From Methanobacteriales archaeon HGW-Methanobacteriales-1 (GTDB taxonomy: Archaea; Methanobacteriota; Methanobacteria; Methanobacteriales; Methanobacteriaceae): a stretch of DNA of 64,000 nucleotides. The DNA is taken from positions 372,001 to 436,000 of the forward strand of contig PGYO01000001.1 of assembly GCA_002839705.1 (NCBI GenBank), given 5' to 3'. The notes below the pieces were generated by a model, which saw nothing but the letters and a program-made list of their open reading frames with translations, was not told the DNA's origin and searched no databases. The position numbers were made by a program, and so were the translations under genes. Below are positions 1-64,000 of this stretch, piece by piece; within the stretch, counting starts at the first letter, position 1; each line of letters starts with the position of its first letter.

Positions 1-350
1 GTGAATTTAGGATCGTTTAAGGGGACTGCAAGTATCTTGTCGTCCATGTCTCCACCATCAATCATTCTCATGATACCAATAGGCCGAGCTTCAATAATAC
101 ATCCGGGGAATGTTGGCTGTTCCATAAGGACCATAATGTCCATGGGATCTCCATCATCATAAATAGTTTGAGGTATTAATCCATAATCTGCAGGATAAAC
201 AAATGGTGAATATAAAACTCTATCCAGAGCAAAAGACTCTAGATCTTTGTCGTATTCGTATTTATTTCTTGATCCTTTTGGTATTTCGATTACTGCGTAT
301 ACAACTTCCGGTATTGATGGTCCGGGAACAATATCTTTCCAGAGATTCAC
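1..350 (-). CDS. ppa: Inorganic pyrophosphatase, family I (3' end cut by window)
   Basis: Soluble family I pyrophosphatase, which hydrolyses PPi to phosphate and pulls biosynthetic reactions forward in the cytoplasm. Reading the minus strand from a GTG at 350 gives [20 protein letters not shown] and later the family signature [11 protein letters not shown] followed by DGDPMDIMV, which carries the metal-binding aspartates. About 116 residues are visible; the C-terminus lies before base 1. The GTG start is supported by a strong AAGGAGG ribosome binding site seven bases upstream. It is the last gene of the minus-strand translation block and is preceded by the PIN-domain gene. Family assignment is firm. 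Confidence 0.93.
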
Positions 351-503
351 TAATATTCCTCCTTATTCATTGGAATTGGATAATGATATATAATCGTTAG
401 TTAATTAATTTTATTTATTAATTTCAATTCTATTAGAATTATATTTACATTAAATAATTTTAATTCATATTATGATTATAATATTAATTTTATTATAATA
501 AAT

Positions 504-928
504 TTATTTTAAATGCCCATCTATGGCTAAATACTTTCTTTGCCTCAAGTAAACAACTTTTATTCCATTTTCTCGAGCTTTTTCTCTTAATTCTTTATCA
601 TTTGTACATAGAATTTTTGAAATCCGAATAAGAGCATCATCTACTTTTTCAGCTTTTTCTAATGGAATTTTTTTGATTTCAAAAGGATGAGATTTTGCCA
701 TTTTGAGGCCAATATTTGCTGCAATTTTATTTTTTCCTTTAGAACCTTTTTTAATGCCATGCAATTCATTTATAATGAAATCTGGCACAATTAGTCGGTA
801 AGAAGGTAAAATCTTTTCCAGTTCATAGATTATATCTACATTGAACTGGAAGGGTATCATAAAAAATTTGCGTCTAGGACTGCCTCCTTGGAAGACTCAG
901 TGTCCTTTGACTTAGATGATGATACCAT
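504..928 (-). pseudogene. PIN-domain protein (Fcf1/VapC-like), apparent -1 frameshift
   Basis: Archaeal PIN-domain protein of the kind found next to aIF2-gamma, a probable metal-dependent ribonuclease. The uninterrupted frame starts only at ATG 860 (MIPFQFNVDII). An ATG at 928, overlapping the 3' end of the aIF2-gamma gene, opens a different frame that reads [22 protein letters not shown]. This supplies the expected first beta strand and first catalytic Asp (VLDANF), then runs into a T6 tract at 861-866. Joining the two frames by a -1 shift at that tract gives VLDANFFMIPFQF, which looks like an intact family N-terminus. Later acidic positions include CTNDKEL. It could be a real mutation, a homopolymer sequencing error, or a translated frameshift; as written the gene is broken. 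Confidence 0.75.
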
Positions 929-2135
929 ATCCTATTAACCTCCATCTAGCACCAACTCTACGTGATAGAGCAACTCTGTCACCTTTTTCTGCAGCCACTG
1001 GTAGTTTAAGTGTTACTTTGGCTTTATTTCCAGCAGTAGTGACAACTCCTATAGTGGTAGTTGTTCCTGCATTTATCATGAGTGGTTCTTTGGCTTTGAT
1101 GGGTTCTACTTCTCGTTCTTCCTTAGTACCAACTACTCGGTCTAATAAATGAACTTCCATTCCTAATTCATGCAGGACTGGAGGTAATGTCTCTGGTTCT
1201 CCTGCAACAGATCCTGAAAGTGAATCTGCTTTAGTTAGTGCCGCATCGAGATTGGTTCCTATTCCAACCAGTCCACCTGGCCCTACTTCTTCAACATCTT
1301 CTCCACCAGCTATTAACCCAGTGATTTCTGAGTGAAGACTGATCCATTTCTGTTTCCCGTCTTTATTAATTTGAATACCTGGTTTAATCTCAATTTCGTC
1401 ACCGACTTTTAGTGTTCCCTGAACTAGAGAACCTCCAATGACTCCACCTACCATAGTACTTGGATGAGATCCGGGTTTGTTAATATCAAAAGAACGAGCC
1501 ACGTATAATTTGGCTGGTTTGTCAGCAAATCTCTCAGGACTACTAATCTTCTTTTCGATTAAATCAATGAGTATATCAATATTAGCGCCTTGCTGAGCAG
1601 ACACTGGAATTATAGGGGCGTCTTCTGCGCATGTACCCTTAACAAACTCTTTAATTTCGTTGTAGCTCTCTATTGCTCTTTCTTTGGATACAATATCAAT
1701 TTTGTTTTGAACTACTATAACTTCTTTAACACCAATAACATCCAATGCCATTAAGTGTTCTTTGGTTTGGGGTTGAGGGCAGTGTTCGTTAGCGGCAATA
1801 ACCAGAACAGCTCCATCCATAATAGCAGCTCCTGAGAGCATGGTGGCCATTAAGGTTTCGTGTCCTGGGGCATCTACAAAGGATACTTTCCTCAGCATCT
1901 CGGTTTCCTTTCCACATTCTTCACAAACCAGTGCAGTAGTATAGCATTGGGGTTCCGCACATTCCGCACATTTACGGAAAGTAATGTCAGCATATCCTAA
2001 ACGGATAGAAATACCCCTTTTTGTTTCCTCGCTGTGGGTATCGGTCCAAATTCCAGACAATGCCTTGGTAAGTGTGGTCTTACCATGGTCCACGTGACCC
2101 ACTAGCCCTATGTTAATCTCCGACTGTATTTTCAC
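912..2135 (-). CDS. eif2g: Translation initiation factor aIF2 subunit gamma
   Basis: GTPase subunit of archaeal aIF2, which brings initiator Met-tRNA to the small ribosomal subunit. The 407-residue protein has G1 GHVDHGKTT (residues 13-21), a zinc knuckle with Cys 56, 59, 71 and 74, G3 DAPGHE near residue 88, and G4 NKID near residue 145, followed by the two C-terminal beta-barrel domains, ending GYGIII. The length is normal for the family. The start is a GTG with AGGTG six bases upstream. The 190 bases upstream separate it from S6e, so it probably has its own promoter, and its stop lies inside the start of the PIN gene, suggesting translational coupling. Confidence 0.97.
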
Positions 2136-2328
2136 AGATTACACCTATAATTTTTAATTAATTCTGTTTTAAAAAGTATATTAATATATGAATAATATTT
2201 AATTAAAATATTTTTTTTTTAATGTTATTAAATATTATTTTTTGAAGTATATCTATTCTTCCCATTATATCAACAAATAAAAGATTATAATGATCTTTAT
2301 TTATTTTAATAATCAAATAAGAAGAATT

Positions 2329-2712
2329 TTATTCTTCTTCAGAAGAACCTAAAATCTCGTCCAAAGGTTTTTCACCCGTTTTAGCAACAATTGTGCTTAT
2401 TTGGACTATATCATCGGATAGGGTATTTCCTCTGACGGTTTTCCTTCTTCTTTCACCATCACGAGTTGGGTTGTATCCAATTCCACCAGATAATAAACTT
2501 CTAATTCTTCTAGGACCACTAACATCTTTTTTCATTGGGAAACCATTTTTATCGCTTCCACCAGTAATCTTTAAGGTGTATCCTTGTAAGCCTATCAAAG
2601 AACCATCAAATTCTTCTCCAAGGGTTAAACCCACTAATTTTTTGGATTGAACAGCGTCAACTTCTACTTGTAGACTTTTTTCTTTTTCTGAAACTACTAC
2701 TTTAAATGCCAA
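2329..2712 (-). CDS. rps6e: 30S ribosomal protein S6e
   Basis: Small-subunit ribosomal protein S6e, 127 residues, the short archaeal form. Family features are the N-terminal FKVVVSEKEK, the GFPMKKDVSGPRR segment and the RRKTVRGN segment. The reading frame starts with TTG rather than ATG, directly after GGAGGAGAGAA, which is a strong ribosome binding site, so the TTG start is credible. The tail is acidic (GSSEEE). It lies between aIF5B and aIF2-gamma in the translation block. The identification is firm. Confidence 0.96.
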   Translation of the reverse strand: MAFKVVVSEKEKSLQVEVDAVQSKKLVGLTLGEEFDGSLIGLQGYTLKITGGSDKNGFPMKKDVSGPRRIRSLLSGGIGYNPTRDGERRRKTVRGNTLSDDIVQISTIVAKTGEKPLDEILGSSEEE

Positions 2713-2773
2713 ATTCTCTCCTCCTTCTTATTTCTTACTTTTAATTTATAATATTAATATATTATTGTTTATA

Positions 2774-4591
2774 TTAGAAAGCCGGTTGCATTCCCCAATC
2801 CGGTTCTTCTTTCCTTTTTATATCCAGAGTTTCATGAAGAGTTTCATATTCATCTTCACTTAACTTGTCCTTAAGTTCTGTTTCCAGTATACGGAAGTGC
2901 TTCTCAGGAATGTCCACATAAAGAACATCACCCTCTTCAAAGTCTTTTCCATGGATAGCGTTTTTAATGGCCATGGCCACTTTTTGACCACGAGGAGTAG
3001 ATTTTTTATTATCTCCCTTATCCTGCATACTTTCTACCTTACCCACAATCCCACCATCTTCTCGAATAAGGGTGGCGCCCTGTTTCACAGTTCCACTTAA
3101 AACTTCAATTCCTGCAATAGCGGGTTTACTTTGCCTAAATACTAATTTAGGTATAATTCGTATCTTTGCAGGTTTGATAATGGCATCCAGCCATTCTTTC
3201 TTTCTCTTCTCTTCAATAGATTTAATCCATGCTTGATAATCTTCAGTAATTTGATATATTACATTACCGGCAAATACTTTCACATCGGAATTTTTTATTT
3301 CTGCTGCTGCGGATGGTAGGATTTTCACATTAAATGCAATAATCACTCCATGAAGAACATCTTCTTTTTGAACAATGTCTGCATCCACCACATCTCGACG
3401 GGAAACATCACCAATGTCAGCTATTCTTATGGGAATGTCTATATCTTTTAGTAAATTGACCAGGGCTTCTAAAGATCCTAATGTATCTGCTTTTACCAGA
3501 ACACCGGTTTCTTCAGTGTCAATTTTTATATCATCAATTTCGCTAAGCATTTCTTGACGAACATTATCTAAATCTCCCCTGGAAACACGTAAAGGAGATC
3601 CAGCCACCACGTTTTCAATGTTAGGAGCTACAATTTTTATACCTGCAGCTGCCACAACTTCGTCAACTTTTTGGAATCTCTTTTTAGCTTCCCTTATTTC
3701 TTCGAGAGGTAAAGGCTTTAAAAGAGACCTGATTTTAGTGGTAATAACGTCATCAGTGACCATAAGTGCAATATTATCATTCTTTTTAATAATTCCATCA
3801 TATATTACTGCATCAATAGTTAATCCTAGTCCAACTTCTTCTTTAACTTCCAATATGGTTCCTTTGGCTGGTGCATCGGTTTCAATTTGTAACTGTTCCT
3901 GCAAGTATTGCTGGGCCAATCCCATAAGCATAGTAAGAAGTTCAGGTATGCCTTCACCAGTTTTGGCGCTAATTGGAATGATACTGACTTGAGAAGCAAA
4001 ATCAGTAACTCTATCAAATCTTTCTGATTCAAATCCTTCATTATGAAGAATTCCCACCAATTCATATAAATTGGTTTCAAGGGTTTGTTGAATATTACTG
4101 GATTGTTTTGAAAATGTTTCCATAAATGAAGCACCTTTATGAACTTGCCATCCATAAGTTCTGTCTATTTTGTTAGCAGCGACAATAAATGGAGTTTTAT
4201 ACATTTTAAGTATATTCAGGGCTTCATAAGTTTGAGGCTTAAAACCTTCTTTCATATCAACAATTAAAATAGCTAAATCTGCCAGAGCCCCACCTCTTTT
4301 TCTAAGAGTGGTAAATGCTTCATGTCCTGGTGTATCAATAAAAAATAGTCCGGGTAGGGTATCTTTGATGGTGACTTTATTTAAAAAGTCTCCACATATG
4401 TTTTCAATGATTTCCATTGGTATTTCTGTCGCTCCGATGTGCTGGGTAATTCCTCCAGCTTCTTTGCTTGCAATAGCACTGCCTCTAATAAAATCCAGTA
4501 AAGTGGTTTTACCATGGTCTACATGACCCAGTACTGATACAATAGGTGATCTAATTTTCATGGTAGGATCTCGGATATTCAATGGTTTCAT
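2774..4591 (-). CDS. infB: Translation initiation factor aIF5B (IF2-like GTPase)
   Basis: Archaeal aIF5B promotes ribosomal subunit joining after initiation. The 605-residue protein has G1 GHVDHGKTT at residues 22-30, G3 DTPGHEAF, G4 NKID, and then the domain II beta barrel, domain III and domain IV expected of the family. There is no intein. The first ATG (4591) has no clear ribosome binding site, and a second ATG ten codons later ([13 protein letters not shown]) fits the usual family start equally well. A TATA-like CCTATATAAT lies about 40-50 bases upstream, and a perfect 8-bp inverted repeat sits just before the start codon. Confidence 0.97.
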
Positions 4592-4597
4592 TTAATA

Positions 4598-4617
4598 TTG
4601 ATTAATAGTTTAATCAA
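4598..4617. repeat. Perfect inverted repeat before aIF5B start
   Basis: TTGATTAA, four bases, then TTAATCAA, placed 7-26 bases upstream of the aIF5B ATG and downstream of a TATA-like element at about 4630-4640. It is a perfect 8-bp dyad and could be an operator or a short 5' leader hairpin. In AT-rich DNA a short dyad can arise by chance. Confidence 0.4.
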
Positions 4618-4769
4618 TGGAATATTAAATTATATAGGATGATAATACTGCTAATTAATCTAAGAACGAATATTTTGAATTTATTTTATAAATTCACATA
4701 TTGTATTCTAATATTTGCAATATAATCACTTAATATTTAATGTATTATTCAAGAAGAGAAAAATGGGGT

Positions 4770-5225
4770 TTATAATTCGTAGATTAAGTTAGTATCAGGC
4801 ATTTCATATTCTACGATTTCAGTCTCATCAAAGAACAGAGCGATTTCTCTTTCTGCTGATTGTGAAGAATCTGAAGCGTGGATAATGTTTCTACCCATAT
4901 CCAGAGCAAAATCTCCTCTTATCGTTCCTAAATCAGCTTCTTTTGGATTGGTTGCACCAACCATTTTCCTAATTAAACTGATGCAGTCATCGCCTTGAAT
5001 TACCATAGCTAATACTGCGGAAGATGTGATATATTCTACTAAACCACCGAAGAAAGGTTTCTCACTGTGCTCGCCATAATGCTCTTTAGCAAGATCTTCA
5101 CTAATATGCATTAATTTAGCAGCGACAATTTGGAGTCCTTTTTCTTCAAATCTACTTAATACTTGTCCCATTAACCGTCGTTGGACAGCATCGGGTTTCA
5201 TCATAACGAAACTTTTTTCCATCAT
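4770..5225 (-). CDS. ndk: Nucleoside diphosphate kinase
   Basis: Transfers the gamma phosphate between nucleoside triphosphates and diphosphates through a phosphohistidine. At 151 residues it has the usual length. It starts [16 protein letters not shown] with the family KPDAV motif, and the active-site histidine is His116 in NIIHASDS. The start overlaps the stop of L24e in an ATGA arrangement, so the two are translationally coupled within the L7Ae-S28e-L24e-ndk operon. The identification is firm. Confidence 0.97.
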
Positions 5226-5383
5226 TCTTTAACCCATTTGACTTTTCTTGGAACTCTTCCAAGTTTAATCATATTCTTTTCGCATTTGCTTCCACAAAAG
5301 AAGTATACTGTACCATCTTTTTTAACATACATGGATCCAGTCCCTTCTTCCATGTCCTTTTTACAGAATGAACATACTCTCAT
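5222..5383 (-). CDS. rpl24e: 50S ribosomal protein L24e
   Basis: A 53-residue zinc-binding large-subunit protein. Translation from ATG 5383 begins [20 protein letters not shown] and continues with [17 protein letters not shown], giving the Cys-x2-Cys and Cys-x3-Cys pairs of L24e, and ends VKWVKE. A GGTG ribosome binding site precedes the ATG. The stop TGA overlaps the ndk start by four bases. The position between S28e and ndk matches the known archaeal cluster. Confidence 0.95.
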
Positions 5384-5407
5384 GCACAACACCTTTCCTT
5401 GGTAAGA

Positions 5408-5614
5408 TTAAGGAGTTCTAATCTCCTTGGCTTCTCGAATGGTGTCTAGTAACATTAAAACGTCACCTTCGCGAATAGGTCCCATAATATTACGGGTAAG
5501 TATTCTGCCCTTATCTCTTCCATCCAGAATCCTGCATTTAACTTGCATGACTTCGCCAGTCATCCCAGTTCGTTTTAGGACCTCAATTATTTCCGCTGGA
5601 GTTCCTTCTTCCAT
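5408..5614 (-). CDS. rps28e: 30S ribosomal protein S28e
   Basis: Small-subunit OB-fold protein S28e, 68 residues, with the family-typical [20 protein letters not shown] and the C-terminal [14 protein letters not shown]. An AAAGGTGAT ribosome binding site precedes the ATG. It lies between L7Ae and L24e on the minus strand, 83 bases after the L7Ae stop and 24 bases before the L24e start, consistent with one operon. Confidence 0.96.
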
Positions 5615-5697
5615 ATAATCACCTTTAGATTAAATTGAAAAGCTAATTGCTTTTCGGTAAAAATAGTTTGGAATATAATATTATTTATATAATAATA

Positions 5698-6069
5698 TTA
5701 TTTCTTGAGTTCTTCGATTTTTTCCACAACGTCTTTTACAAGGTCTTCGCCTTCTCCAGCGTCAATGATACATGCTGAAGCAGTTCCGACGTTTAAACCA
5801 GCTGCTCCGCCTACTTCATCTTTAGTAGGTAGGTATGCGTAAGGAATTTCTTTTTCCTCAGCCAGTACTGGTATGTGAGCGACTATTTCTGCAGGTTCCA
5901 CATCTTCAGCAACTAAAACTAATAGTGCGCTTCCCCGTTCAATGGCCTTGGTAACCTCGTTGGTTCCTTTAGCCACCTTACCGGTGTCTCTTGCTATTTC
6001 TAATGCTTCTGCAGCTTTGTCAGCTAACTCTTGTGGTACTTCGAATTTTACGTAAATTGCTTTTGCCAT
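5698..6069 (-). CDS. rpl7ae: 50S ribosomal protein L7Ae
   Basis: L7Ae binds kink-turns in 23S rRNA, C/D and H/ACA guide RNAs and archaeal RNase P. The chosen start at 6069 gives [19 protein letters not shown], 123 residues, behind a strong AAAAGGAGGT site; a 19-residue upstream extension has no support. Family signatures are [12 protein letters not shown] (RNA-binding loop) and [19 protein letters not shown]. It is the first gene of the L7Ae-S28e-L24e-ndk operon. The leader carries a possible kink-turn next to the ribosome binding site, consistent with autoregulation known for L7Ae in some archaea. Confidence 0.97.
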
Positions 6070-6085
6070 ATTATTTACCTCCTTT

Positions 6086-6112
6086 TTCATCTGGTATTTA
6101 CCATCCATCGGC
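6086..6112 (-). promoter_or_regulatory. Possible kink-turn in the L7Ae mRNA leader
   Basis: On the minus strand the leader reads GCCG ATG GA TGGT AAAT ACCA GA TG: a 4-bp hairpin flanked on both sides by GA, as for tandem sheared G-A pairs, with a three-base bulge (ATG) on the 5' side. The outer stem is weak (G-U, C-G, then a mismatch), so it would be a marginal kink-turn. The 3' GA is six bases from the AAAGGAGG ribosome binding site, so bound L7Ae could block initiation. The geometry is seen; the function is inferred. Confidence 0.35.
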
Positions 6113-6151
6113 AAATATCGCAACAAAAATCTGTTTTTTTAATGTTGCGAG

Positions 6152-6204
6152 TTCACAAATCTGTGATTTGTAATTAGTACTTTTATACAATATTCATATA
6201 TAAA
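6152..6204 (-). promoter_or_regulatory. Promoter of the L7Ae-S28e-L24e-ndk operon
   Basis: A minus-strand TATA box TTTATATA lies at 6197-6204. Twenty-five bases downstream, at the expected transcription start, is the dyad CAAATC-TGT-GATTTG (within 6152-6172), which may act as an operator. The predicted leader is about 100 bases long. Confidence 0.55.
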
Positions 6205-6694
6205 AGTTGCTGATTTAACAGCTTAATTATGGATTAAGAGTGATTTTAAAAATCGTATTTGATTGATATAAAAATTTTTATCCATAATTTAAAAAGTTCT
6301 AAACCAAAATTAGTCTAGAGAATTAGACATATCATAGGTTGAGATTTATCCCTTATAAAGTTTTTCTATTAAGAATCATTAATTAACAATTAAAACTAGG
6401 ATTGATAGTAATTATATAAAAAACTTATTTTCTGGAGATTTTTATTTATTTAAATAATTTAATTAGGTCTATTTTATTAATACTAACATTTTGAAAGATT
6501 AATTAATTAAAGTGTTATTATATTAACTAATTTATAAAATAATTTCTTTTAAAATTGAATGATCAATTAAGTAATTATAATAATGTTAAGTTTAATATAA
6601 ATTCAAAAAAATAGATTCAAACTTTTTAGATTATATTGAGTATTAAAAATAAAATTAAAATTTAAAATAAAAGAAGGGCAGTTATTAGTCTCAA
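6205..6694. other. AT-rich intergenic region, nothing recognised
   Basis: About 490 bases of very AT-rich DNA between the L7Ae promoter and the end of the histone gene. No credible open reading frame, tRNA or conserved structure was seen in either strand. It may hold histone transcript termination T-tracts near 6640-6690. Confidence 0.6.
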
Positions 6695-6898
6695 TTAGAG
6701 TCTTTTAACTGCTAATTCAATGTCAGAAGCTTTTACAGTTTTTCTTCCAGCATGTTTTGCTAGTTTGACGGCTTCTGCTGCAATAGCTTCGCCTTTTGCT
6801 TCTAGAGCTTTAGCTAATTCTTCTCGAGCGTCATCGCTCACTCTTTCTGCACCAGCATTTTTTATTATTCTTCCGATTGGAGCAATTGGTAATTCCAT
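6695..6898 (-). CDS. Archaeal histone (HMf family)
   Basis: A 67-residue minimal histone fold that wraps DNA as dimers and extended hypernucleosomes. It reads [20 protein letters not shown], then [20 protein letters not shown] and ends [11 protein letters not shown]; all are hallmark HMf/HMt segments. A GAGGTGAT ribosome binding site precedes the ATG. It is a single gene with its own close TATA box, consistent with strong expression. Confidence 0.97.
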
Positions 6899-6942
6899 AT
6901 TTAATCACCTCATTTTATGTAATATAAACTGTATTAATACTC

Positions 6943-6955
6943 CTATATAAATTTA
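6943..6955 (-). promoter_or_regulatory. TATA box of the histone gene
   Basis: Minus-strand AAATTTATATAGG, about 50 bases upstream of the histone ATG. Initiation about 25 bases downstream would give a short leader of about 25 bases that contains the GAGGTGAT site. Confidence 0.6.
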
Positions 6956-7138
6956 TCGTTAATTTATGGGATTTTTGACAAATTTATATTGTATCTGCTC
7001 ATGATAAGGTGATTTATATTGTTTTGGGTGAGTATGTAACTAACCATATGATATTTGGCCAGTCTTGAAAAAAAGATAAGTTTTTATTGGGTGAATTTCG
7101 CAAAAAAGAACTTAAAAATTGAGAAATTAAAAGAGTTA

Positions 7139-8332
7139 TTATCTCCTTATAATTTCTGATAACTTATTAATATCGGCTTCAACCTCTAAAGGTTCCACAC
7201 AAGCGTTAATTGCAGTGTTTGGATCCTTTAAAAGATGTCCAGTTACTATACAAACTACTTGTTCTCCTTTATCAACAACGCCTTGATCAACCAACTTCAT
7301 AAGACCTGCTATGGACGCAGCGGATGCTGGCTCAACACCAATTCCTTCTTTTCTGGCAAGTAATTTTTGGGCTGAAAGTATCTCTTCATCACTAACTGTT
7401 TCTGCATGTCCATTAGAATCATAGATGGCCCGGAGAGCTTTCAGTGAACTTACAGGTGCACCAATTCTAATAGCGGTAGCCACGGTTTCAGGATTTTCTA
7501 TAGCTTCAATTTCAGTTTTACCTTTTTGATATGCATTTACAATAGGACAAGCTCCTTCTGCTTGAATACCGGTCATCATAGGCCTATCTTCAATAAAACC
7601 TGCTTCATAAAACTCGCTCACTCCTTTCCATATGGCAGAAATGTTTCCTGCATTTCCGACAGGCAATATAACTCTGTCGGGAGACTTCCATCCTAAATCA
7701 TCCACTATTTCAAATCCAATAGATTTCTGTCCTTCTAAACGGAATGGATTCACTGAATTGAGTAAATATAATTGTCCTTCCAGTGCAAGAGCAGTTATTG
7801 CATCTAAAGCTTCATCGAAATTTCCTTTAATGGATAGAACTTCTGCCCCATGGAACATGGCCTGGGCCAATTTCCCCAGGGCAACTTTACCTGATGGTAG
7901 AAGAACCACACATCGTAGTCCAGCACGTGCTGCATAAGCAGCCAAAGAGGCTGAAGTGTTACCCGTAGATGCACATCCTACGGTAGATACTCCTAATTCC
8001 ATGGCCTTGGTGATACCTACACTCATTCCCCTATCTTTAAAACTGCCTGTTGGATTAGAACCTTCAACTTTAACATAGAGGTCTATGCCTAATTCACTAC
8101 CTAGTTTGTCACACTTAACAAATGGAGTTCCTCCTTCTTCCAGACTGACGATTTTTCTCTCATCCACCGGCATGAATTCTTTGTATTTCCACATGGTCTG
8201 TTTTCTGCAACTAAATATATCTTTAGATACATCAGGATTACAAACTACTTCTAAAACAGCTCCACAATCGGTGCAAGTGTAAATTATTTCGTTTTTACTG
8301 TATTCTTTTCCACAGGATACGCATTTTATCAT
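7139..8332 (-). CDS. thrC: Threonine synthase
   Basis: PLP enzyme that converts O-phosphohomoserine to threonine. It has an N-terminal zinc ribbon (CVSCGKEY then CTDCGAV, residues about 1-30), the PLP-lysine motif GSFKDRG, a GNTSAS phosphate-binding stretch and the glycine-rich PVGNAGN loop. A GTG at 8341 extends the frame by three codons, but that GTG is part of the GGTGA ribosome binding site, so ATG 8332 (MIKCVSC) is the better start. The length of about 397 residues is normal. It is a single gene between the histone and the SpoIIM-like gene. Confidence 0.95.
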   Translation of the reverse strand: MIKCVSCGKEYSKNEIIYTCTDCGAVLEVVCNPDVSKDIFSCRKQTMWKYKEFMPVDERKIVSLEEGGTPFVKCDKLGSELGIDLYVKVEGSNPTGSFKDRGMSVGITKAMELGVSTVGCASTGNTSASLAAYAARAGLRCVVLLPSGKVALGKLAQAMFHGAEVLSIKGNFDEALDAITALALEGQLYLLNSVNPFRLEGQKSIGFEIVDDLGWKSPDRVILPVGNAGNISAIWKGVSEFYEAGFIEDRPMMTGIQAEGACPIVNAYQKGKTEIEAIENPETVATAIRIGAPVSSLKALRAIYDSNGHAETVSDEEILSAQKLLARKEGIGVEPASAASIAGLMKLVDQGVVDKGEQVVCIVTGHLLKDPNTAINACVEPLEVEADINKLSEIIRR

Positions 8333-8545
8333 GATATTCACCAGTAATTATATTTTATAATTCTTTTAATTTGTTAATTGATTTTAATCACTTGAGTTAA
8401 ATCAATATAGGGTAAAATAATAAATATTAAGATTATTTAATCAATAGATTTTTCAAATATTGATTTTTTTTAATGAATTTATTCAATGTTTGTATTTTGC
8501 TTACATTTAATGAGTTAGATTGTTAATAAATATCTATTTAGCGTA

Positions 8546-9175
8546 TTAAATACTTCCTTTGATGTATTGATACAATCCAATAGTGAAATTGGCCTCAATT
8601 ACAGCTGCAATTAACAATAGAACAATAGCAATTCCTAACATAATTAGTGATTCTGTTAATTGCTCTGATTGTAAGTTATATACATGTTTTAATTTTCCCC
8701 AAAAAGACCCATACCAGGTTTCTTCTATTAAGTCTCTTATGAAAGAATATACGAAATTGGCCAGTCTAAAACCTGCAGCACCTGCTATTATGAAACTTAT
8801 AATTTCAAATATTCCATGAGGAACAGTTAAAAGGATAAAATCTGCAAGGGGTGCTTGTGTAGCAAAGTATCCAATGAATGCTCCATTTACAAATAGGAAG
8901 TATATAGCACCTAATCCTAATAATAAACTAGTACCATAGAGAATAATAAGAACCCATAGATTATTAAAAAAGAGAGAAGTTGTGGTTAACTGTATTTCAC
9001 CAGCAACGATACTTCTTTTAAACTGTTGTTGAAGGGGAGCCAGAAAGAAATCAAATAAATGCAAATATCCTAGGAACATGGATCCAAAGAATATAATTGC
9101 TGAAAGTGCAAAATACATCTCATTGTGTTTGTAAATGGCTTGTAGTGTACCTTCATATCGTTCTTTTTTAACCAT
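8546..9175 (-). CDS. SpoIIM-like (DUF95) integral membrane protein
   Basis: A 209-residue membrane protein with about five hydrophobic segments (residues about 20-40, 70-90, 95-115, 120-150 and 175-200). The signature PHGIFEIISFIIAGAAGFRL is typical of the SpoIIM/DUF95 family, whose role in archaea is unknown. The start ATG has a GAGGAAT site. It is a stand-alone gene between trpS and thrC. Family assignment is confident, function is not. Confidence 0.85.
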   Translation of the reverse strand: MVKKERYEGTLQAIYKHNEMYFALSAIIFFGSMFLGYLHLFDFFLAPLQQQFKRSIVAGEIQLTTTSLFFNNLWVLIILYGTSLLLGLGAIYFLFVNGAFIGYFATQAPLADFILLTVPHGIFEIISFIIAGAAGFRLANFVYSFIRDLIEETWYGSFWGKLKHVYNLQSEQLTESLIMLGIAIVLLLIAAVIEANFTIGLYQYIKGSI

Positions 9176-9569
9176 GTAATTCCTCGTTTAATGTTTAATA
9201 ATTGATAGATTTTTTTAGTTATATTTTGATTATTAAATAAATATTTTTGAGGGTAACTATTTGAATAATGTTTAATGATTGAATATTTATTATTTATATT
9301 CCATCATTATTGTTTATATTGTTCTATTTTATTAATAATCTTTTTTATAATATTTATATTTAAAAATTTGGTTTATAATTCTTTAATTAGGATATTAAAA
9401 TGTTTAAGAAAGGATTTAATTAATATTTTGGAAATTCTAGGGGACTTTTTTCTTTTATCATTATCTAAAATAATTAAGTTTTAATTAAGTATAAGTAAAA
9501 AAAATTCATAATTCCTAATAAAATCCGTTTAAAGTAAATAAAAAATAAATATAAGAAAAAAATAGGAGA
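9176..9569. other. AT-rich intergenic region
   Basis: About 390 bases holding the SpoIIM-like gene promoter and the trpS transcript end. A 69-codon plus-strand frame at 9275-9484 is rich in Ile, Phe and Leu, lacks a ribosome binding site and is judged spurious. No RNA gene was recognised. Confidence 0.6.
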
Positions 9570-10676
9570 TTAACAGACTTTTGCATCATCTAAAACTTTC
9601 TCAGCAATTTTTGCTCCTTTTTTCCTTTTTGATGAAAAGTCTTCAAAGAATTTTTTCATTAAGTCTGCGGTATGGGCCTTACATTCGCCGCACATAATGT
9701 TTCCACTTTTACAGTCTTCCAGAATCTCCTGAAGTTTTTCATCAGATTCCATTAAGTGATATAATAACATTTCATAAATAACACAATTACTAGGGTCGCC
9801 GCCTTTTTCTTGTTGTTCTTTAAGACTTTCCCTACCACCGGTTTTTGCTGTTTTCACTTTCTTTTCAGCTTCTTCAATACTATCACTTAAAAATATGGCT
9901 GTTTTAGGTTGGCTACTGGACATCTTGCCACCAGTGAGACCAGTAATGAATCTGTGGTATGTGGAAGATGGAGCTATGAAATTTAACTGATTTTTAAATC
10001 GATCAGCAATATCCCGGGTCAAACGTATATGTGGGTCTTGATCAGGTCCAACTGGAACAACGGTTGGTTTTGGACCTCCAAATTCTTCTAATTGGGGGTG
10101 TAATATATCTGCCACTTGAATGAGAGGGGCCTGCATATGGGCCATATTGGTAGAACCATTAAAACCATATATGGCCTTCATTTCATTAAATGTGACTTTT
10201 TTGGATAAAACATATGCTAAATCATTCACTAACAAATTTTTGGATTGAAGATAAACATTGATATTGGATTTTTTAAAGTCAAGGCCCAGAGCAATATAAT
10301 TGGTAATGTATTCACTTATGGCCAGTTCTCTGGAGGCTTCAAAATCTACTCCACGGGCAGAATAAGATTCCATATCTGCAATGGGGATGTAAATATCAGC
10401 ACCGTGATTTTCGTACCATATTATTTGATCAACAACCATCTTATGGCCAATATGCATTTTTCCACTGGGCATCATTCCAGTTATTACGGCAAAATCTTCT
10501 TTATCTCTTATAGCTTTGACTATTCTACCATAATCGCGCTGGCCAAAGATGATTCCCCTACGCATTAGTAAATGGGGATCATTTAAATCATTTAATAAAT
10601 CTTTAAATGGTTTAATACCAAATTGCTGTACTAATTTTTCATAATCAACGTTAGAAGAGCCCCAAGGGTCTATCAA
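9570..10676 (-). CDS. trpS: Tryptophanyl-tRNA synthetase
   Basis: Class I synthetase that charges tRNA-Trp. It carries the HIGH-type motif [11 protein letters not shown] and the KMSKS-type motif GGKMSSSQ, and a C-terminal Cys pair segment MCGECKAH. At about 368 residues it has the archaeal/eukaryal length. A GTG at 10685 opens the frame, but it sits inside the AAGGTGAT ribosome binding site; the TTG at 10676 ([14 protein letters not shown]), five bases after that site, fits the family start. Single gene. Confidence 0.95.
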
Positions 10677-10809
10677 ATAAATCACCTTATTTAATTTATA
10701 AAATTGACGTCAATAAAATTTTTATTTTAAATTTATAATTAATGTTATTGTAAGTATATTTTGCTAATAGATTTAATTCAGATCTTTTTTTTTTTTAAAA
10801 GAATATGCA

Positions 10810-11313
<504 letters not shown>

Positions 11314-11509
11314 TTATTCACCTTTAAAATATAATTAGATGACTATATATCATTATTAAACAAAAATATCAAATTTAAGTATTTAAAATATTAAAATTGT
11401 TAGGATTATAAATCATTTATAAAATCCCAACATTTTATTTGATTTATTATCTAATTCATAATCTTTAATTTGTCGTATTGTATATATTGTTTATTTCTTT
11501 AAGATTTGC

Positions 11510-12094
11510 TTACTCTATTATGGCATGCCTTTTTTTAAGGTCTTGTTCTTTTTTACCTAGAAGTGCCATGAATTCAGCTATCAGGCCATCCAGAAACAGG
11601 TGAGTACTGTCTTCGAATAGAGTCCCCATAGGAGTTAGATCATCGTAATTACCTTTTAAAACATTGGAAGTGTAATGTTTCCATGGTTCCTTTGTTTTAC
11701 TATCAATACTTATTACCACATTAAGTAAATTACTTAAAGTTGATTCTAGGTTAGCAGTTATTCCTATTACACTTGCACCCACATCTTTAGAAGTTTCAGC
11801 AGCTAAAGTAACGGTTTTTGTTTCTCCAGAACCAGATATGGCGATTAAACAGTCGCTATCTTTAATAGCGGGGGTGGTTACATCACCTACTACATACACG
11901 GTGAAACCGAGGTGCATTAACCTCATGGCAAACATTTTACCTACTAATTCAGAACGACCAGTACCTACAATAAACACACAGTCTGAATTTATAATGGTTT
12001 CAATCATTTTAGAAACTTGCCTTTCCTCAATTTTATTAATAACTGCCAGTGCATGTCTGGTAATTTCTTCAGTTGTTTTTTTTATGATTTCCAT
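11510..12094 (-). CDS. hxlB: SIS-domain sugar isomerase, HxlB-like
   Basis: A 194-residue SIS protein similar to 6-phospho-3-hexuloisomerase, which in methanogens works with hexulose-phosphate synthase in making ribose phosphate. Visible motifs are GTGRSELVGKMFAMRL, the SIS loop ISGSGET and the C-terminal EFMALLGKKEQDLKKRHA. A GTGA site precedes the ATG. Its immediate partners here are npdG and endA, not the synthase, so the exact substrate is inferred from the family. Confidence 0.8.
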   Translation of the reverse strand: MEIIKKTTEEITRHALAVINKIEERQVSKMIETIINSDCVFIVGTGRSELVGKMFAMRLMHLGFTVYVVGDVTTPAIKDSDCLIAISGSGETKTVTLAAETSKDVGASVIGITANLESTLSNLLNVVISIDSKTKEPWKHYTSNVLKGNYDDLTPMGTLFEDSTHLFLDGLIAEFMALLGKKEQDLKKRHAIIE

Positions 12095-12163
12095 TTTTTC
12101 ACTTGATTAGATTTATTTAATGCTCAGAACTAATAAATAACTGGTTCATGCCTAAATGATAAT

Positions 12164-12835
12164 TTAAAGACCGGTAATTCTAATACCGGCTAATCTGGTT
12201 TTGTTTCTAATATTTAAATTTATTAAAAGAGGAGTAATTTTTTCTACAATACGGGCATTTTCCAGAGGCCCGCAATCAATAGCTTTAACACCAGGTATTT
12301 TCTCAGCTAACTCCATTACAACGGCTTTAGATTCAGAATCGTCTCCAGATATTAGACAATCGCATTTTACATCTTCTTTAATATTGGTTAAACTGGCAGA
12401 ACTCACATTGTTAAATGCTGAAACTACAATGGTGTTTTTATCCTTTAAAATTTCGGCAGTTCTCTCTGCAGCAGATCCTTCCCATAAATCTATGTATCTG
12501 GTGCTCTTACCACCCACACATGTTTCTAGTGGCACGGTTGCATCAACCAGGATTTTTCCTTCTAAATAATCTTTTATACTACTAAGTGTAATTTTTTGAG
12601 CTTGTAGGGGAACGGTTAATATTACTATATCTCCCTGAGCAGCTGCGTCCTGATTGGTCATCCCCTGGATACAATCAAGTTCTTCACCCTTAAGCATATT
12701 ATGAATGACATTAACACTATTTTCAGCTTTTTTAATATCTCTGGATCCTAAAAGAACCTTTTCTCCTGATTTTGCAAATCTCAATGCCAGTCCAAATCCC
12801 TGATCCCCGGTTCCACCTATTATAGCCACTTTCAT
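12164..12835 (-). CDS. npdG: F420H2:NADP oxidoreductase
   Basis: Exchanges hydride between reduced coenzyme F420 and NADP. At 223 residues it is of normal length, with the N-terminal dinucleotide loop GGTGDQGFGLALRFA, the segment LLGSRD and the conserved VVSAFNNVS region. A GGTGA site precedes the ATG. It is a single gene, and its presence supports a methanogen. Confidence 0.93.
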   Translation of the reverse strand: MKVAIIGGTGDQGFGLALRFAKSGEKVLLGSRDIKKAENSVNVIHNMLKGEELDCIQGMTNQDAAAQGDIVILTVPLQAQKITLSSIKDYLEGKILVDATVPLETCVGGKSTRYIDLWEGSAAERTAEILKDKNTIVVSAFNNVSSASLTNIKEDVKCDCLISGDDSESKAVVMELAEKIPGVKAIDCGPLENARIVEKITPLLINLNIRNKTRLAGIRITGL

Positions 12836-13047
12836 TTTTTCACCAATTATAAAGAATAATAATTATTTAATGATTTAATTTCATATTATAAAAATTAATA
12901 TAATTTATTGTTTGATAAAAATATCTAAATGAATTTTATTTAAAATTACCTATAATATCTAAATCTTAAATTATCTTTTATTCAATAAATATTATTATCA
13001 GCAGAAATTAAGCTTTTTATGTGATTATTTTAAATCAATATCCATAT

Positions 13048-13797
13048 TTAGATTTTATTTTTCAAGAACCTTAGACTTTCTAAAACTTCTTCTCTATTTT
13101 TAACTTCTATAGTTAAAACACCATTATAATTTATTTTATTAAGATTCTCAACTAGATTATCAAAGTCAATAGTTCCCTTACCCAGTGCTTCGTGATTATC
13201 AAAAGATCCATCATTATCTGACAAGTGTATATGTCTTAAACGGTCAGATTTAACCATTTCTTCAGTTGAAAATCCAGTATTGTGGGCGTGACCAACATCT
13301 AAGGTCATAAATACTCCTAAATCTTCTACAAGATTATTCAAATGGTTAATATCTTTAAATAAGTAACCTTCCATATCCGGCATGTTTTCCACACACATTT
13401 TTATTCCCATTTCATGGGTATAATCCGCACATTCACGCAATGAGTTGAAATTGTTCTCTAAAATTTTATCTTGGAAAATTCTGGCCAGAAATGGAACTTG
13501 ACCGGGATGCACCACTACAATATTTGCATTTAATTTATGGGCTAAATTAATAGATTTTTTAACCTGTTCTATAGATGCCTTTCTAATGGATTCATTGGGA
13601 GATGCCAGATTCATATCTGATATGGGGCTATGTACCGTTGTTTTTATAGTGTAGGATTCAAATATTTCACTTTGAACTTCATTTAAAGGATATTCATTAA
13701 TTATTTCACAGTAATCTACCTTTAAATCTTCTAAAAATGGTAAAATGTCCTCCAATGGATTTGGATAAAGTGCAAGTGTGGAAACTCCAATTTTCAT
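13048..13797 (-). CDS. Sugar phosphate isomerase/epimerase-like TIM-barrel protein
   Basis: Xylose-isomerase-like TIM barrel (AP endonuclease 2 superfamily). The start chosen is MKIGVSTLALYPNPLE at 13797, with GAGAGA upstream; a longer frame adds 36 hydrophobic residues without support. Metal-ligand segments seen are VVVHPGQVP, CVENMPDMEG, LDVGHAHNTG, HIHLSDNDG and the final TIEVKNRE. The substrate is unknown. It lies just downstream of the PIN-ATPase gene. Confidence 0.8.
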   Translation of the reverse strand: MKIGVSTLALYPNPLEDILPFLEDLKVDYCEIINEYPLNEVQSEIFESYTIKTTVHSPISDMNLASPNESIRKASIEQVKKSINLAHKLNANIVVVHPGQVPFLARIFQDKILENNFNSLRECADYTHEMGIKMCVENMPDMEGYLFKDINHLNNLVEDLGVFMTLDVGHAHNTGFSTEEMVKSDRLRHIHLSDNDGSFDNHEALGKGTIDFDNLVENLNKINYNGVLTIEVKNREEVLESLRFLKNKI

Positions 13798-13919
13798 TTT
13801 AATCTCTCTAACTTTTAAAATTATTATAATGCCAAAATATATGTTAATAATGGCATTAAATGCCATCAGTAACGTTTTATAAAAGGAATATCCGTATTTA
13901 ATCAATAAAAAGAATTTTT

Positions 13920-15776
<1,857 letters not shown>

Positions 15777-16148
15777 TTACCTCTCCCCATAAATTTCTTC
15801 TGGCTCAAAAATTTTCTTCCCAATTTTTTCAAGCTTTTCTGTATCATTTAATTTATCCAAATCATCTAAATCAATTTTTCTGTAAAAACATGAATAGTAA
15901 CCTGTATGACAGGCCCCTCCTTCTTGTTTGACTTTTAAAAGGATGGCATCCTCGTCGCAATCAACTAGGACTTCTTCTACAAACTGGATATGGCCTGAAC
16001 TTTCGCCTTTTAACCAGAGCTTATTACGTGATGTGCTCCAATAATGGGCTTTTTTAGTTTTCAGAGTTTTCTTTAATGCTTCTTCATTCATATAAGCAAC
16101 CATAAGAACTTCTGAAGTTTTAAAATCTTGAGATATGGCAATGATCAA
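15777..16148 (-). CDS. hisI: Phosphoribosyl-AMP cyclohydrolase (start uncertain)
   Basis: Third step of histidine synthesis: hydrolysis of phosphoribosyl-AMP. Zinc and magnesium motifs are complete: [20 protein letters not shown] and [15 protein letters not shown]. The TTG at 16148 (LIIAISQDF) has no ribosome binding site and cuts off residues expected in the family (FKHNINGQN reads in frame upstream). The frame is open only to a TGA at 16200-16202, and the only site placed for initiation is AGGAGAGG at 16193-16200 followed by ATT codons at 16190 and 16187. Non-canonical AUU initiation is therefore likely, giving about 136 residues. It overlaps the PIN-ATPase start closely. Confidence 0.9.
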
Positions 16149-16239
16149 ATTTTGACCATTGATATTGTGTTTAAAATTTAATGGAATAATAACCTCTCCT
16201 CAATTAACTTTTTTATTTACAGTAACTATTTATTCTGAG

Positions 16240-17550
16240 TTAGAGCGTTTTTGAAATGTGTTCAACTAGGTTTTCTAATGATATAAACTCTTGATTTCCG
16301 GTTTCCATATCTTTAAGAGTTATATTTCCTTCTAAAAGATCCCTTTCTCCCACTAATATCACATATCTGGCTTTTAAGTGGTTGGCAAAGGAAAGAATTT
16401 TTTTGAATTTTCGCCGAGCCAGATCAACTTCAGTGGAAATACCTGCACTTCGAAGTTTTTGTGCAATTTCAAATGATTTTGATCTAGTAACATCAGATAT
16501 TGGTGCTACAAATACATCTGTAGCTCCACTTGCGGTAGAAACTTTTTCCTCAAACATAAGAGCATTCATTAAACGATCAAATCCAAAGGCAAACCCAGTT
16601 GATTCTATTTTTTCCCCGCCAAATGTTTCAATAATGTTGTAGGTTCCCCCACCACAAATTTGTTTCTGTGCTCCTAATTGTGGGACGTAAACTTCAAAAA
16701 CCATTCCGGAGTAATAGTCTAAACCTCTGGCAATTCCTAAATTGATTACTACATTGTTATTTTCTTTATCTCCAATGTTATCAATTCCAAAATCATTTAA
16801 TGTATTTAAAAGGGCTGAGAATTCTTCAAGGGCTTCTAAAACGATTTTTTTATCAGAAATTTGTTCTCTGACTTTATCTAATACTTCTGATCCGCCTTTC
16901 ATTTCAATAATCATTAAAAGGATACCCGTGGTCTTATCATCCATTTCTATTTTATGGAGATAATTTTGAAGACCATATTCATCTCCTTTATCAATTAAAG
17001 CCATTATTTGATCTTGATCTGCTCCTTCTACATGGGCCTCTTTTAATAGTCCCCTTAAAATTCCTAAATGGCCCACATGGATTTCATATCCTCCCAGGCC
17101 AAGTTCTTCTAATGATTGAGATGCCAGGGCAATGACTTCGGCATCAGCTTCCGGGGTTTTCCCTCCAATCATTTCACAACCAAACTGCCAAAACTGACGA
17201 TATCTTCCTTTTTGCGGCCTTTCGTATCGGAAACAGCTCCCATAATAATACATTTTAATGGGTTTTGGAGATTTTTGCATTTCATTCATGAAAACACGAG
17301 CTACAGGGGCGGTGATTTCAGGGCGAAGTGTCAACTCCCTTTCACTTTTGTCTTTAAAGTTGTAAAGTTGATCTACAATTTCCTCTCCAGATTTCATGGT
17401 AAAAAGTGACAAATCTTCAAATAAAGGAGTTTTTATCTCCTGATAAGCATAAGTTTCAAAAACCTTCTTTAAAGTAGATTCTACTTGTTTTCGTTGTTTC
17501 ATTTCTTCAAAGAGGAAATCTCTTGTTCCTCGCGGTTTTGATAATTCCAT
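16240..17550 (-). CDS. hisS: Histidyl-tRNA synthetase
   Basis: Class II synthetase of 436 residues. It begins MELSKPRGTRDFLFEE, has motif 2 around FRYERPQKGRYRQFWQFGCE, the histidine-specific GLDYYSGMVFEVY, and motif 3 around GFAFGFDRLM; a C-terminal anticodon-binding domain follows. The GGAGGAAG site supports the start. It lies upstream of hisI. Confidence 0.96.
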   Translation of the reverse strand: MELSKPRGTRDFLFEEMKQRKQVESTLKKVFETYAYQEIKTPLFEDLSLFTMKSGEEIVDQLYNFKDKSERELTLRPEITAPVARVFMNEMQKSPKPIKMYYYGSCFRYERPQKGRYRQFWQFGCEMIGGKTPEADAEVIALASQSLEELGLGGYEIHVGHLGILRGLLKEAHVEGADQDQIMALIDKGDEYGLQNYLHKIEMDDKTTGILLMIIEMKGGSEVLDKVREQISDKKIVLEALEEFSALLNTLNDFGIDNIGDKENNNVVINLGIARGLDYYSGMVFEVYVPQLGAQKQICGGGTYNIIETFGGEKIESTGFAFGFDRLMNALMFEEKVSTASGATDVFVAPISDVTRSKSFEIAQKLRSAGISTEVDLARRKFKKILSFANHLKARYVILVGERDLLEGNITLKDMETGNQEFISLENLVEHISKTL

Positions 17551-17856
17551 TAAATTCTTCCTCCAGAGGATAAATTTGATAAGTATTAAATTTAATTATT
17601 TTATAATATTTTTTTTTTATTTTATTCTTTTAATACAATAAACAATTTGAACTTAAAAGAATATAATGATTTAGCTCTTTAATGGGATATAAATTTCCGT
17701 AAGAAAATATTTACCAATAAATAATGGCTTTAATAGATTAATATAGTCTGGAATTAGGGATATTGTACCCAAATTTCACACTCATCCTTAAAATAAACTT
17801 ATTATTAATTTATTGAATAGAATATTAATTAATTTAAATGAATAATCAGTATTTGA
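17551..17856. other. Intergenic region upstream of hisS
   Basis: About 306 AT-rich bases between hisS and the PIN-like gene, both on the minus strand. It should hold the hisS promoter and the upstream terminator; no gene or clear structure was seen. Confidence 0.55.
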
Positions 17857-18519
17857 TTAATCATAATATTTTAAATATTCTTTTAACATTTTAGGAAATG
17901 AATTAGCATTTAAAAATCTAAGTCCTAATCTTTCGGCCCAGACCCTAATTCCATCATCAGCAGCCACTACACCAGCACCTAATTCCTTAGCTAGAAGCAG
18001 TACATCAAGATCGGGGGCACTGTCCAGTGTTCCTTTTCTAAGTGCAGCCCGGTATTTTTTCCGGAAGTCTTTTATGGCTTTTCCAATGATTTCCATTTCT
18101 ATTTTGTTCTTTTCTTCTCCACGAGAGGTCATTACCATGGATTCCATTGCTGCTTCCCATATTGCTGTTTCAGAAGTTTTCATTCCTTTATTCATCCTCT
18201 CTCGCATGTCCTGTACATATTCAAAGAAAATTTCTGAGGGAATCTGGGTATCATATCTATTAGGAGTTTTTTTAACAATCCAGGTTTCGGCCTTTACCAT
18301 AACTTCTTCAGGACATTCATAGCGGGCCATGTAATCTGAAAACTCTTTATAAGTTACTGGAGGCATGTGGCAACTGATATTGAGTTTTATTCTGGACCTG
18401 GCCAGTAGATCTAGCATTACATCAACGGATTTTGTCAAATCACCATTTCCCATGTCATCTCTTAATACATTATCTGTAAAAGCAGTTGTATCCAGAACAA
18501 ATCTCTGTTTTGCAAGCAA
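17857..18519 (-). CDS. RNA ligase partner protein (PIN-like, MJ_0548 type)
   Basis: A 220-residue protein resembling the 'RNA ligase partner' family, PIN-like proteins that accompany an archaeal ATP-dependent RNA ligase. Seen: RFVLDTTAFTDN at the N-terminus (PIN-like Asp), KLNISCHMPPVTYKE, the mid-region TSETAIWEAAMESM, and the C-terminal DLDVLLLAKELGAGVVAADDGI with the acidic cluster of PIN folds. The start is TTG at 18519 behind GGGGAGTG. The RNA ligase itself is not in this window. Family recall is from memory and moderately sure. Confidence 0.7.
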   Translation of the reverse strand: MLAKQRFVLDTTAFTDNVLRDDMGNGDLTKSVDVMLDLLARSRIKLNISCHMPPVTYKEFSDYMARYECPEEVMVKAETWIVKKTPNRYDTQIPSEIFFEYVQDMRERMNKGMKTSETAIWEAAMESMVMTSRGEEKNKIEMEIIGKAIKDFRKKYRAALRKGTLDSAPDLDVLLLAKELGAGVVAADDGIRVWAERLGLRFLNANSFPKMLKEYLKYYD

Positions 18520-18921
18520 GATTTCACACTCCCCTAAAGTTCCCCTAAAACATATTAATTTTTATAATCTGGTCTAGATCAAATAGGTGCATTGACTCTA
18601 ACTAAACCAAAATATCCATATGGGATTAGTTTATAATCAATATTCACTAAGATTAACTCAATTAGTATTTGATTTAAATTTATTTAAGTTCTAACACTAA
18701 TTTTATCTAAAAATTGATTAATATAATTAATGGTACTCTAATTAATGATGGGACTTTAAAATACTGAGTCAATTAATATTTTTATACAATTATTTTAGAA
18801 AATCAACTAAATAATAGATGGTAAATAGAATTAAATTAATTATCAATTAATTATTAATAAGGAATAAATCGAAATATAGAATTATAATTAAATTTTAGGA
18901 CTAATTGGAGAATGGGAAGAT
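18520..18921. promoter_or_regulatory. Divergent promoter region, PIN-like gene and aroE
   Basis: About 400 AT-rich bases between two divergent genes. It must hold both promoters. Several TATA-like stretches occur, none decisive. No reading frame or RNA gene was seen. Confidence 0.5.
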
Positions 18922-19791
18922 ATGATAACTGGAAAAACTAATATTGTGGGTTTAATTGGTGATCCTGTAGAACACAGCATGTCCCCACCAATGCATAATG
19001 CTGCTTTTGAATATTTGGGACTGGATTTTGCTTATGTTCCCTTCAATGTTAAAATCACTGCTCTGGGTGATGCCATTAAAGGTGCCAGTGCTCTGCGAAT
19101 CAAAGGCCTCAATGTAACCATTCCTCATAAAACCAATGTCCTGGAATTTTTAGATGTGATGGATAATCCTGCAGAACTAATTGGAGCAGTAAATACAATT
19201 AAATTTGACAATGGGAAGATTATTGGGCATAATACTGATGGTATGGGTGCGGTAAGGGCATTGGAAGAAGTTGTTCTGGTGAAAGATAAAAAAGTGGTCG
19301 TGGTGGGAGCTGGTGGAGCGGCCCGGGCATTGGCTTTCCAATTAATTCTTTCAGGAATTGAAAGCATTACTATAATCAATAGAACTCCTGAAAAAGCTTT
19401 AAAATTAAAAAATGAAATCACATCTAAAATTGAATCTAATGTGTCTTATGGTAATTTAGAAATTTTAGAAAAAGAAATTTCAAAGGCAGATATATTAATT
19501 AACACCACACCCGTGGGTATGTATCCACATATCGACGATACACCTCTGGCCAATGCAAGTATGATGCATTCTGATCTGGTGGTTAATGACCTGGTTTACA
19601 ATCCTATGGATACTGTTCTATTAAAGGAAGCTGAAAAGGCAGGAGCTGAGACAGTTTCTGGATTAAATATGTTACTCTATCAAGGGGCCGAAGCCTTTAA
19701 AATATGGACTGGAATAGATGCACCATTAGATATAATGGAAAAAACTCTACTAAATCTATTAAATTATAAATTAGCAAAAATAAATTTATAA
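18922..19791 (+). CDS. aroE: Shikimate dehydrogenase
   Basis: NADPH-dependent reduction of 3-dehydroshikimate in aromatic amino acid synthesis. The 289-residue protein has the shikimate-binding start GLIGDPVEHSMSPPMHNAAF, catalytic Lys in NVTIPHKTN, the nucleotide loop GAGGAARALAF, and NTTPVGMYP. A GGGAAG site lies just before the ATG. It is a single plus-strand gene, convergent with the HEAT-repeat gene. Confidence 0.95.
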   Translation: MITGKTNIVGLIGDPVEHSMSPPMHNAAFEYLGLDFAYVPFNVKITALGDAIKGASALRIKGLNVTIPHKTNVLEFLDVMDNPAELIGAVNTIKFDNGKIIGHNTDGMGAVRALEEVVLVKDKKVVVVGAGGAARALAFQLILSGIESITIINRTPEKALKLKNEITSKIESNVSYGNLEILEKEISKADILINTTPVGMYPHIDDTPLANASMMHSDLVVNDLVYNPMDTVLLKEAEKAGAETVSGLNMLLYQGAEAFKIWTGIDAPLDIMEKTLLNLLNYKLAKINL

Positions 19792-19844
19792 ATTAAATAA
19801 TTAAAATTAATAAAACATTATAATAATTATAAAATAATTATAAA

Positions 19845-20555
19845 TCAATTACTTTTTGATTTTTTAGATATACTATCAATCGCTTTTTTAAGTGCAATCT
19901 CAAATCCATGAGATTCACCATTTGAATTTTCCAGTGCTTCTTTAAGATAAGGAAGTGCTTCTTCATCACCTATTGTTCCCAGGGCATTGGCAGCATTTAC
20001 CCGGACAAAATAACTATCATCCTGTAATGAATTAACCAGCGCTTTTACGGCCACATTATCTCCAATTTTACCCAGAGAAGTCACGGTACATGCCCTTAAT
20101 AAATAATCTTCCTCTCCTAAAATTTCAGTTAATGGTATAACTGCTTTCGTATCTCCTAAACTGCCCAGGGCATCTACCACTTCACATTTAACATTCAAAG
20201 TACCGTCTTTCAAGGCTTCAATTATAGGTTCAACTGCTCGTTTATCTCCAAGTGCACCCAGGGCTAGGGCTGCGGTTTCTCTAACATGCCAGTAACTATC
20301 TTTCAACAGTCCAATAATTGGATCAAGTGCTTTTTTATCCCCAATTCGGCCTAGGGAAAGAGCAGACGCCTTACGAATAGGCCAGTAATCATCATTTAAA
20401 CAGGCAATTAAGGAATCAACAGATTCTTCTGATTTAATATCTCCCAGAATATATGCTGCCTTTTCCCGTATTCGATTATCTTCATCCAGTGCTTTTATGA
20501 GGCCACTAACATCTTTTTCGTCCCTCATTTTTTCCAGATCTTCTATGGAAATCAT
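19845..20555 (-). CDS. HEAT-repeat protein
   Basis: A 236-residue protein built of about six to seven tandem HEAT (PBS lyase-like) repeats of 31 residues, each with the pattern A-x2-LG-x-I/LGD, for example AALALGALGDKRAVEPIIEA. Such proteins are interaction scaffolds; the partner is unknown. It ends in a basic tail. It is convergent with aroE and divergent from rfcS. Confidence 0.85.
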   Translation of the reverse strand: MISIEDLEKMRDEKDVSGLIKALDEDNRIREKAAYILGDIKSEESVDSLIACLNDDYWPIRKASALSLGRIGDKKALDPIIGLLKDSYWHVRETAALALGALGDKRAVEPIIEALKDGTLNVKCEVVDALGSLGDTKAVIPLTEILGEEDYLLRACTVTSLGKIGDNVAVKALVNSLQDDSYFVRVNAANALGTIGDEEALPYLKEALENSNGESHGFEIALKKAIDSISKKSKSN

Positions 20556-20955
20556 GGTATTTTCTCTTATTAGCTTATTTAATTAATTATTATTTAATTT
20601 TCAATAATAAAGTTTTTCTGTTTATTTTTAAGGCCAATATTGTTTTTAAACAAATGTGTGATTTATGTCTTTATGGATATGGAAATTAATTTTTAGTAAA
20701 ATACAAAGTAAATGATGATATAGATTATTGGTATTGAAATTAATTTTTGACTAAAGCATATAATTAATAAGTCCATAAACAAATTAGAAATAAGATTAAA
20801 AATAAGTTTTTTATAAATAAATATAATAAAATTAATTAGACTATAAAACATATTATAACTCTAAATCTTATTTAATGGATTAATACTCTTTTTAGTGAGT
20901 TATTAATTGATAAACTGTTGAATTGATATATATTAAAATTATTAACGGTGATTTC
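20556..20955. promoter_or_regulatory. Divergent promoter region, HEAT-repeat gene and rfcS
   Basis: About 400 AT-rich bases. A TATA-like GATATATATTAAAA at about 20926-20939 lies close to the rfcS start; the remainder shows no gene or repeat. Confidence 0.45.
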
Positions 20956-21918
20956 ATGAGTGGACCATGGGTAGAAAAATATAGGCCAGGCAATCTGGAT
21001 GAAATTGTAGGTCAAGAACATATTGTTGACAGGCTTAAAAGATATGTAGAAGAAAAAAGCATGCCTAATCTCATGTTTACAGGCCCGGCAGGTGTGGGAA
21101 AGACAACCACTTCACTGGCACTGGCCAAATCAGTTTTAGGAGAATACTGGAGACAGAATTTTTTAGAACTTAATGCATCTGATGCCAGGGGTATTGACAC
21201 AGTAAGGACCCATATTAAACATTTCTGTCGATTAAAACCAGTGGGAGCACCTTTCAGGATAATTTTCCTGGACGAAGTGGACAATATGACTAAAGACGCT
21301 CAACACGCTCTTAGAAGAGAAATGGAGATGTACACCAAGACCGCTTCTTTTATATTGTCTTGTAACTATTCTTCTAAGATTATTGACCCTATACAGTCCC
21401 GTTGTGCTATTTTCCGCTTTGCACCGGTGAAAGGCCATCATATAATTAAACGTCTGGAATATATTGCCACCCAGGAAAATCTGGAATATGATACTCAGGC
21501 CATTGAAACCATAGTCTATTTTGCAGAAGGGGACGTGCGTAAGGCCATAAATATTTTACAATCTTCAGCTTCTATAGATGAAAAAATAACTGAAGAAAGT
21601 ATCTACGATGTGGTATCCAAGGCCCGACCAAAAGACGTTCGTAAAATGCTCACCACAGCTTTAAATGGAGATTTCATGGGTGCCCGGGATACATTAAGGG
21701 AAATCATGGTTTTACAGGGAACCAGTGGTGAAGATATGGTAAATCAGATTTATCAGGACGTTTCTAGAATGGCTATGGACGATACCATTGACAAGGAAGT
21801 TTATATATACTTAATTGAAGCCATTGGAGAAACTGATTTTAGAATCAGAGAGGGAGCTAATCCACGCATACAATTAGAAGCTCTTTTGACTAAATTTTTA
21901 GCTAAATCAAAGGTTTAA
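20956..21918 (+). CDS. rfcS: Replication factor C small subunit
   Basis: AAA+ clamp-loader subunit that opens the PCNA ring at primer ends. The start [19 protein letters not shown] at 20956 has a GGTGA site; an 11-residue upstream extension is not supported. It has Walker [10 protein letters not shown], Walker B FLDEVD, the arginine-finger SRC motif and the RFC boxes. About 320 residues, normal length, without an intein. It is followed by rfcL after 79 bases. Confidence 0.97.
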
Positions 21919-21997
21919 ACTCCGCCTTCCAATCAGTTAAAAATTTGCAATTGAAAATTGAAATAAATTTAATAATGCTCTCAAGAGGACAGATTAA

Positions 21998-23590
21998 ATG
22001 ATATGGACGGAAAAATACCGACCCCAAAGTTTTGATCAAGTTATTGGCAATGCTAAGGCCAAAAAAGAGATTAAGGAATGGGTTGATGGCTGGCATAAAG
22101 GTGAACCACAGCAATGCTTGCTTCTAGTTGGTCCGCCAGGCACAGGAAAAACCACTATGGCCCATGTAATAGCCAATGAGTTTTCAGATTCAGTGGAACT
22201 CAATGCCAGTGACAAGCGTTCCTATGATATTATAATGAACACTGTGGGTGAAGCTTCTGCCACCAGTTCACTTTATAACCAGGGATTAAAACTCATAGTC
22301 TTAGATGAAGTTGATGGAATCCATGGAAACGATGATAGGGGTGGAACTCGGGCCATTGGAAAGATTATCAAGGATGGAAAACATCCCCTTATTTTGGCGG
22401 CTAATGATTTCTATAGTAAGCGTCTTAAAACCATTAAAACCAAATGTCAGGTTATTAAGATGCAGAAAGTGCATACCAATTCTATTGCTGCTTTCTTAAA
22501 AAAGATATGTCATAAGGAAGGGGTTAAATTTGATGATGATGTCATAAAAGAACTGGCCAAACGTTCCAGTGGTGACATGAGATCAGCCATAAATGATCTG
22601 GAAGTTATGGCTCAGGGGAAGGACCAAATTACCATGGAAGATATAGCTGTGGTAGGTATAAAGGACTCTACATCTAATATTTTTGATACAGTTCGAATTG
22701 TTCTAAAAAGTAAGACCTTAAAGAAGGTAAAACAGGCCATGCATCTGGATGAAGATCCAACATTAGTAATGGAAATTATCGCTGAAAATATTCCACGGGA
22801 ATATGAAAAACCCCATGAAATCCAAAAAGCTTATGAAATGATTTCCCAGGCCGATTTATACTTTGGAAGGGCTATATCTAGCCGTAATTACACTTACTGG
22901 AGATATGCTTCAGATTTGATGGGATTAGGGGTGGCATTATCCAAGGATGAAACTTATCGTAAGTTTGCCAGATACACTGGTTCATCATCATTCGCTCTGC
23001 TGGGCAGAACCCGCTCTAAGAGGGATATGCGTGATAAAGTGGCCTCAAAAATGGCAGAAAAACTTCATGTTTCTAATCAGGTGGCCATTGCTCAATTTCC
23101 TTTTATGGAGATAATGTTTACCAATGATGAAGTGGCCTATGAAATTTCCACTTATTTGGGACTGGAAGATGATGAGATAAAGCTTTTCCGTAGTAAAAAG
23201 ATTCCCAAAAAAATCGCTAAAAAAGTAAATGATGAGAAGTTAGCTAATAAGAAAAAAGCTGAAGATCAGGTTCCAGATATATCTGAAGGAGGAGAATCTT
23301 CTCTCTTTTCAAGTATTTCTTCACCCACTAAAGTGGAACCTTCTTCTAAACTTTCTGATGATGTTAATCTAAAATTGAATAAAGAAGATGATGATTCAAA
23401 ACCATCTAAAGAATCTGCTGCTAAATCGGGTAATTCTAAATCTAAGAAAAAAGTTTCCTCTAAAAATAAATCATCTAAACTCTCTAAATCTAAAAAAGAA
23501 ACTTCATCAAAAGACTCTGATGTTGATAATGGAGATAAAAAAACTAAAGATAATGATGATGGAAAGCAGACTTCACTTTTCAATTTTTAA
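21998..23590 (+). CDS. rfcL: Replication factor C large subunit
   Basis: Large AAA+ subunit of the archaeal clamp loader. The 530-residue protein has Walker [10 protein letters not shown] and Walker B VLDEVDG near residues 45-55 and 105, then a collar region. The last 110 residues form a highly charged Lys/Ser/Asp-rich tail (from about 420) ending QTSLFNF, a textbook PCNA-interacting (PIP) motif at residues 524-530. It forms an operon with rfcS. Confidence 0.96.
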
Positions 23591-23676
23591 TATTCTTTTT
23601 ATTTTAATTTCGGATTTATTATTTTATTAAAATTTAAATAAATTATTTTCAATTACCTATTTTATTCTAAACTATA

Positions 23677-24378
23677 CTATTCAATATCCTCAGTTAGAAA
23701 ACGGCCTGATTTCCGTATATTTTCCCTTACCTGGGGGACTACACTCTCTAAATATGCTAGAAATTCATGGGCCAATTCATTTCCTTCATTTATAGTGCAA
23801 TTTTCTAATTCCTGCCAGGAGCAAATCCATTCTAAGGGCACGTTAATTAATGGATAAATAATCTTTTTATCGCCCCATTTATTTTGAGAACTTTCTAGTT
23901 TTACTTTTTCTCCAGTAAAGATCTGGCCCAGAATATTTTCTACTTCGTGATCCAGAGTTAAGGGAAGTGCTATACTGTCAAATTCCTCATTAATATCATT
24001 TTCATTAAGATTAAATTCCTTTTCAATTATCGTAATTCCATATTTTCGAGTATATGGTTCTAAAATTACTGAAAGGGCCTTATCAGAAGGATCCAGGCTT
24101 TTGTTGATTAAAATTCTTTCTCTGGGGTTCAATGATTCTCCCAGAACTTTGGATGCACGTGCACATATTTTTTGGAAAACTGTGGATCTAATCACTTTCA
24201 TTTCAGGATAATTCTTCTTAAAGAGCTCTTCTTTAGTTCTTGAAAATTTAGAAAACCGGTGATTATTTATTAAAATATTAGGAGGAACCACACTGACAAA
24301 ACGGGTGTCCACACCAATTTTTTTAAAAAAGTGTAATATTTCTTTCTTTTCCACATCTATTATTGAATTTGTGTCCAT
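23677..24378 (-). CDS. Conserved protein of unknown function
   Basis: A 233-residue soluble protein that I do not recognise. It starts MDTNSIIDVEKKEILHFFKK behind a GGGTAAC site. It has a basic middle (FSKFSRTKEELFKKNYPEMK), the segment SLNPRERILINKSLDP and a C-terminal IYPLINVPLEWICSWQELE. The last segment faintly recalls C-terminal parts of PP-loop tRNA-modification ATPases, but no PP-loop (SGGxDS) is present, so no function is assigned. It is convergent with rfcL. Confidence 0.75.
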   Translation of the reverse strand: MDTNSIIDVEKKEILHFFKKIGVDTRFVSVVPPNILINNHRFSKFSRTKEELFKKNYPEMKVIRSTVFQKICARASKVLGESLNPRERILINKSLDPSDKALSVILEPYTRKYGITIIEKEFNLNENDINEEFDSIALPLTLDHEVENILGQIFTGEKVKLESSQNKWGDKKIIYPLINVPLEWICSWQELENCTINEGNELAHEFLAYLESVVPQVRENIRKSGRFLTEDIE

Positions 24379-24648
24379 TGTTACCCTATTGATTTTACTA
24401 TTTTATTAATATTTTACTTATATCATAATGTTAATCAAATAAAAATTTTATAAATATGTCAAATTTACAAATAAAATGCTTGTAAAAATACTATTTAAAA
24501 TATTTTACAATTAATGGTTGTATAATCTGATTAAATAAAAGACAAAATATTTCTCTTTTTAAATTAAAATTATATTTAAAGTAAATTGGTATAAATTCTT
24601 GCTAACTTATCAAATAAAATTCATTAAAATTAATCTGGGGAACTTAAT

Positions 24649-25587
24649 ATGCTTAATATTTTTGGCCGAAAAAAGGATTCAGATGAAAATATCTATGAAA
24701 ATATACTGGAAATAGAATTAAAAGAACCAGTTGATTGCCTTGGTGATTTCACCTATAATTTTTACTGGCAACATCAGGGAGAAAAGATGAATCCTGATGA
24801 AAAGGTCCCTGGAAATGAGCATACATTTCGTGAAGTAGTAGAACACCTTAAAAAAGGCTATAATATTAAAATCATGGGAGATGTGGGCCATCGCTTATGT
24901 TCCAGTATGGGTGTAAACCTTCAGTACTTTGGAGGAGATGGTAAGAATATTGAAGTGGGAAATGTTATCATAGATGGAGATGTGGATTCTAGAATGGGAA
25001 TTAGCATGGCCCGAGGCAGTATTTATGTTAAAGGAAAAATAAAAGAGCCGATTGGTAATTTAATCCAAGTAAAATCTGACTTAAAAGATTATAAAAAATT
25101 TAAATCAATAACTGACATGGTTACCCATGGTTTGAATGGTGAAAAACTAATTGGCGGGGAATTATCCAGAAAACGGTTTAATATTGATGATGGAATAATT
25201 CGAGATACGGTTGGGGCCCGTTTAAATATTGATGCTGAGATTATTCACCACGGTGATGTGGATCTTTCCACTGGAATTCTCATGAGAAAAGGAGTAGTTA
25301 AAGTCAATGGAAGTGCTGGGAAAAATACCGGAGCTCTTTTAAACGGAGGAACTGTGGTTATTAATGGGAATAGTGATGATTTTTCGGCTATTGAAATGAA
25401 AAAAGGAACTCTGATAATAAATGGTGATGCTGGAAAATTTATGGGCGCCCAAAAGGAAAATGGTCTTATTCTGGCTAAGAAAGGGAGACCTATTCCTCCC
25501 ACGGAGCAAAAAAATCTGGAAGAATCAGATAAACAGCTTTTAATTTCTCTGGGTGTTAATCCTTCCGGGTTTCTTAAATTTGAGTAA
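24649..25587 (+). CDS. GXGXG-domain protein (glutamate synthase alpha C-terminal / FwdC-like)
   Basis: A 312-residue protein whose residues about 80-275 form a right-handed GXGXG beta-helix, with repeats such as NVIIDGDVDSRMGISMARGS, KVNGSAGKNTGALLNGG and LIINGDAGKFMGAQ. This fold occurs in the glutamate synthase alpha subunit and in formylmethanofuran dehydrogenase subunit C. No catalytic partner gene is adjacent, so the role is open. GGGGAAC precedes the ATG. The gene is divergent from the preceding unknown gene. Confidence 0.8.
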   Translation: MLNIFGRKKDSDENIYENILEIELKEPVDCLGDFTYNFYWQHQGEKMNPDEKVPGNEHTFREVVEHLKKGYNIKIMGDVGHRLCSSMGVNLQYFGGDGKNIEVGNVIIDGDVDSRMGISMARGSIYVKGKIKEPIGNLIQVKSDLKDYKKFKSITDMVTHGLNGEKLIGGELSRKRFNIDDGIIRDTVGARLNIDAEIIHHGDVDLSTGILMRKGVVKVNGSAGKNTGALLNGGTVVINGNSDDFSAIEMKKGTLIINGDAGKFMGAQKENGLILAKKGRPIPPTEQKNLEESDKQLLISLGVNPSGFLKFE

Positions 25588-25680
25588 CACTTTAATTGTT
25601 TTATGTATAATATTTATTTCATTTATAGAAACTATTTATTGATTTTTTCTCATTTTTTAATTCTGTAATTTACAAAAAAA

Positions 25681-25690
25681 CTTTTTATAG
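25681..25690 (+). promoter_or_regulatory. TATA-like element of the DedA gene
   Basis: CTTTTTATAG is centred about 29 bases before ATG 25715. Initiation about 25 bases downstream would fall within a few bases of the ATG, and no ribosome binding site is present, so the mRNA is probably leaderless. Confidence 0.45.
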
Positions 25691-25714
25691 TAGAGATTGC
25701 CCTTTATTAATAAT

Positions 25715-26323
25715 ATGATTAGTATTGTGGAATATTTGAGTGATGTGGCTATACATCTCATACAGGCCCTGGGTTACTGGGGTGTTTTTATTGGAATGAC
25801 ACTCGAAAGTGCCTGTATTCCGCTTCCTAGTGAAATTATAATGCCTTTTGCAGGGTATGTGGCCTGGACTGGCGAGTTGACCTTAATTGGAATAACTTTG
25901 GCCGGTGCATTTGGAAACCTGGTAGGTTCATGGATTGCTTATTTCATTGGCCTAAAAGAAGGAAGGCCGTTACTGGAAAAATACGGGAAATATATTCTCA
26001 TCACTCATCACAAACTGGAATTGACCGACAAGTGGTTTGAGAAATACGGCCATGAGGCAGTTTTAATTGGTAGATTGTTACCTATTGTAAGGACATTCAT
26101 ATCTTTACCTGCGGGTATTGCTGGAATGGACTTTAAAAAATTTACTATCTACACATTTATCGGATCTCTTCCTTGGTGTTTTGCCCTGGCATATATTGGA
26201 TACAGCTTAGGCCCTAACTGGGATACTATGCGAGATATTTTCCATATGCTGGATTACGTGGTGGCCGCTGCTCTGGTGATTGTTTTCATTTATATTGTCT
26301 ATAAATTGAGAAAAGAAGAATAA
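25715..26323 (+). CDS. DedA-family membrane protein
   Basis: A DedA/SNARE-associated family integral membrane protein of about 202 residues, a group implicated in lipid flipping. Signatures: ESACIPLPSEIIMPFAGY, GNLVGSWIAYFIG and GRLLPIVRTFISLPAGIAGM. Four to five hydrophobic segments, the last near the C-terminus. The ATG at 25715 (MISIVEYLSD) is preferred over a TTG six codons upstream because no ribosome binding site precedes either and the ATG fits leaderless initiation. It is the last clearly chromosomal gene before the provirus. Confidence 0.88.
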   Translation: MISIVEYLSDVAIHLIQALGYWGVFIGMTLESACIPLPSEIIMPFAGYVAWTGELTLIGITLAGAFGNLVGSWIAYFIGLKEGRPLLEKYGKYILITHHKLELTDKWFEKYGHEAVLIGRLLPIVRTFISLPAGIAGMDFKKFTIYTFIGSLPWCFALAYIGYSLGPNWDTMRDIFHMLDYVVAAALVIVFIYIVYKLRKEE

Positions 26324-26626
26324 AATTATTTATAACTCTTTAAACTAGAAAATAATTAATTTAATAATTAAATATTATTTTTTTACAGATTCTTATCTTT
26401 TAATAACAATAAGTTGTGCGTTTTTGTACATTTTTAGTCTATTTTTGACATACTATTTTATATAATAGTTAATACTAATTTTAGTTTATGAAAGTAATAA
26501 CAACTATTGAACTATTTATTAAGTTGTTGATAATTGCAACACTACAAGAGATATATTGTAAAGATCCTGATAAAAAAAAAGTTTATGATTAATTTTAGTT
26601 TAACATAAAAAGATTTAATTATTTTT
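26324..26626. other. AT-rich intergenic region at the possible element border
   Basis: About 300 bases with no gene seen. The string AATTTTAGTTTA occurs twice (near 26477 and 26594). No tRNA gene or clear attachment core could be recognised, and without the other end of the provirus the border cannot be fixed. Confidence 0.45.
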
Positions 26627-26968
26627 TTATATTTGATTTATATTATCAATTAATTGTATGTGATTTATTTTTTCGATTAGTAATTTAGGAAATGTTTCTT
26701 GTAAAAATTTCTTGAATTGTAAGTCATTAGTTATTTCCGCTTCATCATAGAATTTTAATTTGTTTTCAGCACTTGAATAATGTCCTTCTATTGCCATATC
26801 CTTTTTTTCTACAATAAACCCAATTGAGTCCCCTGTTTTAACTTCGTTAGCATTTAGAACTAGCATAATGTCATTAGTTAATTTATATTCTTTCAGGGCA
26901 TCTGCATCTTCAAGTTCAACTAATTCCGTGTCGTCTAAAATGTCTGCCCATTCAAAACTTTTTTTCAT
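26627..26968 (-). CDS. Hypothetical protein, 113 residues
   Basis: Not recognised. A soluble, acidic protein starting MKKSFEWADILDDTELVELE, with alternating charged and hydrophobic stretches and no membrane segment or cysteine. It stands alone on the minus strand between DedA and a group of small genes. It could belong to the chromosome or to the integrated element. Confidence 0.5.
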   Translation of the reverse strand: MKKSFEWADILDDTELVELEDADALKEYKLTNDIMLVLNANEVKTGDSIGFIVEKKDMAIEGHYSSAENKLKFYDEAEITNDLQFKKFLQETFPKLLIEKINHIQLIDNINQI

Positions 26969-27182
26969 AGTATCAGTTTCCCTTTATACTAATATTTTTG
27001 TAAACTTATAGTTAATAATATTTTTTGATAATCATTCATTTTTAGGATATTATTGGAGAACTTGATATTCAAAATAAAACTTATATTTTTTCCTTAAAAA
27101 GAGTAAGAGGTATTATAAATAGTTTTTTCTTTAATTTTAAATCAATAATTATATATTAAAATTATTATCATAAATATTATTA

Positions 27183-27212
27183 GTGTTTAAATCAAGAGAT
27201 TTGAGAAAACAC
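27183..27212. repeat. Hairpin upstream of a small gene
   Basis: GTGTTT and AAACAC enclose a second stem AAATC-AAGA-GATTT with a four-base bulge. This makes an 11-bp interrupted hairpin about 80 bases before the 27292 ATG. Terminator, operator or leader structure are all possible. Confidence 0.4.
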
Positions 27213-27291
27213 ATGGTATTTACGAGAATTTAATAAATTGAATCCCATTCTATTCATTAAGTCAAATAAAATTCTATTGAGGTGGTTTCTC

Positions 27292-27474
27292 ATGAAGAAA
27301 ATGATTGATGAAAATAAATTGGATTTATCTAGAGATGAATTCCAAACCTGGAATGATGATCTAGAAACTGTTAATAAATGTATAAAACAGGAAAATAATG
27401 AAGAATGTCTCTCAGCTGAACTTCAGAATTTATTAGATGAAACTAAGGCTGTAAAGAAAATTATTTCAAAATAA
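27292..27474 (+). CDS. Hypothetical small protein, 60 residues
   Basis: Starts MKKMIDENKLDLSRDEFQTW behind a strong GAGGTGG site; an upstream extension of the frame is not supported. It is acidic and helical throughout and ends in a basic KKIISK. It is convergent with the next minus-strand gene. Function unknown. Confidence 0.55.
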   Translation: MKKMIDENKLDLSRDEFQTWNDDLETVNKCIKQENNEECLSAELQNLLDETKAVKKIISK

Positions 27475-27484
27475 ATAAAAATAC

Positions 27485-27676
27485 TCAATGAATCAAATCA
27501 CAAACATGGAGTTCATCCACGTTCATATTAAAGAAATAGCATTTAGATATTACAATTGCATTATTTGTAACTTCTATATTCGTATCAGATTGATTACATT
27601 GTATACAATTGGGTTCTCCTTCATTTACTTTCCTATAATTAACTTCTTCTAACTTAGGTTTATTGCTTGAGAACAT
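27485..27676 (-). CDS. Hypothetical small cysteine-containing protein, 63 residues
   Basis: A 63-residue frame with a CIQC pair (residues about 24-27) and two later cysteines (ISKCYFFN, LHVCDLIH), which could form a zinc site. GGTG precedes the ATG by a few bases. It is convergent with the plus-strand gene ending ten bases away. Function unknown. Confidence 0.45.
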   Translation of the reverse strand: MFSSNKPKLEEVNYRKVNEGEPNCIQCNQSDTNIEVTNNAIVISKCYFFNMNVDELHVCDLIH

Positions 27677-27778
27677 ATTAACACCAGTTATTAATATGAA
27701 TTTATTTTAATAAAAAATTTTTGATATTAAATTAATATGGAGTAAACATTATTATATACAATTCTAATAAGTATTATC

Positions 27779-28030
27779 ATGTTACGATATGTTGGAGACG
27801 TAGAGTTATCTGATGGCACCATAGGTATTATTTTTGCTGAAAATAATCTAGAATATCTTAATGATGAAAAAATAGAAAAAATTAAGAACTTTTCAATTGA
27901 TGGGGAGAATATTGAAGTTGATATTAAGCACGATAAGAATAAAAAAATGATGTTTATTCAAATAAATGGGCCAAAAAATAAAAAAACAGAACTGAGTCAT
28001 TTTAAAGATTATTATAATAATTTAAAATAA
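27779..28030 (+). CDS. Hypothetical small protein, 83 residues
   Basis: Starts MLRYVGDVELSDGTIGIIFA. It is soluble, with a predicted beta-rich first half and a charged second half. There is no ribosome binding site; a TATA-like stretch about 25-30 bases upstream would make it leaderless. It converges on the lysin gene with seven bases between. Not recognised. Confidence 0.5.
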   Translation: MLRYVGDVELSDGTIGIIFAENNLEYLNDEKIEKIKNFSIDGENIEVDIKHDKNKKMMFIQINGPKNKKTELSHFKDYYNNLK

Positions 28031-28037
28031 AAAATAT

Positions 28038-28778
28038 TTATAAATAAATTATTTTCAAAGCATTAACAGCTCCTCTTCTTTCCTGGAACTGTTTTAAACA
28101 AGCATAACTAACCCATTTTTTACCTCTGCTTGAGTCTAGGATACAAACCATATTTTTAGCCATATCATATCCAATTATAGTGATATAATGGCCATAATAG
28201 TTTTTATAATCCATACATGCAATAGTTCCACCATGCAGCCCAAGGGCTAAGCCTTTATCAATATAGTTTTTGATTTGTTTTAGGCTCTCCAGGTTAACAG
28301 CTAGGAAATTGATATTTTTTCCTTTTTCTTTTGCAGCGGCAATAATCCCTGATTTGAAATTTTCAGGTGTGGACCCAGGACTACTAGCACTCATGGGTTT
28401 TGTTTTCATAAGTGTTCGCAGTCTTTCAATACTTACACTTATTCCTAGGTTAGCCAGTAACCTATTTGCAGTTACACAACCACAGGTCACCATATCGGGT
28501 TGTCCAAGGTAACTAAGATTTAAGACTTTTTGATCTACAGCTGTAGCACTAATTTTCAGTATCCCTAATTTTTTATTAGTGATGGGGCCTGCTCTACCAT
28601 CAACTACTAGACCTTTGGCTTTTTGAAATGCTCTGACAGATTTATCAGTTTCATCAAGGAATTTTCCATCAATATCATATTTATAATATTTTTGATCCTT
28701 CATTGCTTTTTGTAAAATTTTAATATTCTCAGTTTCTTTACTACCTTTAAATAAGACTGTTTTTTCAGTAATTGCCAT
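28038..28778 (-). CDS. Viral lysin: peptidoglycan-binding-like domain plus C39-like cysteine peptidase
   Basis: A 246-residue probable pseudomurein-degrading lysin. The start MAITEKTVLFKGS at 28778 follows AAAGGAGATG. Residues about 10-70 form a PG_binding_1-like domain (LQKAMKDQKYYKYDIDGKFL, then FQKAKGLVVDGRAGP). Residues 85-246 are a papain-like peptidase with candidate catalytic Cys in MVTCGCVTAN, His in GHYITIIGYD and Asp in CILDSSRG. It is the last late gene. The pseudomurein-binding repeats known from PeiW/PeiP are absent. The wall target is inferred from the host type. Confidence 0.75.
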   Translation of the reverse strand: MAITEKTVLFKGSKETENIKILQKAMKDQKYYKYDIDGKFLDETDKSVRAFQKAKGLVVDGRAGPITNKKLGILKISATAVDQKVLNLSYLGQPDMVTCGCVTANRLLANLGISVSIERLRTLMKTKPMSASSPGSTPENFKSGIIAAAKEKGKNINFLAVNLESLKQIKNYIDKGLALGLHGGTIACMDYKNYYGHYITIIGYDMAKNMVCILDSSRGKKWVSYACLKQFQERRGAVNALKIIYL

Positions 28779-28802
28779 AATGTCATCTCCTTTATATTCC
28801 AT

Positions 28803-29244
28803 TCACGTTGTAAAATATCCATCTACAAATTGAAATTAAAATAAATCCGCCACTAATATAATAAGTTAATTTTAGCCAGATTTTCAAATATTAATCACCC
28901 CCAAATAGTCAAATGAGTATGTGCAATTTTTGCACTAACTGAGTTATTGGATAAATTCGAACTACTCCAGAAAATTGAGTTGTTTCCATTTCAGAACATA
29001 CTGAAAAATTAGTTATGAACTTGAACTATACTGAAATTCCGTACAGTTGAAATAAGATTAATTGGAGCAGTTATCAGAGCAGATTTTAATTAAAAGAAAT
29101 TGTTTTACTAAAATGGGTATTTTTAGTTTTTAGTCATCCATCAAAAGTTAGTTTAGCCTCCGATAAAAGCTCCATTGGATGCTCGTGAAAAAGTATAAAA
29201 ATTTAATAAGAATAACTCTTAGTATAATAATTAGGTGAAAAATC
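28803..29244. other. Intergenic region between the lysin and the plus-strand moron
   Basis: About 440 bases holding two divergent promoters. A perfect hairpin GTGCAA-TTT-TTGCAC lies at 28921-28935. A TATA-like AGTATAAAAATTT at about 29190-29203 fits the plus-strand gene. No coding frame was seen. Confidence 0.55.
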
Positions 29245-30198
29245 ATGGACTCATGGAAATGCCCAAATAAAGAATGTGAATGGTCAGGTGAAGGGGAAAA
29301 AGGGAAATTCTGTCCAAAATGCGGGTCTCCTTTAAAAAACACAGAAAAAATTGAAAGTGAAATTAAAGTTAGAAATTTAATAAAAAAAGATAATTCCACT
29401 AAAAAAATGGAAAATGGACCTGCTAAAATAATTTTCAGAGAAGATCATATATTAATTAAAAGAAAAAATATGCTAAGGAAAGAATTTGATCCATTAACTA
29501 TATATTATCATGATATTCATAATTTCAAGTTCATTAAGAAGACATTTACTAAACTTCCACAAATAAAATTTGAAACCTTAACAGATAATTATACGCTTGT
29601 ATTCCGACACGATAAGGAAATAAAACAAAAAATAGAAGAATATTCTTTAGAATTAATTGATAATAATCAAATGACACCAGTTCAAGAAGAAAAAGTACCA
29701 AAACTATTAAAAGATTTACCTATAACTAATAATCCTCGCCTAGTTGCTGTTTTGCGTGAATCTACTCCTGGCAGATTAAAAACCACAAATAATAAAAATG
29801 ATATGTGGGGAATTGCTGAATTAGGAGATGAAGAGCTTATTATTTATAAAAAATCTATGCTTCGTAAAAAGGATCGTGGAGTTAAACACCTCAGATATGA
29901 TCAAATTAATAGTGTGGATTATGATACTCCTAAAACATTAGCAGCAGGAGCTATTCAATTGTATTTAAGTAGTGTTGAATATTCCCTTATGTCTCGTGAT
30001 CCATCCCTTGAACCTTTTTATCATATGATTCGGGAAAAAATGGCTCAGAAATCCGCCCCTGAAACATCACATGTTGTTGTTGAATCATCGCAACCTAGTT
30101 ATATTAACGAATTAAAAGAATTGGCTGAATTGAAAGATTCTGGGATTGTTACTGAGGAAGAATTTGAATTAAAGAAAAAAGAATTATTAGGATTATAA
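29245..30198 (+). CDS. Zinc-ribbon / PH-like / SHOCT protein (viral moron)
   Basis: A 317-residue protein with an N-terminal zinc ribbon (CPNKECEW then CPKCGSPL, residues 5-35), two PH-like beta domains (about 55-135 and 160-265), and a C-terminal SHOCT helix pair (LAELKDSGIVTEEEFELKKK). A GGTGA site precedes the ATG. It is read against all neighbouring late genes and has its own TATA box, as expected of a cargo gene expressed in the lysogen. A role in host physiology or superinfection exclusion is only inferred. Confidence 0.75.
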   Translation: MDSWKCPNKECEWSGEGEKGKFCPKCGSPLKNTEKIESEIKVRNLIKKDNSTKKMENGPAKIIFREDHILIKRKNMLRKEFDPLTIYYHDIHNFKFIKKTFTKLPQIKFETLTDNYTLVFRHDKEIKQKIEEYSLELIDNNQMTPVQEEKVPKLLKDLPITNNPRLVAVLRESTPGRLKTTNNKNDMWGIAELGDEELIIYKKSMLRKKDRGVKHLRYDQINSVDYDTPKTLAAGAIQLYLSSVEYSLMSRDPSLEPFYHMIREKMAQKSAPETSHVVVESSQPSYINELKELAELKDSGIVTEEEFELKKKELLGL

Positions 30199-30561
30199 TT
30201 CTTCCATTTCATTTTGAAAAGTATTGATTTGTTCTCGCCAGGAATCCCTGTCCACCATTATTTGATTATATTCTTGAGGAATAGGTTTTCCAGTTATCTG
30301 ATATTCCATGGTCTTAGTGACAATATAATCAGTGTCACTAAGTTTCTTTTTTAATTCTACTATTTGATTAAATTTAATATCATAAAATTGCTTATTTTCA
30401 TCAATAACTAATTCCTCTCCCTGGAAAAGATAAGGGATTGATTTATTAAATATATTATCAAAAACCTCATCTGATATTTCCACCCGGGCCTCGCCATTTA
30501 TTGAATCATCAAATACTACAATGACTTGATTCTTTTCATTTAGATTAATCCCAATCTCCAT
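30193..30561 (-). CDS. Probable tail-fibre assembly chaperone
   Basis: A 122-residue protein starting MEIGINLNEKNQVIVVFDD behind AGGTGG. Its C-terminal half (VELKKKLSDTDYIVTKTMEY then VDRDSWREQIN) resembles the ending shared by many phage tail-fibre assembly proteins. It directly follows the fibre gene, and its start overlaps that gene's stop. Its own stop overlaps the convergent moron by six bases. Homology is judged by eye. Confidence 0.6.
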   Translation of the reverse strand: MEIGINLNEKNQVIVVFDDSINGEARVEISDEVFDNIFNKSIPYLFQGEELVIDENKQFYDIKFNQIVELKKKLSDTDYIVTKTMEYQITGKPIPQEYNQIMVDRDSWREQINTFQNEMEEL

Positions 30562-30562
30562 T

Positions 30563-31294
30563 CTAACCACCTATTGCGAACCATCTGGCCCCGGTGGCCG
30601 TAGTATTGGTTCTTGTTATGTATATTTGAAATTGACTAGTTGTTCTATTAGCACAGGCGATTCCAGTTACCAGAGTTCCAGGTGCTGTTGTTTCCATGGT
30701 GACCATTACAATGGGAGCATAACTAAAAGCAATTGGAAAGCCTATGGTGACTGCTGTCGGAGTATTTGCTACCGGAGTAATTAAAACATTACCCCAGGCC
30801 ATTTTTAGGCCATTGCCTAAGGAGATATATCCTGAAGCATCTGTCCAGGCATAAGTAACAGGGACAGTATCGGTTTGTTTCCATGCTGACCAACCTACTG
30901 GAGCCCAGTTCTGATAAAACCGTACATAAGAACGTCCCAGATAAGTTGTATATTTCTGGATAGGAAATTGGTCGACAATTGGAATTACTTCTAATATCCC
31001 AGCACCAGCAAGAGTATCTGGATAATGGAGGGCTGCAGTACAATTGACATTTGCATTTTGTGAATATATCCCTTTAATATTTAATGTGTTTAAATCGGTT
31101 CCAGTTGTTCCTAAATTAGTTACGTTGTCATATTTTGCATAAATGCTGCTTAATTCAACACCATCTAATTTGTCTGCGTCCAGGCCCGAGCCTGCCCCAT
31201 CGACTGCGAGTAGTGCTGTGAGTAAATTTGCCGGGAGGAGGTTTTTAAGTACCCCATCGACATCGATTCTTAATGCATTAATATCTCCATTCAT
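30563..31294 (-). CDS. Tail fibre / receptor-binding protein
   Basis: A roughly 243-residue fibre. Residues 1-60 are a helical/collagen-free stalk with LTALLAVDGAGSGLDADKLDG, common in fibres. Residues 90-140 look like a pyocin-knob domain (ALHYPDTLAGAG, then YVRFYQNWAPVGWSAWKQ). The C-terminus (NGLKMAWGNVLI, then ending WFAIGG) resembles the gp53-like fibre tip. The start is taken at ATG 31294, five bases after GGTGA; a TTG and another ATG lie just upstream. It probably recognises the host wall surface. Confidence 0.75.
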   Translation of the reverse strand: MNGDINALRIDVDGVLKNLLPANLLTALLAVDGAGSGLDADKLDGVELSSIYAKYDNVTNLGTTGTDLNTLNIKGIYSQNANVNCTAALHYPDTLAGAGILEVIPIVDQFPIQKYTTYLGRSYVRFYQNWAPVGWSAWKQTDTVPVTYAWTDASGYISLGNGLKMAWGNVLITPVANTPTAVTIGFPIAFSYAPIVMVTMETTAPGTLVTGIACANRTTSQFQIYITRTNTTATGARWFAIGG

Positions 31295-31306
31295 CATTAT
31301 CACCAA

Positions 31307-33640
31307 TTAGAATAAATCCACATGTTCCTCTTCGGTGGCCCCACCTGCAAATGCTGTTCTTTTGGTTTGGATTGTTTTCCTTAGGCTGACCATGTTCAGG
31401 TCTGCTTTAAGGTCTGGGTTCATCTCTCCAAAGCCCACGGTACTTTGAACCATGGGTCTTTGTGCAGGGTCGTACTCATATTCCAGGGATTCTATAGGTT
31501 GGCAATCATTATAAACTTCATTATTAAGTGTACTGATGGCTAACTGGCCCACATGAACATTAGGGTAGCCTCCGATTGGCAAGGTGTAGGTGTGGCTCGG
31601 GTCAATGTTTTTATCCACATCGGTCTTGGCCAGGTAAGTTGCATAGAATGCTCCCACCTTATCGTTGAGAACTTCCAGGTCTTGGTGTTCTGCGAACCGG
31701 AATATTGACTCTACTTCTTTACTAGTCACGTAATTATTCGTAGTATCGCTTGTCTTGTATACCTTAATAACGGAATTAATCAGTTCAGAAACCGGACTAT
31801 ATTGTAGATTGTTTATCCCTAGCACATTTCCACCAGGTCCTTCGACAAACTCGATTAAAGTAACCTCGCTCTCGTCTTTAACGAGCATTAATTTATCATT
31901 GCTCCTGTCCTTGGCATAAACCATGTACATATTGAAACCAATCTTCTCCTGAGTACTGTAAATAAAATCAGCAACCTTCTGACCACTGCTTTGCAGAACC
32001 TCAGCATTGATCACAACTCCTTCTCGGAACCCAGCACCATAGAAATTCATCTTATACGATGATTTCTCAGTTTTAGGGTCATAAAGGTCAGCAGTAGGTG
32101 CAGGATAAACTAAACTGATTCTTCTCAAATAAAAATCACCCGTAGGATACGATGACCTTAATAATGAGATAATATCTAGTTCACCTTGCTTAGCAGTATT
32201 GTTTTGAATAATGGGAGTTATTGCTCCTATTTTATTAATACTGGTGTCGGTGGTTGTGAAATCAATAGTTAATGTTTTTCTAGCAGCAGTTTTCAAAGGC
32301 CCCAGACTATATTGAACCTCAATATATGCTTGGAAAGGCTTATTAGTATCATAACCCACCGTCCCATTCTTAGTCACATATTTCCCGGTGTTTTTCTTTA
32401 CTTTATGTGTTTTAGTATATTGCTTAGGCACCCAGACCTTTACTTTCTTAGTAGATGAGGCCGGCCCCATACCATATTTGATAAAGAATACAGGGGTATT
32501 GGTTATCTTATAGCCTCGGGCCTCACCTGCTTTATTCCAGGAACTATCCCACAACACACTCCTCTGAGCCTTTTTCTTTTTATGATAATTTCTAAGAGTA
32601 ACAGAAGATTTATTAATGGTTTTAATCATGTTCTTGGTGGATAATTTCTTCTTAGCCACCGTACTCGTGTATTTAACATTATAACCTGTTTTATCTGGAA
32701 TGGCCTGGACAATCTTATCAAGGTTCCCTAACTGAACCGGTGTTTCTACGGATTGGCAAAGGTATCTAAGGGCATCATAGAAATCTTTAGCATTATATGT
32801 CAAGGTGGTGACATCAGAGGTGGCCCCTCCGATGGTTATTTGTTTCAGGATTCTTCGCAACTCAGCATCCTTTAATCGGCCAGCACAAGCAATACTAATG
32901 TTTGTTTCATCATCATTAAGCAAAGGAGAACTAATATATCCACCAAATACTTGCTGTAGTTCACCATCAGTGTTAACTATATAGAAATTAACTGGGTCAC
33001 GATAAGCAAAGAGCAGACCGGTTTTGTTTTTAAGTTCTTTAAAACCTCCCTCAGCATAGGCCCCAGGCTCGTTTTTAATAGTGACTTCCAGGGTGTCTGG
33101 TTGCTTGGGATTGCCCACAGTTCCTTTTGCACTTTTAATAGTTAATATTCCGTTGTTTTCAGTATCTCCAAAGGTCTCCCTAATCTTTCTCATATAAACA
33201 GAGATTACACCAGCATGGCCCCCACAATAAACAGAGATGGGTAGATTCCCACCGGGCAGGTTCCGAACAATACCAAAGTCCACCCTCCTCATGAAGATGT
33301 CCTTGGCCTGGAGGGATTGAGTAGTTCCAATAGTTTTATTATTGATTTTAAGGGAAACTGTCTCAGCAGAAGTTGTGGTAAAACAAAAGATCTCAACACG
33401 ATAATCTCCAGGTTCCAGGATATTATAATTTGTATTTAATGTGAATTTATTATTCTGATTAGTTCCCCTAAAATAAACAAAACCGTCCTTTGATGTTTTG
33501 GTGATGTTGGATCCTGTGAAACCGGTATTATATTTAAAATAAATATGTGAAGGGTCGTAAGACTCAATCTCGAGTTTCACGTAGTCCTCAGGCATATCTA
33601 TTTCTTGGCCTTCATAGTTCCTTTTTATATAATCCGCCAT
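31307..33640 (-). CDS. Tail hub / tail-tip protein
   Basis: A 777-residue structural protein. Residues about 20-135 look like a jelly-roll binding module (FTLNTNYNILEPGDYRVEIF). Residues 165-270 resemble the beta-barrel of hub proteins of the gp27/XkdQ type (VFGGYISSPLLNDDETNISIACAGR is split around residues 225-250). The region 535-640 holds the second hub barrel (VADFIYSTQEKIGFNMYMVY). It sits between the 1044-residue tail protein and the fibre; a GGTGA site precedes the ATG. Family placement is by position and weak similarity. Confidence 0.65.
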   Translation of the reverse strand: MADYIKRNYEGQEIDMPEDYVKLEIESYDPSHIYFKYNTGFTGSNITKTSKDGFVYFRGTNQNNKFTLNTNYNILEPGDYRVEIFCFTTTSAETVSLKINNKTIGTTQSLQAKDIFMRRVDFGIVRNLPGGNLPISVYCGGHAGVISVYMRKIRETFGDTENNGILTIKSAKGTVGNPKQPDTLEVTIKNEPGAYAEGGFKELKNKTGLLFAYRDPVNFYIVNTDGELQQVFGGYISSPLLNDDETNISIACAGRLKDAELRRILKQITIGGATSDVTTLTYNAKDFYDALRYLCQSVETPVQLGNLDKIVQAIPDKTGYNVKYTSTVAKKKLSTKNMIKTINKSSVTLRNYHKKKKAQRSVLWDSSWNKAGEARGYKITNTPVFFIKYGMGPASSTKKVKVWVPKQYTKTHKVKKNTGKYVTKNGTVGYDTNKPFQAYIEVQYSLGPLKTAARKTLTIDFTTTDTSINKIGAITPIIQNNTAKQGELDIISLLRSSYPTGDFYLRRISLVYPAPTADLYDPKTEKSSYKMNFYGAGFREGVVINAEVLQSSGQKVADFIYSTQEKIGFNMYMVYAKDRSNDKLMLVKDESEVTLIEFVEGPGGNVLGINNLQYSPVSELINSVIKVYKTSDTTNNYVTSKEVESIFRFAEHQDLEVLNDKVGAFYATYLAKTDVDKNIDPSHTYTLPIGGYPNVHVGQLAISTLNNEVYNDCQPIESLEYEYDPAQRPMVQSTVGFGEMNPDLKADLNMVSLRKTIQTKRTAFAGGATEEEHVDLF

Positions 33641-33658
33641 TCTATTTCACCCAGTGGT

Positions 33659-36600
33659 TTATTTTCCAGTGATTTTAATTCGCTGTTCGTACATATTCAA
33701 CCATTCCATGGCCAATTGGGCCGGTAGGTCATAACTCTTAGCATCTCGTTTATATGGAATAATCACAGTTTTGGAGTTTCGAGGAATTTTAGTATTATAA
33801 ATCGGACTATAATCGGGTCTTATAATCTGCATCCCATAGTTCTCATCCGAATTGTACATTAAAACATAGTAGAGATTATTCAAAGGAATCTGGATTTCAG
33901 TAGTTAATAGTTGCTCATCACCAGTACCGTCCCCATCGTCTCCCCAGGCAGTATTCTTATTGCCTAAGATGTAGATGTCTTGCTCGGGGTGTACAATATC
34001 AACAGAACGTCTTCCTCTCCAGATTGTCCAGGTAGTGCCTCCACAACTTACAATGGCCTTATCCTGACTAATATATAAGATATGGATATTTTCCATGTTC
34101 AATAAACGATATTTCTCATCCCAGACCCAGCCTTCCTCACTTTCAGGGTCATAATAATATACATTAATTGTTTTCAATTTGAAAGAAAACACAACCATGG
34201 TCAGGCCATTTGTCAGGATTAAAGGATCTGTTTTATAGGAATTATTTAAAAGTGAAGCACCACTGGCCGAGGTTATATTGGTACCTCCCTTGTAGATTAC
34301 AAATGGGCTAGTGTAGTATTTGGAGACGGTTTCATCATGCCTATAATAGTATAATTGGCCATCTTCTGCTTCCCGAGTATATTGTAAGATTTTATCTTTC
34401 AAAGGGAATGAAGAGACTATTTGGTTAATATACTGAGCCTTTTCATTGTTCAGGAGATGTGTTTCATCAATATTGAAATCCACGGTTGTTGTGGAACTGG
34501 TGCTTGTGGTGTGCCTTATAATGATTTCTAGTTGATAATTCCCAGATTTCATGGATAAAGATTCTGCGAATAACTCCACACCACTGGATCCCTCTTCTAA
34601 TATTGAGGCCATATCCTCGTCGATGTGTAATGTAGTTATTGATGAAAACGCAGCACCGTTGCTTAAATCAATCTCATAATCATCTGTATCGGCCCCTCCG
34701 TCACCATCATAAACGGTTACATTAGCAAATGTACCATCAGTAGTGGTGTAGATTAAATATTCCAGTACTGGTTTATCCTCTTCATCAAGGATTCGCATGA
34801 GTCTTTCAGTTCCAACGAGAACATTACTCGACCAAGTATACTCGATAGTGGCCGGGGTAGAAATAAGGTTTTTACTAACTAGTTTAAAACTTTTCAAAGC
34901 AGTTAAACTAATTGTTTTACTAGTCAAAGTTCCATCTGTAGTTATATCGAAATAAGTATCCAATGCCAGGGCATCATTCATTAATTCAACAGAATACAAA
35001 GGCTTTAGATTATATTTATTTATTTGGCTTTTCCTTTCAATATAAATCGGAGGATTAAGGTTCCGGGTTAAATATTTGAGTTTAAGGTCACATTCATATA
35101 ATAAGCTATTAACTTTATTAATCACACAATTATGGACAACAGCATAGCCTCGATGGTTCAATGGGTCAAGTTCTGCACAGGTTATATTTGTATTGATTGG
35201 GACGGCCTCATCCAATTTAACCAGGCCCTGGAAGGTCACAGCATCTTCAGGAGGCACCCTTATATTTAAAGGGATATCTTCGGAATAATCTCCCTTCTTA
35301 CCAACATTCTCCCGGCCCTTATATGACTCATCAATCAGAGTATTGTTCGTAGTATTTTTAAGACCCTCAGCAGAATGAGATCGGTCAATTTTAACAGGAC
35401 CAATATATGCTCCGATAATCTCAGCAGTAGCATCACAAGAAGAGATTGTACTGGATTTAATTCCAGCAGCAACTCCCACCATGACACTAGGATTCACCAC
35501 AGCATTATATGATGTTACCTTGGCCTTTTGGCTTTTAATCCCTGTAGCCTGGATATTTTGAGTTAATACCACATCGATGGTCTTGGTGGCTGTCGTCCCT
35601 GTTCTAGATTCCACAGCATTTATGAGTTTAGAACCCATTCCCCAAGCACTTAATGTTAATTTTAATTCAAAACTAAAATTATATGAACTGGTGCTGGCCA
35701 GATTGAAACTAATAACTCCACCAGAATAAACCACCGCTCCAGCATTTACTGTAGAAACCACCGTGGTTTCTTCCAATAACAGGCCATCAGGTAAACTCAG
35801 ATTTATATGCTGAGCATCAGTAGTATAAACCGTTCCCTGAACATTTATTGATAAATCTATCTCTTCACTTATCTCAACCGAATTATTAGAATTCAAGGCC
35901 AGACTAAAGGTCGGAGTAGGATTAACAATTGTGGTCTGGGCAGATGTATAAGCCGTGAAACCGTCCACACTAGCATTAACTGTTTTGGTACCTACCGAAT
36001 CGGCTCGGAATGTAAGGGTTAATGTTGCGTAGCCTCCGGCCAATTTGGCATTCCATTTTCCGGTGATAGTATTAAACCATGAACCACTGCTACCGGATTG
36101 GCCGATAAGTGTACAACCAGAAGGTAAAGCCAGGCTCACAGGAATATCGAAACCTTGATGCACACCATTTGAGTTTCTTAGAGTTAATTGATAAGTAAAA
36201 GTTTCACCAAGCAATATGCTGGTGGCCATTCCGGAGGTTAAAGCATAAGTAGGGTCAGTATAATAAACTGCCAAATTCATGCAGTCAACTGATGGAATCG
36301 TCCAGGTGCTACTGGTTCCTTCACACCTCATTAATAATCCAAAACCAGCATCATTAACCATAGCAGGGGTAAGACTAACTCCCCACTTATCCGTCGCTCC
36401 ACCATAGGTGGCTGTTCCAGTGCTCTTTTCTGGCCAATTAGTGGAGGTCTTGGCATAGTTACTACCCATCACTCCACGGGATGCAGATGAACCGGCCCTT
36501 AATCGGACATAAGAATCTCTTATATCTCCAGCGTAGATTGCTTTCTGCCGGTTAATCTTGGCAAGAACACCATCAATCCTAGCATTGCTTTTGATTGTCG

Positions 36601-36793
36601 GGATTGGGAAGTTATAAACCACAATATCGGGTGCTGGTTTACTGCTTGTGGTACCTCCTGAAGAATCCATTGTGGCCCGGGAACCATCGCAAGCCCTAAC
36701 GTTAGCAATATCTTCGTAGGGATAAACTGTCCCACTGATGTGGTCAGTAAATTGCTTGGCTGATGCAGGAACCAAATATCCTGTACTACTCAT
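33659..36793 (-). CDS. Large tail protein with Ig/DUF11-like domains
   Basis: A 1044-residue tail protein located after the tape measure, where distal-tail and baseplate proteins are encoded. Residues about 185-290 and 295-410 are two repeated beta-sandwich domains (YQLTLRNSNGVHQGFDIPVS and FSLALNSNNSVEISEEIDLS regions) like the DUF11/Ig-like repeats of methanogen surface adhesins. Residues 480-580 carry a conserved-looking insertion (RVPPEDAVTFQGLVKLD). The C-terminal 400 residues are beta-rich, ending IKITGK. Adhesion to the host is inferred. Confidence 0.6.
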   Translation of the reverse strand: MSSTGYLVPASAKQFTDHISGTVYPYEDIANVRACDGSRATMDSSGGTTSSKPAPDIVVYNFPIPTIKSNARIDGVLAKINRQKAIYAGDIRDSYVRLRAGSSASRGVMGSNYAKTSTNWPEKSTGTATYGGATDKWGVSLTPAMVNDAGFGLLMRCEGTSSTWTIPSVDCMNLAVYYTDPTYALTSGMATSILLGETFTYQLTLRNSNGVHQGFDIPVSLALPSGCTLIGQSGSSGSWFNTITGKWNAKLAGGYATLTLTFRADSVGTKTVNASVDGFTAYTSAQTTIVNPTPTFSLALNSNNSVEISEEIDLSINVQGTVYTTDAQHINLSLPDGLLLEETTVVSTVNAGAVVYSGGVISFNLASTSSYNFSFELKLTLSAWGMGSKLINAVESRTGTTATKTIDVVLTQNIQATGIKSQKAKVTSYNAVVNPSVMVGVAAGIKSSTISSCDATAEIIGAYIGPVKIDRSHSAEGLKNTTNNTLIDESYKGRENVGKKGDYSEDIPLNIRVPPEDAVTFQGLVKLDEAVPINTNITCAELDPLNHRGYAVVHNCVINKVNSLLYECDLKLKYLTRNLNPPIYIERKSQINKYNLKPLYSVELMNDALALDTYFDITTDGTLTSKTISLTALKSFKLVSKNLISTPATIEYTWSSNVLVGTERLMRILDEEDKPVLEYLIYTTTDGTFANVTVYDGDGGADTDDYEIDLSNGAAFSSITTLHIDEDMASILEEGSSGVELFAESLSMKSGNYQLEIIIRHTTSTSSTTTVDFNIDETHLLNNEKAQYINQIVSSFPLKDKILQYTREAEDGQLYYYRHDETVSKYYTSPFVIYKGGTNITSASGASLLNNSYKTDPLILTNGLTMVVFSFKLKTINVYYYDPESEEGWVWDEKYRLLNMENIHILYISQDKAIVSCGGTTWTIWRGRRSVDIVHPEQDIYILGNKNTAWGDDGDGTGDEQLLTTEIQIPLNNLYYVLMYNSDENYGMQIIRPDYSPIYNTKIPRNSKTVIIPYKRDAKSYDLPAQLAMEWLNMYEQRIKITGK

Positions 36794-36824
36794 GATTTGA
36801 TACTCCGTTTTCTATTAAAAATAT

Positions 36825-37286
36825 TTATACGCTGGCTGTGCAGATTTGCTCGCCTTTTTCCCAAAGAGCAGCCCTAAACTGGATTGCTATCTCAGTAGTT
36901 AAATGTAATTCCGAAGAACCTCCCGTCGGTACAACGCTTAAACAACCTGCAAGAATATCTCCGGTGTCCTGTTTGATTATTAATGCTCCAGCGATGGTGG
37001 CATCAGAGATGGGTACGGAGACAATGCCTCCGACCACGTTCACCTGATATCCATTAACCGATTCTGTGAGTTGTAATGGGACATTAGCCCTCTCATAATT
37101 GGCCGGGTTTACTTCATAAGCCTGCATCGATGAATCGAATTTGTCTAGGGAATTAATGGAAAGACCAGCGATATTTGACAACAATACTAATTGATAATTA
37201 GTGGTGGCAAAGGCCTCCAAATCAAATACTTTTCCTTGCTTTAGTTCATTATGTTTTGGTACTTCAAATCTGAATTCAAGTGTCAT
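36825..37286 (-). CDS. Tail protein of unknown role, 153 residues
   Basis: Starts MTLEFRFEVPKHNELKQGKV at ATG 37286, seven bases after AAGGAG; a TTG two codons upstream is not needed. It is beta-rich, without membrane segments. It is encoded between the tape measure and the large tail protein, the usual place for a distal tail or adaptor protein. No family was recognised. Confidence 0.6.
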   Translation of the reverse strand: MTLEFRFEVPKHNELKQGKVFDLEAFATTNYQLVLLSNIAGLSINSLDKFDSSMQAYEVNPANYERANVPLQLTESVNGYQVNVVGGIVSVPISDATIAGALIIKQDTGDILAGCLSVVPTGGSSELHLTTEIAIQFRAALWEKGEQICTASV

Positions 37287-37298
37287 AATCAATTCTCC

Positions 37299-40200
37299 TT
37301 AGTTTCCAGTCGCCCTATTAGGCCTATTCCGTTTACTGAATACTCTATTCGCTGTTTTTTCCATCTTCTTTTCAAGGTCTTCAATTCCATAAATTACAGA
37401 TCCAGTCATGTCAAAATTGTATTCATGTTTTTCAACGACCTGTGAAGGCCCTGAAGACATTCTTGGCCGTGGCCCGGCTCCATTGTAACCAGTTACTTTT
37501 GGTGATTTCCAACCATACCCATGTTGAAATGCAGTAGTATCGAAGACCTTACCAGCGATTAACGCCCATACGTGGCCGTCACTGCCCCAGTTACCATGGC
37601 CCATGGATGCCGATAATCCCAACCTTTGAGCAAGGTGTATAAGGATTTCTGCACCATCAAAACAATTAAATGAGCCACGTTTCAGAGCTTCAGCGTCACT
37701 GAATTTCCCATCATAGTAATAATCATAATGAGTTTTTCCAATCAACTGAGAAGCCACAGCATTAAATATGGCCAGGCTACCTCCACCATTTAAGATGGCA
37801 TTCATAAGCCCAGAGGTTACTTTAATACCTCCAATGTTGGCCTTGGTCGGCCAACTGGTGAGGAGAGATTTAATCTTATCACTCCAATTACTCATGCCAT
37901 CCCAACCAGCATAACAAGGTTCATCAGGAGTACATTTCTTACTATTAGGTCCATCACCGAGGCTTCCACTAGGGCTTGGCCCTGCGAATCGGCCTTTTAA
38001 ACCATTAAGGTTTGCTGTTTGGTTAACATAACTCCGAACAGTATCTGTGAAACCAGCCCATATGCCACCTCCACTACTGCTAGAATTGCTCTTGCTTGGT
38101 GATGGCCCTGCAAATCCACCAGCACTTCTAGGTCCGGCACTTCCAGCACTACCTTTTGATGGGCCAGCACTACCTGCCATCTTGGGAACTTTACTCCCGG
38201 TGACCAGGTTCCAGAGGTCAACCAATCCATTATAAACAGTCCGGATTGGAGACAATACTAGGCTTTTAAGTCGGCTCGCACCAGATCCCATCGTATTGAC
38301 CAGAGTATTCCAACCATTTTTCAGCCCATTCCAAACACTGTTCAAGATAGATTTAACTGTATTGAATGGGCTGAGTATAGCATTTTTAATGGCATTGAAA
38401 GTGTTAATTGCTCCAGAATGCAACCTGGTCCAGACACTATTAACTATGGCAAAGATGCTGCTCCAAATTATATTGAGGGTTGTCCAGATGACCCGGGCCG
38501 GATTTAGGATATATATTTGGAGTAATCCCCAGGCAAGTTGAGTTCCAAGAATCAGGCCATTCCAGATCATGCCCACATAAGCCACCATGGTGCTTAGACC
38601 TGTCCAGATCACTTGGAGACCAGTCACAAAAGTTGTACCAATACTCATCAAAGTAGTGAAAATAAATGCTGATATTCCAGCTCCAGCAGATGGCCCAAAT
38701 ATTAGGCTGGCAATCATTGCCACAGGATTATATTGTGCAGCAAATCCAGCAATGGCCGTGAATGCTGACATTAATATTCCTGACCAATCCACACCCATTA
38801 AGAAGTTTAAAACATAACTTCCAATATTACTGAGGGCCGAGAAACCAGCGACAAAGGCCCCTAAGAAATCACCCTGACTTAATGCTCCCCAGATACCTCT
38901 GAGGCCATTGGTAATCATCCCAGCGATAGGGCCTAAGAAACTCCAAATCGAACCGAATATACTAGTAAACCATGAATACAATGATTGAAGGGCCGGTACA
39001 ATACCTGGACTGCAACCAAGGATTATGCAAATAATCGGTTGCAATGCACTGACAATCCCTCCAGCAACTGGAGCAACAGCACTATAAAGTCCACTAAGGA
39101 ATCCACCCACAGAGGTTATAAAACCCATGATGGAACCCACAGCAAAACTGATGGCTGCATCTGCTGCTGCATCACCAAACAATAACCTAGTTATTAATGT
39201 TATAGGGTTAATGGATGCTAGGAAAGTTAAACCAGATTCCAAAACACCCATCCAATCAACACTAGTAAACCAGCCCACAATGGCCCCAGCGATTGAGGCA
39301 TTGGCATTGCTCTGAGCAGTTAAAACACTAGTAATGATTCCAGGTAAACTGGTGAAGAAACCCCATAACTGGCCAGGTAATGCATAAAGGCCTGGTTGGA
39401 TAGCATTCCAAATCATGCCACCAAGGTTCTGGAATCCTTGAACCAATCCCAAGAATTTACCATCACTACCATAAAATGAAGAGGTTAGAGCATTCCAAAC
39501 ATTAACTGCAACACCACTAACCCATCCAATAAAACCAGATAAAGTACTCCAGAGAGTCTGGAAAATACCAGTTAAACCAGTCCATATGACCCCGGCCATA
39601 CTTCCAAGGTCAGTCCACCAACCGAAACGTTGCCCTACAAAATAGAATACAGCTCCTAGAGCCACACCCAGTGCTATGAATGGTAATAATGGTAACATTG
39701 CAGACCAAACTGCACCTGCTAGCATCATGAATCCGCCTGATGCTGAAATTGCTGTGACTTCTAATCCTACCATTGGCAATATCATGTTTATTATGCCCAA
39801 TGCCATAGGAGCCATTAGACCAATTACTGGTGCCATAGCCATGGAGACCATACCAAATGCAGCACCAATAGCAATAACTCCTACGGTTACTAGACCCACA
39901 CCAATGAGCCAACCACCCGTGCTGGTATCTAAATCAATGATGCCTTCAATAATATATTGCACCGTTGGAAGAACAGAAGTACCTAGGGCTGTGGCCACCA
40001 TTTGAACTCGACCAACGAGTTCTTCCCATTTTATACTAGCAATATCTAATGTACTGAGGCCAGCATATCCTTCATCTTTTAATGCCTTATTAATTGCTAG
40101 AATCCTATCGCTGACTGTTTTTTGACCTTCTAAGGTACCTATCTGGTTTTTCAGAATACTGTCTCTTTCCAATTGACTGGTGTTCCCAGTCTGAACATAT

Positions 40201-40880
40201 TCCTTTAAATCCATCTGTGTTTCAATCTGACTTTTTCCCATGGCTTGAGAAACAGTAGTATAATCTGCCACACCAGTTGCCAGGCTTTGTAACTGAGTAG
40301 TAGTCAGATTAGTCTGACGGGCCACAGCCCCAGTTAGTATTTGATTCAGGAATGTATCATCACCAGGTGTAACTGCTACAATCTTTTGAATTGAACTAAT
40401 ATATCCCTTAGCAGCGCTATCGCTCATTTTCGTGGCCAAATAAGCATTATTGAATTGGGCTTGAGTACTGCCAGTCCATGATGCACTAACTAAAGTCATT
40501 GCTCCGAATCCGGCGACAATGCCTCCCATGGCCATGCTGATGCCATCCATACTATCTGTGACACCTCGGGCATTGGTGCTCATGCTGCTTAGAGATTTAC
40601 TCCCTACGGTTGCACCCTTGCTGACATCTTGGCCCATCTTAGTCCCGGCTTGACCAGTTCGTCCTAACTCTGCAGTTGTGGATCCTGCTTTTTTACCTAC
40701 ATCAGAAACTGCATTACCTGCTCGGCCAGATTGAGTTGTGGTTTCGACCAGGGAAGTGCTGAATCCTCCGAAGTTTTTTGATGAACTGGAAAGGTGAGTA
40801 TCCACCATTGACATTTTACGGGTGAAATCAGTAATGTCTAATGTTAGAAACCCATCAATACGTCTAGAATTTGAAGCCAT
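37299..40880 (-). CDS. Tape measure protein with C-terminal transglutaminase-like peptidase domain
   Basis: A 1193-residue tail-length protein. Residues 1-110 are polar and helical; 95-850 are a long hydrophobic series with repeated Trp/Gly segments (such as GMIWNAIQPGLYALPGQLWG), typical of tape measures. Residues about 900-960 are a Gly/Ser/Pro linker. Residues about 1000-1140 form a transglutaminase-like fold with Cys in GSFNCFDGAEIL, His in GSDGHVWALI and Asp in KVFDTTAFQ, like the pseudomurein endoisopeptidase (C71) triad. It may open the wall during DNA entry. An AGGAG site precedes the ATG. Confidence 0.85.
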   Translation of the reverse strand: MASNSRRIDGFLTLDITDFTRKMSMVDTHLSSSSKNFGGFSTSLVETTTQSGRAGNAVSDVGKKAGSTTAELGRTGQAGTKMGQDVSKGATVGSKSLSSMSTNARGVTDSMDGISMAMGGIVAGFGAMTLVSASWTGSTQAQFNNAYLATKMSDSAAKGYISSIQKIVAVTPGDDTFLNQILTGAVARQTNLTTTQLQSLATGVADYTTVSQAMGKSQIETQMDLKEYVQTGNTSQLERDSILKNQIGTLEGQKTVSDRILAINKALKDEGYAGLSTLDIASIKWEELVGRVQMVATALGTSVLPTVQYIIEGIIDLDTSTGGWLIGVGLVTVGVIAIGAAFGMVSMAMAPVIGLMAPMALGIINMILPMVGLEVTAISASGGFMMLAGAVWSAMLPLLPFIALGVALGAVFYFVGQRFGWWTDLGSMAGVIWTGLTGIFQTLWSTLSGFIGWVSGVAVNVWNALTSSFYGSDGKFLGLVQGFQNLGGMIWNAIQPGLYALPGQLWGFFTSLPGIITSVLTAQSNANASIAGAIVGWFTSVDWMGVLESGLTFLASINPITLITRLLFGDAAADAAISFAVGSIMGFITSVGGFLSGLYSAVAPVAGGIVSALQPIICIILGCSPGIVPALQSLYSWFTSIFGSIWSFLGPIAGMITNGLRGIWGALSQGDFLGAFVAGFSALSNIGSYVLNFLMGVDWSGILMSAFTAIAGFAAQYNPVAMIASLIFGPSAGAGISAFIFTTLMSIGTTFVTGLQVIWTGLSTMVAYVGMIWNGLILGTQLAWGLLQIYILNPARVIWTTLNIIWSSIFAIVNSVWTRLHSGAINTFNAIKNAILSPFNTVKSILNSVWNGLKNGWNTLVNTMGSGASRLKSLVLSPIRTVYNGLVDLWNLVTGSKVPKMAGSAGPSKGSAGSAGPRSAGGFAGPSPSKSNSSSSGGGIWAGFTDTVRSYVNQTANLNGLKGRFAGPSPSGSLGDGPNSKKCTPDEPCYAGWDGMSNWSDKIKSLLTSWPTKANIGGIKVTSGLMNAILNGGGSLAIFNAVASQLIGKTHYDYYYDGKFSDAEALKRGSFNCFDGAEILIHLAQRLGLSASMGHGNWGSDGHVWALIAGKVFDTTAFQHGYGWKSPKVTGYNGAGPRPRMSSGPSQVVEKHEYNFDMTGSVIYGIEDLEKKMEKTANRVFSKRNRPNRATGN

Positions 40881-40973
40881 GTGTTTAAACTCCTATAAAT
40901 ATCAAAATTTGAGTTAACAATTATCTGAAAAATTAAAAAAACAATATATATTAAAAAAATTAGAATAACTATT

Positions 40974-41576
40974 ATGAGTGAAAAGGATCTAGAAAATCAT
41001 GTAAAAACTAGGTTAGGTTCAACCTTAACTGGTGCTAGTAAAGAAGTTCGAGATGTTTTTGGAGCAGGAATGTTCTCTATTAAAAAAAAGCAAAAAGCAA
41101 ATCTTTTTAGTTTATCATTAAGGGAGAATATTAAACAGGACATTCAGTCTGGATATATAACTAGCATTGATGAATTGGATTCAATTATTGATAAAGCCCT
41201 GAAGGATAAGGAAATAACTTATTCTAGAACTGGTGTGGAATTTAAAGAAGAATTAATAAATACTGCTATGTTCACAGCAAAAGTCCCAGATGAGAACCTC
41301 ACTAAAGATTTTAAAAAGGTTAAAAATGCAAGAATAAGTATCCACGATAAGGGCCTTCAAATTCATGGGGCAGGTCCATCTGGTTCAAATTTAAAATTAG
41401 AATGGGATAATATTGTCAAAGCCACTATAGATGGTAAGAAAATTATATTAACTCTTCCTAATGGAGTACAAATATCTTTAAAAGCCAATATGCAAGTAAC
41501 AAATGAAACTTTGAAGCAGATAGACCTTAGAATTAATGAAAAGATTTGTGGTGTGCCTGAGAAAGGCTGGGATTGA
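40974..41576 (+). CDS. PH-like domain protein (second viral moron)
   Basis: A 200-residue soluble protein beginning MSEKDLENHVKTRLGSTLTG. The N-terminal 100 residues are helical; residues 115-195 look like a PH-type beta domain (KNARISIHDKGLQIHG, then LPNGVQISLKA). There is no ribosome binding site; TATA-like AATATATATTAAAA lies about 26 bases before the ATG, so the transcript is probably leaderless. It is read against all flanking late genes, and its stop lies in a tRNA-like structure. Both suggest separate acquisition. Function unknown. Confidence 0.7.
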   Translation: MSEKDLENHVKTRLGSTLTGASKEVRDVFGAGMFSIKKKQKANLFSLSLRENIKQDIQSGYITSIDELDSIIDKALKDKEITYSRTGVEFKEELINTAMFTAKVPDENLTKDFKKVKNARISIHDKGLQIHGAGPSGSNLKLEWDNIVKATIDGKKIILTLPNGVQISLKANMQVTNETLKQIDLRINEKICGVPEKGWD

Positions 41577-41615
41577 ACCTGTGCATTAAATGCACTAGTT
41601 CACCAGCCAGCCTTT
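41562..41615 (-). other. Compact tRNA-like element
   Basis: On the minus strand a 9-bp end stem (AAAGGCTGG with CCAGCCTTT) encloses a D-arm-like hairpin CTGG-TGAA-CTAG, a perfect GTGCAT-TTA-ATGCAC hairpin, and GGTTCAATCCC, an exact match to the tRNA B-box/T-loop consensus. Total length is 54 bases, too short for a normal tRNA, and the T-stem is only two to three pairs. It overlaps the stop of the plus-strand moron. It may be a tRNA remnant, an attachment site or a terminator. Confidence 0.55.
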
Positions 41616-41735
41616 GAAATAATTAATTAAATCTTTTGTTATATTCCAGGTAAATCCAACTGTGAATGAGAAGATTATTAGGTAGAATAAAAATGAATAA
41701 AAATCATTAATTATAATTTCCATTTTATCCTCCCC

Positions 41736-42152
41736 TTACCAGTAGGCCCCGGTCATCAATACTTTTTCATATTTATTTTGAATTTTATCAAATATCTCGC
41801 TAACGGATTCATCCATTCCATGTGCCAAGTAGAATTGCTCCCCACGCTTGGGGTGGTTGAATTTCCCTACTTCTTGAATATATGCATAATCAAAACTGGT
41901 GAATGGATTATTCTCAGCAGAATAGGCTACTTTTAATTGATAATAGGCCCCACTTCTGACCATTAATTGTTGACTGAATCCCTCTGCCAAGTACCCTTCA
42001 TCAAATGGTACTTTCAAATAAGTGTGTTCTTTGATTATGTGGCCAGAATCAGCAACTTCCTGGACGGACATTATTTTAACACTATTTGTTGTTCTTCGCA
42101 TTTCTTTACGAAATGGTTCTTCATCAAGTGTTAATCCTATCCTGTTACTCAT
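41736..42152 (-). CDS. Tail completion / minor structural protein
   Basis: A 138-residue protein starting MSNRIGLTLDEEPFRKEMRR. The middle (VPFDEGYLAEGFSQQLMV, then FDYAYIQEVGKFNHPKRGEQ) resembles HK97 gp10-like/minor capsid proteins of the head-tail neck. Its start overlaps the preceding chaperone gene by eight bases. The similarity is weak, but the position supports a structural role. Confidence 0.6.
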   Translation of the reverse strand: MSNRIGLTLDEEPFRKEMRRTTNSVKIMSVQEVADSGHIIKEHTYLKVPFDEGYLAEGFSQQLMVRSGAYYQLKVAYSAENNPFTSFDYAYIQEVGKFNHPKRGEQFYLAHGMDESVSEIFDKIQNKYEKVLMTGAYW

Positions 42153-42477
42153 CTAAATCTCTGTCCGTTAATCTATCCACTAAATTGACACTAGTCGGGT
42201 CGTCTTCAACATTAAATCTTTTACCAGTTTTTCCCTTGTTCTTATTCTCGGCCTCTTCCATTTGTCGGAGTTCTTCTGCGATTGCTTGGTTTTCCCAATC
42301 TAGCAGAGTATACATTCGGTAGGTGTCGAGTTCATCAAAGTCATGGTCTGTGCCTTTGTAGACTCCACGTTTAGTTAAGAGATAGTAATGTTGAAGGAGT
42401 ATTTCTTCAACAATCAGACTCAATGGGACATAGTCTCCTATGTCCTCGGTTTCTTCCTCATTGGGATTGAAAGGCAC
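42145..42477 (-). CDS. Tail assembly chaperone, distal part (possible frameshift product)
   Basis: A 110-residue frame, MPFNPNEEETEDIGDYVPLS, then a helical charged region. It opens with GTG 42477 immediately after an in-frame TGA and has no ribosome binding site. It overlaps the end of the preceding gene by 20 bases. Gene order (after the major tail protein, before the tape measure) is that of the paired tail chaperones (lambda G and GT type), where the second is made by ribosomal frameshifting. Here the shift would be +1 or -2. Confidence 0.6.
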   Translation of the reverse strand: MPFNPNEEETEDIGDYVPLSLIVEEILLQHYYLLTKRGVYKGTDHDFDELDTYRMYTLLDWENQAIAEELRQMEEAENKNKGKTGKRFNVEDDPTSVNLVDRLTDRDLDE

Positions 42478-42985
42478 TCATTCGTTGGTCGATATTACCT
42501 TCGATTATTTGTTGGATCCGTGCTTCGATTTTGATTTCGCTAAAGTTACTCATATACATATCATAAAGAGCACCTAGACTATTAATAAGGGCCATGTCCC
42601 GTGAATCATAGTTCTCTTCGAAATCTTCTGGAGTGAATGGTTCTAAAATCTGAGAACAGAGTTCTCCATATTTCTTTATCATTTCCTCTTCCATGGCCGG
42701 AGCATTATCCTCAATTTCTTTATCAATAGCTTTGGCCTCTTCTCTAAGTTCTTTTGCTTTTTCCAAGTACCCTGCTTTCTCATCTTTATCTTCTTTGAGT
42801 TCAGCCATGGCCTCCTGATTATCTGCTTCGATTTCCTTGCCCCGGGCCTCCTGTGCTTTGTTCCGGATTCCTTTTTGAATGTCCTCAATCCCTTTAGTAT
42901 ATTTTTTAAGGGTTTTAGTAGGGCATCTTTTAAAATATCTTTCTTTTCCACAGAAGTCTATAGTTAATTTAGATAATTTTTGCAT
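42458..42985 (-). CDS. Tail assembly chaperone
   Basis: A 175-residue, very charged helical protein. It starts MQKLSKLTIDFCGKERYFKR, with a coiled-coil-like middle (residues 40-95, rich in Glu/Lys) and ends MSAFQSQ. It lies directly downstream of the major tail protein and its terminator, the usual site of the first tail chaperone. The assignment rests on order and composition. Confidence 0.6.
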   Translation of the reverse strand: MQKLSKLTIDFCGKERYFKRCPTKTLKKYTKGIEDIQKGIRNKAQEARGKEIEADNQEAMAELKEDKDEKAGYLEKAKELREEAKAIDKEIEDNAPAMEEEMIKKYGELCSQILEPFTPEDFEENYDSRDMALINSLGALYDMYMSNFSEIKIEARIQQIIEGNIDQRMSAFQSQ

Positions 42986-43021
42986 AGTATAATCACACTC
43001 ACTTTGTTATTTTTGTTAAAT

Positions 43022-43062
43022 TAATTAAAAAAAAAGAATAAAATGTACGAAAATATCGTACA
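43022..43062 (-). terminator. Intrinsic-type terminator after the major tail protein
   Basis: On the minus strand TGTACGA-TATTT-TCGTACA, a perfect 7-bp hairpin with a 5-base loop, starts one base after the stop codon and is followed by a T-rich run including nine Ts. It would end or attenuate transcription after the abundant tail-tube protein. Confidence 0.7.
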
Positions 43063-43063
43063 C

Positions 43064-44173
43064 TTAAGCAGTTATCAAAGGATACTCGGTTTCACTGAAG
43101 TGAAGGTCTGCTAATGGGCTGACCAGACTAATCTCATAAGGATTGCTGATACCATTTGACATGATATCTCCTTCAATAGTAAGGTCTTTGGAATCGTCCC
43201 CGGCCTTAGGAGATGAAACATCGGTCAGGTCTAGTTTTGGGATTAATATCCCCATACTGGTGAGAACATCTACTTCTCCAACGGTTTCGATTTTCCTACC
43301 CAAATACTCAATATAAACTTGTTTATAAACAGATTCCTCAGTTACATGGGTTCCTGTTGCTGAGCCTGTGTTATATTCTGCTTCCAAAGGCATTAAGGCC
43401 TCAGTAAAGGCAGTGGTAATCTTCACAGTTCCCTCGAATGGTTTTTTATCCTTCTTAGGCTTACCATACTCCCCAGCATCACTGGCCTCTACATTGTTTT
43501 TAAACTCAGCAGTGCATTTGGTATAATCCAAAGGCTCGCTGGCTTTAATGGTGGCCAGAGAATCACCTACATCTGCCAAGTAAACTCTCCCTTGACTGGC
43601 CTTAAGCCGGTACTCAACAGGAGGGAAGACTCTGGTAGGTTCGGTCTGGTTAAATAATGGGTAATTGGAAACAGTATCGGCCTTAAAGGTTGGAGTATCT
43701 GTTCTATCCAGGGTAAATTCCATACTATTTACTACAACATCATCATAGAGTTCTGCTTTCGCAGTCTTCCAATTATAACCTTGTAAAATAGTGGCCCTTG
43801 GTAAATCAACCGGGTTTAATGCATTCAAATAGAACCTGTATTTCTTAGCAGTCAAGGCCCCAGTAATTGCTGGTACCGGTTCATCATAAGAACCTGTTAA
43901 TAGGAACAGGAAGTCTTCTAGGCCCTCAGCGAATCTGAAGGTGTCCTCGAAACTAGGGTTCGCTTCTGCTTTATTCCGGTCATTACTGATATCAATTGTA
44001 TCCATTCCCATGTGGCCCTGATTCTTATCAGTACCTATTTTCAATGAAGGGTCATAATCCTTGTATCTTGGGAACACTGTCGGTGATACTGGTCCCACCA
44101 TTCCCGGACGTTTGATTCCAATCCCTAGGTAATGCAAGGCCAGGGATGGAGTATATACATCTATTCCAGACAT
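43064..44173 (-). CDS. Major tail protein (tail tube)
   Basis: A 369-residue protein starting MSGIDVYTPSLALHYLGIGI. It has beta-rich repeats and the segment LNPVDLPRATILQGYNWKTAKAE is split around residues 115-140; the final LADLHFSETEYPLI is also beta. Size, its own strong terminator, and its place between head-tail joining proteins and the tail chaperones fit a tube protein. The AAGGAAGTG site lies in the end of the preceding gene. Confidence 0.7.
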   Translation of the reverse strand: MSGIDVYTPSLALHYLGIGIKRPGMVGPVSPTVFPRYKDYDPSLKIGTDKNQGHMGMDTIDISNDRNKAEANPSFEDTFRFAEGLEDFLFLLTGSYDEPVPAITGALTAKKYRFYLNALNPVDLPRATILQGYNWKTAKAELYDDVVVNSMEFTLDRTDTPTFKADTVSNYPLFNQTEPTRVFPPVEYRLKASQGRVYLADVGDSLATIKASEPLDYTKCTAEFKNNVEASDAGEYGKPKKDKKPFEGTVKITTAFTEALMPLEAEYNTGSATGTHVTEESVYKQVYIEYLGRKIETVGEVDVLTSMGILIPKLDLTDVSSPKAGDDSKDLTIEGDIMSNGISNPYEISLVSPLADLHFSETEYPLITA

Positions 44174-44176
44174 ATT

Positions 44177-44422
44177 TTATTCACTTCCTTCTGTTTGTTT
44201 TACTTCTTGCTTAGGCCGTCCTCGGCTTTTCTTAATCTCTTCATATAATCCATTGGCCTGAAGCCTTGGGATTAATGGTGTCCCGTCTGGGAGTTTGGCA
44301 TCGTCTTCAAGTTCGATTTCTTGACCATTGGTCAGTCTATCATTTTCTGACATGAAGCCACCTTGAATTAAATCAATATCATAGTAGCCAGTCTCACCGG
44401 TGTATTTAAACTTAGTTGTCAT
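44177..44422 (-). CDS. Small head-tail region protein, 81 residues
   Basis: Starts MTTKFKYTGETGYYDIDLIQ; a small beta protein with a basic/acidic tail (KKSRGRPKQEVKQTE). Such a short SH3-like protein (pattern FKYTG, then GQEIELEDDAKLP) is common next to the major tail gene in siphoviruses. Its start overlaps the preceding gene by four bases. The role is uncertain. Confidence 0.6.
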   Translation of the reverse strand: MTTKFKYTGETGYYDIDLIQGGFMSENDRLTNGQEIELEDDAKLPDGTPLIPRLQANGLYEEIKKSRGRPKQEVKQTEGSE

Positions 44423-44913
44423 AATATTACCTCATAATCTAATAGAAACTCAGTAGTTACAGTATCAGCCATCTTCTTACGCTGACCCTCTGCAATAACC
44501 AAATATGGCCTTAAATAAGATTTACCAAATTGGTAAGATTTAATATAATTTGGAAATGAATCCTCAAGATCTGATTTCCGGAATATATAATCAAAACGTT
44601 CTCCCAGTTCATCCAGGGAATGCATATCTGGATCACCATCTGGAGGGATGAATGTAATCACTCGACCCTGAGCACTAAGAGTTGTACGCCCTCCTCCACT
44701 GGAACTATGGTTAGGAGGTTCCGTTTTATCACTTAAATGTAAAGAAGTGAATGGTGGTGGTGTCGGAGGCAAAGGATCATCATCTTCTGGAGATAGATTC
44801 ACCATAGCCTCTGGATGAATAGGCCATTGCTTAAGATAATCATCCATCCGGATTAAAGTTCGAATATCTGCTTTGACAATGTCTGCTGCTCCAATAAATT
44901 CTAATGGTGGCAT
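44419..44913 (-). CDS. Head-tail joining / tail terminator-like protein, 164 residues
   Basis: Starts MPPLEFIGAADIVKADIRTL. The region from residue 105 on (ERFDYIFRKSDLEDSF, then KMADTVTTEFLLDYEVIL) is mixed alpha/beta with a Pro/Ser-rich linker at residues 45-75. Position suggests a tail completion or terminator protein. It overlaps the next gene (ATGA). No family was recognised. Confidence 0.55.
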   Translation of the reverse strand: MPPLEFIGAADIVKADIRTLIRMDDYLKQWPIHPEAMVNLSPEDDDPLPPTPPPFTSLHLSDKTEPPNHSSSGGGRTTLSAQGRVITFIPPDGDPDMHSLDELGERFDYIFRKSDLEDSFPNYIKSYQFGKSYLRPYLVIAEGQRKKMADTVTTEFLLDYEVIL

Positions 44914-44925
44914 AGGTTATCCTCC

Positions 44926-45300
44926 TCAGGTTAGTAAGACCTTCATATGGCCTCCCTCTTCGATCACATCACTGATGGTGTATTCGAATTCAATACCTGT
45001 GGCCTGTGAGGTGTATATTATCCTGTTCTTTTTATTCAAATATTGAGCATCCTTTTTCCGGAATTTAGCGACTACTGACTTTGTCTTTGCTTTAGTATAG
45101 CCGAAGTCTGTTTTTTCATAGTCTTGCTTCTCTGACATAGTGCAGATTGTTTCTATATCAATAGAATCATAGACTATATTCTCGTTTTTATCTTTCACAG
45201 GGTGGCCTTGTGCATCTAAACGAGGTGTCCTGTGTTGAATAATAACATCTGTTCCTTTGATTAGCAAAGCCTCCTCAAAAGCAGATTCATAAACATTCAT
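44926..45300 (-). CDS. Head-closure-like protein, 124 residues
   Basis: Starts MNVYESAFEEALLIKGTDVI; the sequence is beta-rich with ISDVIEEGGHMKVLLT at the end, similar in size and pattern to siphovirus head-closure (gp16-like) proteins. It follows a T-rich tract (45310-45340) that may be a transcription pause or promoter. A GGTGAT site precedes the ATG. The assignment is positional. Confidence 0.55.
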   Translation of the reverse strand: MNVYESAFEEALLIKGTDVIIQHRTPRLDAQGHPVKDKNENIVYDSIDIETICTMSEKQDYEKTDFGYTKAKTKSVVAKFRKKDAQYLNKKNRIIYTSQATGIEFEYTISDVIEEGGHMKVLLT

Positions 45301-45344
45301 AAAATAATCACCTACAAAAAAAAAGTATATAAAAAAAATATAAT

Positions 45345-47066
45345 CTAATAATTCACAGGATGGGCCATAACATTATCTATGCTACTAGTATCTACAGTGA
45401 CATTTCCTAATCCCTGGCAGAATACTCTAAGAATCAATTGTCTAGGAACTGTAGACTCATAATGAATACCCAAATCCTGATCAACAATACTATTTTCAGC
45501 CGCTGACTCTGCCAAAGGTACAAAAGAAGAATCAATAAGTGGGTCACTGTTAGGCTCAATAACCTGCAATTTACAAATAATATCTGCAGTATCTTTAATC
45601 AAACCTATAGGGAACTTAACCTCCCTATTCGCAGGAACCATTATTAAATAATCTTTGAATACTGGGGCTGTGGCAGATTCGCAAATAAACTTAAGTTTAC
45701 TTGGAATATAGGCCTCATTAACCAGTTCAGTTTCTATTCTACCACCATTATGCCATTCACGATTATTATTCTCAATCTGATTATGATTAAAACTCTTTAA
45801 AGGACTCATTACTGGCCTAATATTTAATGTTGTGTGATTAATATCATTTTCTCCTTCAAACAAACAATTAAATAATTCTCCACTGCACATACTAAAATAA
45901 CCTAATGTATTTGCTTTAAAAATACAATTAATATACTTTTGAGCTCCATTATATGTTCCAACACCCGTCGAACCATCAGTTAATTGAATAATACAATCTT
46001 TAAATACACTTTTACCAATATCGTGTAAATATCCAGTTCCAATATCTGGAGTAATTACACTACAATTCTTAAAATACCCCCCACTACCTAATGACCAAGC
46101 ATTTAAACCTATACTATCCTCTATAATTGTATCTGGTTCATTCGAATAAAGAAGTAGATTTTTTGTACTAATACATCTTTTAATTCGAGTAGTTCTCATT
46201 CCAGCACAAGGATAAGCATTTAAAGCTAAGGAATCCTCTATTAATGCATCATAATGATATGATAACAATACTTTACTCATTCCAGTGCAATGTTTAACAA
46301 TTGTGCGGTTAATCCGTTTACTTGGTATTCCTATTTGAGTATTTAAGGTCAATGTTGTATTTACTCCTCTGAATTTAGCATTATCTTGCTCTCCACCAAG
46401 TAAAGGATTGGTACCACTAGTTCTATTGATTTTTATAGTTCTAGATACAAATGCTACTCTTGAACCACTAGGTCGAGCATATAAAAGTGGTGATGTTAAT
46501 GTAATGGTCTTAGTTCCACTATTATAATTAGAAACAGTATATACTCCATTATTTGCTTCAGCCATTGAATATTCAAGAGAACTTTCTATAAATAACTGGT
46601 CGCCTTGTTGGAAACCCATATCCTCAGATAAAATAATTTGAGTCGCATTCAAGGCAGCATCAGCACTTGTTGTGGTATATTCATCACTAGGATACCAACC
46701 GTCCATTTCCACAGTTGGAACATTGATTGTAGCAGTAGCATTAAGGTTTAAATAAGCTCTTGCATCAGAACCCACTCCAGCAGTTGGTCTTTGTATAGGG
46801 TGTAATTCATCACCTATTTTAAAAGTACCATTCCCTGTGATGTTACCATTAAGTTTTAAGAATGTAATAATATCTGTTTTGAATTTAAGAAGACCATTAA
46901 TAACTGATGCTCCAATACCATTAGGAAAAGCACTCTGATTATCATCAAACTCTACTTCAATACCTACTGGAATATCAAAGGTATCATTGTTTACTGGATA
47001 AGGATTACCCCCCCAAGTAGCATTATTTTTCCAAAGCCCGCTCTGAGTAGCTATTCTAATTGCCAT
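45345..47066 (-). CDS. Right-handed beta-helix protein with G8-like N-terminus
   Basis: A 573-residue protein. Residues about 1-90 resemble a G8 domain (GLWKNNATWGGNPYPVNNDT, then GNITGNGTFKIGDELHPI). Residues 200-430 are short repeats of the parallel beta-helix kind (LIEDSLALNAYPCAGM, TIIEDSIGLNAWSLGS, YINCIFKANTL). The C-terminus (430-573) is a beta sandwich. Such folds bind or cut surface polysaccharides. It is unusual that it is encoded among head genes, between the capsid and head-closure genes, rather than with the fibres. Confidence 0.65.
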   Translation of the reverse strand: MAIRIATQSGLWKNNATWGGNPYPVNNDTFDIPVGIEVEFDDNQSAFPNGIGASVINGLLKFKTDIITFLKLNGNITGNGTFKIGDELHPIQRPTAGVGSDARAYLNLNATATINVPTVEMDGWYPSDEYTTTSADAALNATQIILSEDMGFQQGDQLFIESSLEYSMAEANNGVYTVSNYNSGTKTITLTSPLLYARPSGSRVAFVSRTIKINRTSGTNPLLGGEQDNAKFRGVNTTLTLNTQIGIPSKRINRTIVKHCTGMSKVLLSYHYDALIEDSLALNAYPCAGMRTTRIKRCISTKNLLLYSNEPDTIIEDSIGLNAWSLGSGGYFKNCSVITPDIGTGYLHDIGKSVFKDCIIQLTDGSTGVGTYNGAQKYINCIFKANTLGYFSMCSGELFNCLFEGENDINHTTLNIRPVMSPLKSFNHNQIENNNREWHNGGRIETELVNEAYIPSKLKFICESATAPVFKDYLIMVPANREVKFPIGLIKDTADIICKLQVIEPNSDPLIDSSFVPLAESAAENSIVDQDLGIHYESTVPRQLILRVFCQGLGNVTVDTSSIDNVMAHPVNY

Positions 47067-47489
47067 TTAGTTACCTCCATTATATGGGCTTGTTATTATT
47101 CTTTGGAATTTGAATTCTTGAATGTAAATGTCGTGATCGTAATTAAAGTAAATATATTTTCCTTGTTTTGATGCTGTGGCATCAAAGACTTTATTATTAT
47201 ATAATAATGCCATGTGGCCGGGTTTATCAGGTTCCCAAGATAATTGTAGTATTCGAATATTTGTGAAGCCTTTATCAATCATATATTTGGCTAGGGCCAT
47301 GGCTCTGTCTTCACAATCAGATTTTTTGAGTTCAAAAATCTCCTCTTCAGTCAGGTTATAATCTGGGTGAGCTTCATACTCAGTTTGTGTTAATTCAATA
47401 AAGAAAGGCCAGACAATATCAATGTCAGGTTCCTTTTTAGTAAAAAAAGAAAATAAGATGTTTTTGATCATGTTTAGAATATTAAACAT
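47067..47489 (-). CDS. Transglutaminase-like cysteine peptidase domain protein
   Basis: A roughly 140-residue protein. A hydrophobic N-terminus (MFNILNMIKNILFSFF) precedes a transglutaminase-like fold with Cys in LKKSDCEDRAMALAKY, His in KPGHMALLYN and Asp in KVFDATASK. The start ATG 47489 lies eight bases after AGGGA; a second ATG five codons upstream overlaps the previous gene. It may act on pseudomurein or on a virion protein. Confidence 0.7.
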   Translation of the reverse strand: MFNILNMIKNILFSFFTKKEPDIDIVWPFFIELTQTEYEAHPDYNLTEEEIFELKKSDCEDRAMALAKYMIDKGFTNIRILQLSWEPDKPGHMALLYNNKVFDATASKQGKYIYFNYDHDIYIQEFKFQRIITSPYNGGN

Positions 47490-47500
47490 AACTGATTCCC

Positions 47501-47770
47501 TCATTTTAATTCAAGTATTGGAATGTCAACGGTTCCAGTTGTGACTTTTGCATAAACAGTCACCACATCGGGTGCATCGAAATGAATCGTGCCATCTGGA
47601 AGTATAGGGAATGAAACAGACCCATCCTCATCTGTAATAAATATATTTACTGATGAAGTGTTGACTAATTTAAAACCAACCCGATCACTTAATGGGTTTT
47701 CAGGCAATGGTGTCGGGCTTGTTCCAATAGTTACAATACAGGGTTTTGGAGTTTCTGTTAGTAAATCCAT
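47501..47770 (-). CDS. Small structural protein, 89 residues
   Basis: Starts MDLLTETPKPCIVTIGTSPT at ATG 47770 behind GGGGGAT; an ATG five codons upstream is within that site and less likely. It is all-beta by pattern, ending TVDIPILELK. It is encoded between capsid-region genes. Such small beta proteins may decorate the head or serve as fibre adaptors. No family was recognised. Confidence 0.55.
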   Translation of the reverse strand: MDLLTETPKPCIVTIGTSPTPLPENPLSDRVGFKLVNTSSVNIFITDEDGSVSFPILPDGTIHFDAPDVVTVYAKVTTGTVDIPILELK

Positions 47771-47789
47771 AAAATAATCCCCCATGAGT

Positions 47790-48374
47790 TTATTTAATGA
47801 GCTTCTGTTTTTTCAGAGATAATTGAAGGACTCTGAATAATTTCTGGCCTTCAGGAGAAAGGGTACTTTTAGCATCAGCGAGTTTCTTTGATTCTTCTTG
47901 AGCCCACCTTTTAGCATGAGTATCTGTCCATTCACTGGGTGCCTGGGTTTCCCAAGCATAACCCTGTTCCTTGACAGTGATTTCAGCATATGCGACACTA
48001 GGATCATCAGCATATCTAATATTAACTGAGGCCAGCATCTCACATTTAGGACATTCAATTATCTGTGGAAGGTTTCCGGTTTTTAGATAATCTTCTGCTT
48101 TCAGGCCCAGGGCATTATCACAAGCAGGGCAAGTAACATCCTCAATTTTCTGTTTCTCCAATTCAAGATGGTTGCTTATTTGTTGGGCATTAATCTGGTC
48201 TTGCATTTGAGCCAATTCCAAATCAGACATGGCCTCTATTTTAAGGACTGGTGTGTCTTCCTCGACAGGTTGTTCCTTAGGTTGTTCCTGGACAACCTCC
48301 TCCTCTTTGTTTTCTGCTTCTTGAGGCACCTGTTCCTCAGTATCAGTTTTAGGTTTAGGTTTATTTCTAGCCAT
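47790..48374 (-). CDS. Zinc-motif protein of the capsid region, 194 residues
   Basis: A 194-residue protein: an N-terminal acidic, Glu/Gln/Pro-rich disordered part (residues 1-60), then a helix, then a four-Cys zinc motif (CPACDN and CPKC, residues 85-120), then mixed sequence with a basic C-terminus (LSLKKQKLIK). It directly follows the major capsid gene. It is not recognised and could be a capsid-associated protein. Confidence 0.55.
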   Translation of the reverse strand: MARNKPKPKTDTEEQVPQEAENKEEEVVQEQPKEQPVEEDTPVLKIEAMSDLELAQMQDQINAQQISNHLELEKQKIEDVTCPACDNALGLKAEDYLKTGNLPQIIECPKCEMLASVNIRYADDPSVAYAEITVKEQGYAWETQAPSEWTDTHAKRWAQEESKKLADAKSTLSPEGQKLFRVLQLSLKKQKLIK

Positions 48375-48425
48375 TATTTCACCTCAAAAAAAATAATTAG
48401 TATTTAGTTTTCCTTAAGAATAATT

Positions 48426-49286
48426 CTAAGGAGAACTAATCAAGTTATTTAACTGCATGAACGCTTCCAGTTTGTGAATATCAGTGGTCTGATAAGTTTC
48501 CACATTGAATGGGTACATGGAATCCCGGGTTATTGGGAAGTCCAAGGTGTTGATGTCTTCTTCAACATTCCTTTCAGCAATTTGCTCACCAAAGTCGCTG
48601 ATTAAACCGTTTGCTCGACCAATCCGGTTAGTCTTAGCTATTGAGTTCATGCCTCCAGGAAGCAGGGCAGCAATATCATCTATGAAACGACCACCAGAAT
48701 GGTCTTTCTTAAAGGCCAATCTGTAAGCACTAGGGCTTAAAGTAAGTTTCCTAGCAGTGTATAAACCATCTGCCTCAAATGCCTCCAGAGCATCAATCAC
48801 GTTATCTGCAGGGTTTCGGGTTGTGGCCTTATTCCATTCATAACCTGCGGGTACAGCATAAGCAGTTTTACCTGCATCTGCAAATATTCCTTTAACTCCC
48901 TGATTAGCATCTCCATTGAGGATAATGTCGTCTAAGGATTCAGCCACAATTCGGCCAGAGTTTGCAGCATCTGCTCCATTTAATGCAGAGGTTCCTTGTC
49001 TTTCGTAGGCTTGTAGTTCTTTTCGGTGCATATCGAAACCGTGAACGTGTTCTACTACAGTGACCGTTTTTTGGCCTCTTTCAGCAGTTTCACGTGGAAC
49101 AGTCCGGACCCTATAACCTCTTTTGGCCTTGGTATCCAACCTATCCACTGTGGTTCTGGTTATGGTTCCAGTGCCTGGTGGGAGATCTGCTCCTTTAGCA
49201 ATAAGGTCAACAGCTATAAGATTATCATTAAATCCTTGCAAGACTTTAGAATCGTAGTAATTAATAACTCCATCTGGTAATGTCAT
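48426..49286 (-). CDS. Major capsid protein (HK97 fold)
   Basis: A 286-residue protein starting MTLPDGVINYYDSKVLQGFN. The pattern of an N-arm, the GTGTITRTTVDRLDTKAKRG region, the spine-helix region around IVAESLDDIILNGDANQGVK, and the C-terminal FPITRDSMYPFNVETYQTTD fits compact HK97-fold capsids, similar to encapsulin-like forms. It follows the protease/scaffold and decoration genes, as in siphoviruses. A GAGGTGA site precedes the ATG. Confidence 0.75.
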   Translation of the reverse strand: MTLPDGVINYYDSKVLQGFNDNLIAVDLIAKGADLPPGTGTITRTTVDRLDTKAKRGYRVRTVPRETAERGQKTVTVVEHVHGFDMHRKELQAYERQGTSALNGADAANSGRIVAESLDDIILNGDANQGVKGIFADAGKTAYAVPAGYEWNKATTRNPADNVIDALEAFEADGLYTARKLTLSPSAYRLAFKKDHSGGRFIDDIAALLPGGMNSIAKTNRIGRANGLISDFGEQIAERNVEEDINTLDFPITRDSMYPFNVETYQTTDIHKLEAFMQLNNLISSP

Positions 49287-49323
49287 GTCTTCACCTCAAA
49301 AAAATATTATTTTTAATTTAAAT

Positions 49324-49785
49324 CTAGAAGAATTTCATAGGAACAATGTCCCCAGCTACTCCTGATCTTTTAAACTCACCCAGTCTGAATTTTTGTGCTG
49401 CGAATGCAACATCAAGTTCGGCCTTAGTGGGGTCAGTGGAGAAACTAGGTGCAGTTTCTGCTACAAGAGTCCCATTAGCACCAGGAACAGCAACATCATC
49501 CTCAGCTACAGTACCTCCTAGTAGAACATAAACGGTTCCTGAATCGTAGAGAGTAGGTTTCTCACCAGACTTCCACTTATTCCTTTTAACTCGGTACCCA
49601 TCAGCATCGCTCATGGTAGATTCTTCAGATGCTATGACAATAGCAATGGCCTTAGAGCCAGCAGTGGCTGGGATTACTTTGGTTTTATCAGTTGCGTGTC
49701 TTTTCACAGCAATGTAATAGGCCAGGTCGGCTCCGGCAGTTAATTCTTCACTTATTTCATGGCCGTTAAATGGTTGTAAAGGCAT
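49324..49785 (-). CDS. Head decoration protein
   Basis: A 153-residue beta-rich protein starting MPLQPFNGHEISEELTAGAD, with GTVYVLLGGTVAEDDVAVPG. This resembles head stabilisation/decoration proteins encoded between the prohead protease and the major capsid gene. It starts three bases after the protease stop, so it is probably translated by coupling. Identification by position and pattern. Confidence 0.65.
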   Translation of the reverse strand: MPLQPFNGHEISEELTAGADLAYYIAVKRHATDKTKVIPATAGSKAIAIVIASEESTMSDADGYRVKRNKWKSGEKPTLYDSGTVYVLLGGTVAEDDVAVPGANGTLVAETAPSFSTDPTKAELDVAFAAQKFRLGEFKRSGVAGDIVPMKFF

Positions 49786-49787
49786 AT

Positions 49788-51317
49788 TTATTCAACTCCT
49801 CGTTGTGCGATTTTCTTTCTAAGGTCTGCTGCAGTTTCAGCATCCTTAGTAACGGTTTTAGAACCATTACTCCCATTGTCCAGGAGGCTTGGTTTATCAC
49901 CATCAGCAATATTCTCCAGGGTTTTGGTCATGGTCATAATATCCCTCTCTACAAGAGCCGGGCCGTTATCTTTTTCTAGGTCAGTTTTAATTTCTTTTAC
50001 AAGGTCTGATTCCTCTTCAGGAGTCATTCCTTTCTTAATCTTCTTATGCAAATCCAGGGATTTAGTAAGCAAATCAGTTTTAGTCTTTTCAAGACTAGAG
50101 GCCTCATTGGTATCCACAATCCCTTCAACTTTATCTAATCTTTTTATCAGAGGTGCTTGTGCTTCCTGAACGGCCAGAGTTGCTGCTTTTTTGAGGTCTT
50201 CCTCAGTATATTTCTTCTCCATATTCTTCTCTCCTGTATCCTCCAGGCCCGGTTCTTCACCAGATGCCCCGGATTCTAAAGATTTCTCAACCTTCTTAGG
50301 TTCCTCAGTTTCCTTGATTCCCAAGAGACCTTTGATAAATTGCTTACCATCCTCACCCATATCTTTAATAGCATCGATAAAGCCCTGATCAATTCCTTCA
50401 GGCACAGTCTCTTCTTTTTTAACTCCTTTTTTCATAGTCTCACCTACTTTTTTCATTAATTCATCAACACTAATTCCCAATTTCTTAGCCACAAACATAT
50501 TGTCTGCTTCTTTTAATTCACCGAGAGTTATCTCACCAGCATCAGCCATAGTATAAGGCACGGAATAGAATTTCCCATCCTCATAGTTATAGAAGACAAC
50601 CATATCTGGCCATGTTCCTTCTATGGAAATATTGTACTGCCTCTCCCCCATCACGGTATCATAGGCATTAACAACTGCTGAGCGTACTCGGGACTTAATG
50701 GCCTCATAGGAATCGCTCATTAAAAAGCCCATACTACTCGCCTCCTTCTTTAAATCTAAAGACTTCATGATTTGTGAGCAGATATTATGTGGACAGCCTT
50801 TCTCTACGGGTTCTGCTGTGCCTCGTGTTTCCCAGGCGGCAGGGATATCAGTTAATGCTGCTTTGAATATTCTAACTCCATCAATTTGTCTAACGTTCTT
50901 ATTTAAGCCCGGTAGAACCTTAGTGGCCTTACCTGTGATACTGCCACCTAGTTGTGTTCCGGACGTTACCAAGTCACGAATGGTCTCTTCCCATTGTTTT
51001 CTGACTCTTAAATCAACGAATACCTGTTTTTCTTCTGTTATCCAGGCATCGGTGACCGGGCCGAGTAGGGCATTAAGGCCATCTTGATGGTAGTCATCAA
51101 TGTTAATTCCACCGATTTGTTTTCCATCAACCTGGATCCCCTTGGCCTGAGTTACAATGTCCTGTAGGGCATTGTCAGTCATCTGATCTTTTTGAAGGTC
51201 AGGTTCAGATCCACTTATCGCAAACTGAATATGATAATAACCATCATCACCATCATAACCCTTTTTTAAGGGCATTACAAAGTTAAAATCTTTATTTAAA
51301 ATCATAGCATTCTTCAT
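49788..51317 (-). CDS. Prohead protease fused to scaffold
   Basis: A 509-residue protein. Residues about 1-170 resemble a prohead serine protease of the XkdF type, with His in INIDDYHQDGLN and Ser in TQLGGSITGKAT. Residues 175-290 contain CPHNICSQI and a mixed domain. Residues 300-509 are highly charged, helical and coiled-coil-like, as in scaffolds. The arrangement (protease upstream of the decoration and capsid genes) is standard. GGAGGTGAT supports the start. Confidence 0.7.
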   Translation of the reverse strand: MKNAMILNKDFNFVMPLKKGYDGDDGYYHIQFAISGSEPDLQKDQMTDNALQDIVTQAKGIQVDGKQIGGINIDDYHQDGLNALLGPVTDAWITEEKQVFVDLRVRKQWEETIRDLVTSGTQLGGSITGKATKVLPGLNKNVRQIDGVRIFKAALTDIPAAWETRGTAEPVEKGCPHNICSQIMKSLDLKKEASSMGFLMSDSYEAIKSRVRSAVVNAYDTVMGERQYNISIEGTWPDMVVFYNYEDGKFYSVPYTMADAGEITLGELKEADNMFVAKKLGISVDELMKKVGETMKKGVKKEETVPEGIDQGFIDAIKDMGEDGKQFIKGLLGIKETEEPKKVEKSLESGASGEEPGLEDTGEKNMEKKYTEEDLKKAATLAVQEAQAPLIKRLDKVEGIVDTNEASSLEKTKTDLLTKSLDLHKKIKKGMTPEEESDLVKEIKTDLEKDNGPALVERDIMTMTKTLENIADGDKPSLLDNGSNGSKTVTKDAETAADLRKKIAQRGVE

Positions 51318-51361
51318 TTAGGAAATCACCTCCAAAAATAAATAAATTAAAAAAATAAATA

Positions 51362-52375
51362 TTAAATATTAGAATAATATGTCAGGGCCATGGCCTCTTG
51401 GGTGAGTTGCATCATCTGCTCCTCCATTGATTGGCCTTCTATCTCGGCCCGGGTTTTAATTACACACCGACAATGATTATGAATAGGTACAAAGGGCATC
51501 TCTGACAGTTTCATGAAGCCCTGGGCCTCTATGGCCAAGCACCATTTACAAACACGACTATCTCCCTTGGTTACCAGACCTACCTCAGGATCACCAAATA
51601 AAAAGATGGCTGCCTTCCTGACAGCATGATTCTGAGTAGAAACAAAGCCTGATTCCACTGTGGTTTTTAACCGATTGAATGCTGTTTTAAAATTAGTATT
51701 GGGATTAAATAACTGCTCCGTCTTCCTATTCTTCAAATAATAGGCCTTTGATTTCAGGCCATGCTTTAACTGGGAAGCAATGCTACTAAGGGTACTTATC
51801 TGTTCATTCAGTCCATCCCTTATGGTATCTGCTGCTAGGCTTATGCTCTTCTTCGTATCATTGAGAATAGATTCGGTTATTGCCTCAGGTTTAAGGTCAT
51901 CGGCGAGTTTGATTCTGCTAAGTGTAGGTTTCTTTCGAGGAGTACCCAGGGGTGTTTTCTCTGAGAAGTCTATCTTGCCCAGATTATTGGGTTGGATTCC
52001 TTTATCTACCAGGTTTTTACTGGCCTTATTATCAAATACTGTGGTTAGCGCCTTGAGGCCATTAATCCATGAGTTCCAAAGGTTCTGAATGTCCTTATCC
52101 ACGTTCTCAAGTATATATGCGACTGGCTCGAATTGGTACTTTTTATAAAGGCCTTCTAATAAGAAAACAAAAGATGTTCCATAAAGGAGTTCCTCGTGAT
52201 TGCCTCCTTGATATTCAAAGGATAAGTCACCAGGTTCCTTGGCATCTGGGTTTTCCAGAGCCTGTTCAGCATTTTTGATTATAATCTCAGTTAGGGCCTT
52301 TTCGGGCACACATTCGATAAGATCATCGAAGAATGATTTTTTCACTCTTATAGTTGGGGTCATAATTTTAACCAT
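51362..52375 (-). CDS. MuF-like minor head protein
   Basis: A 337-residue protein of the SPP1 gp7/Mu F head morphogenesis family. The C-terminal motif GDSRVCKWCLAIEAQGF followed by VPIHNHCRCVIKTR gives the CxxC and HxHCRC pattern of MuF proteins. The N-terminal half is helical. It lies between the portal/connector and protease genes. The start ATG 52375 has a modest CGAAG before it; another ATG lies four codons on. Confidence 0.8.
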   Translation of the reverse strand: MVKIMTPTIRVKKSFFDDLIECVPEKALTEIIIKNAEQALENPDAKEPGDLSFEYQGGNHEELLYGTSFVFLLEGLYKKYQFEPVAYILENVDKDIQNLWNSWINGLKALTTVFDNKASKNLVDKGIQPNNLGKIDFSEKTPLGTPRKKPTLSRIKLADDLKPEAITESILNDTKKSISLAADTIRDGLNEQISTLSSIASQLKHGLKSKAYYLKNRKTEQLFNPNTNFKTAFNRLKTTVESGFVSTQNHAVRKAAIFLFGDPEVGLVTKGDSRVCKWCLAIEAQGFMKLSEMPFVPIHNHCRCVIKTRAEIEGQSMEEQMMQLTQEAMALTYYSNI

Positions 52376-52498
52376 CTTCGTTATAGGGCCGTATATGGAA
52401 GTTAATCGCGGTGTTTGAAAATTAAGGCATTGGAAAGGCTTATTTTAATGACTGAAAAAGTAGAATGTTCAATAATTTTAGTAAAATAAGATTAAAAG

Positions 52499-52578
52499 TT
52501 GAACAATGTATCAATATTCGGGGCTAGTAAAAATTCAAATCCTCGGGAAAGATTTTTTATGATTGTGAGATTGTTCAA
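52499..52578. repeat. Inverted repeat in the gap between MuF-like and connector genes
   Basis: TTGAACAAT (52499-52507) and ATTGTTCAA (52570-52578) are perfect 9-bp arms around a 62-base loop that contains ATTCAAATCCTCGGG. The gap 52376-52574 is otherwise empty and is the only long gap within the head genes. The role is unknown. Confidence 0.35.
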
Positions 52579-52946
52579 TTCAATATTTTAGCAATTGGTT
52601 TAAAAGGTTGAAGACTAATTAATAAAGATTTATAGATTTCACAATCAGTATTATCTTCTGTTCCTTCTTTAGAATGATTACCATAATTAACGGATATATC
52701 TCCATCTTTTATACTAACAATCTTCTTATTATCTTTAATTTTTTGATAAGTTGATAACCAAGCCAAAACACCATAAATACAACATTTTCTAGCTTTACGA
52801 TTACTTATGGTGAATGATGAGTCTATTTCAAGGATTTTCTCACTAATATCACTGATCTTGTATGCAATTTCAGTATCAAGAGAATTATCAGTGATACGAC
52901 CCAATGATTCAATTTTAACCTGTTCTATCGTACATAACTCAACCAT
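52575..52946 (-). CDS. Head-tail connector-like protein, 123 residues
   Basis: Starts MVELCTIEQVKIESLGRITD. Helical N-terminal half (residues 5-65: SLDTEIAYKISDISEKILEI) as in gp6/Ad1-type connectors, followed by VNYGNHSKEGTEDN and a C-terminal helix. It lies just downstream of the portal gene. Positional assignment with a plausible fold. Confidence 0.55.
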   Translation of the reverse strand: MVELCTIEQVKIESLGRITDNSLDTEIAYKISDISEKILEIDSSFTISNRKARKCCIYGVLAWLSTYQKIKDNKKIVSIKDGDISVNYGNHSKEGTEDNTDCEIYKSLLISLQPFKPIAKILN

Positions 52947-52955
52947 AGGTCCACC

Positions 52956-54374
52956 TCATGCTATCAGATTAAGTTCTTTAAGTGTTTTATTCAAATTCAA
53001 TAAACGTTCCTTCTTTTGAACAGAATTAATTGGATCTTCTAAATGAGGATTACTATTCGGAATGGTCTGGTAATCAGCACTCTCATCTTCCAAACCAAAA
53101 TCTATACTATCTGCCATATCTTGCGACCTTCGGAGCTCTGTTTTACTAGATGCACCCAGGTTAAACAATATCTGCATCCTGTTGAGGACTGCCAATAAAT
53201 CTTTCTGCAAGAATGGTTTAAATTCAATATCAAAGTAACCGTCCAGGATACCTGCCTGGGCCTTCATCTCCTGAGCATAACTCATAAGTAGTCTTCGGAA
53301 GTTCTTTCGACCACCGGTGGCCTCACGTCGCCTGATAAAAGTATCTGTTATTAATTCTAGGGTTGTTCTATTCTTTACATTATCAATCCTAGTAATCAGA
53401 GGCATAGGCACACCGAATTTCATGGCAATAACTTCATAGGTTTTATCCTCAGTATCTGAGAAATTAGTATCCTTTCCTTTTACGCTGGTGGCCTGGGCTG
53501 GTTTAAGGAAACTATAAGAAACTAGATCCCCGCCGTCTCGGCGTTGTTCTTGGACTGCATTCACCTGTTCTTGTAATGCTTTCTCAGCAGTACCCCAATT
53601 TTGAAGGGCTGCTTTTCCCATATCCGTTTTGAGTAATTCCTGCACATCCATAACCAGGTGTAAATAAACGTTGGCCTGTTTTTTCATTAGGTCTAATCTT
53701 AGGCCCGGTGCTGCTCCTGCAGTTCTTAAATCCATAACACAATTGGCACTGGCTGGGTTTCCCCAGACTCCATGTTTGAGGATGCTTCCTCGGGTGCTGT
53801 AATCCACCCTGTCTTGAGCGAAACTAACTGTCCGAGTTATTCCTGTAGGTGATCGGACATTTTGAACATATTCCATGGTTCCTGTGGGGTCATATAGGGC
53901 CTGTTCTACACTTTGCATATCCAGGCTCATCGGGTTTATTGCATCAATCCCAGTGACCATTTCCTTTTCATTATAGTAGAAACCACCATTTTCGTTATAT
54001 GTTCGGACATTACATCTTCGGCCTAATATTTCACCCAGTGTGGCGTATCGTAGCATGGTGTCTTCTAATTCCATCTTTTGGAATTGTTTTTCTACCAATA
54101 ACTTGGCCTCATGACCCAAATCGTCATCCTCAAATCCTTTAGGAACTAGGCTTACTCCACAACCAATCTCGATAAGAGTAATGAAGTCTATGAATGGGCC
54201 ACTGGCTCCTCGAAGATAATGGAGCATTGCCTCAGCATCAGTTATTGTTGGGAAGGACTTCATTAATTCTAAGTCCATCCTTCCAAAGTTCCGGTACCTT
54301 CGCCTCATGTGGTTAAGCATCTGATCAGTAGGGTCATTCCAGGTTAATGGGATGTCTGATTTTGTATTTTCCAT
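52956..54374 (-). CDS. Portal protein
   Basis: A 472-residue portal, the dodecameric DNA gate of the head. It follows the large terminase with two bases between. Visible features: the N-terminal QMLNHMRRRYRNFGRMDLEL, a beta clip region (NGGFYYNEKEMVTGIDAINP), a GVPMPLITRIDNVKNRTTLE segment similar to the SGxxxG/LP helix regions of portals, and a C-terminal tail. Assigned by order and pattern. Confidence 0.8.
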   Translation of the reverse strand: MENTKSDIPLTWNDPTDQMLNHMRRRYRNFGRMDLELMKSFPTITDAEAMLHYLRGASGPFIDFITLIEIGCGVSLVPKGFEDDDLGHEAKLLVEKQFQKMELEDTMLRYATLGEILGRRCNVRTYNENGGFYYNEKEMVTGIDAINPMSLDMQSVEQALYDPTGTMEYVQNVRSPTGITRTVSFAQDRVDYSTRGSILKHGVWGNPASANCVMDLRTAGAAPGLRLDLMKKQANVYLHLVMDVQELLKTDMGKAALQNWGTAEKALQEQVNAVQEQRRDGGDLVSYSFLKPAQATSVKGKDTNFSDTEDKTYEVIAMKFGVPMPLITRIDNVKNRTTLELITDTFIRRREATGGRKNFRRLLMSYAQEMKAQAGILDGYFDIEFKPFLQKDLLAVLNRMQILFNLGASSKTELRRSQDMADSIDFGLEDESADYQTIPNSNPHLEDPINSVQKKERLLNLNKTLKELNLIA

Positions 54375-54376
54375 AA

Positions 54377-55960
54377 TTATCCTCTTGCCTTAAATACTTT
54401 GAATGGGTTAATGTCTTCCGGATACTGTTCTTCTACTTCCTCGCCATAGAATAATTCGTTTAGGCCACCACTGAAAGCGTCCACTTGATCATCATGTATT
54501 CCTTTTGTGGGGAATGTTGAAATTTCATTAAGAAAAGTAATTATCCAGTCTGATCCTTCTTTGATCTTTAGGAAACCATGTTTTACAAAGCTCACATAAG
54601 CTCGTGCTCTGTCGATTTTGCTTTTTCGTGGTATGCTCCAACCTGAGAAATTAAATCCTGGTAATTTGCCTGCAAATGTGTTCATTACATATTTGGCACT
54701 TGCTCCGCCTTCTTGTTCTATTCGGACTTTTAGGTTCTCTCTGCCATACTTCTCAGCATCTTTTTTGGCAGTGAGGAGGATCTCTTCTTCTGCTTTATCA
54801 GGATCGTATCGGAATCGGACTATATCTTCTAAGTATACTTTACCAGATTCACCAAGCCCTAAGAGCATTCCAACAGTCCAGTCAGGCCCACCTTTTTTAT
54901 TGTCATCTTTTTCTTCGGTGGCTGCAAGATCCCAGAATCGTACCCATTGGGTGATTTTTTCTGTAATGACTTCGTATAATCTTTTAGTGAACCATTTTCT
55001 TTTGAATAGTTTACCTTCAGGAATTGCTTCCCAATCACCATATTTCCATTGACGATATAATATGGGATCTGAATCTTTAATGGCTTCCAGGGAATCTTTT
55101 TCATATTGTTTATCATCGAGGTAAACATTATCAGTATATTTACTGTTGATGAATGTTCCTGGGCCATCTACATAATTTGTTTTAAAGTAATCGTGACTTA
55201 TTCCACCGGGGTTTCCTGTGAACCATGTTCTTAGTGGTAGTGGATCTGTAATTTGTTTACGTTTAGATCCTGTAATTGTGATGATTTTTTTCTCAGATAT
55301 ATGGACTGCTTCATCAAAAATAAGGTGATGAAATTCTGCTCCTTGATAATTAGCAGCGTCCTTTTCATGCTGAATGTGAGCAAACTTTATCTTGGCCCCA
55401 TTGGGGAAAGTGAATAATTTATTAGTGTCATCCCAATGTGGTTCAATTCCTGCTTTTTCTAGTATTGGGTTTTTGTGTAGCCAATCCTTGGCCCTGTCCA
55501 TTACTGCGTTAGGTGCACTTAATTCTGGATAAGTTAGTCGGAATATACCGACTTTCCATTTTGGGAATTCCGCATACTGAAGGGCCCCGATAAGTGAGGC
55601 TTCTGTTTTACCTCCACCACGAGCTCCTCCATAAAGGACAGAACCTCTGGAAAATATTAAAAGAATCTGATTAAAAAACGGAACTACGGGAATATAGGGA
55701 TTCAGGATTATTGTATCATAAAAATTATCCTTCTCTTCTTGACTTAAGCAATGGAATAATGCCTGTACACGATAATCCTCTTCATATTGTGCCTCCCAAA
55801 CTTCAATTTTCCAATCTATTAATTCTTCTATTGAATTAATTTCAGGTGCATTGAATAGGAATTTACGAAGTTTCTGACGGACCTCATCCTTGATCTGAGG
55901 CCTTATCAATGTTATCTGGTTTATCTCCTGTTGAACTTCCGATATCAGAGTGGTAGTCAT
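54377..55960 (-). CDS. terL: Large terminase subunit
   Basis: A 527-residue DNA-packaging motor. The ATPase domain has Walker A-like YGGARGGGKTEASL (about residue 115) and Walker B HHLIFDEAVHI (about 215). The RNase H-like nuclease has Asp in RFWDLAATEEKD (about 345), DIVRFRYDP and the final DDQVDAFSGGL (about 500). Its start lies inside the small terminase gene (77-base overlap). The identification is firm. Confidence 0.92.
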   Translation of the reverse strand: MTTTLISEVQQEINQITLIRPQIKDEVRQKLRKFLFNAPEINSIEELIDWKIEVWEAQYEEDYRVQALFHCLSQEEKDNFYDTIILNPYIPVVPFFNQILLIFSRGSVLYGGARGGGKTEASLIGALQYAEFPKWKVGIFRLTYPELSAPNAVMDRAKDWLHKNPILEKAGIEPHWDDTNKLFTFPNGAKIKFAHIQHEKDAANYQGAEFHHLIFDEAVHISEKKIITITGSKRKQITDPLPLRTWFTGNPGGISHDYFKTNYVDGPGTFINSKYTDNVYLDDKQYEKDSLEAIKDSDPILYRQWKYGDWEAIPEGKLFKRKWFTKRLYEVITEKITQWVRFWDLAATEEKDDNKKGGPDWTVGMLLGLGESGKVYLEDIVRFRYDPDKAEEEILLTAKKDAEKYGRENLKVRIEQEGGASAKYVMNTFAGKLPGFNFSGWSIPRKSKIDRARAYVSFVKHGFLKIKEGSDWIITFLNEISTFPTKGIHDDQVDAFSGGLNELFYGEEVEEQYPEDINPFKVFKARG

Positions 55961-56414
55961 GCTTTGCCTCTATCGTTCTAAGGCGCTTCAATCTAAGTTC
56001 AACATCAACTTTGCCATTAGTTTCAGTAATGTCAGTAGGCTGGCTTTGAATCAGCAATGCTAGTTTGATTAATTTGTCAAGATCTTTAGTTGTTTCAATA
56101 GGAATCGGTTGTATTATGCCTTTTTTCACGCCATTAGTGTATTTATTAAGTGATGCGTGAACAATTCCTAAGTATTTGACTTTATTATCAACAACAGTTT
56201 TGTTGGTCTTTTCTTCTAGTGTTTTATTGTTCTCTACTTCTCTGATTGATATTTTACTATCCCAATCGAATTCTTTTTTCCATCGCCAAGCAGTTCGTTC
56301 ACTTATTTTAAATTTTTTTGTGACTGTCAGAATACTGTCATCAATGGATTTTCCTTCGTGTAGTGTGAGGTAGTAAAGTTCAAAGGCTTTTTTGTGTTTT
56401 TGCTTTTCTTCCAT
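55884..56414 (-). CDS. terS: Small terminase subunit
   Basis: A 176-residue DNA-recognition subunit. It has an N-terminal helix-turn-helix (residues about 15-50: SILTVTKKFKISERTAWRWK), a middle helical oligomerisation part and an acidic tail (SDIGSSTGDKPDNIDKASDQ) that is encoded in the overlap with terL. It begins the late minus-strand operon. A TATA-like TATATAATAATTTAAA lies about 20-40 bases upstream. Confidence 0.8.
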   Translation of the reverse strand: MEEKQKHKKAFELYYLTLHEGKSIDDSILTVTKKFKISERTAWRWKKEFDWDSKISIREVENNKTLEEKTNKTVVDNKVKYLGIVHASLNKYTNGVKKGIIQPIPIETTKDLDKLIKLALLIQSQPTDITETNGKVDVELRLKRLRTIEAKHDYHSDIGSSTGDKPDNIDKASDQG

Positions 56415-56470
56415 TGTGAATCACTTTTAAATTATTATATATTATTTCGAGATAATGGAAGATTATATAT

Positions 56471-56504
56471 ATATTATAGAATAATTCTATATTATAGAAT
56501 AATT
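56471..56504. promoter_or_regulatory. Operator between late and early promoters
   Basis: A 14-base direct repeat ATTATAGAATAATT (56473-56486 and 56491-56504, period 18) overlaps a perfect palindrome TATAGAAT-A-ATTCTATA (56475-56491). The site lies between the divergent terminase operon and the 56520 gene. The 11-base core ATATTATAGAA recurs, inverted, at 57185-57195 before the AbrB-like gene. Confidence 0.6.
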
Positions 56505-56519
56505 ACTTTGGTGAAAAAC

Positions 56520-56960
56520 ATGAATCAAATAAAATACAAAACAAAAACACGAGAATTCAAATCCTACATGAAAAAAACAAAAACTGCTATCTTAAAAATT
56601 GGAGAAAAGAAATATAAAGTCAAACAAGAGGAATACGTCTATTTTGACAATGAAATGAAAGATTATCCATTAAGACCTGAATGGTATTTAACAAAAACTC
56701 AAATGAGAAATCTTTTAAAAGCATATCCGGAAAAATGGCTTCTTAAAGTTAAAAGCCGTTTTGATGGAATGGTTGATTGTGTAATGCCTGTTGAAGATGA
56801 ATTTTCATTTGTGGATTCTGAAATACTTGAATCAATAAGTGATGATATTCGATGCTATAGTTATAGGACACATTATAATACTGAAACTGGTGTTTTCAAT
56901 CTTTGGAGTTGTGTCGGAGCATATGAATTCAAATTTGATGGAGAACTCCAATTCTTATAA
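56520..56960 (+). CDS. Hypothetical early protein, 146 residues
   Basis: Starts MNQIKYKTKTREFKSYMKKT at 56520 with GGTGAAAAAC before the ATG; a longer frame upstream crosses the operator and is not supported. The N-terminus is basic; the middle (RPEWYLTKTQMRNLLKAYPE) is helical; the C-terminus is mixed with aromatic residues. It is first of three small plus-strand genes. Not recognised; a DNA-binding or regulatory role is possible. Confidence 0.6.
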   Translation: MNQIKYKTKTREFKSYMKKTKTAILKIGEKKYKVKQEEYVYFDNEMKDYPLRPEWYLTKTQMRNLLKAYPEKWLLKVKSRFDGMVDCVMPVEDEFSFVDSEILESISDDIRCYSYRTHYNTETGVFNLWSCVGAYEFKFDGELQFL

Positions 56961-56990
56961 ATTCATATTTTTTTTTAGGGGGTATATTAA

Positions 56991-57167
56991 ATGGATTATT
57001 CAGCAGATAAGCATTGGAATAATGTTTTGGCTTTAGCTCGTAAGTATGGTTTCATTTTAAAGGCTGATAAGAGTAATGCTATCTTGGCCACTCATAAAAC
57101 TCAGATTGAGAAGTATGGTGTGGAGGGTTATAATAAGATCCAGAAAATGAATAAAGGGGAAAAATAG
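56991..57167 (+). CDS. Hypothetical small protein, 58 residues
   Basis: ATG 56991 behind AGGGGGT gives MDYSADKHWNNVLALARKYG, then a middle helix and KIQKMNKGEK at the end. It is basic, helical and soluble. It is second in the early plus-strand group, 30 bases after the previous gene. Not recognised. Confidence 0.55.
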   Translation: MDYSADKHWNNVLALARKYGFILKADKSNAILATHKTQIEKYGVEGYNKIQKMNKGEK

Positions 57168-57170
57168 TTG

Positions 57171-57195
57171 ATTATATAAAGTAGTTCTATAATAT
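57171..57195 (+). promoter_or_regulatory. Promoter/operator of the AbrB-like gene
   Basis: TATA-like ATTATATAAAG at 57171-57181, then TTCTATAATAT (57185-57195), an exact inverted copy of the 56471 core motif. The overlap of motif and promoter suggests repression by a shared regulator. Confidence 0.5.
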
Positions 57196-57232
57196 CAACT
57201 ATTATACTTTATTTTATTTGAAGGGATTTATT

Positions 57233-57487
57233 ATGGTTTTTGAAGAAGCTGAAACAATTATAGAAATCAAACCAGGATTTAAAACACATATAAGTAAAAC
57301 TGTCTTGGAATCTATAGGAGCAAATGAAGGGGAATTTATCAAAGTTATTTTTAAAGATAAGAATGTTGAAACCGTTATCAAAATAAAGCCCGGATTCAAA
57401 ACACACATACCTAAAAGCATTATTGAATCCATAAATGCTAAAGAAAACGATTTTATTAAAATAATCTTGAAAAAAATATCTAATTAA
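57233..57487 (+). CDS. Internally duplicated AbrB-like DNA-binding protein
   Basis: An 84-residue protein starting MVFEEAETIIEIKPGFKTHI behind AAGGGA. It contains two near-identical halves: IEIKPGFKTHISKTVLESIG and IKIKPGFKTHIPKSIIESIN, each followed by a short beta strand. Each half has the SpoVT-AbrB/MazE pattern (beta, IPKSI helix, GAxxGDFIKV). AbrB normally acts as a swapped dimer; here a single chain would make the whole unit. It is a likely lysogeny or promoter regulator, next to repeated operators. Confidence 0.7.
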   Translation: MVFEEAETIIEIKPGFKTHISKTVLESIGANEGEFIKVIFKDKNVETVIKIKPGFKTHIPKSIIESINAKENDFIKIILKKISN

Positions 57488-58453
57488 TTAAATTTTAGCT
57501 AATATTTCTTTTTGAATATTTTCAGCAATTGCTTTCATCATATTGGGTGGAACACTATTCCCTATACGAGCCCATTTATCCTCAGGGTTCCCAATTAATT
57601 TAAAATCTTTTGGAAAGCTTGCTAATTTTTTTATTTCATTTATTGTGATATATCTTCCAGATTCATGGAAGAACTGTCCGAATCCACTTCTTGTTATTGT
57701 TGGAGATGGTTTATTTCTTGATAATTTAATATAATTAAAATAACTACCATTGGGATGGTATTTACTAAATTGTTCTCCAGGTCTAACTCTATTAATTACA
57801 GATTTCACAAAATCGTTATTTGAATATTTTATAAATTCTGGTTCAATGTCTTTTAATGCTTCTCCTACAGTTATTGGTTTTGTTTGTGGTTTCGGATGAG
57901 ATGGAATGATATTTAAATCGTTTCGTACTCCTATGAAAATCATTCGTTTCCTGGATTGTGGAACATTATAATACATAGAATTCATTAAACGAGCTTTTAC
58001 TTGATATCCACTTGCTTTTAGTTCTTTCAGTATATCTGCAAAGATAAGTTTCATCTTACCTTTAACCATTCCAGAAACATTCTCCATAACAAAAACTTTA
58101 GGCTGTAATCCCTTGAGAAGTCTAATATACTCATTATACAATTGATTACGAGGATCACAAAAATCTCTTTTACCAGCTGTACTAAAACCTTGACAAGGTG
58201 GCGAACCATCAAAAATATCTAATTCACCAGGTTTTAATCCTGTTATTTCTAAAACTTTTTCTACACTTAAATTATGGATATCACCATGAAAAATAGGAGT
58301 TCCAGGAAAATTAAAATTATAGGTTTCAACAGCATTATCATCCATTTCTACAGCCAATAAAACCTTGCCACCTGCTAATTTATAACCTAAACTGGATCCT
58401 CCACAACCAGAAAATGTACTTATAACATTGAATGATTTATTTTGGGAATTCAT
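57488..58453 (-). CDS. DNA (cytosine-5-)-methyltransferase
   Basis: A 321-residue C5 methyltransferase with all main motifs: motif I FNVISTFSGCGGSSLGY, motif IV GSPPCQGFS with catalytic Cys, motif VI VMENVSG, motif VIII VPQSRKRMIFIG, and motifs IX/X ending in IGNSVPPNMM. The start MNSQNKSFN at 58453 overlaps the end of the ParB-like gene by 17 bases; an upstream in-frame extension lies inside that gene. No restriction endonuclease is adjacent, so it is probably a protective orphan methylase. Its target sequence cannot be read. Confidence 0.92.
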   Translation of the reverse strand: MNSQNKSFNVISTFSGCGGSSLGYKLAGGKVLLAVEMDDNAVETYNFNFPGTPIFHGDIHNLSVEKVLEITGLKPGELDIFDGSPPCQGFSTAGKRDFCDPRNQLYNEYIRLLKGLQPKVFVMENVSGMVKGKMKLIFADILKELKASGYQVKARLMNSMYYNVPQSRKRMIFIGVRNDLNIIPSHPKPQTKPITVGEALKDIEPEFIKYSNNDFVKSVINRVRPGEQFSKYHPNGSYFNYIKLSRNKPSPTITRSGFGQFFHESGRYITINEIKKLASFPKDFKLIGNPEDKWARIGNSVPPNMMKAIAENIQKEILAKI

Positions 58454-58943
58454 ATCCACACTCCGGACATTTAATAGTTTCAACAGATTTAGCAATATCT
58501 TCATCAAACTCAGGTTCTTCATCAGGAACTATATCATCCACTTTTGGAGATACTAATTCATCAATTTCAAAACCAGTTAATGACAAATCAAATTCTTGCA
58601 TTTCTAGATCTATTGATAATTCTTCAAGTTTGGGATAGTTCCAATAAGATTCTTCTGAAAGCTTATTATCTGCTATCATTAAAGCAATAGCTTCACTCGA
58701 ATCATGTAAATATTCTCTCTGTCTAAAAGGAACTTTATCCATACCTAATTTTTCAGTTGCAGCAATAAAAGCACCATGACCAGCAATAATATAAAAATCT
58801 TTACTAATCAATATCGGCCTGCCCCAACCAAGCTCTTTAATATTTTTAGCAATCTTATCCAACTGCTCAGATGGATGCTCATTAGGATTATTAGGATGAA
58901 GTTTTAACTTAGAAACTTCAATCCAAGGTGATTTATCGTCCAT
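58437..58943 (-). CDS. ParB/Srx-like domain protein with zinc tail
   Basis: A 168-residue protein with a ParB N-terminal-like domain (residues 5-100): LHPNNPNEHPSEQLDKIAKN, then GWGRPILISKDFYIIAGHGA and IALMIADNKLSE. The C-terminus carries CPECGYEF, half of a zinc ribbon. ParB-like proteins of this form are often linked to phage DNA methylases. It overlaps the following methyltransferase gene by 17 bases, so the two are translationally coupled. Its role, for instance as a methylase partner, is inferred. Confidence 0.75.
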   Translation of the reverse strand: MDDKSPWIEVSKLKLHPNNPNEHPSEQLDKIAKNIKELGWGRPILISKDFYIIAGHGAFIAATEKLGMDKVPFRQREYLHDSSEAIALMIADNKLSEESYWNYPKLEELSIDLEMQEFDLSLTGFEIDELVSPKVDDIVPDEEPEFDEDIAKSVETIKCPECGYEFPK

Positions 58944-58999
58944 AAAAAATACCTTCTAAAACAATAATATTAATATAAAGATAAAAATGGGTAATCAAA

Positions 59000-59295
59000 A
59001 TGTCAGATAACAAAGAAGATCAAAATACAGGAAAGTATATTCTGAAAAAAAAATTTCAAATAAAGAAATTAAACCAATTTTACGGGGATTAAGACACAAT
59101 CATTTAAAAAATATAATAAATGATGTTGAAAAGGGCACATCTTTAAATAAAATTGACTTTGAAGTTTTAATGACCGTTGAAAGTTATGAACTTCAAAATC
59201 GAGTTAATAGACTTAGCATAATTTTAATAATTTTAACAATAGTTTTAGTAGTTTTAACATTGGTTCTGGTCTATTTAACTTTAAAATTGACATAA
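59000..59295 (+). pseudogene. Small membrane protein gene with -1 frameshift at an A9 run
   Basis: ATG 59000 reads MSDNKEDQNTGKYILKKK and stops 12 codons later. At the run of nine A (59045-59053) a -1 shift continues into a long open frame (ISNKEIKPILRGLRHNHLKN, then NRVNRLSIILIILTIVLVVL, ending TLKLT at 59295) that has no start of its own. The rejoined product is about 98 residues with a C-terminal membrane anchor and a preceding amphipathic helix. It could be a pseudogene, a sequencing error, or expression by slippage. Confidence 0.55.
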
Positions 59296-59298
59296 TAA

Positions 59299-59685
59299 TT
59301 ATTTTCTCCCACATAAAGAGTCTGGATCAGTGCAAATGGCATCTTCAAATTCTTCTAATTTCTTTTGTAAAATCTCATCACGTTCTTTGTTCGCTTCTTT
59401 GTAGATCTTTTCAACAACCTCATGAGTACGTTTTTCAATAATAGTCAATTCCTTTTTTTTCTGAATCATCTTGTAAACGTCACCCAGGAAATAAATAACA
59501 CATCCTAGGATAAGAAGTAAAATTCCTACCCATGGAGCATGAGGAGCATAGATGTCTGGCTGAGATATACTCATAAATAAAATTAACATTCCCAAACTGA
59601 TAAGACCAGTTCCTAATGTTGATTTTAAGAACCCAGTCAGCATCATAGTTTTCGTGTACTTAATCTCTTTATAAATATGGGACAT
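59299..59685 (-). CDS. Membrane protein, two helices and coiled coil, 128 residues
   Basis: Two hydrophobic helices (residues about 14-40 and 50-70) followed by a charged coiled coil (residues 72-115: EKRTHEVVEKIYKEANKERD). It starts MSHIYKEIKYTKTMMLTGFL and ends CTDPDSLCGRK. It follows a small hydrophobic gene by 11 bases in the same direction. A holin-like role is possible but unproven; the lysin is 31 kb away. Confidence 0.55.
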   Translation of the reverse strand: MSHIYKEIKYTKTMMLTGFLKSTLGTGLISLGMLILFMSISQPDIYAPHAPWVGILLLILGCVIYFLGDVYKMIQKKKELTIIEKRTHEVVEKIYKEANKERDEILQKKLEEFEDAICTDPDSLCGRK

Positions 59686-59696
59686 AATGGCATCAC

Positions 59697-59855
59697 TTAG
59701 GTTTCGCTCTTACTTGGAACATGTGCTATATAACCACCTATCGCACCAACTGCAGCTGCACCTATAGTTGCATTATGTGTGACTAGTGCTATTGTGCCTA
59801 AAATTGTTATTCCTGTTATCGCTGCTATTTCGATGGTTTCTTTAGTTATTTTCAT
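59697..59855 (-). CDS. Small hydrophobic protein, 52 residues
   Basis: ATG 59855 behind GGAGGCGG gives MKITKETIEIAAITGITILG, then TIALVTHNATIGAAAVGAIG and a polar end. It would form one or two short membrane helices, like many small holin or membrane-stress proteins. It is co-directional with and just upstream of the coiled-coil membrane protein. Not recognised by family. Confidence 0.6.
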   Translation of the reverse strand: MKITKETIEIAAITGITILGTIALVTHNATIGAAAVGAIGGYIAHVPSKSET

Positions 59856-59918
59856 ATTAGAACCGCCTCCAGAAAATTATATATTAATAAGAAATTATTA
59901 TGATATTAAGGGGATTTT

Positions 59919-60632
59919 ATGAGAAAAAAAGGCATAATATTAGAAAATACTGATAAAACTGAGTCAGAAACATCATTTTGGAAACATAATACAACAATAA
60001 TTCTTGTAACTATTTCCATGATTTCAATCTCTTCAATATTGATAATGATTAATTTTTTAGTTTTATTATATGGTGGAATAACCCCCGGGTTTAACTTAGC
60101 TAATTCGATTGCATTATTTACTGCTAGCATTGCAATTTCAGGAACATTTTATAGTAGTCATAAGAGTGATATTCGAAATAGAGAACAAAATATTGCTGCT
60201 GAAAAAAGATTAAAAGATCAATTAATTTTTCATGAAAGGCAATCAGCCATGCTTAAAATTTATAAAGAATTATATATTCATAAAAAATCAAGGCAAAAAT
60301 TGACTGTAAAACATGATGATGTTAATAATTATCCTGCCCAAGAATTTTCTATATTATCTACACGATACCAATTATTTAGTAGACTAAAAATAATTCAAGA
60401 AGATATTGATAGTTTTTACTATTTTCCAATAGAAATAAGAACAGAAATTGATAATTTTATTAAATATGTAAATGAACAATCCGATCATAATCCTAAACCA
60501 ATAACTTTCGGAAAATCACATATTAGAGAAAAGCTAATTATAATATATAATATGGTCGAAGTAGATATCCAAATGGGATTTGATCGAGATTATAATGTTA
60601 TGAAACCTCCTTTAGCAATTCAAGGTTTATAG
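59919..60632 (+). CDS. Membrane-anchored protein, 237 residues
   Basis: Starts MRKKGIILENTDKTESETSF behind AAGGGG. Two membrane helices at residues about 27-52 and 58-78, then a cytoplasmic helical domain with repeated charge (residues 85-237), including a HERQSAMLKIYKELYIHKKS region. Its form is like phage-borne superinfection-exclusion or abortive-infection membrane proteins, but no family was recognised. It is divergent from the small hydrophobic gene. Confidence 0.6.
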   Translation: MRKKGIILENTDKTESETSFWKHNTTIILVTISMISISSILIMINFLVLLYGGITPGFNLANSIALFTASIAISGTFYSSHKSDIRNREQNIAAEKRLKDQLIFHERQSAMLKIYKELYIHKKSRQKLTVKHDDVNNYPAQEFSILSTRYQLFSRLKIIQEDIDSFYYFPIEIRTEIDNFIKYVNEQSDHNPKPITFGKSHIREKLIIIYNMVEVDIQMGFDRDYNVMKPPLAIQGL

Positions 60633-60715
60633 GCCATATATTATCCATTTACATATTCATATGTACAAATGTCACATCAAGAACAAACATAAATCACTTC
60701 ATATAAAAATGAGGT

Positions 60716-60753
60716 GTAGTGTTCTTTGAATGGTGGTTCAATAAAAACACTAC
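60716..60753. repeat. Two-step hairpin after the membrane-anchored protein gene
   Basis: GTAGTGTT pairs with AACACTAC (perfect 8 bp). Inside it TTGAA pairs with TTCAA around TGGTGG. It lies about 85 bases after the 59919-60632 gene, in an otherwise noncoding stretch (60633-60789). It could be a terminator or part of a small RNA. Confidence 0.4.
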
Positions 60754-60789
60754 TAATATGACGCAATTGCATCAATCATAAGCAATTAC

Positions 60790-60939
60790 TTATGAACGTG
60801 AATCAATAACCCTCTGAGCTGCTCTGAGAACCCAGGCTGGCAACCAATCATGAAACTCTTTAATCTCGCAAGCCTCAAAGGGTATAATATTATTCCTCCA
60901 AAAAAATAAGTATAAATCAAGGAATTCATCCATATCCAT
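60790..60939 (-). CDS. Hypothetical small protein, 49 residues
   Basis: ATG 60939 gives MDMDEFLDLYLFFWRNNIIP and later WLPAWVLRAAQRVIDSRS. It starts within four bases of the previous gene's stop, with AAGGAT just upstream inside that gene, as in translational coupling. Aromatic-rich. Not recognised; may be spurious. Confidence 0.4.
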   Translation of the reverse strand: MDMDEFLDLYLFFWRNNIIPFEACEIKEFHDWLPAWVLRAAQRVIDSRS

Positions 60940-60942
60940 AAA

Positions 60943-61308
60943 TTAGAATCCTTTTGTTCTTTTAAGTAGAACTCCCCAAGGCAGATCTATTTTTTCACCT
61001 GCTACATATGGGATGCTTTTAGCGTGGACTAGGCCACATTTAGCACATTTTATTTCATAGTCCTCATCAATACTGAATTCTGTTGAAAAACATTCTACAC
61101 AATGTTTATGTAAATTATCTGAATAACAATCATTACATATTCTGATAGGTGGAGAATAGATTTTAGCTCCGAAATTGTATTCTTTTAAAATTAGTTTAGC
61201 CAGGATAATATTTTGTGAAGGCTTTTCGGGGGTGGAACAGTCTCCACAAATATATCCTTTTAAGTCTTGTAGTTTTTCAACTTGTATTGATTTGCCGTCT
61301 TTGACCAT
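60943..61308 (-). CDS. Multi-zinc-motif protein, 121 residues
   Basis: Starts MVKDGKSIQVEKLQDLKGYI. It has at least four cysteine pairs or clusters: CGDC (22-25), CNDC (about 58), CVEC (about 70) and CAKC (about 88), which would form two zinc ribbons. Such proteins in archaeal viruses often bind nucleic acid or regulate transcription, but no family is recognised. It lies between two small genes on the minus strand. Confidence 0.55.
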   Translation of the reverse strand: MVKDGKSIQVEKLQDLKGYICGDCSTPEKPSQNIILAKLILKEYNFGAKIYSPPIRICNDCYSDNLHKHCVECFSTEFSIDEDYEIKCAKCGLVHAKSIPYVAGEKIDLPWGVLLKRTKGF

Positions 61309-61344
61309 GGTAATCTAATAGTCTACTAATGTTCAACTATTTTC

Positions 61345-61370
61345 GAAAGAACGCCTAATGTTGTTCTTTC
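61345..61370. repeat. Hairpin between two minus-strand genes
   Basis: GAAAGAAC and GTTCTTTC, perfect 8-bp arms around ten bases, sit between the 61381-61848 gene and the zinc-motif gene. The minus strand has a T-poor tail, so it may be an mRNA processing or regulatory hairpin rather than a terminator. Confidence 0.4.
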
Positions 61371-61380
61371 TTACTAGTAA

Positions 61381-61848
61381 TTACCACGTCATAGCTGGAT
61401 TTGATGACCCTTTTAGATGGTCTATTTCGGAAATTGGTTTATTTTTTCTCTCTAATTTCCATAACCTTGATATGACGGTTGCATATATCCTTTCTTTGAG
61501 TTTATATTGCTTTATTATCTTATAATCTCTAAAAGTTACTAATGATCCTGTACTTTCTTCTTTTACAGCTACCATTATTGCCAGGACAATAGTTTCCCAT
61601 TTACACCCACGATATAATAAACGTAAATCTTTGACAGATTTCAGGATATAAATAACCCTTTCAACATCATTGTCAGATAAATTAAGACCTTTTTTATTTC
61701 TTTGCACGAATTGGATTTTTTCTCTTAAACGATATTTTTTCATGGATAATTCATCACATGAATATAATTCTCCAGGCTGTTTATGCTGGTATTTATTCAT
61801 CAGTCCTAATAATCGGTTTTCCTTTTGTTTCATTGTCATTCCACTCAT
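61381..61848 (-). CDS. Hypothetical DNA-binding-like protein, 155 residues
   Basis: Starts MSGMTMKQKENRLLGLMNKY. It is very basic and helical, with a central YRGCKWETIVLAIMVAVKEE and LKERIYATVISRLWKLE. The all-helical pattern faintly resembles a cyclin-like TFB repeat, but this is not established. The GGTTGCCGCC motif (inverted) lies in the five bases before its ATG, so it is likely part of regulation. Not recognised. Confidence 0.5.
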   Translation of the reverse strand: MSGMTMKQKENRLLGLMNKYQHKQPGELYSCDELSMKKYRLREKIQFVQRNKKGLNLSDNDVERVIYILKSVKDLRLLYRGCKWETIVLAIMVAVKEESTGSLVTFRDYKIIKQYKLKERIYATVISRLWKLERKNKPISEIDHLKGSSNPAMTW

Positions 61849-61850
61849 TT

Positions 61851-61862
61851 GGTTGCCGCCTT
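61851..61862. repeat. GGTTGCCGCCTT motif, copy 1
   Basis: GGTTGCCGCCTT is two bases upstream of the start of the 61381-61848 gene (read on the minus strand as AAGGCGGCAACC). A copy with one change (GGTTGCCGTCTT) is at 61947-61958 and another exact copy at 63047-63058. The GC-rich string is unusual in this AT-rich region. Confidence 0.5.
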
Positions 61863-61943
61863 CGAGTTATTATTAACCTATTGTATTGCATAGACTAAAT
61901 ATATAAATAGTAAAAACAAGAGAGAAAAAATGGGTTTCATGTT

Positions 61944-61958
61944 AAAGGTTGCCGTCTT
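61944..61958. repeat. GGTTGCCGTCTT motif, copy 2
   Basis: One mismatch from copies 1 and 3. On the minus strand it is followed by ATGAAACCC, opening a 20-codon frame (MKPIFSLLFLLFIYLVYAIQ), a possible leader peptide. Just beyond lies a small hairpin AAGGA-TTTCGG-TCCTT. Confidence 0.4.
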
Positions 61959-62078
61959 TGATTAATGGACCTTGGGAAGGATTTCGGTCCTTCTCTAAAT
62001 ATCATGAAATGATTAATTACTTTTTTTAACAATTGTTATATTAATATAAATAAAAAAAAATATGATTTAATAATATAT

Positions 62079-62101
62079 AATAATAATAATAATAATAATA
62101 A
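62079..62101. repeat. (AAT)n simple repeat
   Basis: About seven to eight tandem AAT triplets in a noncoding AT-rich stretch upstream of the iteron cluster. It could be an unwinding element for an origin. Confidence 0.7.
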
Positions 62102-62153
62102 TCCTTCAACTGTAACAAGTGTAAAATTAGAAAAAGTATCTATAAAGGAGGTA

Positions 62154-62334
62154 TGTAAACAGTTTACAAACAGTTTACACCTGCACTTAACATATATCTT
62201 TGGAGATTTACACTTGAAATATAACTTAAAACTATTAAAAATTGATACAATAGGGTACTTGTATCAAATAAAATCTTACTAATTCTCTGTAAACAAAATG
62301 TAAACATAAAATATGTTGTAAACAATTTGTAAAC
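62154..62334. other. Iteron and dyad cluster, candidate viral replication origin
   Basis: Seven copies of TGTAAAC or its complement GTTTACA lie within 181 bases: 62154, 62162, 62173, then 62288, 62299, 62317 and 62328. Between the groups is a perfect 9-bp dyad TTGATACAA...TTGTATCAA (62242-62250 and 62259-62267). The flank is an (AAT)n tract. This layout is typical of iteron origins. The 62336-62980 gene ends at the cluster and might encode the binding protein. Confidence 0.55.
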
Positions 62335-62335
62335 A

Positions 62336-62980
62336 TTAAACACAGATACCCAACTCCTTAGCAACATCCACAGGATCCACATTAAAATTCTTAATCTTAG
62401 ATTTCATCACATTAAAATCAATATCTTCTACAGATTCCCAATTCCGTTTACCATAAATCAATCTATGATTCTCAAAATCATTCTTGACAGTCTTAACCGC
62501 ACTAAGTAATTCTTTATCATAATCTATTTCAATTTCATGAATTTTATTATTCTCAACAACAGGATATTTATCATCAAAATAATCCCTAACTTCTTTAATA
62601 TTTATTCTAGCTTTATTTGCTGAAATAATATCTAAAATAATAACGTCTTCTAAATCATGAGGCGTAATTATAGTATCAGAACTAGTTTTATTATCACAGT
62701 ATCTTTCAACTGCTTCAATAACACTAAAAAAAGGAGTTTCAGCTTTATCAGGAATATCAATCCCAATATCTATTCCTTCTTTCAACTGCTTTTCTTCCAG
62801 ATCAAGTAAATGTCTTTGTTTTTTAATCTCATCTAACCTGATGCTCACTAAAGCAGGATCTTTTTTAGAAAGAATATCCAAGGCAAATTCTAATAGTTCC
62901 CTACCTGTTTTTTCAGAGGATTCATATAATTTAAAATAATAATCATCCAATCTTCCACTAACCATCCCATTAGAAACCAT
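62336..62980 (-). CDS. Possible RHH DNA-binding protein beside iterons, 214 residues
   Basis: Starts MVSNGMVSGRLDDYYFKLYE. The N-terminal 35 residues (VSGRLDDYYFKLYESSEKTG, then RELLEFALDIL) look like a ribbon-helix-helix. Residues 40-80 form a coiled-coil-like helix. The rest is mixed charge. A GGAG site lies upstream. Its position next to the iteron cluster suggests an initiator or partition role, but the family is not recognised. Confidence 0.55.
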   Translation of the reverse strand: MVSNGMVSGRLDDYYFKLYESSEKTGRELLEFALDILSKKDPALVSIRLDEIKKQRHLLDLEEKQLKEGIDIGIDIPDKAETPFFSVIEAVERYCDNKTSSDTIITPHDLEDVIILDIISANKARINIKEVRDYFDDKYPVVENNKIHEIEIDYDKELLSAVKTVKNDFENHRLIYGKRNWESVEDIDFNVMKSKIKNFNVDPVDVAKELGICV

Positions 62981-63046
62981 TATTTACCAGCTCCTAAAAC
63001 AGGATTTCAAAATTAAAATTCTAATAATTTGATGTTTTTTCATGAA

Positions 63047-63058
63047 GGTTGCCGCCTT
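63047..63058. repeat. GGTTGCCGCCTT motif, copy 3
   Basis: Exact copy of 61851-61862. It lies in the gap between the 62336-62980 and 63071-63358 genes. On the minus strand it is followed by ATGAAAAAAC, opening a 17-codon frame that ends just before the 62980 start. Confidence 0.5.
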
Positions 63059-63070
63059 TATATTTAAATT

Positions 63071-63358
63071 TTATTTGTTGCTCACAATATATAAATTAAC
63101 ATAGTGACCATATTTATTCTTAATCCTACCATCAATTATAAACTCTTTATTTTGGGTTAAAATAGCTGTAATCAGTTGTCTACTAGGTTGTAACCTCCCG
63201 GGGAATTTATAAGTTTTAGAAAGTTCCTTAACTAGTTCTTCAATACTCACTGCTTTACCATTTTGTAATATATACCAAATAATGGCTTTTCGTAATTGCT
63301 TCTTCTTAGTAATTCCTTCAAAAGGTTTTTCATATTTATACAGCCTAAATTCCCCCAA
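63071..63358 (-). CDS. Winged-helix-like protein, 95 residues
   Basis: Frame with a TTG start at 63358 (MGEFRLYKYEKPFEGITKKK); no clear ribosome binding site. The middle (AIIWYILQNGKAVSIEELVK, then LQPSRQLITAILTQNKEF) has the helix-turn-helix plus wing pattern, so a DNA-binding or regulatory role is likely. It is downstream of the membrane protein gene in the same direction. Confidence 0.55.
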   Translation of the reverse strand: MGEFRLYKYEKPFEGITKKKQLRKAIIWYILQNGKAVSIEELVKELSKTYKFPGRLQPSRQLITAILTQNKEFIIDGRIKNKYGHYVNLYIVSNK

Positions 63359-63371
63359 ATTTAGATAACAT

Positions 63372-63614
63372 TTACTTCCACATTAATATCCCAACTATAC
63401 TACTGATGAAATAAGCTATCCAAACAACAGCCATATAGTATTCTTTTCTTTTAATAGCAAAATAAAGGAATACTGGGTTGCTAATGGCCCATATATAGAA
63501 TGCTAATGGTGATTTCATAGCACTTTGTATATATGCTCCACTTAATCCCATCAGTACAGCTGCTATTTCTAAGAGTTTCAATGAATCAATTTTATAAGTT
63601 TTTAATTTATTCAT
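63372..63614 (-). CDS. Small integral membrane protein, about 80 residues
   Basis: Three hydrophobic segments (LLEIAAVLMGLSGAYI, LAFYIWAISNPVFLYFAI, MAVVWIAYFISSIVGILMW) form a small membrane bundle. The ATG at 63614 lies behind AGGAAA; an ATG at 63629 lies five codons upstream. Its start overlaps the end of the JAB-domain gene, so the two are co-translated. Function unknown. Confidence 0.6.
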   Translation of the reverse strand: MNKLKTYKIDSLKLLEIAAVLMGLSGAYIQSAMKSPLAFYIWAISNPVFLYFAIKRKEYYMAVVWIAYFISSIVGILMWK

Positions 63615-64000
63615 AAAATTTTCCTGCATGTAAATCTATCTCCATTTTTATAGACTTGGATACTTAATTCAAATTCATTATCTGGAATGCCTCCAACGAT
63701 TAGAAGAATAGGCTCTGGACAATTAACGCATTCATCATTGGCTATTCTAATCATTTCATTATCATCTACAAAGCTAGGTTTTGAAGAATTATTTGGATGG
63801 AAATGCCAGTCACCGATATAACGCTTCCCTTGTTTATATTCATAATCCATAATTTCTTGTATGCCTTCTATCCCTCTATAAAATCCATGCGTACTATGTT
63901 CTGAGTCTTTGGGTGGTCCAGTCATTCTATTGATAATGGCTGTAGAATTATCAACTGAGTAATTCCCTAAGAGTATCCCTCCAGTTTCTAGGATACCCGC
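63611..64000 (-). CDS. JAB/MPN-domain metalloprotease-like protein (5' end cut by window)
   Basis: A frame that runs off the right edge. It begins ILETGGILLGNYSVDNSTAI, then GDWHFHPNNSSKPSFVDD: the glutamate, HxH and Ser/Asp pattern of the JAB (MPN+) zinc peptidase active site. About 130 residues are visible. JAB proteins of prokaryotes cut ubiquitin-like tails in conjugation or in defence systems. Its partner upstream is not in the window. The stop overlaps the following small membrane protein gene. Confidence 0.75.
   Translation of the reverse strand, partial: AGILETGGILLGNYSVDNSTAIINRMTGPPKDSEHSTHGFYRGIEGIQEIMDYEYKQGKRYIGDWHFHPNNSSKPSFVDDNEMIRIANDECVNCPEPILLIVGGIPDNEFELSIQVYKNGDRFTCRKIL

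Follow-up and report, generated by a model that had tools for sequence, protein, structure and literature searches.

Gene organization of the locus

The window, a 64-kb stretch (G000:C1:372001-436000) of a 2.57-Mb genome, carries a tailed-virus genome in its right half. The genes for a ParB-like protein, a C5 cytosine methyltransferase and the small (terS) and large (terL) terminase subunits form a leftward series, within which three genes, ORF146, ORF58 and the gene for an AbrB-like protein, are read rightward (Table 1). The methyltransferase and the terminase are separated by 1,073 bp. ParB, C5 methyltransferase and terminase (54377-58943) recur as a co-directional module in distant viral contigs, and a ParB match is present in 63 of 80 viral loci with this methyltransferase. 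A JAB-domain-like protein is encoded among the viral genes at 63611-63925 (Prok-JAB, E 1e-4, under the cut-off).

Neither ORF146 nor ORF58 belongs to a Pfam family; ORF146 falls in no PHROG family and ORF58 in no named one, and no toxin partner is recognised in the pair. The ORF146 family is widespread among viruses and consists of small proteins, with an invariant FDGMVDCVM and a CxG motif near the C-terminus in 12 aligned members.

Table 1. Features of the locus, in positions of the 64-kb window. TATA boxes and starts are predictions from the match to an archaeal promoter consensus.
Feature	Position	Strand	Remarks
Large terminase subunit (terL)	54377-55960	-	40% identical to psiM2
Small terminase subunit (terS)	55884-56414	-	phrog_6299, E 4e-13
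Predicted TATA box TATATATA	56464-56471	both directions	predicted starts: ORF146 about 56494, terS about 56441
18-bp tandem duplication TATATTATAGAATAATTC x 1.9	56470-56504		Tandem Repeats Finder; contains motif copies 1 and 2
Motif copy 1, ATATTATAGAA	56471-56481	+	exact-match search
17-bp palindrome TATAGAATAATTCTATA	56475-56491		left and middle arm of the alternating palindrome
17-bp palindrome ATTCTATATTATAGAAT	56484-56500		middle and right arm; read directly from the sequence
Motif copy 2, ATATTATAGAA	56489-56499	+	exact-match search
ORF146	56520-56960	+	small viral protein; FDGMVDCVMP motif common to many viral contigs
ORF58	56991-57167	+	phrog_1378 at E 0.019 only
Inverted repeat AATAGTTGAT / ATCAACTATT	57163-57172 / 57194-57203		flanks the TATA box predicted for the AbrB-like gene
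Predicted TATA box of the AbrB-like gene	57171-57178	+	predicted start about 57201
Motif copy 3, ATATTATAGAA	57185-57195	-	at the predicted promoter of the AbrB-like gene
AbrB-like (cradle-loop barrel) protein	57233-57487	+	84 aa, internally duplicated
C5 cytosine methyltransferase	57488-58453	-	leftward operon; Pfam DNA_methylase, E 5e-67
ParB-like gene	58437-58943	-	leftward operon; phrog_620, E 2e-37

A cassette within the terminase operon

The 80 methyltransferase loci include one copy of the same virus (L087), which leaves 79 for comparison. Within the DNA covered, a terminase is detectable in eight of these, and the remaining 71 are uninformative either way. In all eight, the terminase is co-directional with the methyltransferase, and the next co-directional frame starts between 19 bp before and 51 bp after the methyltransferase stop. 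Opposite-strand frames of at least 60 codons are found in five of the eight (L088, L089, L101, L116 and L133), where they overlie co-directional frames. The rightward genes seen here are absent from the same operon in every comparable locus (8/8). The viruses psiM2, psiM100 and PhiF3, whose large terminases are related to the one encoded here (40%, 39% and 34% identity, respectively), likewise differ from this locus in having neither opposed genes nor a tandem repeat before terS (psiM2 and psiM100) or before terL (PhiF3).

Judged from these sequence comparisons, the ParB-methyltransferase-terminase operon has taken up a cassette on the opposite strand, made up of ORF146, ORF58 and the AbrB-like gene; as expected for a moron (cargo) cassette, these genes are absent from the same place in relatives. 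The GC content is 0.29 in 56001-58000 versus 0.39 in 54001-56000; base composition does not single the cassette out, because the DNA to its right likewise has 0.29-0.31 GC.

Repeats at the predicted promoters

A preliminary description of this DNA had reported three exact copies of the 11-base motif ATATTATAGAA. All three are present and correctly placed, and they are the only exact copies in the window. Copies 1 and 2 are not independent, because both belong to one 18-bp tandem duplication, the sole one in the window with a run of at least 16 matches and a period of 10-40. It spans the interval from the predicted TATA box to the predicted start of ORF146, lies in the divergent gap between ORF146 and the terminase gene, and adjoins a predicted TATA box that is readable in the terS direction as well. 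The copies had been assigned to early promoters; they do lie at predicted archaeal promoters, and the designation as early is not confirmed.

Three 8-base arms are contained in the duplication: TATAGAAT (56475-56482), ATTCTATA (56484-56491) and again TATAGAAT (56493-56500). The middle arm can pair with either flanking arm and therefore generates two overlapping 17-bp palindromes, an alternating palindrome, where a single 17-bp palindrome had been noted before. The perfect 15-bp core of the right-hand palindrome occurs once in the genome when no mismatch is allowed. With up to two mismatches, the 15-bp palindrome is found at 48 places genome-wide versus 47 for the control, which is no enrichment.

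At the promoter of the AbrB-like gene, the more regular repeat is AATAGTTGAT...ATCAACTATT, the sequence of which is different from ATATTATAGAA. This inverted repeat occurs once in the genome and has a P of 0.04 in one scoring. A second scoring gives it a weaker value of 0.067 over 57150-57232 and, over 57168-57232 alone, a P of 0.18 for another repeat.

The TATA-like boxes of the cassette are predicted at the right distance and in the orientation opposite to the operon. A scan for bacterial sigma-70 promoters is uninformative (8 sites versus 9.2 in shuffles), and a bacterial-type scan, not designed for archaea, returns no terminator on the + strand.

The AbrB-like protein

In agreement with the earlier description of the AbrB-like protein as duplicated, its two repeats are 59% identical, and its model is an AbrB-like cradle-loop barrel. 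This AlphaFold2 model, computed from the single sequence, has a mean pLDDT of 86 and contains the beta-alpha-beta unit of such barrels. The top structural matches are PhS018 and double-psi barrels; no AbrB structure is among the best 50 matches listed, which excludes nothing. RNA polymerase subunit H shows a weak resemblance, which we take to be a shared loop motif.

A search of PDB sequences with the protein returns archaeal AbrB regulators first, at E 0.28-0.41. Against a home-made profile of archaeal AbrB, built from 28 of 30 fetched segments, the protein scores 14.3 bits, a value reached by none of 500 shuffles (best 11.0), and profile-profile comparison gives a probability of 44%. The Pfam cut-off (MazE_antitoxin) is reached neither by the whole protein nor by its units, and the first repeat scores near zero against the archaeal profile, as does a related protein from the viral locus L045. 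The DNA-contact arginines proposed in AbrB are R8, R15, R23 and R24 (PMC4022651). The AbrB-like protein has no arginine anywhere; in 22 of the 28 archaeal segments, the aligned position, four residues beyond the IP proline, is an arginine.

Each chain of the AbrB dimer has one beta-alpha-beta unit, and a single MraZ chain has two (PMC4739770). In its model, the AbrB-like protein looks like two AbrB-type units in one chain, with weak support at the level of sequence, and it may work like AbrB. We do not grant it membership of the AbrB DNA-binding family, because its sequence scores are weak, no Pfam cut-off is reached and arginine is absent.

The L045 protein (L045:1319-1447) is a 43-aa, single-unit version that is 56% identical to the second repeat. 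Its gene directly follows one that we take to be ArdC-like, and the virus also has a ParB-like gene.

Search for relatives of the cassette

Genomes, viral contigs and genome contigs yielded no independent relative of the cassette for phylogenetic footprinting. The sole identical copy, in UViG 3300038334_000146, is not independent, because it is 100% identical over all DNA compared. Searched with the AbrB-like protein, the genomes return the protein itself (1 of 149) or, in a set of 151, one further hit, weak and PrlF/MazE-like, besides itself; the viral contigs return itself and the L045 protein, a single-unit version without the cassette; and the genome contigs return no match. ORF146 has no relative among the genomes other than itself (1 of 149). 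In viral contigs it matches itself and 40 other loci, which share a domain and not the promoter, and ORF58 matches only itself there.

In viral contigs, the 20-bp core is found in four stretches, one from the same virus and three from one unrelated virus group. The AATAGTTGAT inverted repeat is found in 16 stretches, and of these only the stretch from the same virus has matches to the window proteins used as queries as well.

A local operator as the tentative reading

Our tentative reading, with a probability of roughly 0.4, is that the repeat acts locally, as the operator of a small cargo ('moron') cassette, and is not a lysogeny switch. A small repressor would bind the arms of the alternating palindrome and, once bound, would block TBP/TFB or RNA polymerase. 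Such a block would keep ORF146-ORF58 low and would perhaps damp the terS promoter. The AbrB-like protein would be one candidate binder, its own promoter being marked by the third motif copy and the separate inverted repeat.

This reading is favored because a unique 18-bp duplication forms an alternating palindrome and occupies the interval between the predicted TATA box and the predicted start, because a third copy stands at the second promoter of the same cassette next to a gene whose product has an AbrB-like fold, because the cassette is absent from all eight comparable loci and from psiM2, psiM100 and PhiF3, and because similar layouts serve F55 in SSV1 and MazE in mazEF (PMC5569661, PMC9608457, PMC4803016). 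Against it stand the lack of genome-wide enrichment, the P of only about 0.05 for the palindrome and for the third copy, the failure to find an independent relative that would show conservation, the lack of arginine in the AbrB-like protein and its failure to reach a Pfam cut-off, and the predicted nature of the promoters and starts.

Chance duplication and the three-site pattern

The main rival, doubtful in our view yet a serious possibility, is that slippage duplicated a piece of AT-rich promoter DNA without giving it a function of its own, the third copy being a chance match in another TATA-rich promoter. One 18-bp duplication is enough to account for the two direct copies and for most of the palindromic pattern. 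When the region is simulated with a Markov model of the same composition, a palindrome with 8-base arms has a P of about 0.05, and the chance that at least one 11-mer of the tandem unit is found again elsewhere in the noncoding DNA of the cassette is also about 0.05. The 11-mer itself is at background, with 17 matches in 2.57 Mb versus 16 for the reversed control. The preliminary description had held that a motif frequent elsewhere in the chromosome would refute its reading, and on this count its proposal fails, though the local clustering stays. With up to one mismatch allowed, the window has 14 matches versus a chance mean of 6.25. Triplets of an 11-mer within 800 bp number four in the window, this one included, versus six in 20 simulated windows; the arrangement is not unique to this site, because three others occur.

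Three observations are less easily accommodated by slippage: the window has no other duplication of this kind, this one sits exactly between the predicted TATA box and start, and the exact 11-mer appears again at the other promoter of the cassette (chance 0.003 for recurrence in 57168-57232, calculated for that 11-mer alone). The tandem duplication is a distinct feature and the three-site 'regulon' is marginal, because the palindrome and the third copy each have chance values near 5%, the 11-mer is at background and three other triplets are present.

A more specific form of the local operator is unlikely to hold in all its parts. In it, a single-chain, arginine-free double-AbrB repressor of a methanogen virus would control the cargo cassette in toxin-antitoxin style, acting within the terminase operon on an archaeal TATA promoter by way of a mazEF-like alternating palindrome.

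The lysogeny switch and packaging site alternatives

The preliminary description had proposed a lysogeny switch, with the AbrB-like protein as the candidate that keeps early promoters closed. In favor of this proposal are the presence of repeats at two promoters, including that of the candidate regulator itself, and a layout that is the same as that of F55 of SSV1. We nevertheless regard it as very improbable, since the genes served would be those of an opposite-strand cassette inserted in the terminase operon and not early genes, the main leftward operon probably starts at a place with no motif copy and with an Arc-like gene of its own, and no tyrosine or serine recombinase is found on contig C1, where a diverged one could be missed. 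Tyrosine recombinases occur on other contigs only, and no serine recombinase was found.

The leftward genes run on to a histone-fold gene at L079:6130-6681 (70130-70681 on the scale of the window). Pointing the opposite way from it is a gene for an Arc-like ribbon-helix-helix protein (L079:6909-7064; phrog_582, E 0.002). With the early genes inferred from gene order, the divergent gap between the two (L079:6682-6908), about 14 kb away from the cassette, is the likelier early control region of the virus. The 14 kb of L079 contain no match to ATATTATAGAA with up to one mismatch.

The histone-fold gene is the first of the leftward gene series of the virus, and its 183-aa product has an extra C-terminal part (Pfam Histone, E 2e-5, just under the cut-off). 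Adjoining the virus, L079:7455-10692 carries a small gene that by eye looks ribbon-helix-helix, then an N6 DNA methylase and a gene that by eye is type I specificity-like.

Equally far-fetched is the idea that the small terminase binds the direct repeats as a packaging (pac) site: the terS start codon is about 55 bp downstream of them and small terminases often bind near their own gene, but a search that covered 300 bp ahead of the terS start and 200 bp beyond it finds no comparable tandem duplication in any of five loci (psiM2, psiM100, PhiF3, L047 and L145; in PhiF3, ORF8, the gene before terL, was used).

If the local operator reading is right, the sharper gain is a correction: the site would serve an inserted cargo cassette and not the decision circuit of the virus, for which L079:6682-6908 would be a better place to look. 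It would also be useful to have an operator measured in a methanogen virus, as the reviewed archaeal virus regulators considered here (PMC5569661, PMC9608457) come from Sulfolobus and Acidianus viruses.

Comparison with known systems

PhS018 of Pyrococcus horikoshii (2glw) is the best structural match of the AbrB-like model (Z 9.2, 82 residues aligned, rmsd 2.7). It shares the arrangement of two beta-alpha-beta units in one chain and differs in sequence, with 16% identity. To our knowledge, PhS018 has no assigned DNA-binding role.

F55 of SSV1 binds tandem 11-nt repeats that overlap the BRE and start sites of early genes and of its own promoter (PMC5569661, PMC9608457). The locus described here likewise has an 11-nt element in tandem over the predicted elements of one promoter and a site at the putative regulator's own promoter. 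In contrast to F55, a ribbon-helix-helix protein acting on early genes, the nearby protein here is AbrB-like and models as a beta barrel, and the operator copies lie at promoters of the inserted cassette and not of early genes. The operator sequence given for F55, ATAGATAGAGT, also differs from ATATTATAGAA.

MazE, an antitoxin of the SpoVT/AbrB type, represses mazEF through an alternating palindrome (PMC4803016). The two systems share a middle arm that can pair with either neighbor inside a promoter and an AbrB-type protein encoded nearby. Unlike in mazEF, no toxin is recognised here, and the AbrB-like gene is the last of its cassette and has a predicted promoter of its own; unlike MazE, the protein is duplicated in one chain and lacks arginine. 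In its anatomy the site resembles the F55 and mazEF operators, and in its gene context it matches neither.

Follow-up and report, generated by a model that had tools for sequence, protein, structure and literature searches.

Does the cluster of short repeats in a provirus of Methanobacteriales archaeon HGW-Methanobacteriales-1 act as the replication origin of the virus, or does it serve regulation, partition or packaging? A first-pass annotation of this locus had described seven TGTAAAC/GTTTACA units, a central 9-bp dyad and an (AAT)n tract next to a possible ribbon-helix-helix (RHH) gene, and had read them as an iteron-type viral origin or a partition site, suggesting that the element can replicate as an episome. 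In the papers searched, no replication origin is described for these methanogen viruses, and a text search of a paper on Rep-Arvir endonucleases gave no link to Methanobacteriaceae viruses. Judged from its sequence, the cluster is real, conserved and origin-like. It is probably the replication origin of a temperate siphovirus-type Methanobacteriaceae provirus, where an RHH protein would act on the iterons, host Orc1 on an origin recognition box (ORB), and opening would take place at the ATT tract.

The Provirus and Its Genomic Setting

The stretch of DNA analysed, here called the window, comprises 64,000 nucleotides (G000:C1:372001-436000) of a genome of 2.57 Mb. It holds a siphovirus-type provirus, marked by terminase, major capsid, tape-measure and endolysin-like genes, which extends past the right end of the window to an integrase-like gene at about C1:454790 and whose terminase has its nearest match in psiM2 (40%). 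Upstream of the repeat cluster lies an operon for an Orc1-like, an HD/OB-fold and a histone-fold protein; on its other side follow the genes that run towards terminase and capsid. Most genes here are on one strand. As an att core, no common repeat longer than 15 bp was found at the presumed ends of the provirus; nucleotide and GC skew across the provirus track the coding strand and give no clear origin signal at the cluster, and an Rfam search returned no match.

Several other features were observed. In the early region, from L004:18700 to L005:6432, there are restriction-modification-like and toxin-like genes (IrrE-type peptidase, DUF4411/PIN), apparently a cargo insertion, and at 57488-58943 of the window a C5-cytosine methylase gene overlaps a gene with a weak match to a ParB N-terminal domain. 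The sequence GGTTGCCG(C/T)C is repeated in a single orientation in intergenic stretches of the early region (window 61851, 61947 and 63047, and, past the window end in the same numbering, 67743, 70710 and 71131), some copies forming a short AAGG-CGGCAA-CCTT hairpin. In the related virus L007, GA(A/G)GAC(C/A)GCCAA-like copies occur in seven places, and a PCNA-like sliding clamp gene (L007:7373-8311) is present; no such gene was noticed in the provirus of the window.

The Iteron Cluster

Table 1. Features of the repeat module and its flanking genes (window coordinates; palindrome and exact ORB absent from the first-pass annotation).
Feature	Position	Strand	Remark
ORF6 homolog (psiM2/psiM100), first gene past the module	61381..61848	-	Query for finding related viruses
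AT palindrome ATAACAATTGTTA	62027..62039	-	Corresponds to ATATAACAATGTTATA of Methanobrevibacter viruses
(AAT)n tract, putative site of unwinding	62078..62103	+	Tract at this place in 16/18 modules
Degenerate ORB-like stretch TTTTACACTTGTTACAGTTGAAG, adjoining the AT tract	62104..62125	-	Mostly identical in L007
Three iterons, TGTAAACTGTTTGTAAACTGTTTACA, forming a direct pair and a 7-bp dyad	62154..62179	-	Unchanged in L007
Exact host ORB TTTACACTTGAAA	62207..62219	+	Match to host origin box
9-bp dyad TTGATACAA/TTGTATCAA	62242-62250/62259-62267	.	From the first-pass annotation; exact; not kept in L007
Iteron pair TGTAAAC-N4-TGTAAAC	62288..62305	+	Kept in L007
Iteron pair TGTAAAC-N4-TGTAAAC, 11-bp phase, abutting the stop codon of the 62336-62980 gene	62317..62334	+	Kept in L007
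Gene for a 214-aa protein, presumed iteron-binding	62336..62980	-	Sequence pattern and predicted helices

All seven exact TGTAAAC/GTTTACA units are present as described (62154, 62162, 62173, 62288, 62299, 62317 and 62328). The heptamer alone is not rare, with 12 occurrences against 9 expected in the 64-kb window; its clustering, seven copies in 181 bp, is the best of any 7-mer, and in 40 first-order Markov simulations the highest count of any 7-mer in 181 bp reached at most five. Moreover, the phased arrangement TGTAAAC-N4-TGTAAAC occurs three times in the window (0 expected) and is confined to the cluster locus within the 2.57-Mb genome, as phased direct repeats of an iteron-type origin would be unique to their replicon. 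Since phased pairs are absent elsewhere in the genome, the repeats are not scattered through it, a finding that the first-pass annotation had named as one that would refute its reading. Pairs with a gap of at most 30 bases number 10 genome-wide, against 2 in a reversed-pattern control, with four in the cluster and two in the host chromosomal origin. Two more lie outside the provirus at G000:C1:457035-457085 (L005:12035-12085), near a gene pair that is wHTH/nucleotidyltransferase-like and HEPN-like.

TGTAAAC-N4-TGTAAAC is also frequent in unrelated viral contigs, and TGTAAAC clusters are present in viral contigs where the search gave no matching RHH gene. Six unrelated contigs (L366, L383, L334, L305, L294 and L315) carry 7-13 TGTAAAC within 250 bp around an AT tract, in several cases immediately before large primase-polymerase-like genes; these are apparently convergent origin-like clusters.

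The closest comparison is offered by L007 (JAUXXK010000013.1, G004:C45), from another Methanobacteriaceae genome, with 69% protein identity; L008, from IMG/VR, is an identical copy across 20.6 kb. All seven iterons are retained in L007 with nearly identical spacing, as are a long ATT tract and an ORB in the variant form TTTACACTGGAAA; other parts of the module have diverged. The (AAT)n tract, exact in the window as first described, is thus kept in L007 as well as in most relatives, and it corresponds to the AT-rich tract of archaeal ORB origins, its unwinding role being putative. The central dyad fared differently: the two 9-bp arms exist, and the functional role given to them lacks support, as the dyad is lost in L007; it is probably incidental to the sequence. 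The IMG/VR contig L035, which matched the dyad pattern, was considered as a relative and rejected, having no visible relation. As to the palindrome, its pattern by itself is unspecific: viral contigs contain 104 such stretches, and tract and iterons accompany few of these.

A Host Origin Box Within the Cluster

An ORB motif was derived from the host's own origin. The box TTTACACTTGAAA, with an expectation of 0.01 for the 64-kb window, has one match there, inside the cluster. Of nine exact copies in the 2.57-Mb host genome, six lie at C5:35908-37142 beside the full-length main cdc6, a region taken by homology to be the host chromosomal origin; the remaining three are that of the cluster, one at C1:443279 in the same provirus and one in C11. 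Among the other family members examined, most also have this box next to cdc6. The extended host box GTTTACACTTGAAA has GTTTACA as its left half, and TGTAAAC pairs cluster in the host chromosomal origin too.

The copy at C1:443279 belongs to a second ORB site of the provirus (C1:443225-443291, L004:18225-18291), adjoining a conserved GC-rich sequence, GCCTCCCCCCTTGGGTCAGGC, of which an exact search of the genome gave no second copy; both parts are common to L007 (L007:1870-1966). This site is possibly a second origin or an Orc1 regulatory site, and it could itself, instead of the cluster, be the real Orc1-dependent start.

In Methanothermobacter thermautotrophicus a single origin has been mapped and is bound by Orc1/Cdc6, according to PMC4010727, citing Capaldi and Berger 2004. 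With archaeal chromosomal origins of this kind (ORB/mini-ORB plus Orc1/Cdc6, e.g. the oriC of that species) the module has in common the AT-rich unwinding tract (PMC4010727, PMC3984812) and the host box, as one exact copy plus one degenerate stretch. It differs from them in having a single exact box rather than many, in the dominance of virus-specific iterons and in being preceded by an RHH-like gene instead of an adjacent orc1/cdc6. The viral Orc1-like gene lies about 17 kb from the cluster, and its product retains the AAA+ and lid parts without a winged-helix domain, so it may work with host Orc1 and not read DNA itself. Truncated Orc1-like genes are found in this provirus, in the virus of L007 and in two further genomes; prophage phi-mru has also been noted to carry one (PMC2812497).

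The Protein Encoded Beside the Iterons

The cluster begins immediately behind the stop codon of the 62336-62980 gene. Its 214-aa product is laid out as a likely N-terminal RHH domain (strand GMVSGRL and two helices), a coiled coil and a C-terminal domain. Neither Pfam nor PHROGs gave a significant match for the protein, and no confirming match for the RHH fold came from Pfam, PDB profile or Foldseek searches. AlphaFold2 models place helices at 11-22 and 26-40 behind a strand-like VSGR segment, at low confidence (pLDDT 64/67), and the N-termini of the RHH-like proteins of related viruses align as strand, helix, turn, helix. From sequence pattern and predicted helices, an RHH plus coiled-coil protein is likely. 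No relative was found by tblastn against phages, and a plasmid search with a protein related to it gave no match. Distant relatives (33-35%) of its C-terminal half occur at G000:C11:5486-5803 and at loci L041 and L042 in two genomes of the same genus; the flanks read contain no TGTAAAC cluster.

A Recurring Module in Related Viruses

A search for homologs of psiM2 ORF6 among 139 genomes of the family yielded 21 genomes with the gene, and further viruses were added via the palindrome pattern and phage records. The 18 viruses and proviruses tabulated have a common order: the gene for a small, RHH-like coiled-coil protein, iterons at or just behind its stop codon and then, in most cases, an (ATT)n tract with an ATAAC-GTTA palindrome. 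The repeat cluster behind the RHH-like gene is found in 18/18 modules (weak in L102, L110 and L219), and in 10/18 it is denser than any other 7-mer cluster of the locus searched. An AT-triplet tract of at least 18 bases is present in all except psiM2 and MSTV1, and the palindrome in 13/18 by scan, with one more in L007 beyond the scanned length; in reading these counts, the sets are partly redundant through related viruses, and those found by palindrome or tract were selected for carrying them. Several A3 matches (e.g. L100, L101, L106, L108, L111-L114) have no recognisable module.

Three modules, those of this provirus, L007 and L115, contain an ORB at no more than one mismatch, and that of L110 has a looser match, TACACTTGAAA. 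The Methanobrevibacter modules have none, although ORBs are present in the origins of their hosts, and the psiM2 module lacks ORB, tract and palindrome; for these viruses, either the origin rests mainly on the iteron protein or the clusters have another role.

The iterons vary by virus group. TGTAAAC is that of this provirus and L007, TGTACATAC that of psiM2 and also psiM100, and TGTC(A/G)GACATTT that of L107, L116, L117, L131 and L239; the others are GTTTGACA (L203), TGTAATACA/TGTAATGCA (vir075, L105), TGTAACACG (L103), AGTAGGACA (L102, L219), TATGGATA plus TGTAAAC (L099), TGTATATACAA (L115), AAAGTTTAACTTT (L110) and ACGTACGT plus TGTAAAC (MSTV1).

This variation tracks the predicted DNA-reading strand of the protein. 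A VSGR strand is carried by the 62336-62980 protein, that of L007 and the products of small RHH-like genes in L099 (7384-7644) and MSTV1 (7998-8252), whose modules contain 7, 7, 3 and 4 TGTAAAC in the order of provirus, L007, L099 and MSTV1; each of the other 14 has 0 or 1, and the four are the only ones among the 18 with at least three. The association of VSGR with TGTAAAC is therefore 4/4 against 0/14, representing at best two independent occurrences and not four, because the four proteins fall in two groups of low mutual similarity. Across all 18 rows, iteron and protein similarity are correlated (Mantel r 0.77), a value that shared ancestry alone could yield and that includes a mis-framed protein in the row of L110. 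On the correspondence of strand and iteron, binding of the iterons by the 62336-62980 protein is favoured.

Comparison With Viral and Plasmid Systems

Comparable systems are the lambda-type phage origin, made up of gene O with iterons and an AT-rich tract, and iteron plasmid origins. The module resembles these in its initiator-like gene beside phased iterons and an AT tract, and in a specificity that differs among relatives; it departs from them in its presumed RHH/coiled-coil protein, in the location of the iterons behind the stop codon and in the ORB. In psiM2 and psiM100, intergenic TGTACATAC repeats (annotated in psiM100 as 125-bp repeats) are clustered directly behind the stop of ORF4, an RHH-like coiled-coil gene, with the ORF6 homolog further on, as in the module; their iteron differs, and ORB, ATT tract and palindrome were not found there.

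MSTV1 (Methanobrevibacter smithii tailed virus 1) is like the provirus in having TGTAAAC pairs behind VSGR-type RHH-like genes and in encoding an Orc1/Cdc6. Unlike the provirus, it has inverted TGTAAAC pairs plus an ACGTACGT block, an Orc1/Cdc6 of full-length size and no long ATT tract. This virus has been detected as excised DNA, and vesicles contain it at 420x against 15x for chromosomal DNA (PMC12134362), findings that fit autonomous replication without proving it.

Alternative Explanations

The main rival to an origin is an operator or enhancer, the RHH protein being a transcription regulator and the iterons controlling the promoter for the genes past it (the ORF6 homolog, then terminase and virion genes) in an early/late or lysogeny switch. 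RHH proteins often act as regulators, and a cluster placed where the operon with the Orc1-like gene gives way to the genes towards terminase and capsid, with most genes on one strand, would suit such a switch. In the Methanobrevibacter viruses the next gene begins shortly past the palindrome, and the Orc1/Cdc6 of MSTV1 is predicted to act in the temperate/lytic switch (PMC12134362). However, the iterons follow the RHH-like gene rather than marking its promoter, they lie about 300-490 bp from the next start codon here, and an operator would need neither an ORB nor a conserved triplet tract. Regulation by itself is thus a rather unlikely account; the two roles are not exclusive and may coexist.

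A second possibility accepts an origin and makes TGTAAAC a set of half-boxes for host Orc1 alone, not bound by the neighbouring RHH-like protein. It is favoured by the presence of GTTTACA in the host origin and as one half of the extended host box; against this, in related hosts most other viruses have iterons of another sequence, and the pairing of VSGR proteins with TGTAAAC is seen in two protein groups that otherwise have little in common, leaving the half-box reading with a low probability.

The partition site, a centromere to which an RHH protein binds in the manner of ParR/ParG/SegB systems, had been one of the two readings of the first-pass annotation. Here it is disfavoured and very unlikely: the module shares an RHH-like protein and DNA repeats, here phased, with SegAB/ParR-type loci, and two of the five Foldseek matches of the RHH domain, none significant, are SegB, but the ParA/SegA-type ATPase partner of ParABS and SegAB loci was not detected, with no AAA_31 match within the provirus. 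Partition is also not required for maintenance of a virus with an integrase-like gene, and it leaves ORB and ATT tract unexplained. Finally, a packaging (pac) site read by the terminase would suit the position of the cluster, conserved and non-coding, a few kb before the terminase genes, and psiM2 packages by a headful mechanism. This reading is likewise very unlikely, as the iterons follow an RHH-like gene and not a small terminase and vary with the RHH strand, and ORB and tract again find no explanation.

Proposed Mechanism and Implications

The reading of the cluster as a viral replication origin is strengthened by the host-type ORB within it, the conservation of iterons and tract in L007 and the fact that gene, iterons and tract recur in this order in other viruses; the dyad lends it no support. 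Under this origin model, dimers of the virus-encoded RHH/coiled-coil protein would load on the 11-bp-phased TGTAAAC iterons behind their own gene, while host Orc1/Cdc6, with or without the virus's own Orc1-like ATPase, would take the ORB within the cluster. The complex of both would bend the (AAT)n tract and open it, and the host MCM helicase would be loaded there. More tentatively, the tailed viruses of Methanobacteriaceae may use RHH/coiled-coil proteins as replication initiators of a new class. Each virus would then have its own protein-iteron pair, switched via the DNA-reading strand, on a shared chassis of ATT tract and palindrome; some viruses, chiefly ones that encode an Orc1-like protein, would have host ORBs in addition.

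The pairs of strand and iteron represent a natural data set for a possible rule of RHH recognition, and the origin module would supply parts for methanogen plasmid vectors. For the viruses themselves, a compact origin module would account for replication through the host machinery, and the differing iterons suggest how related viruses avoid cross-talk.
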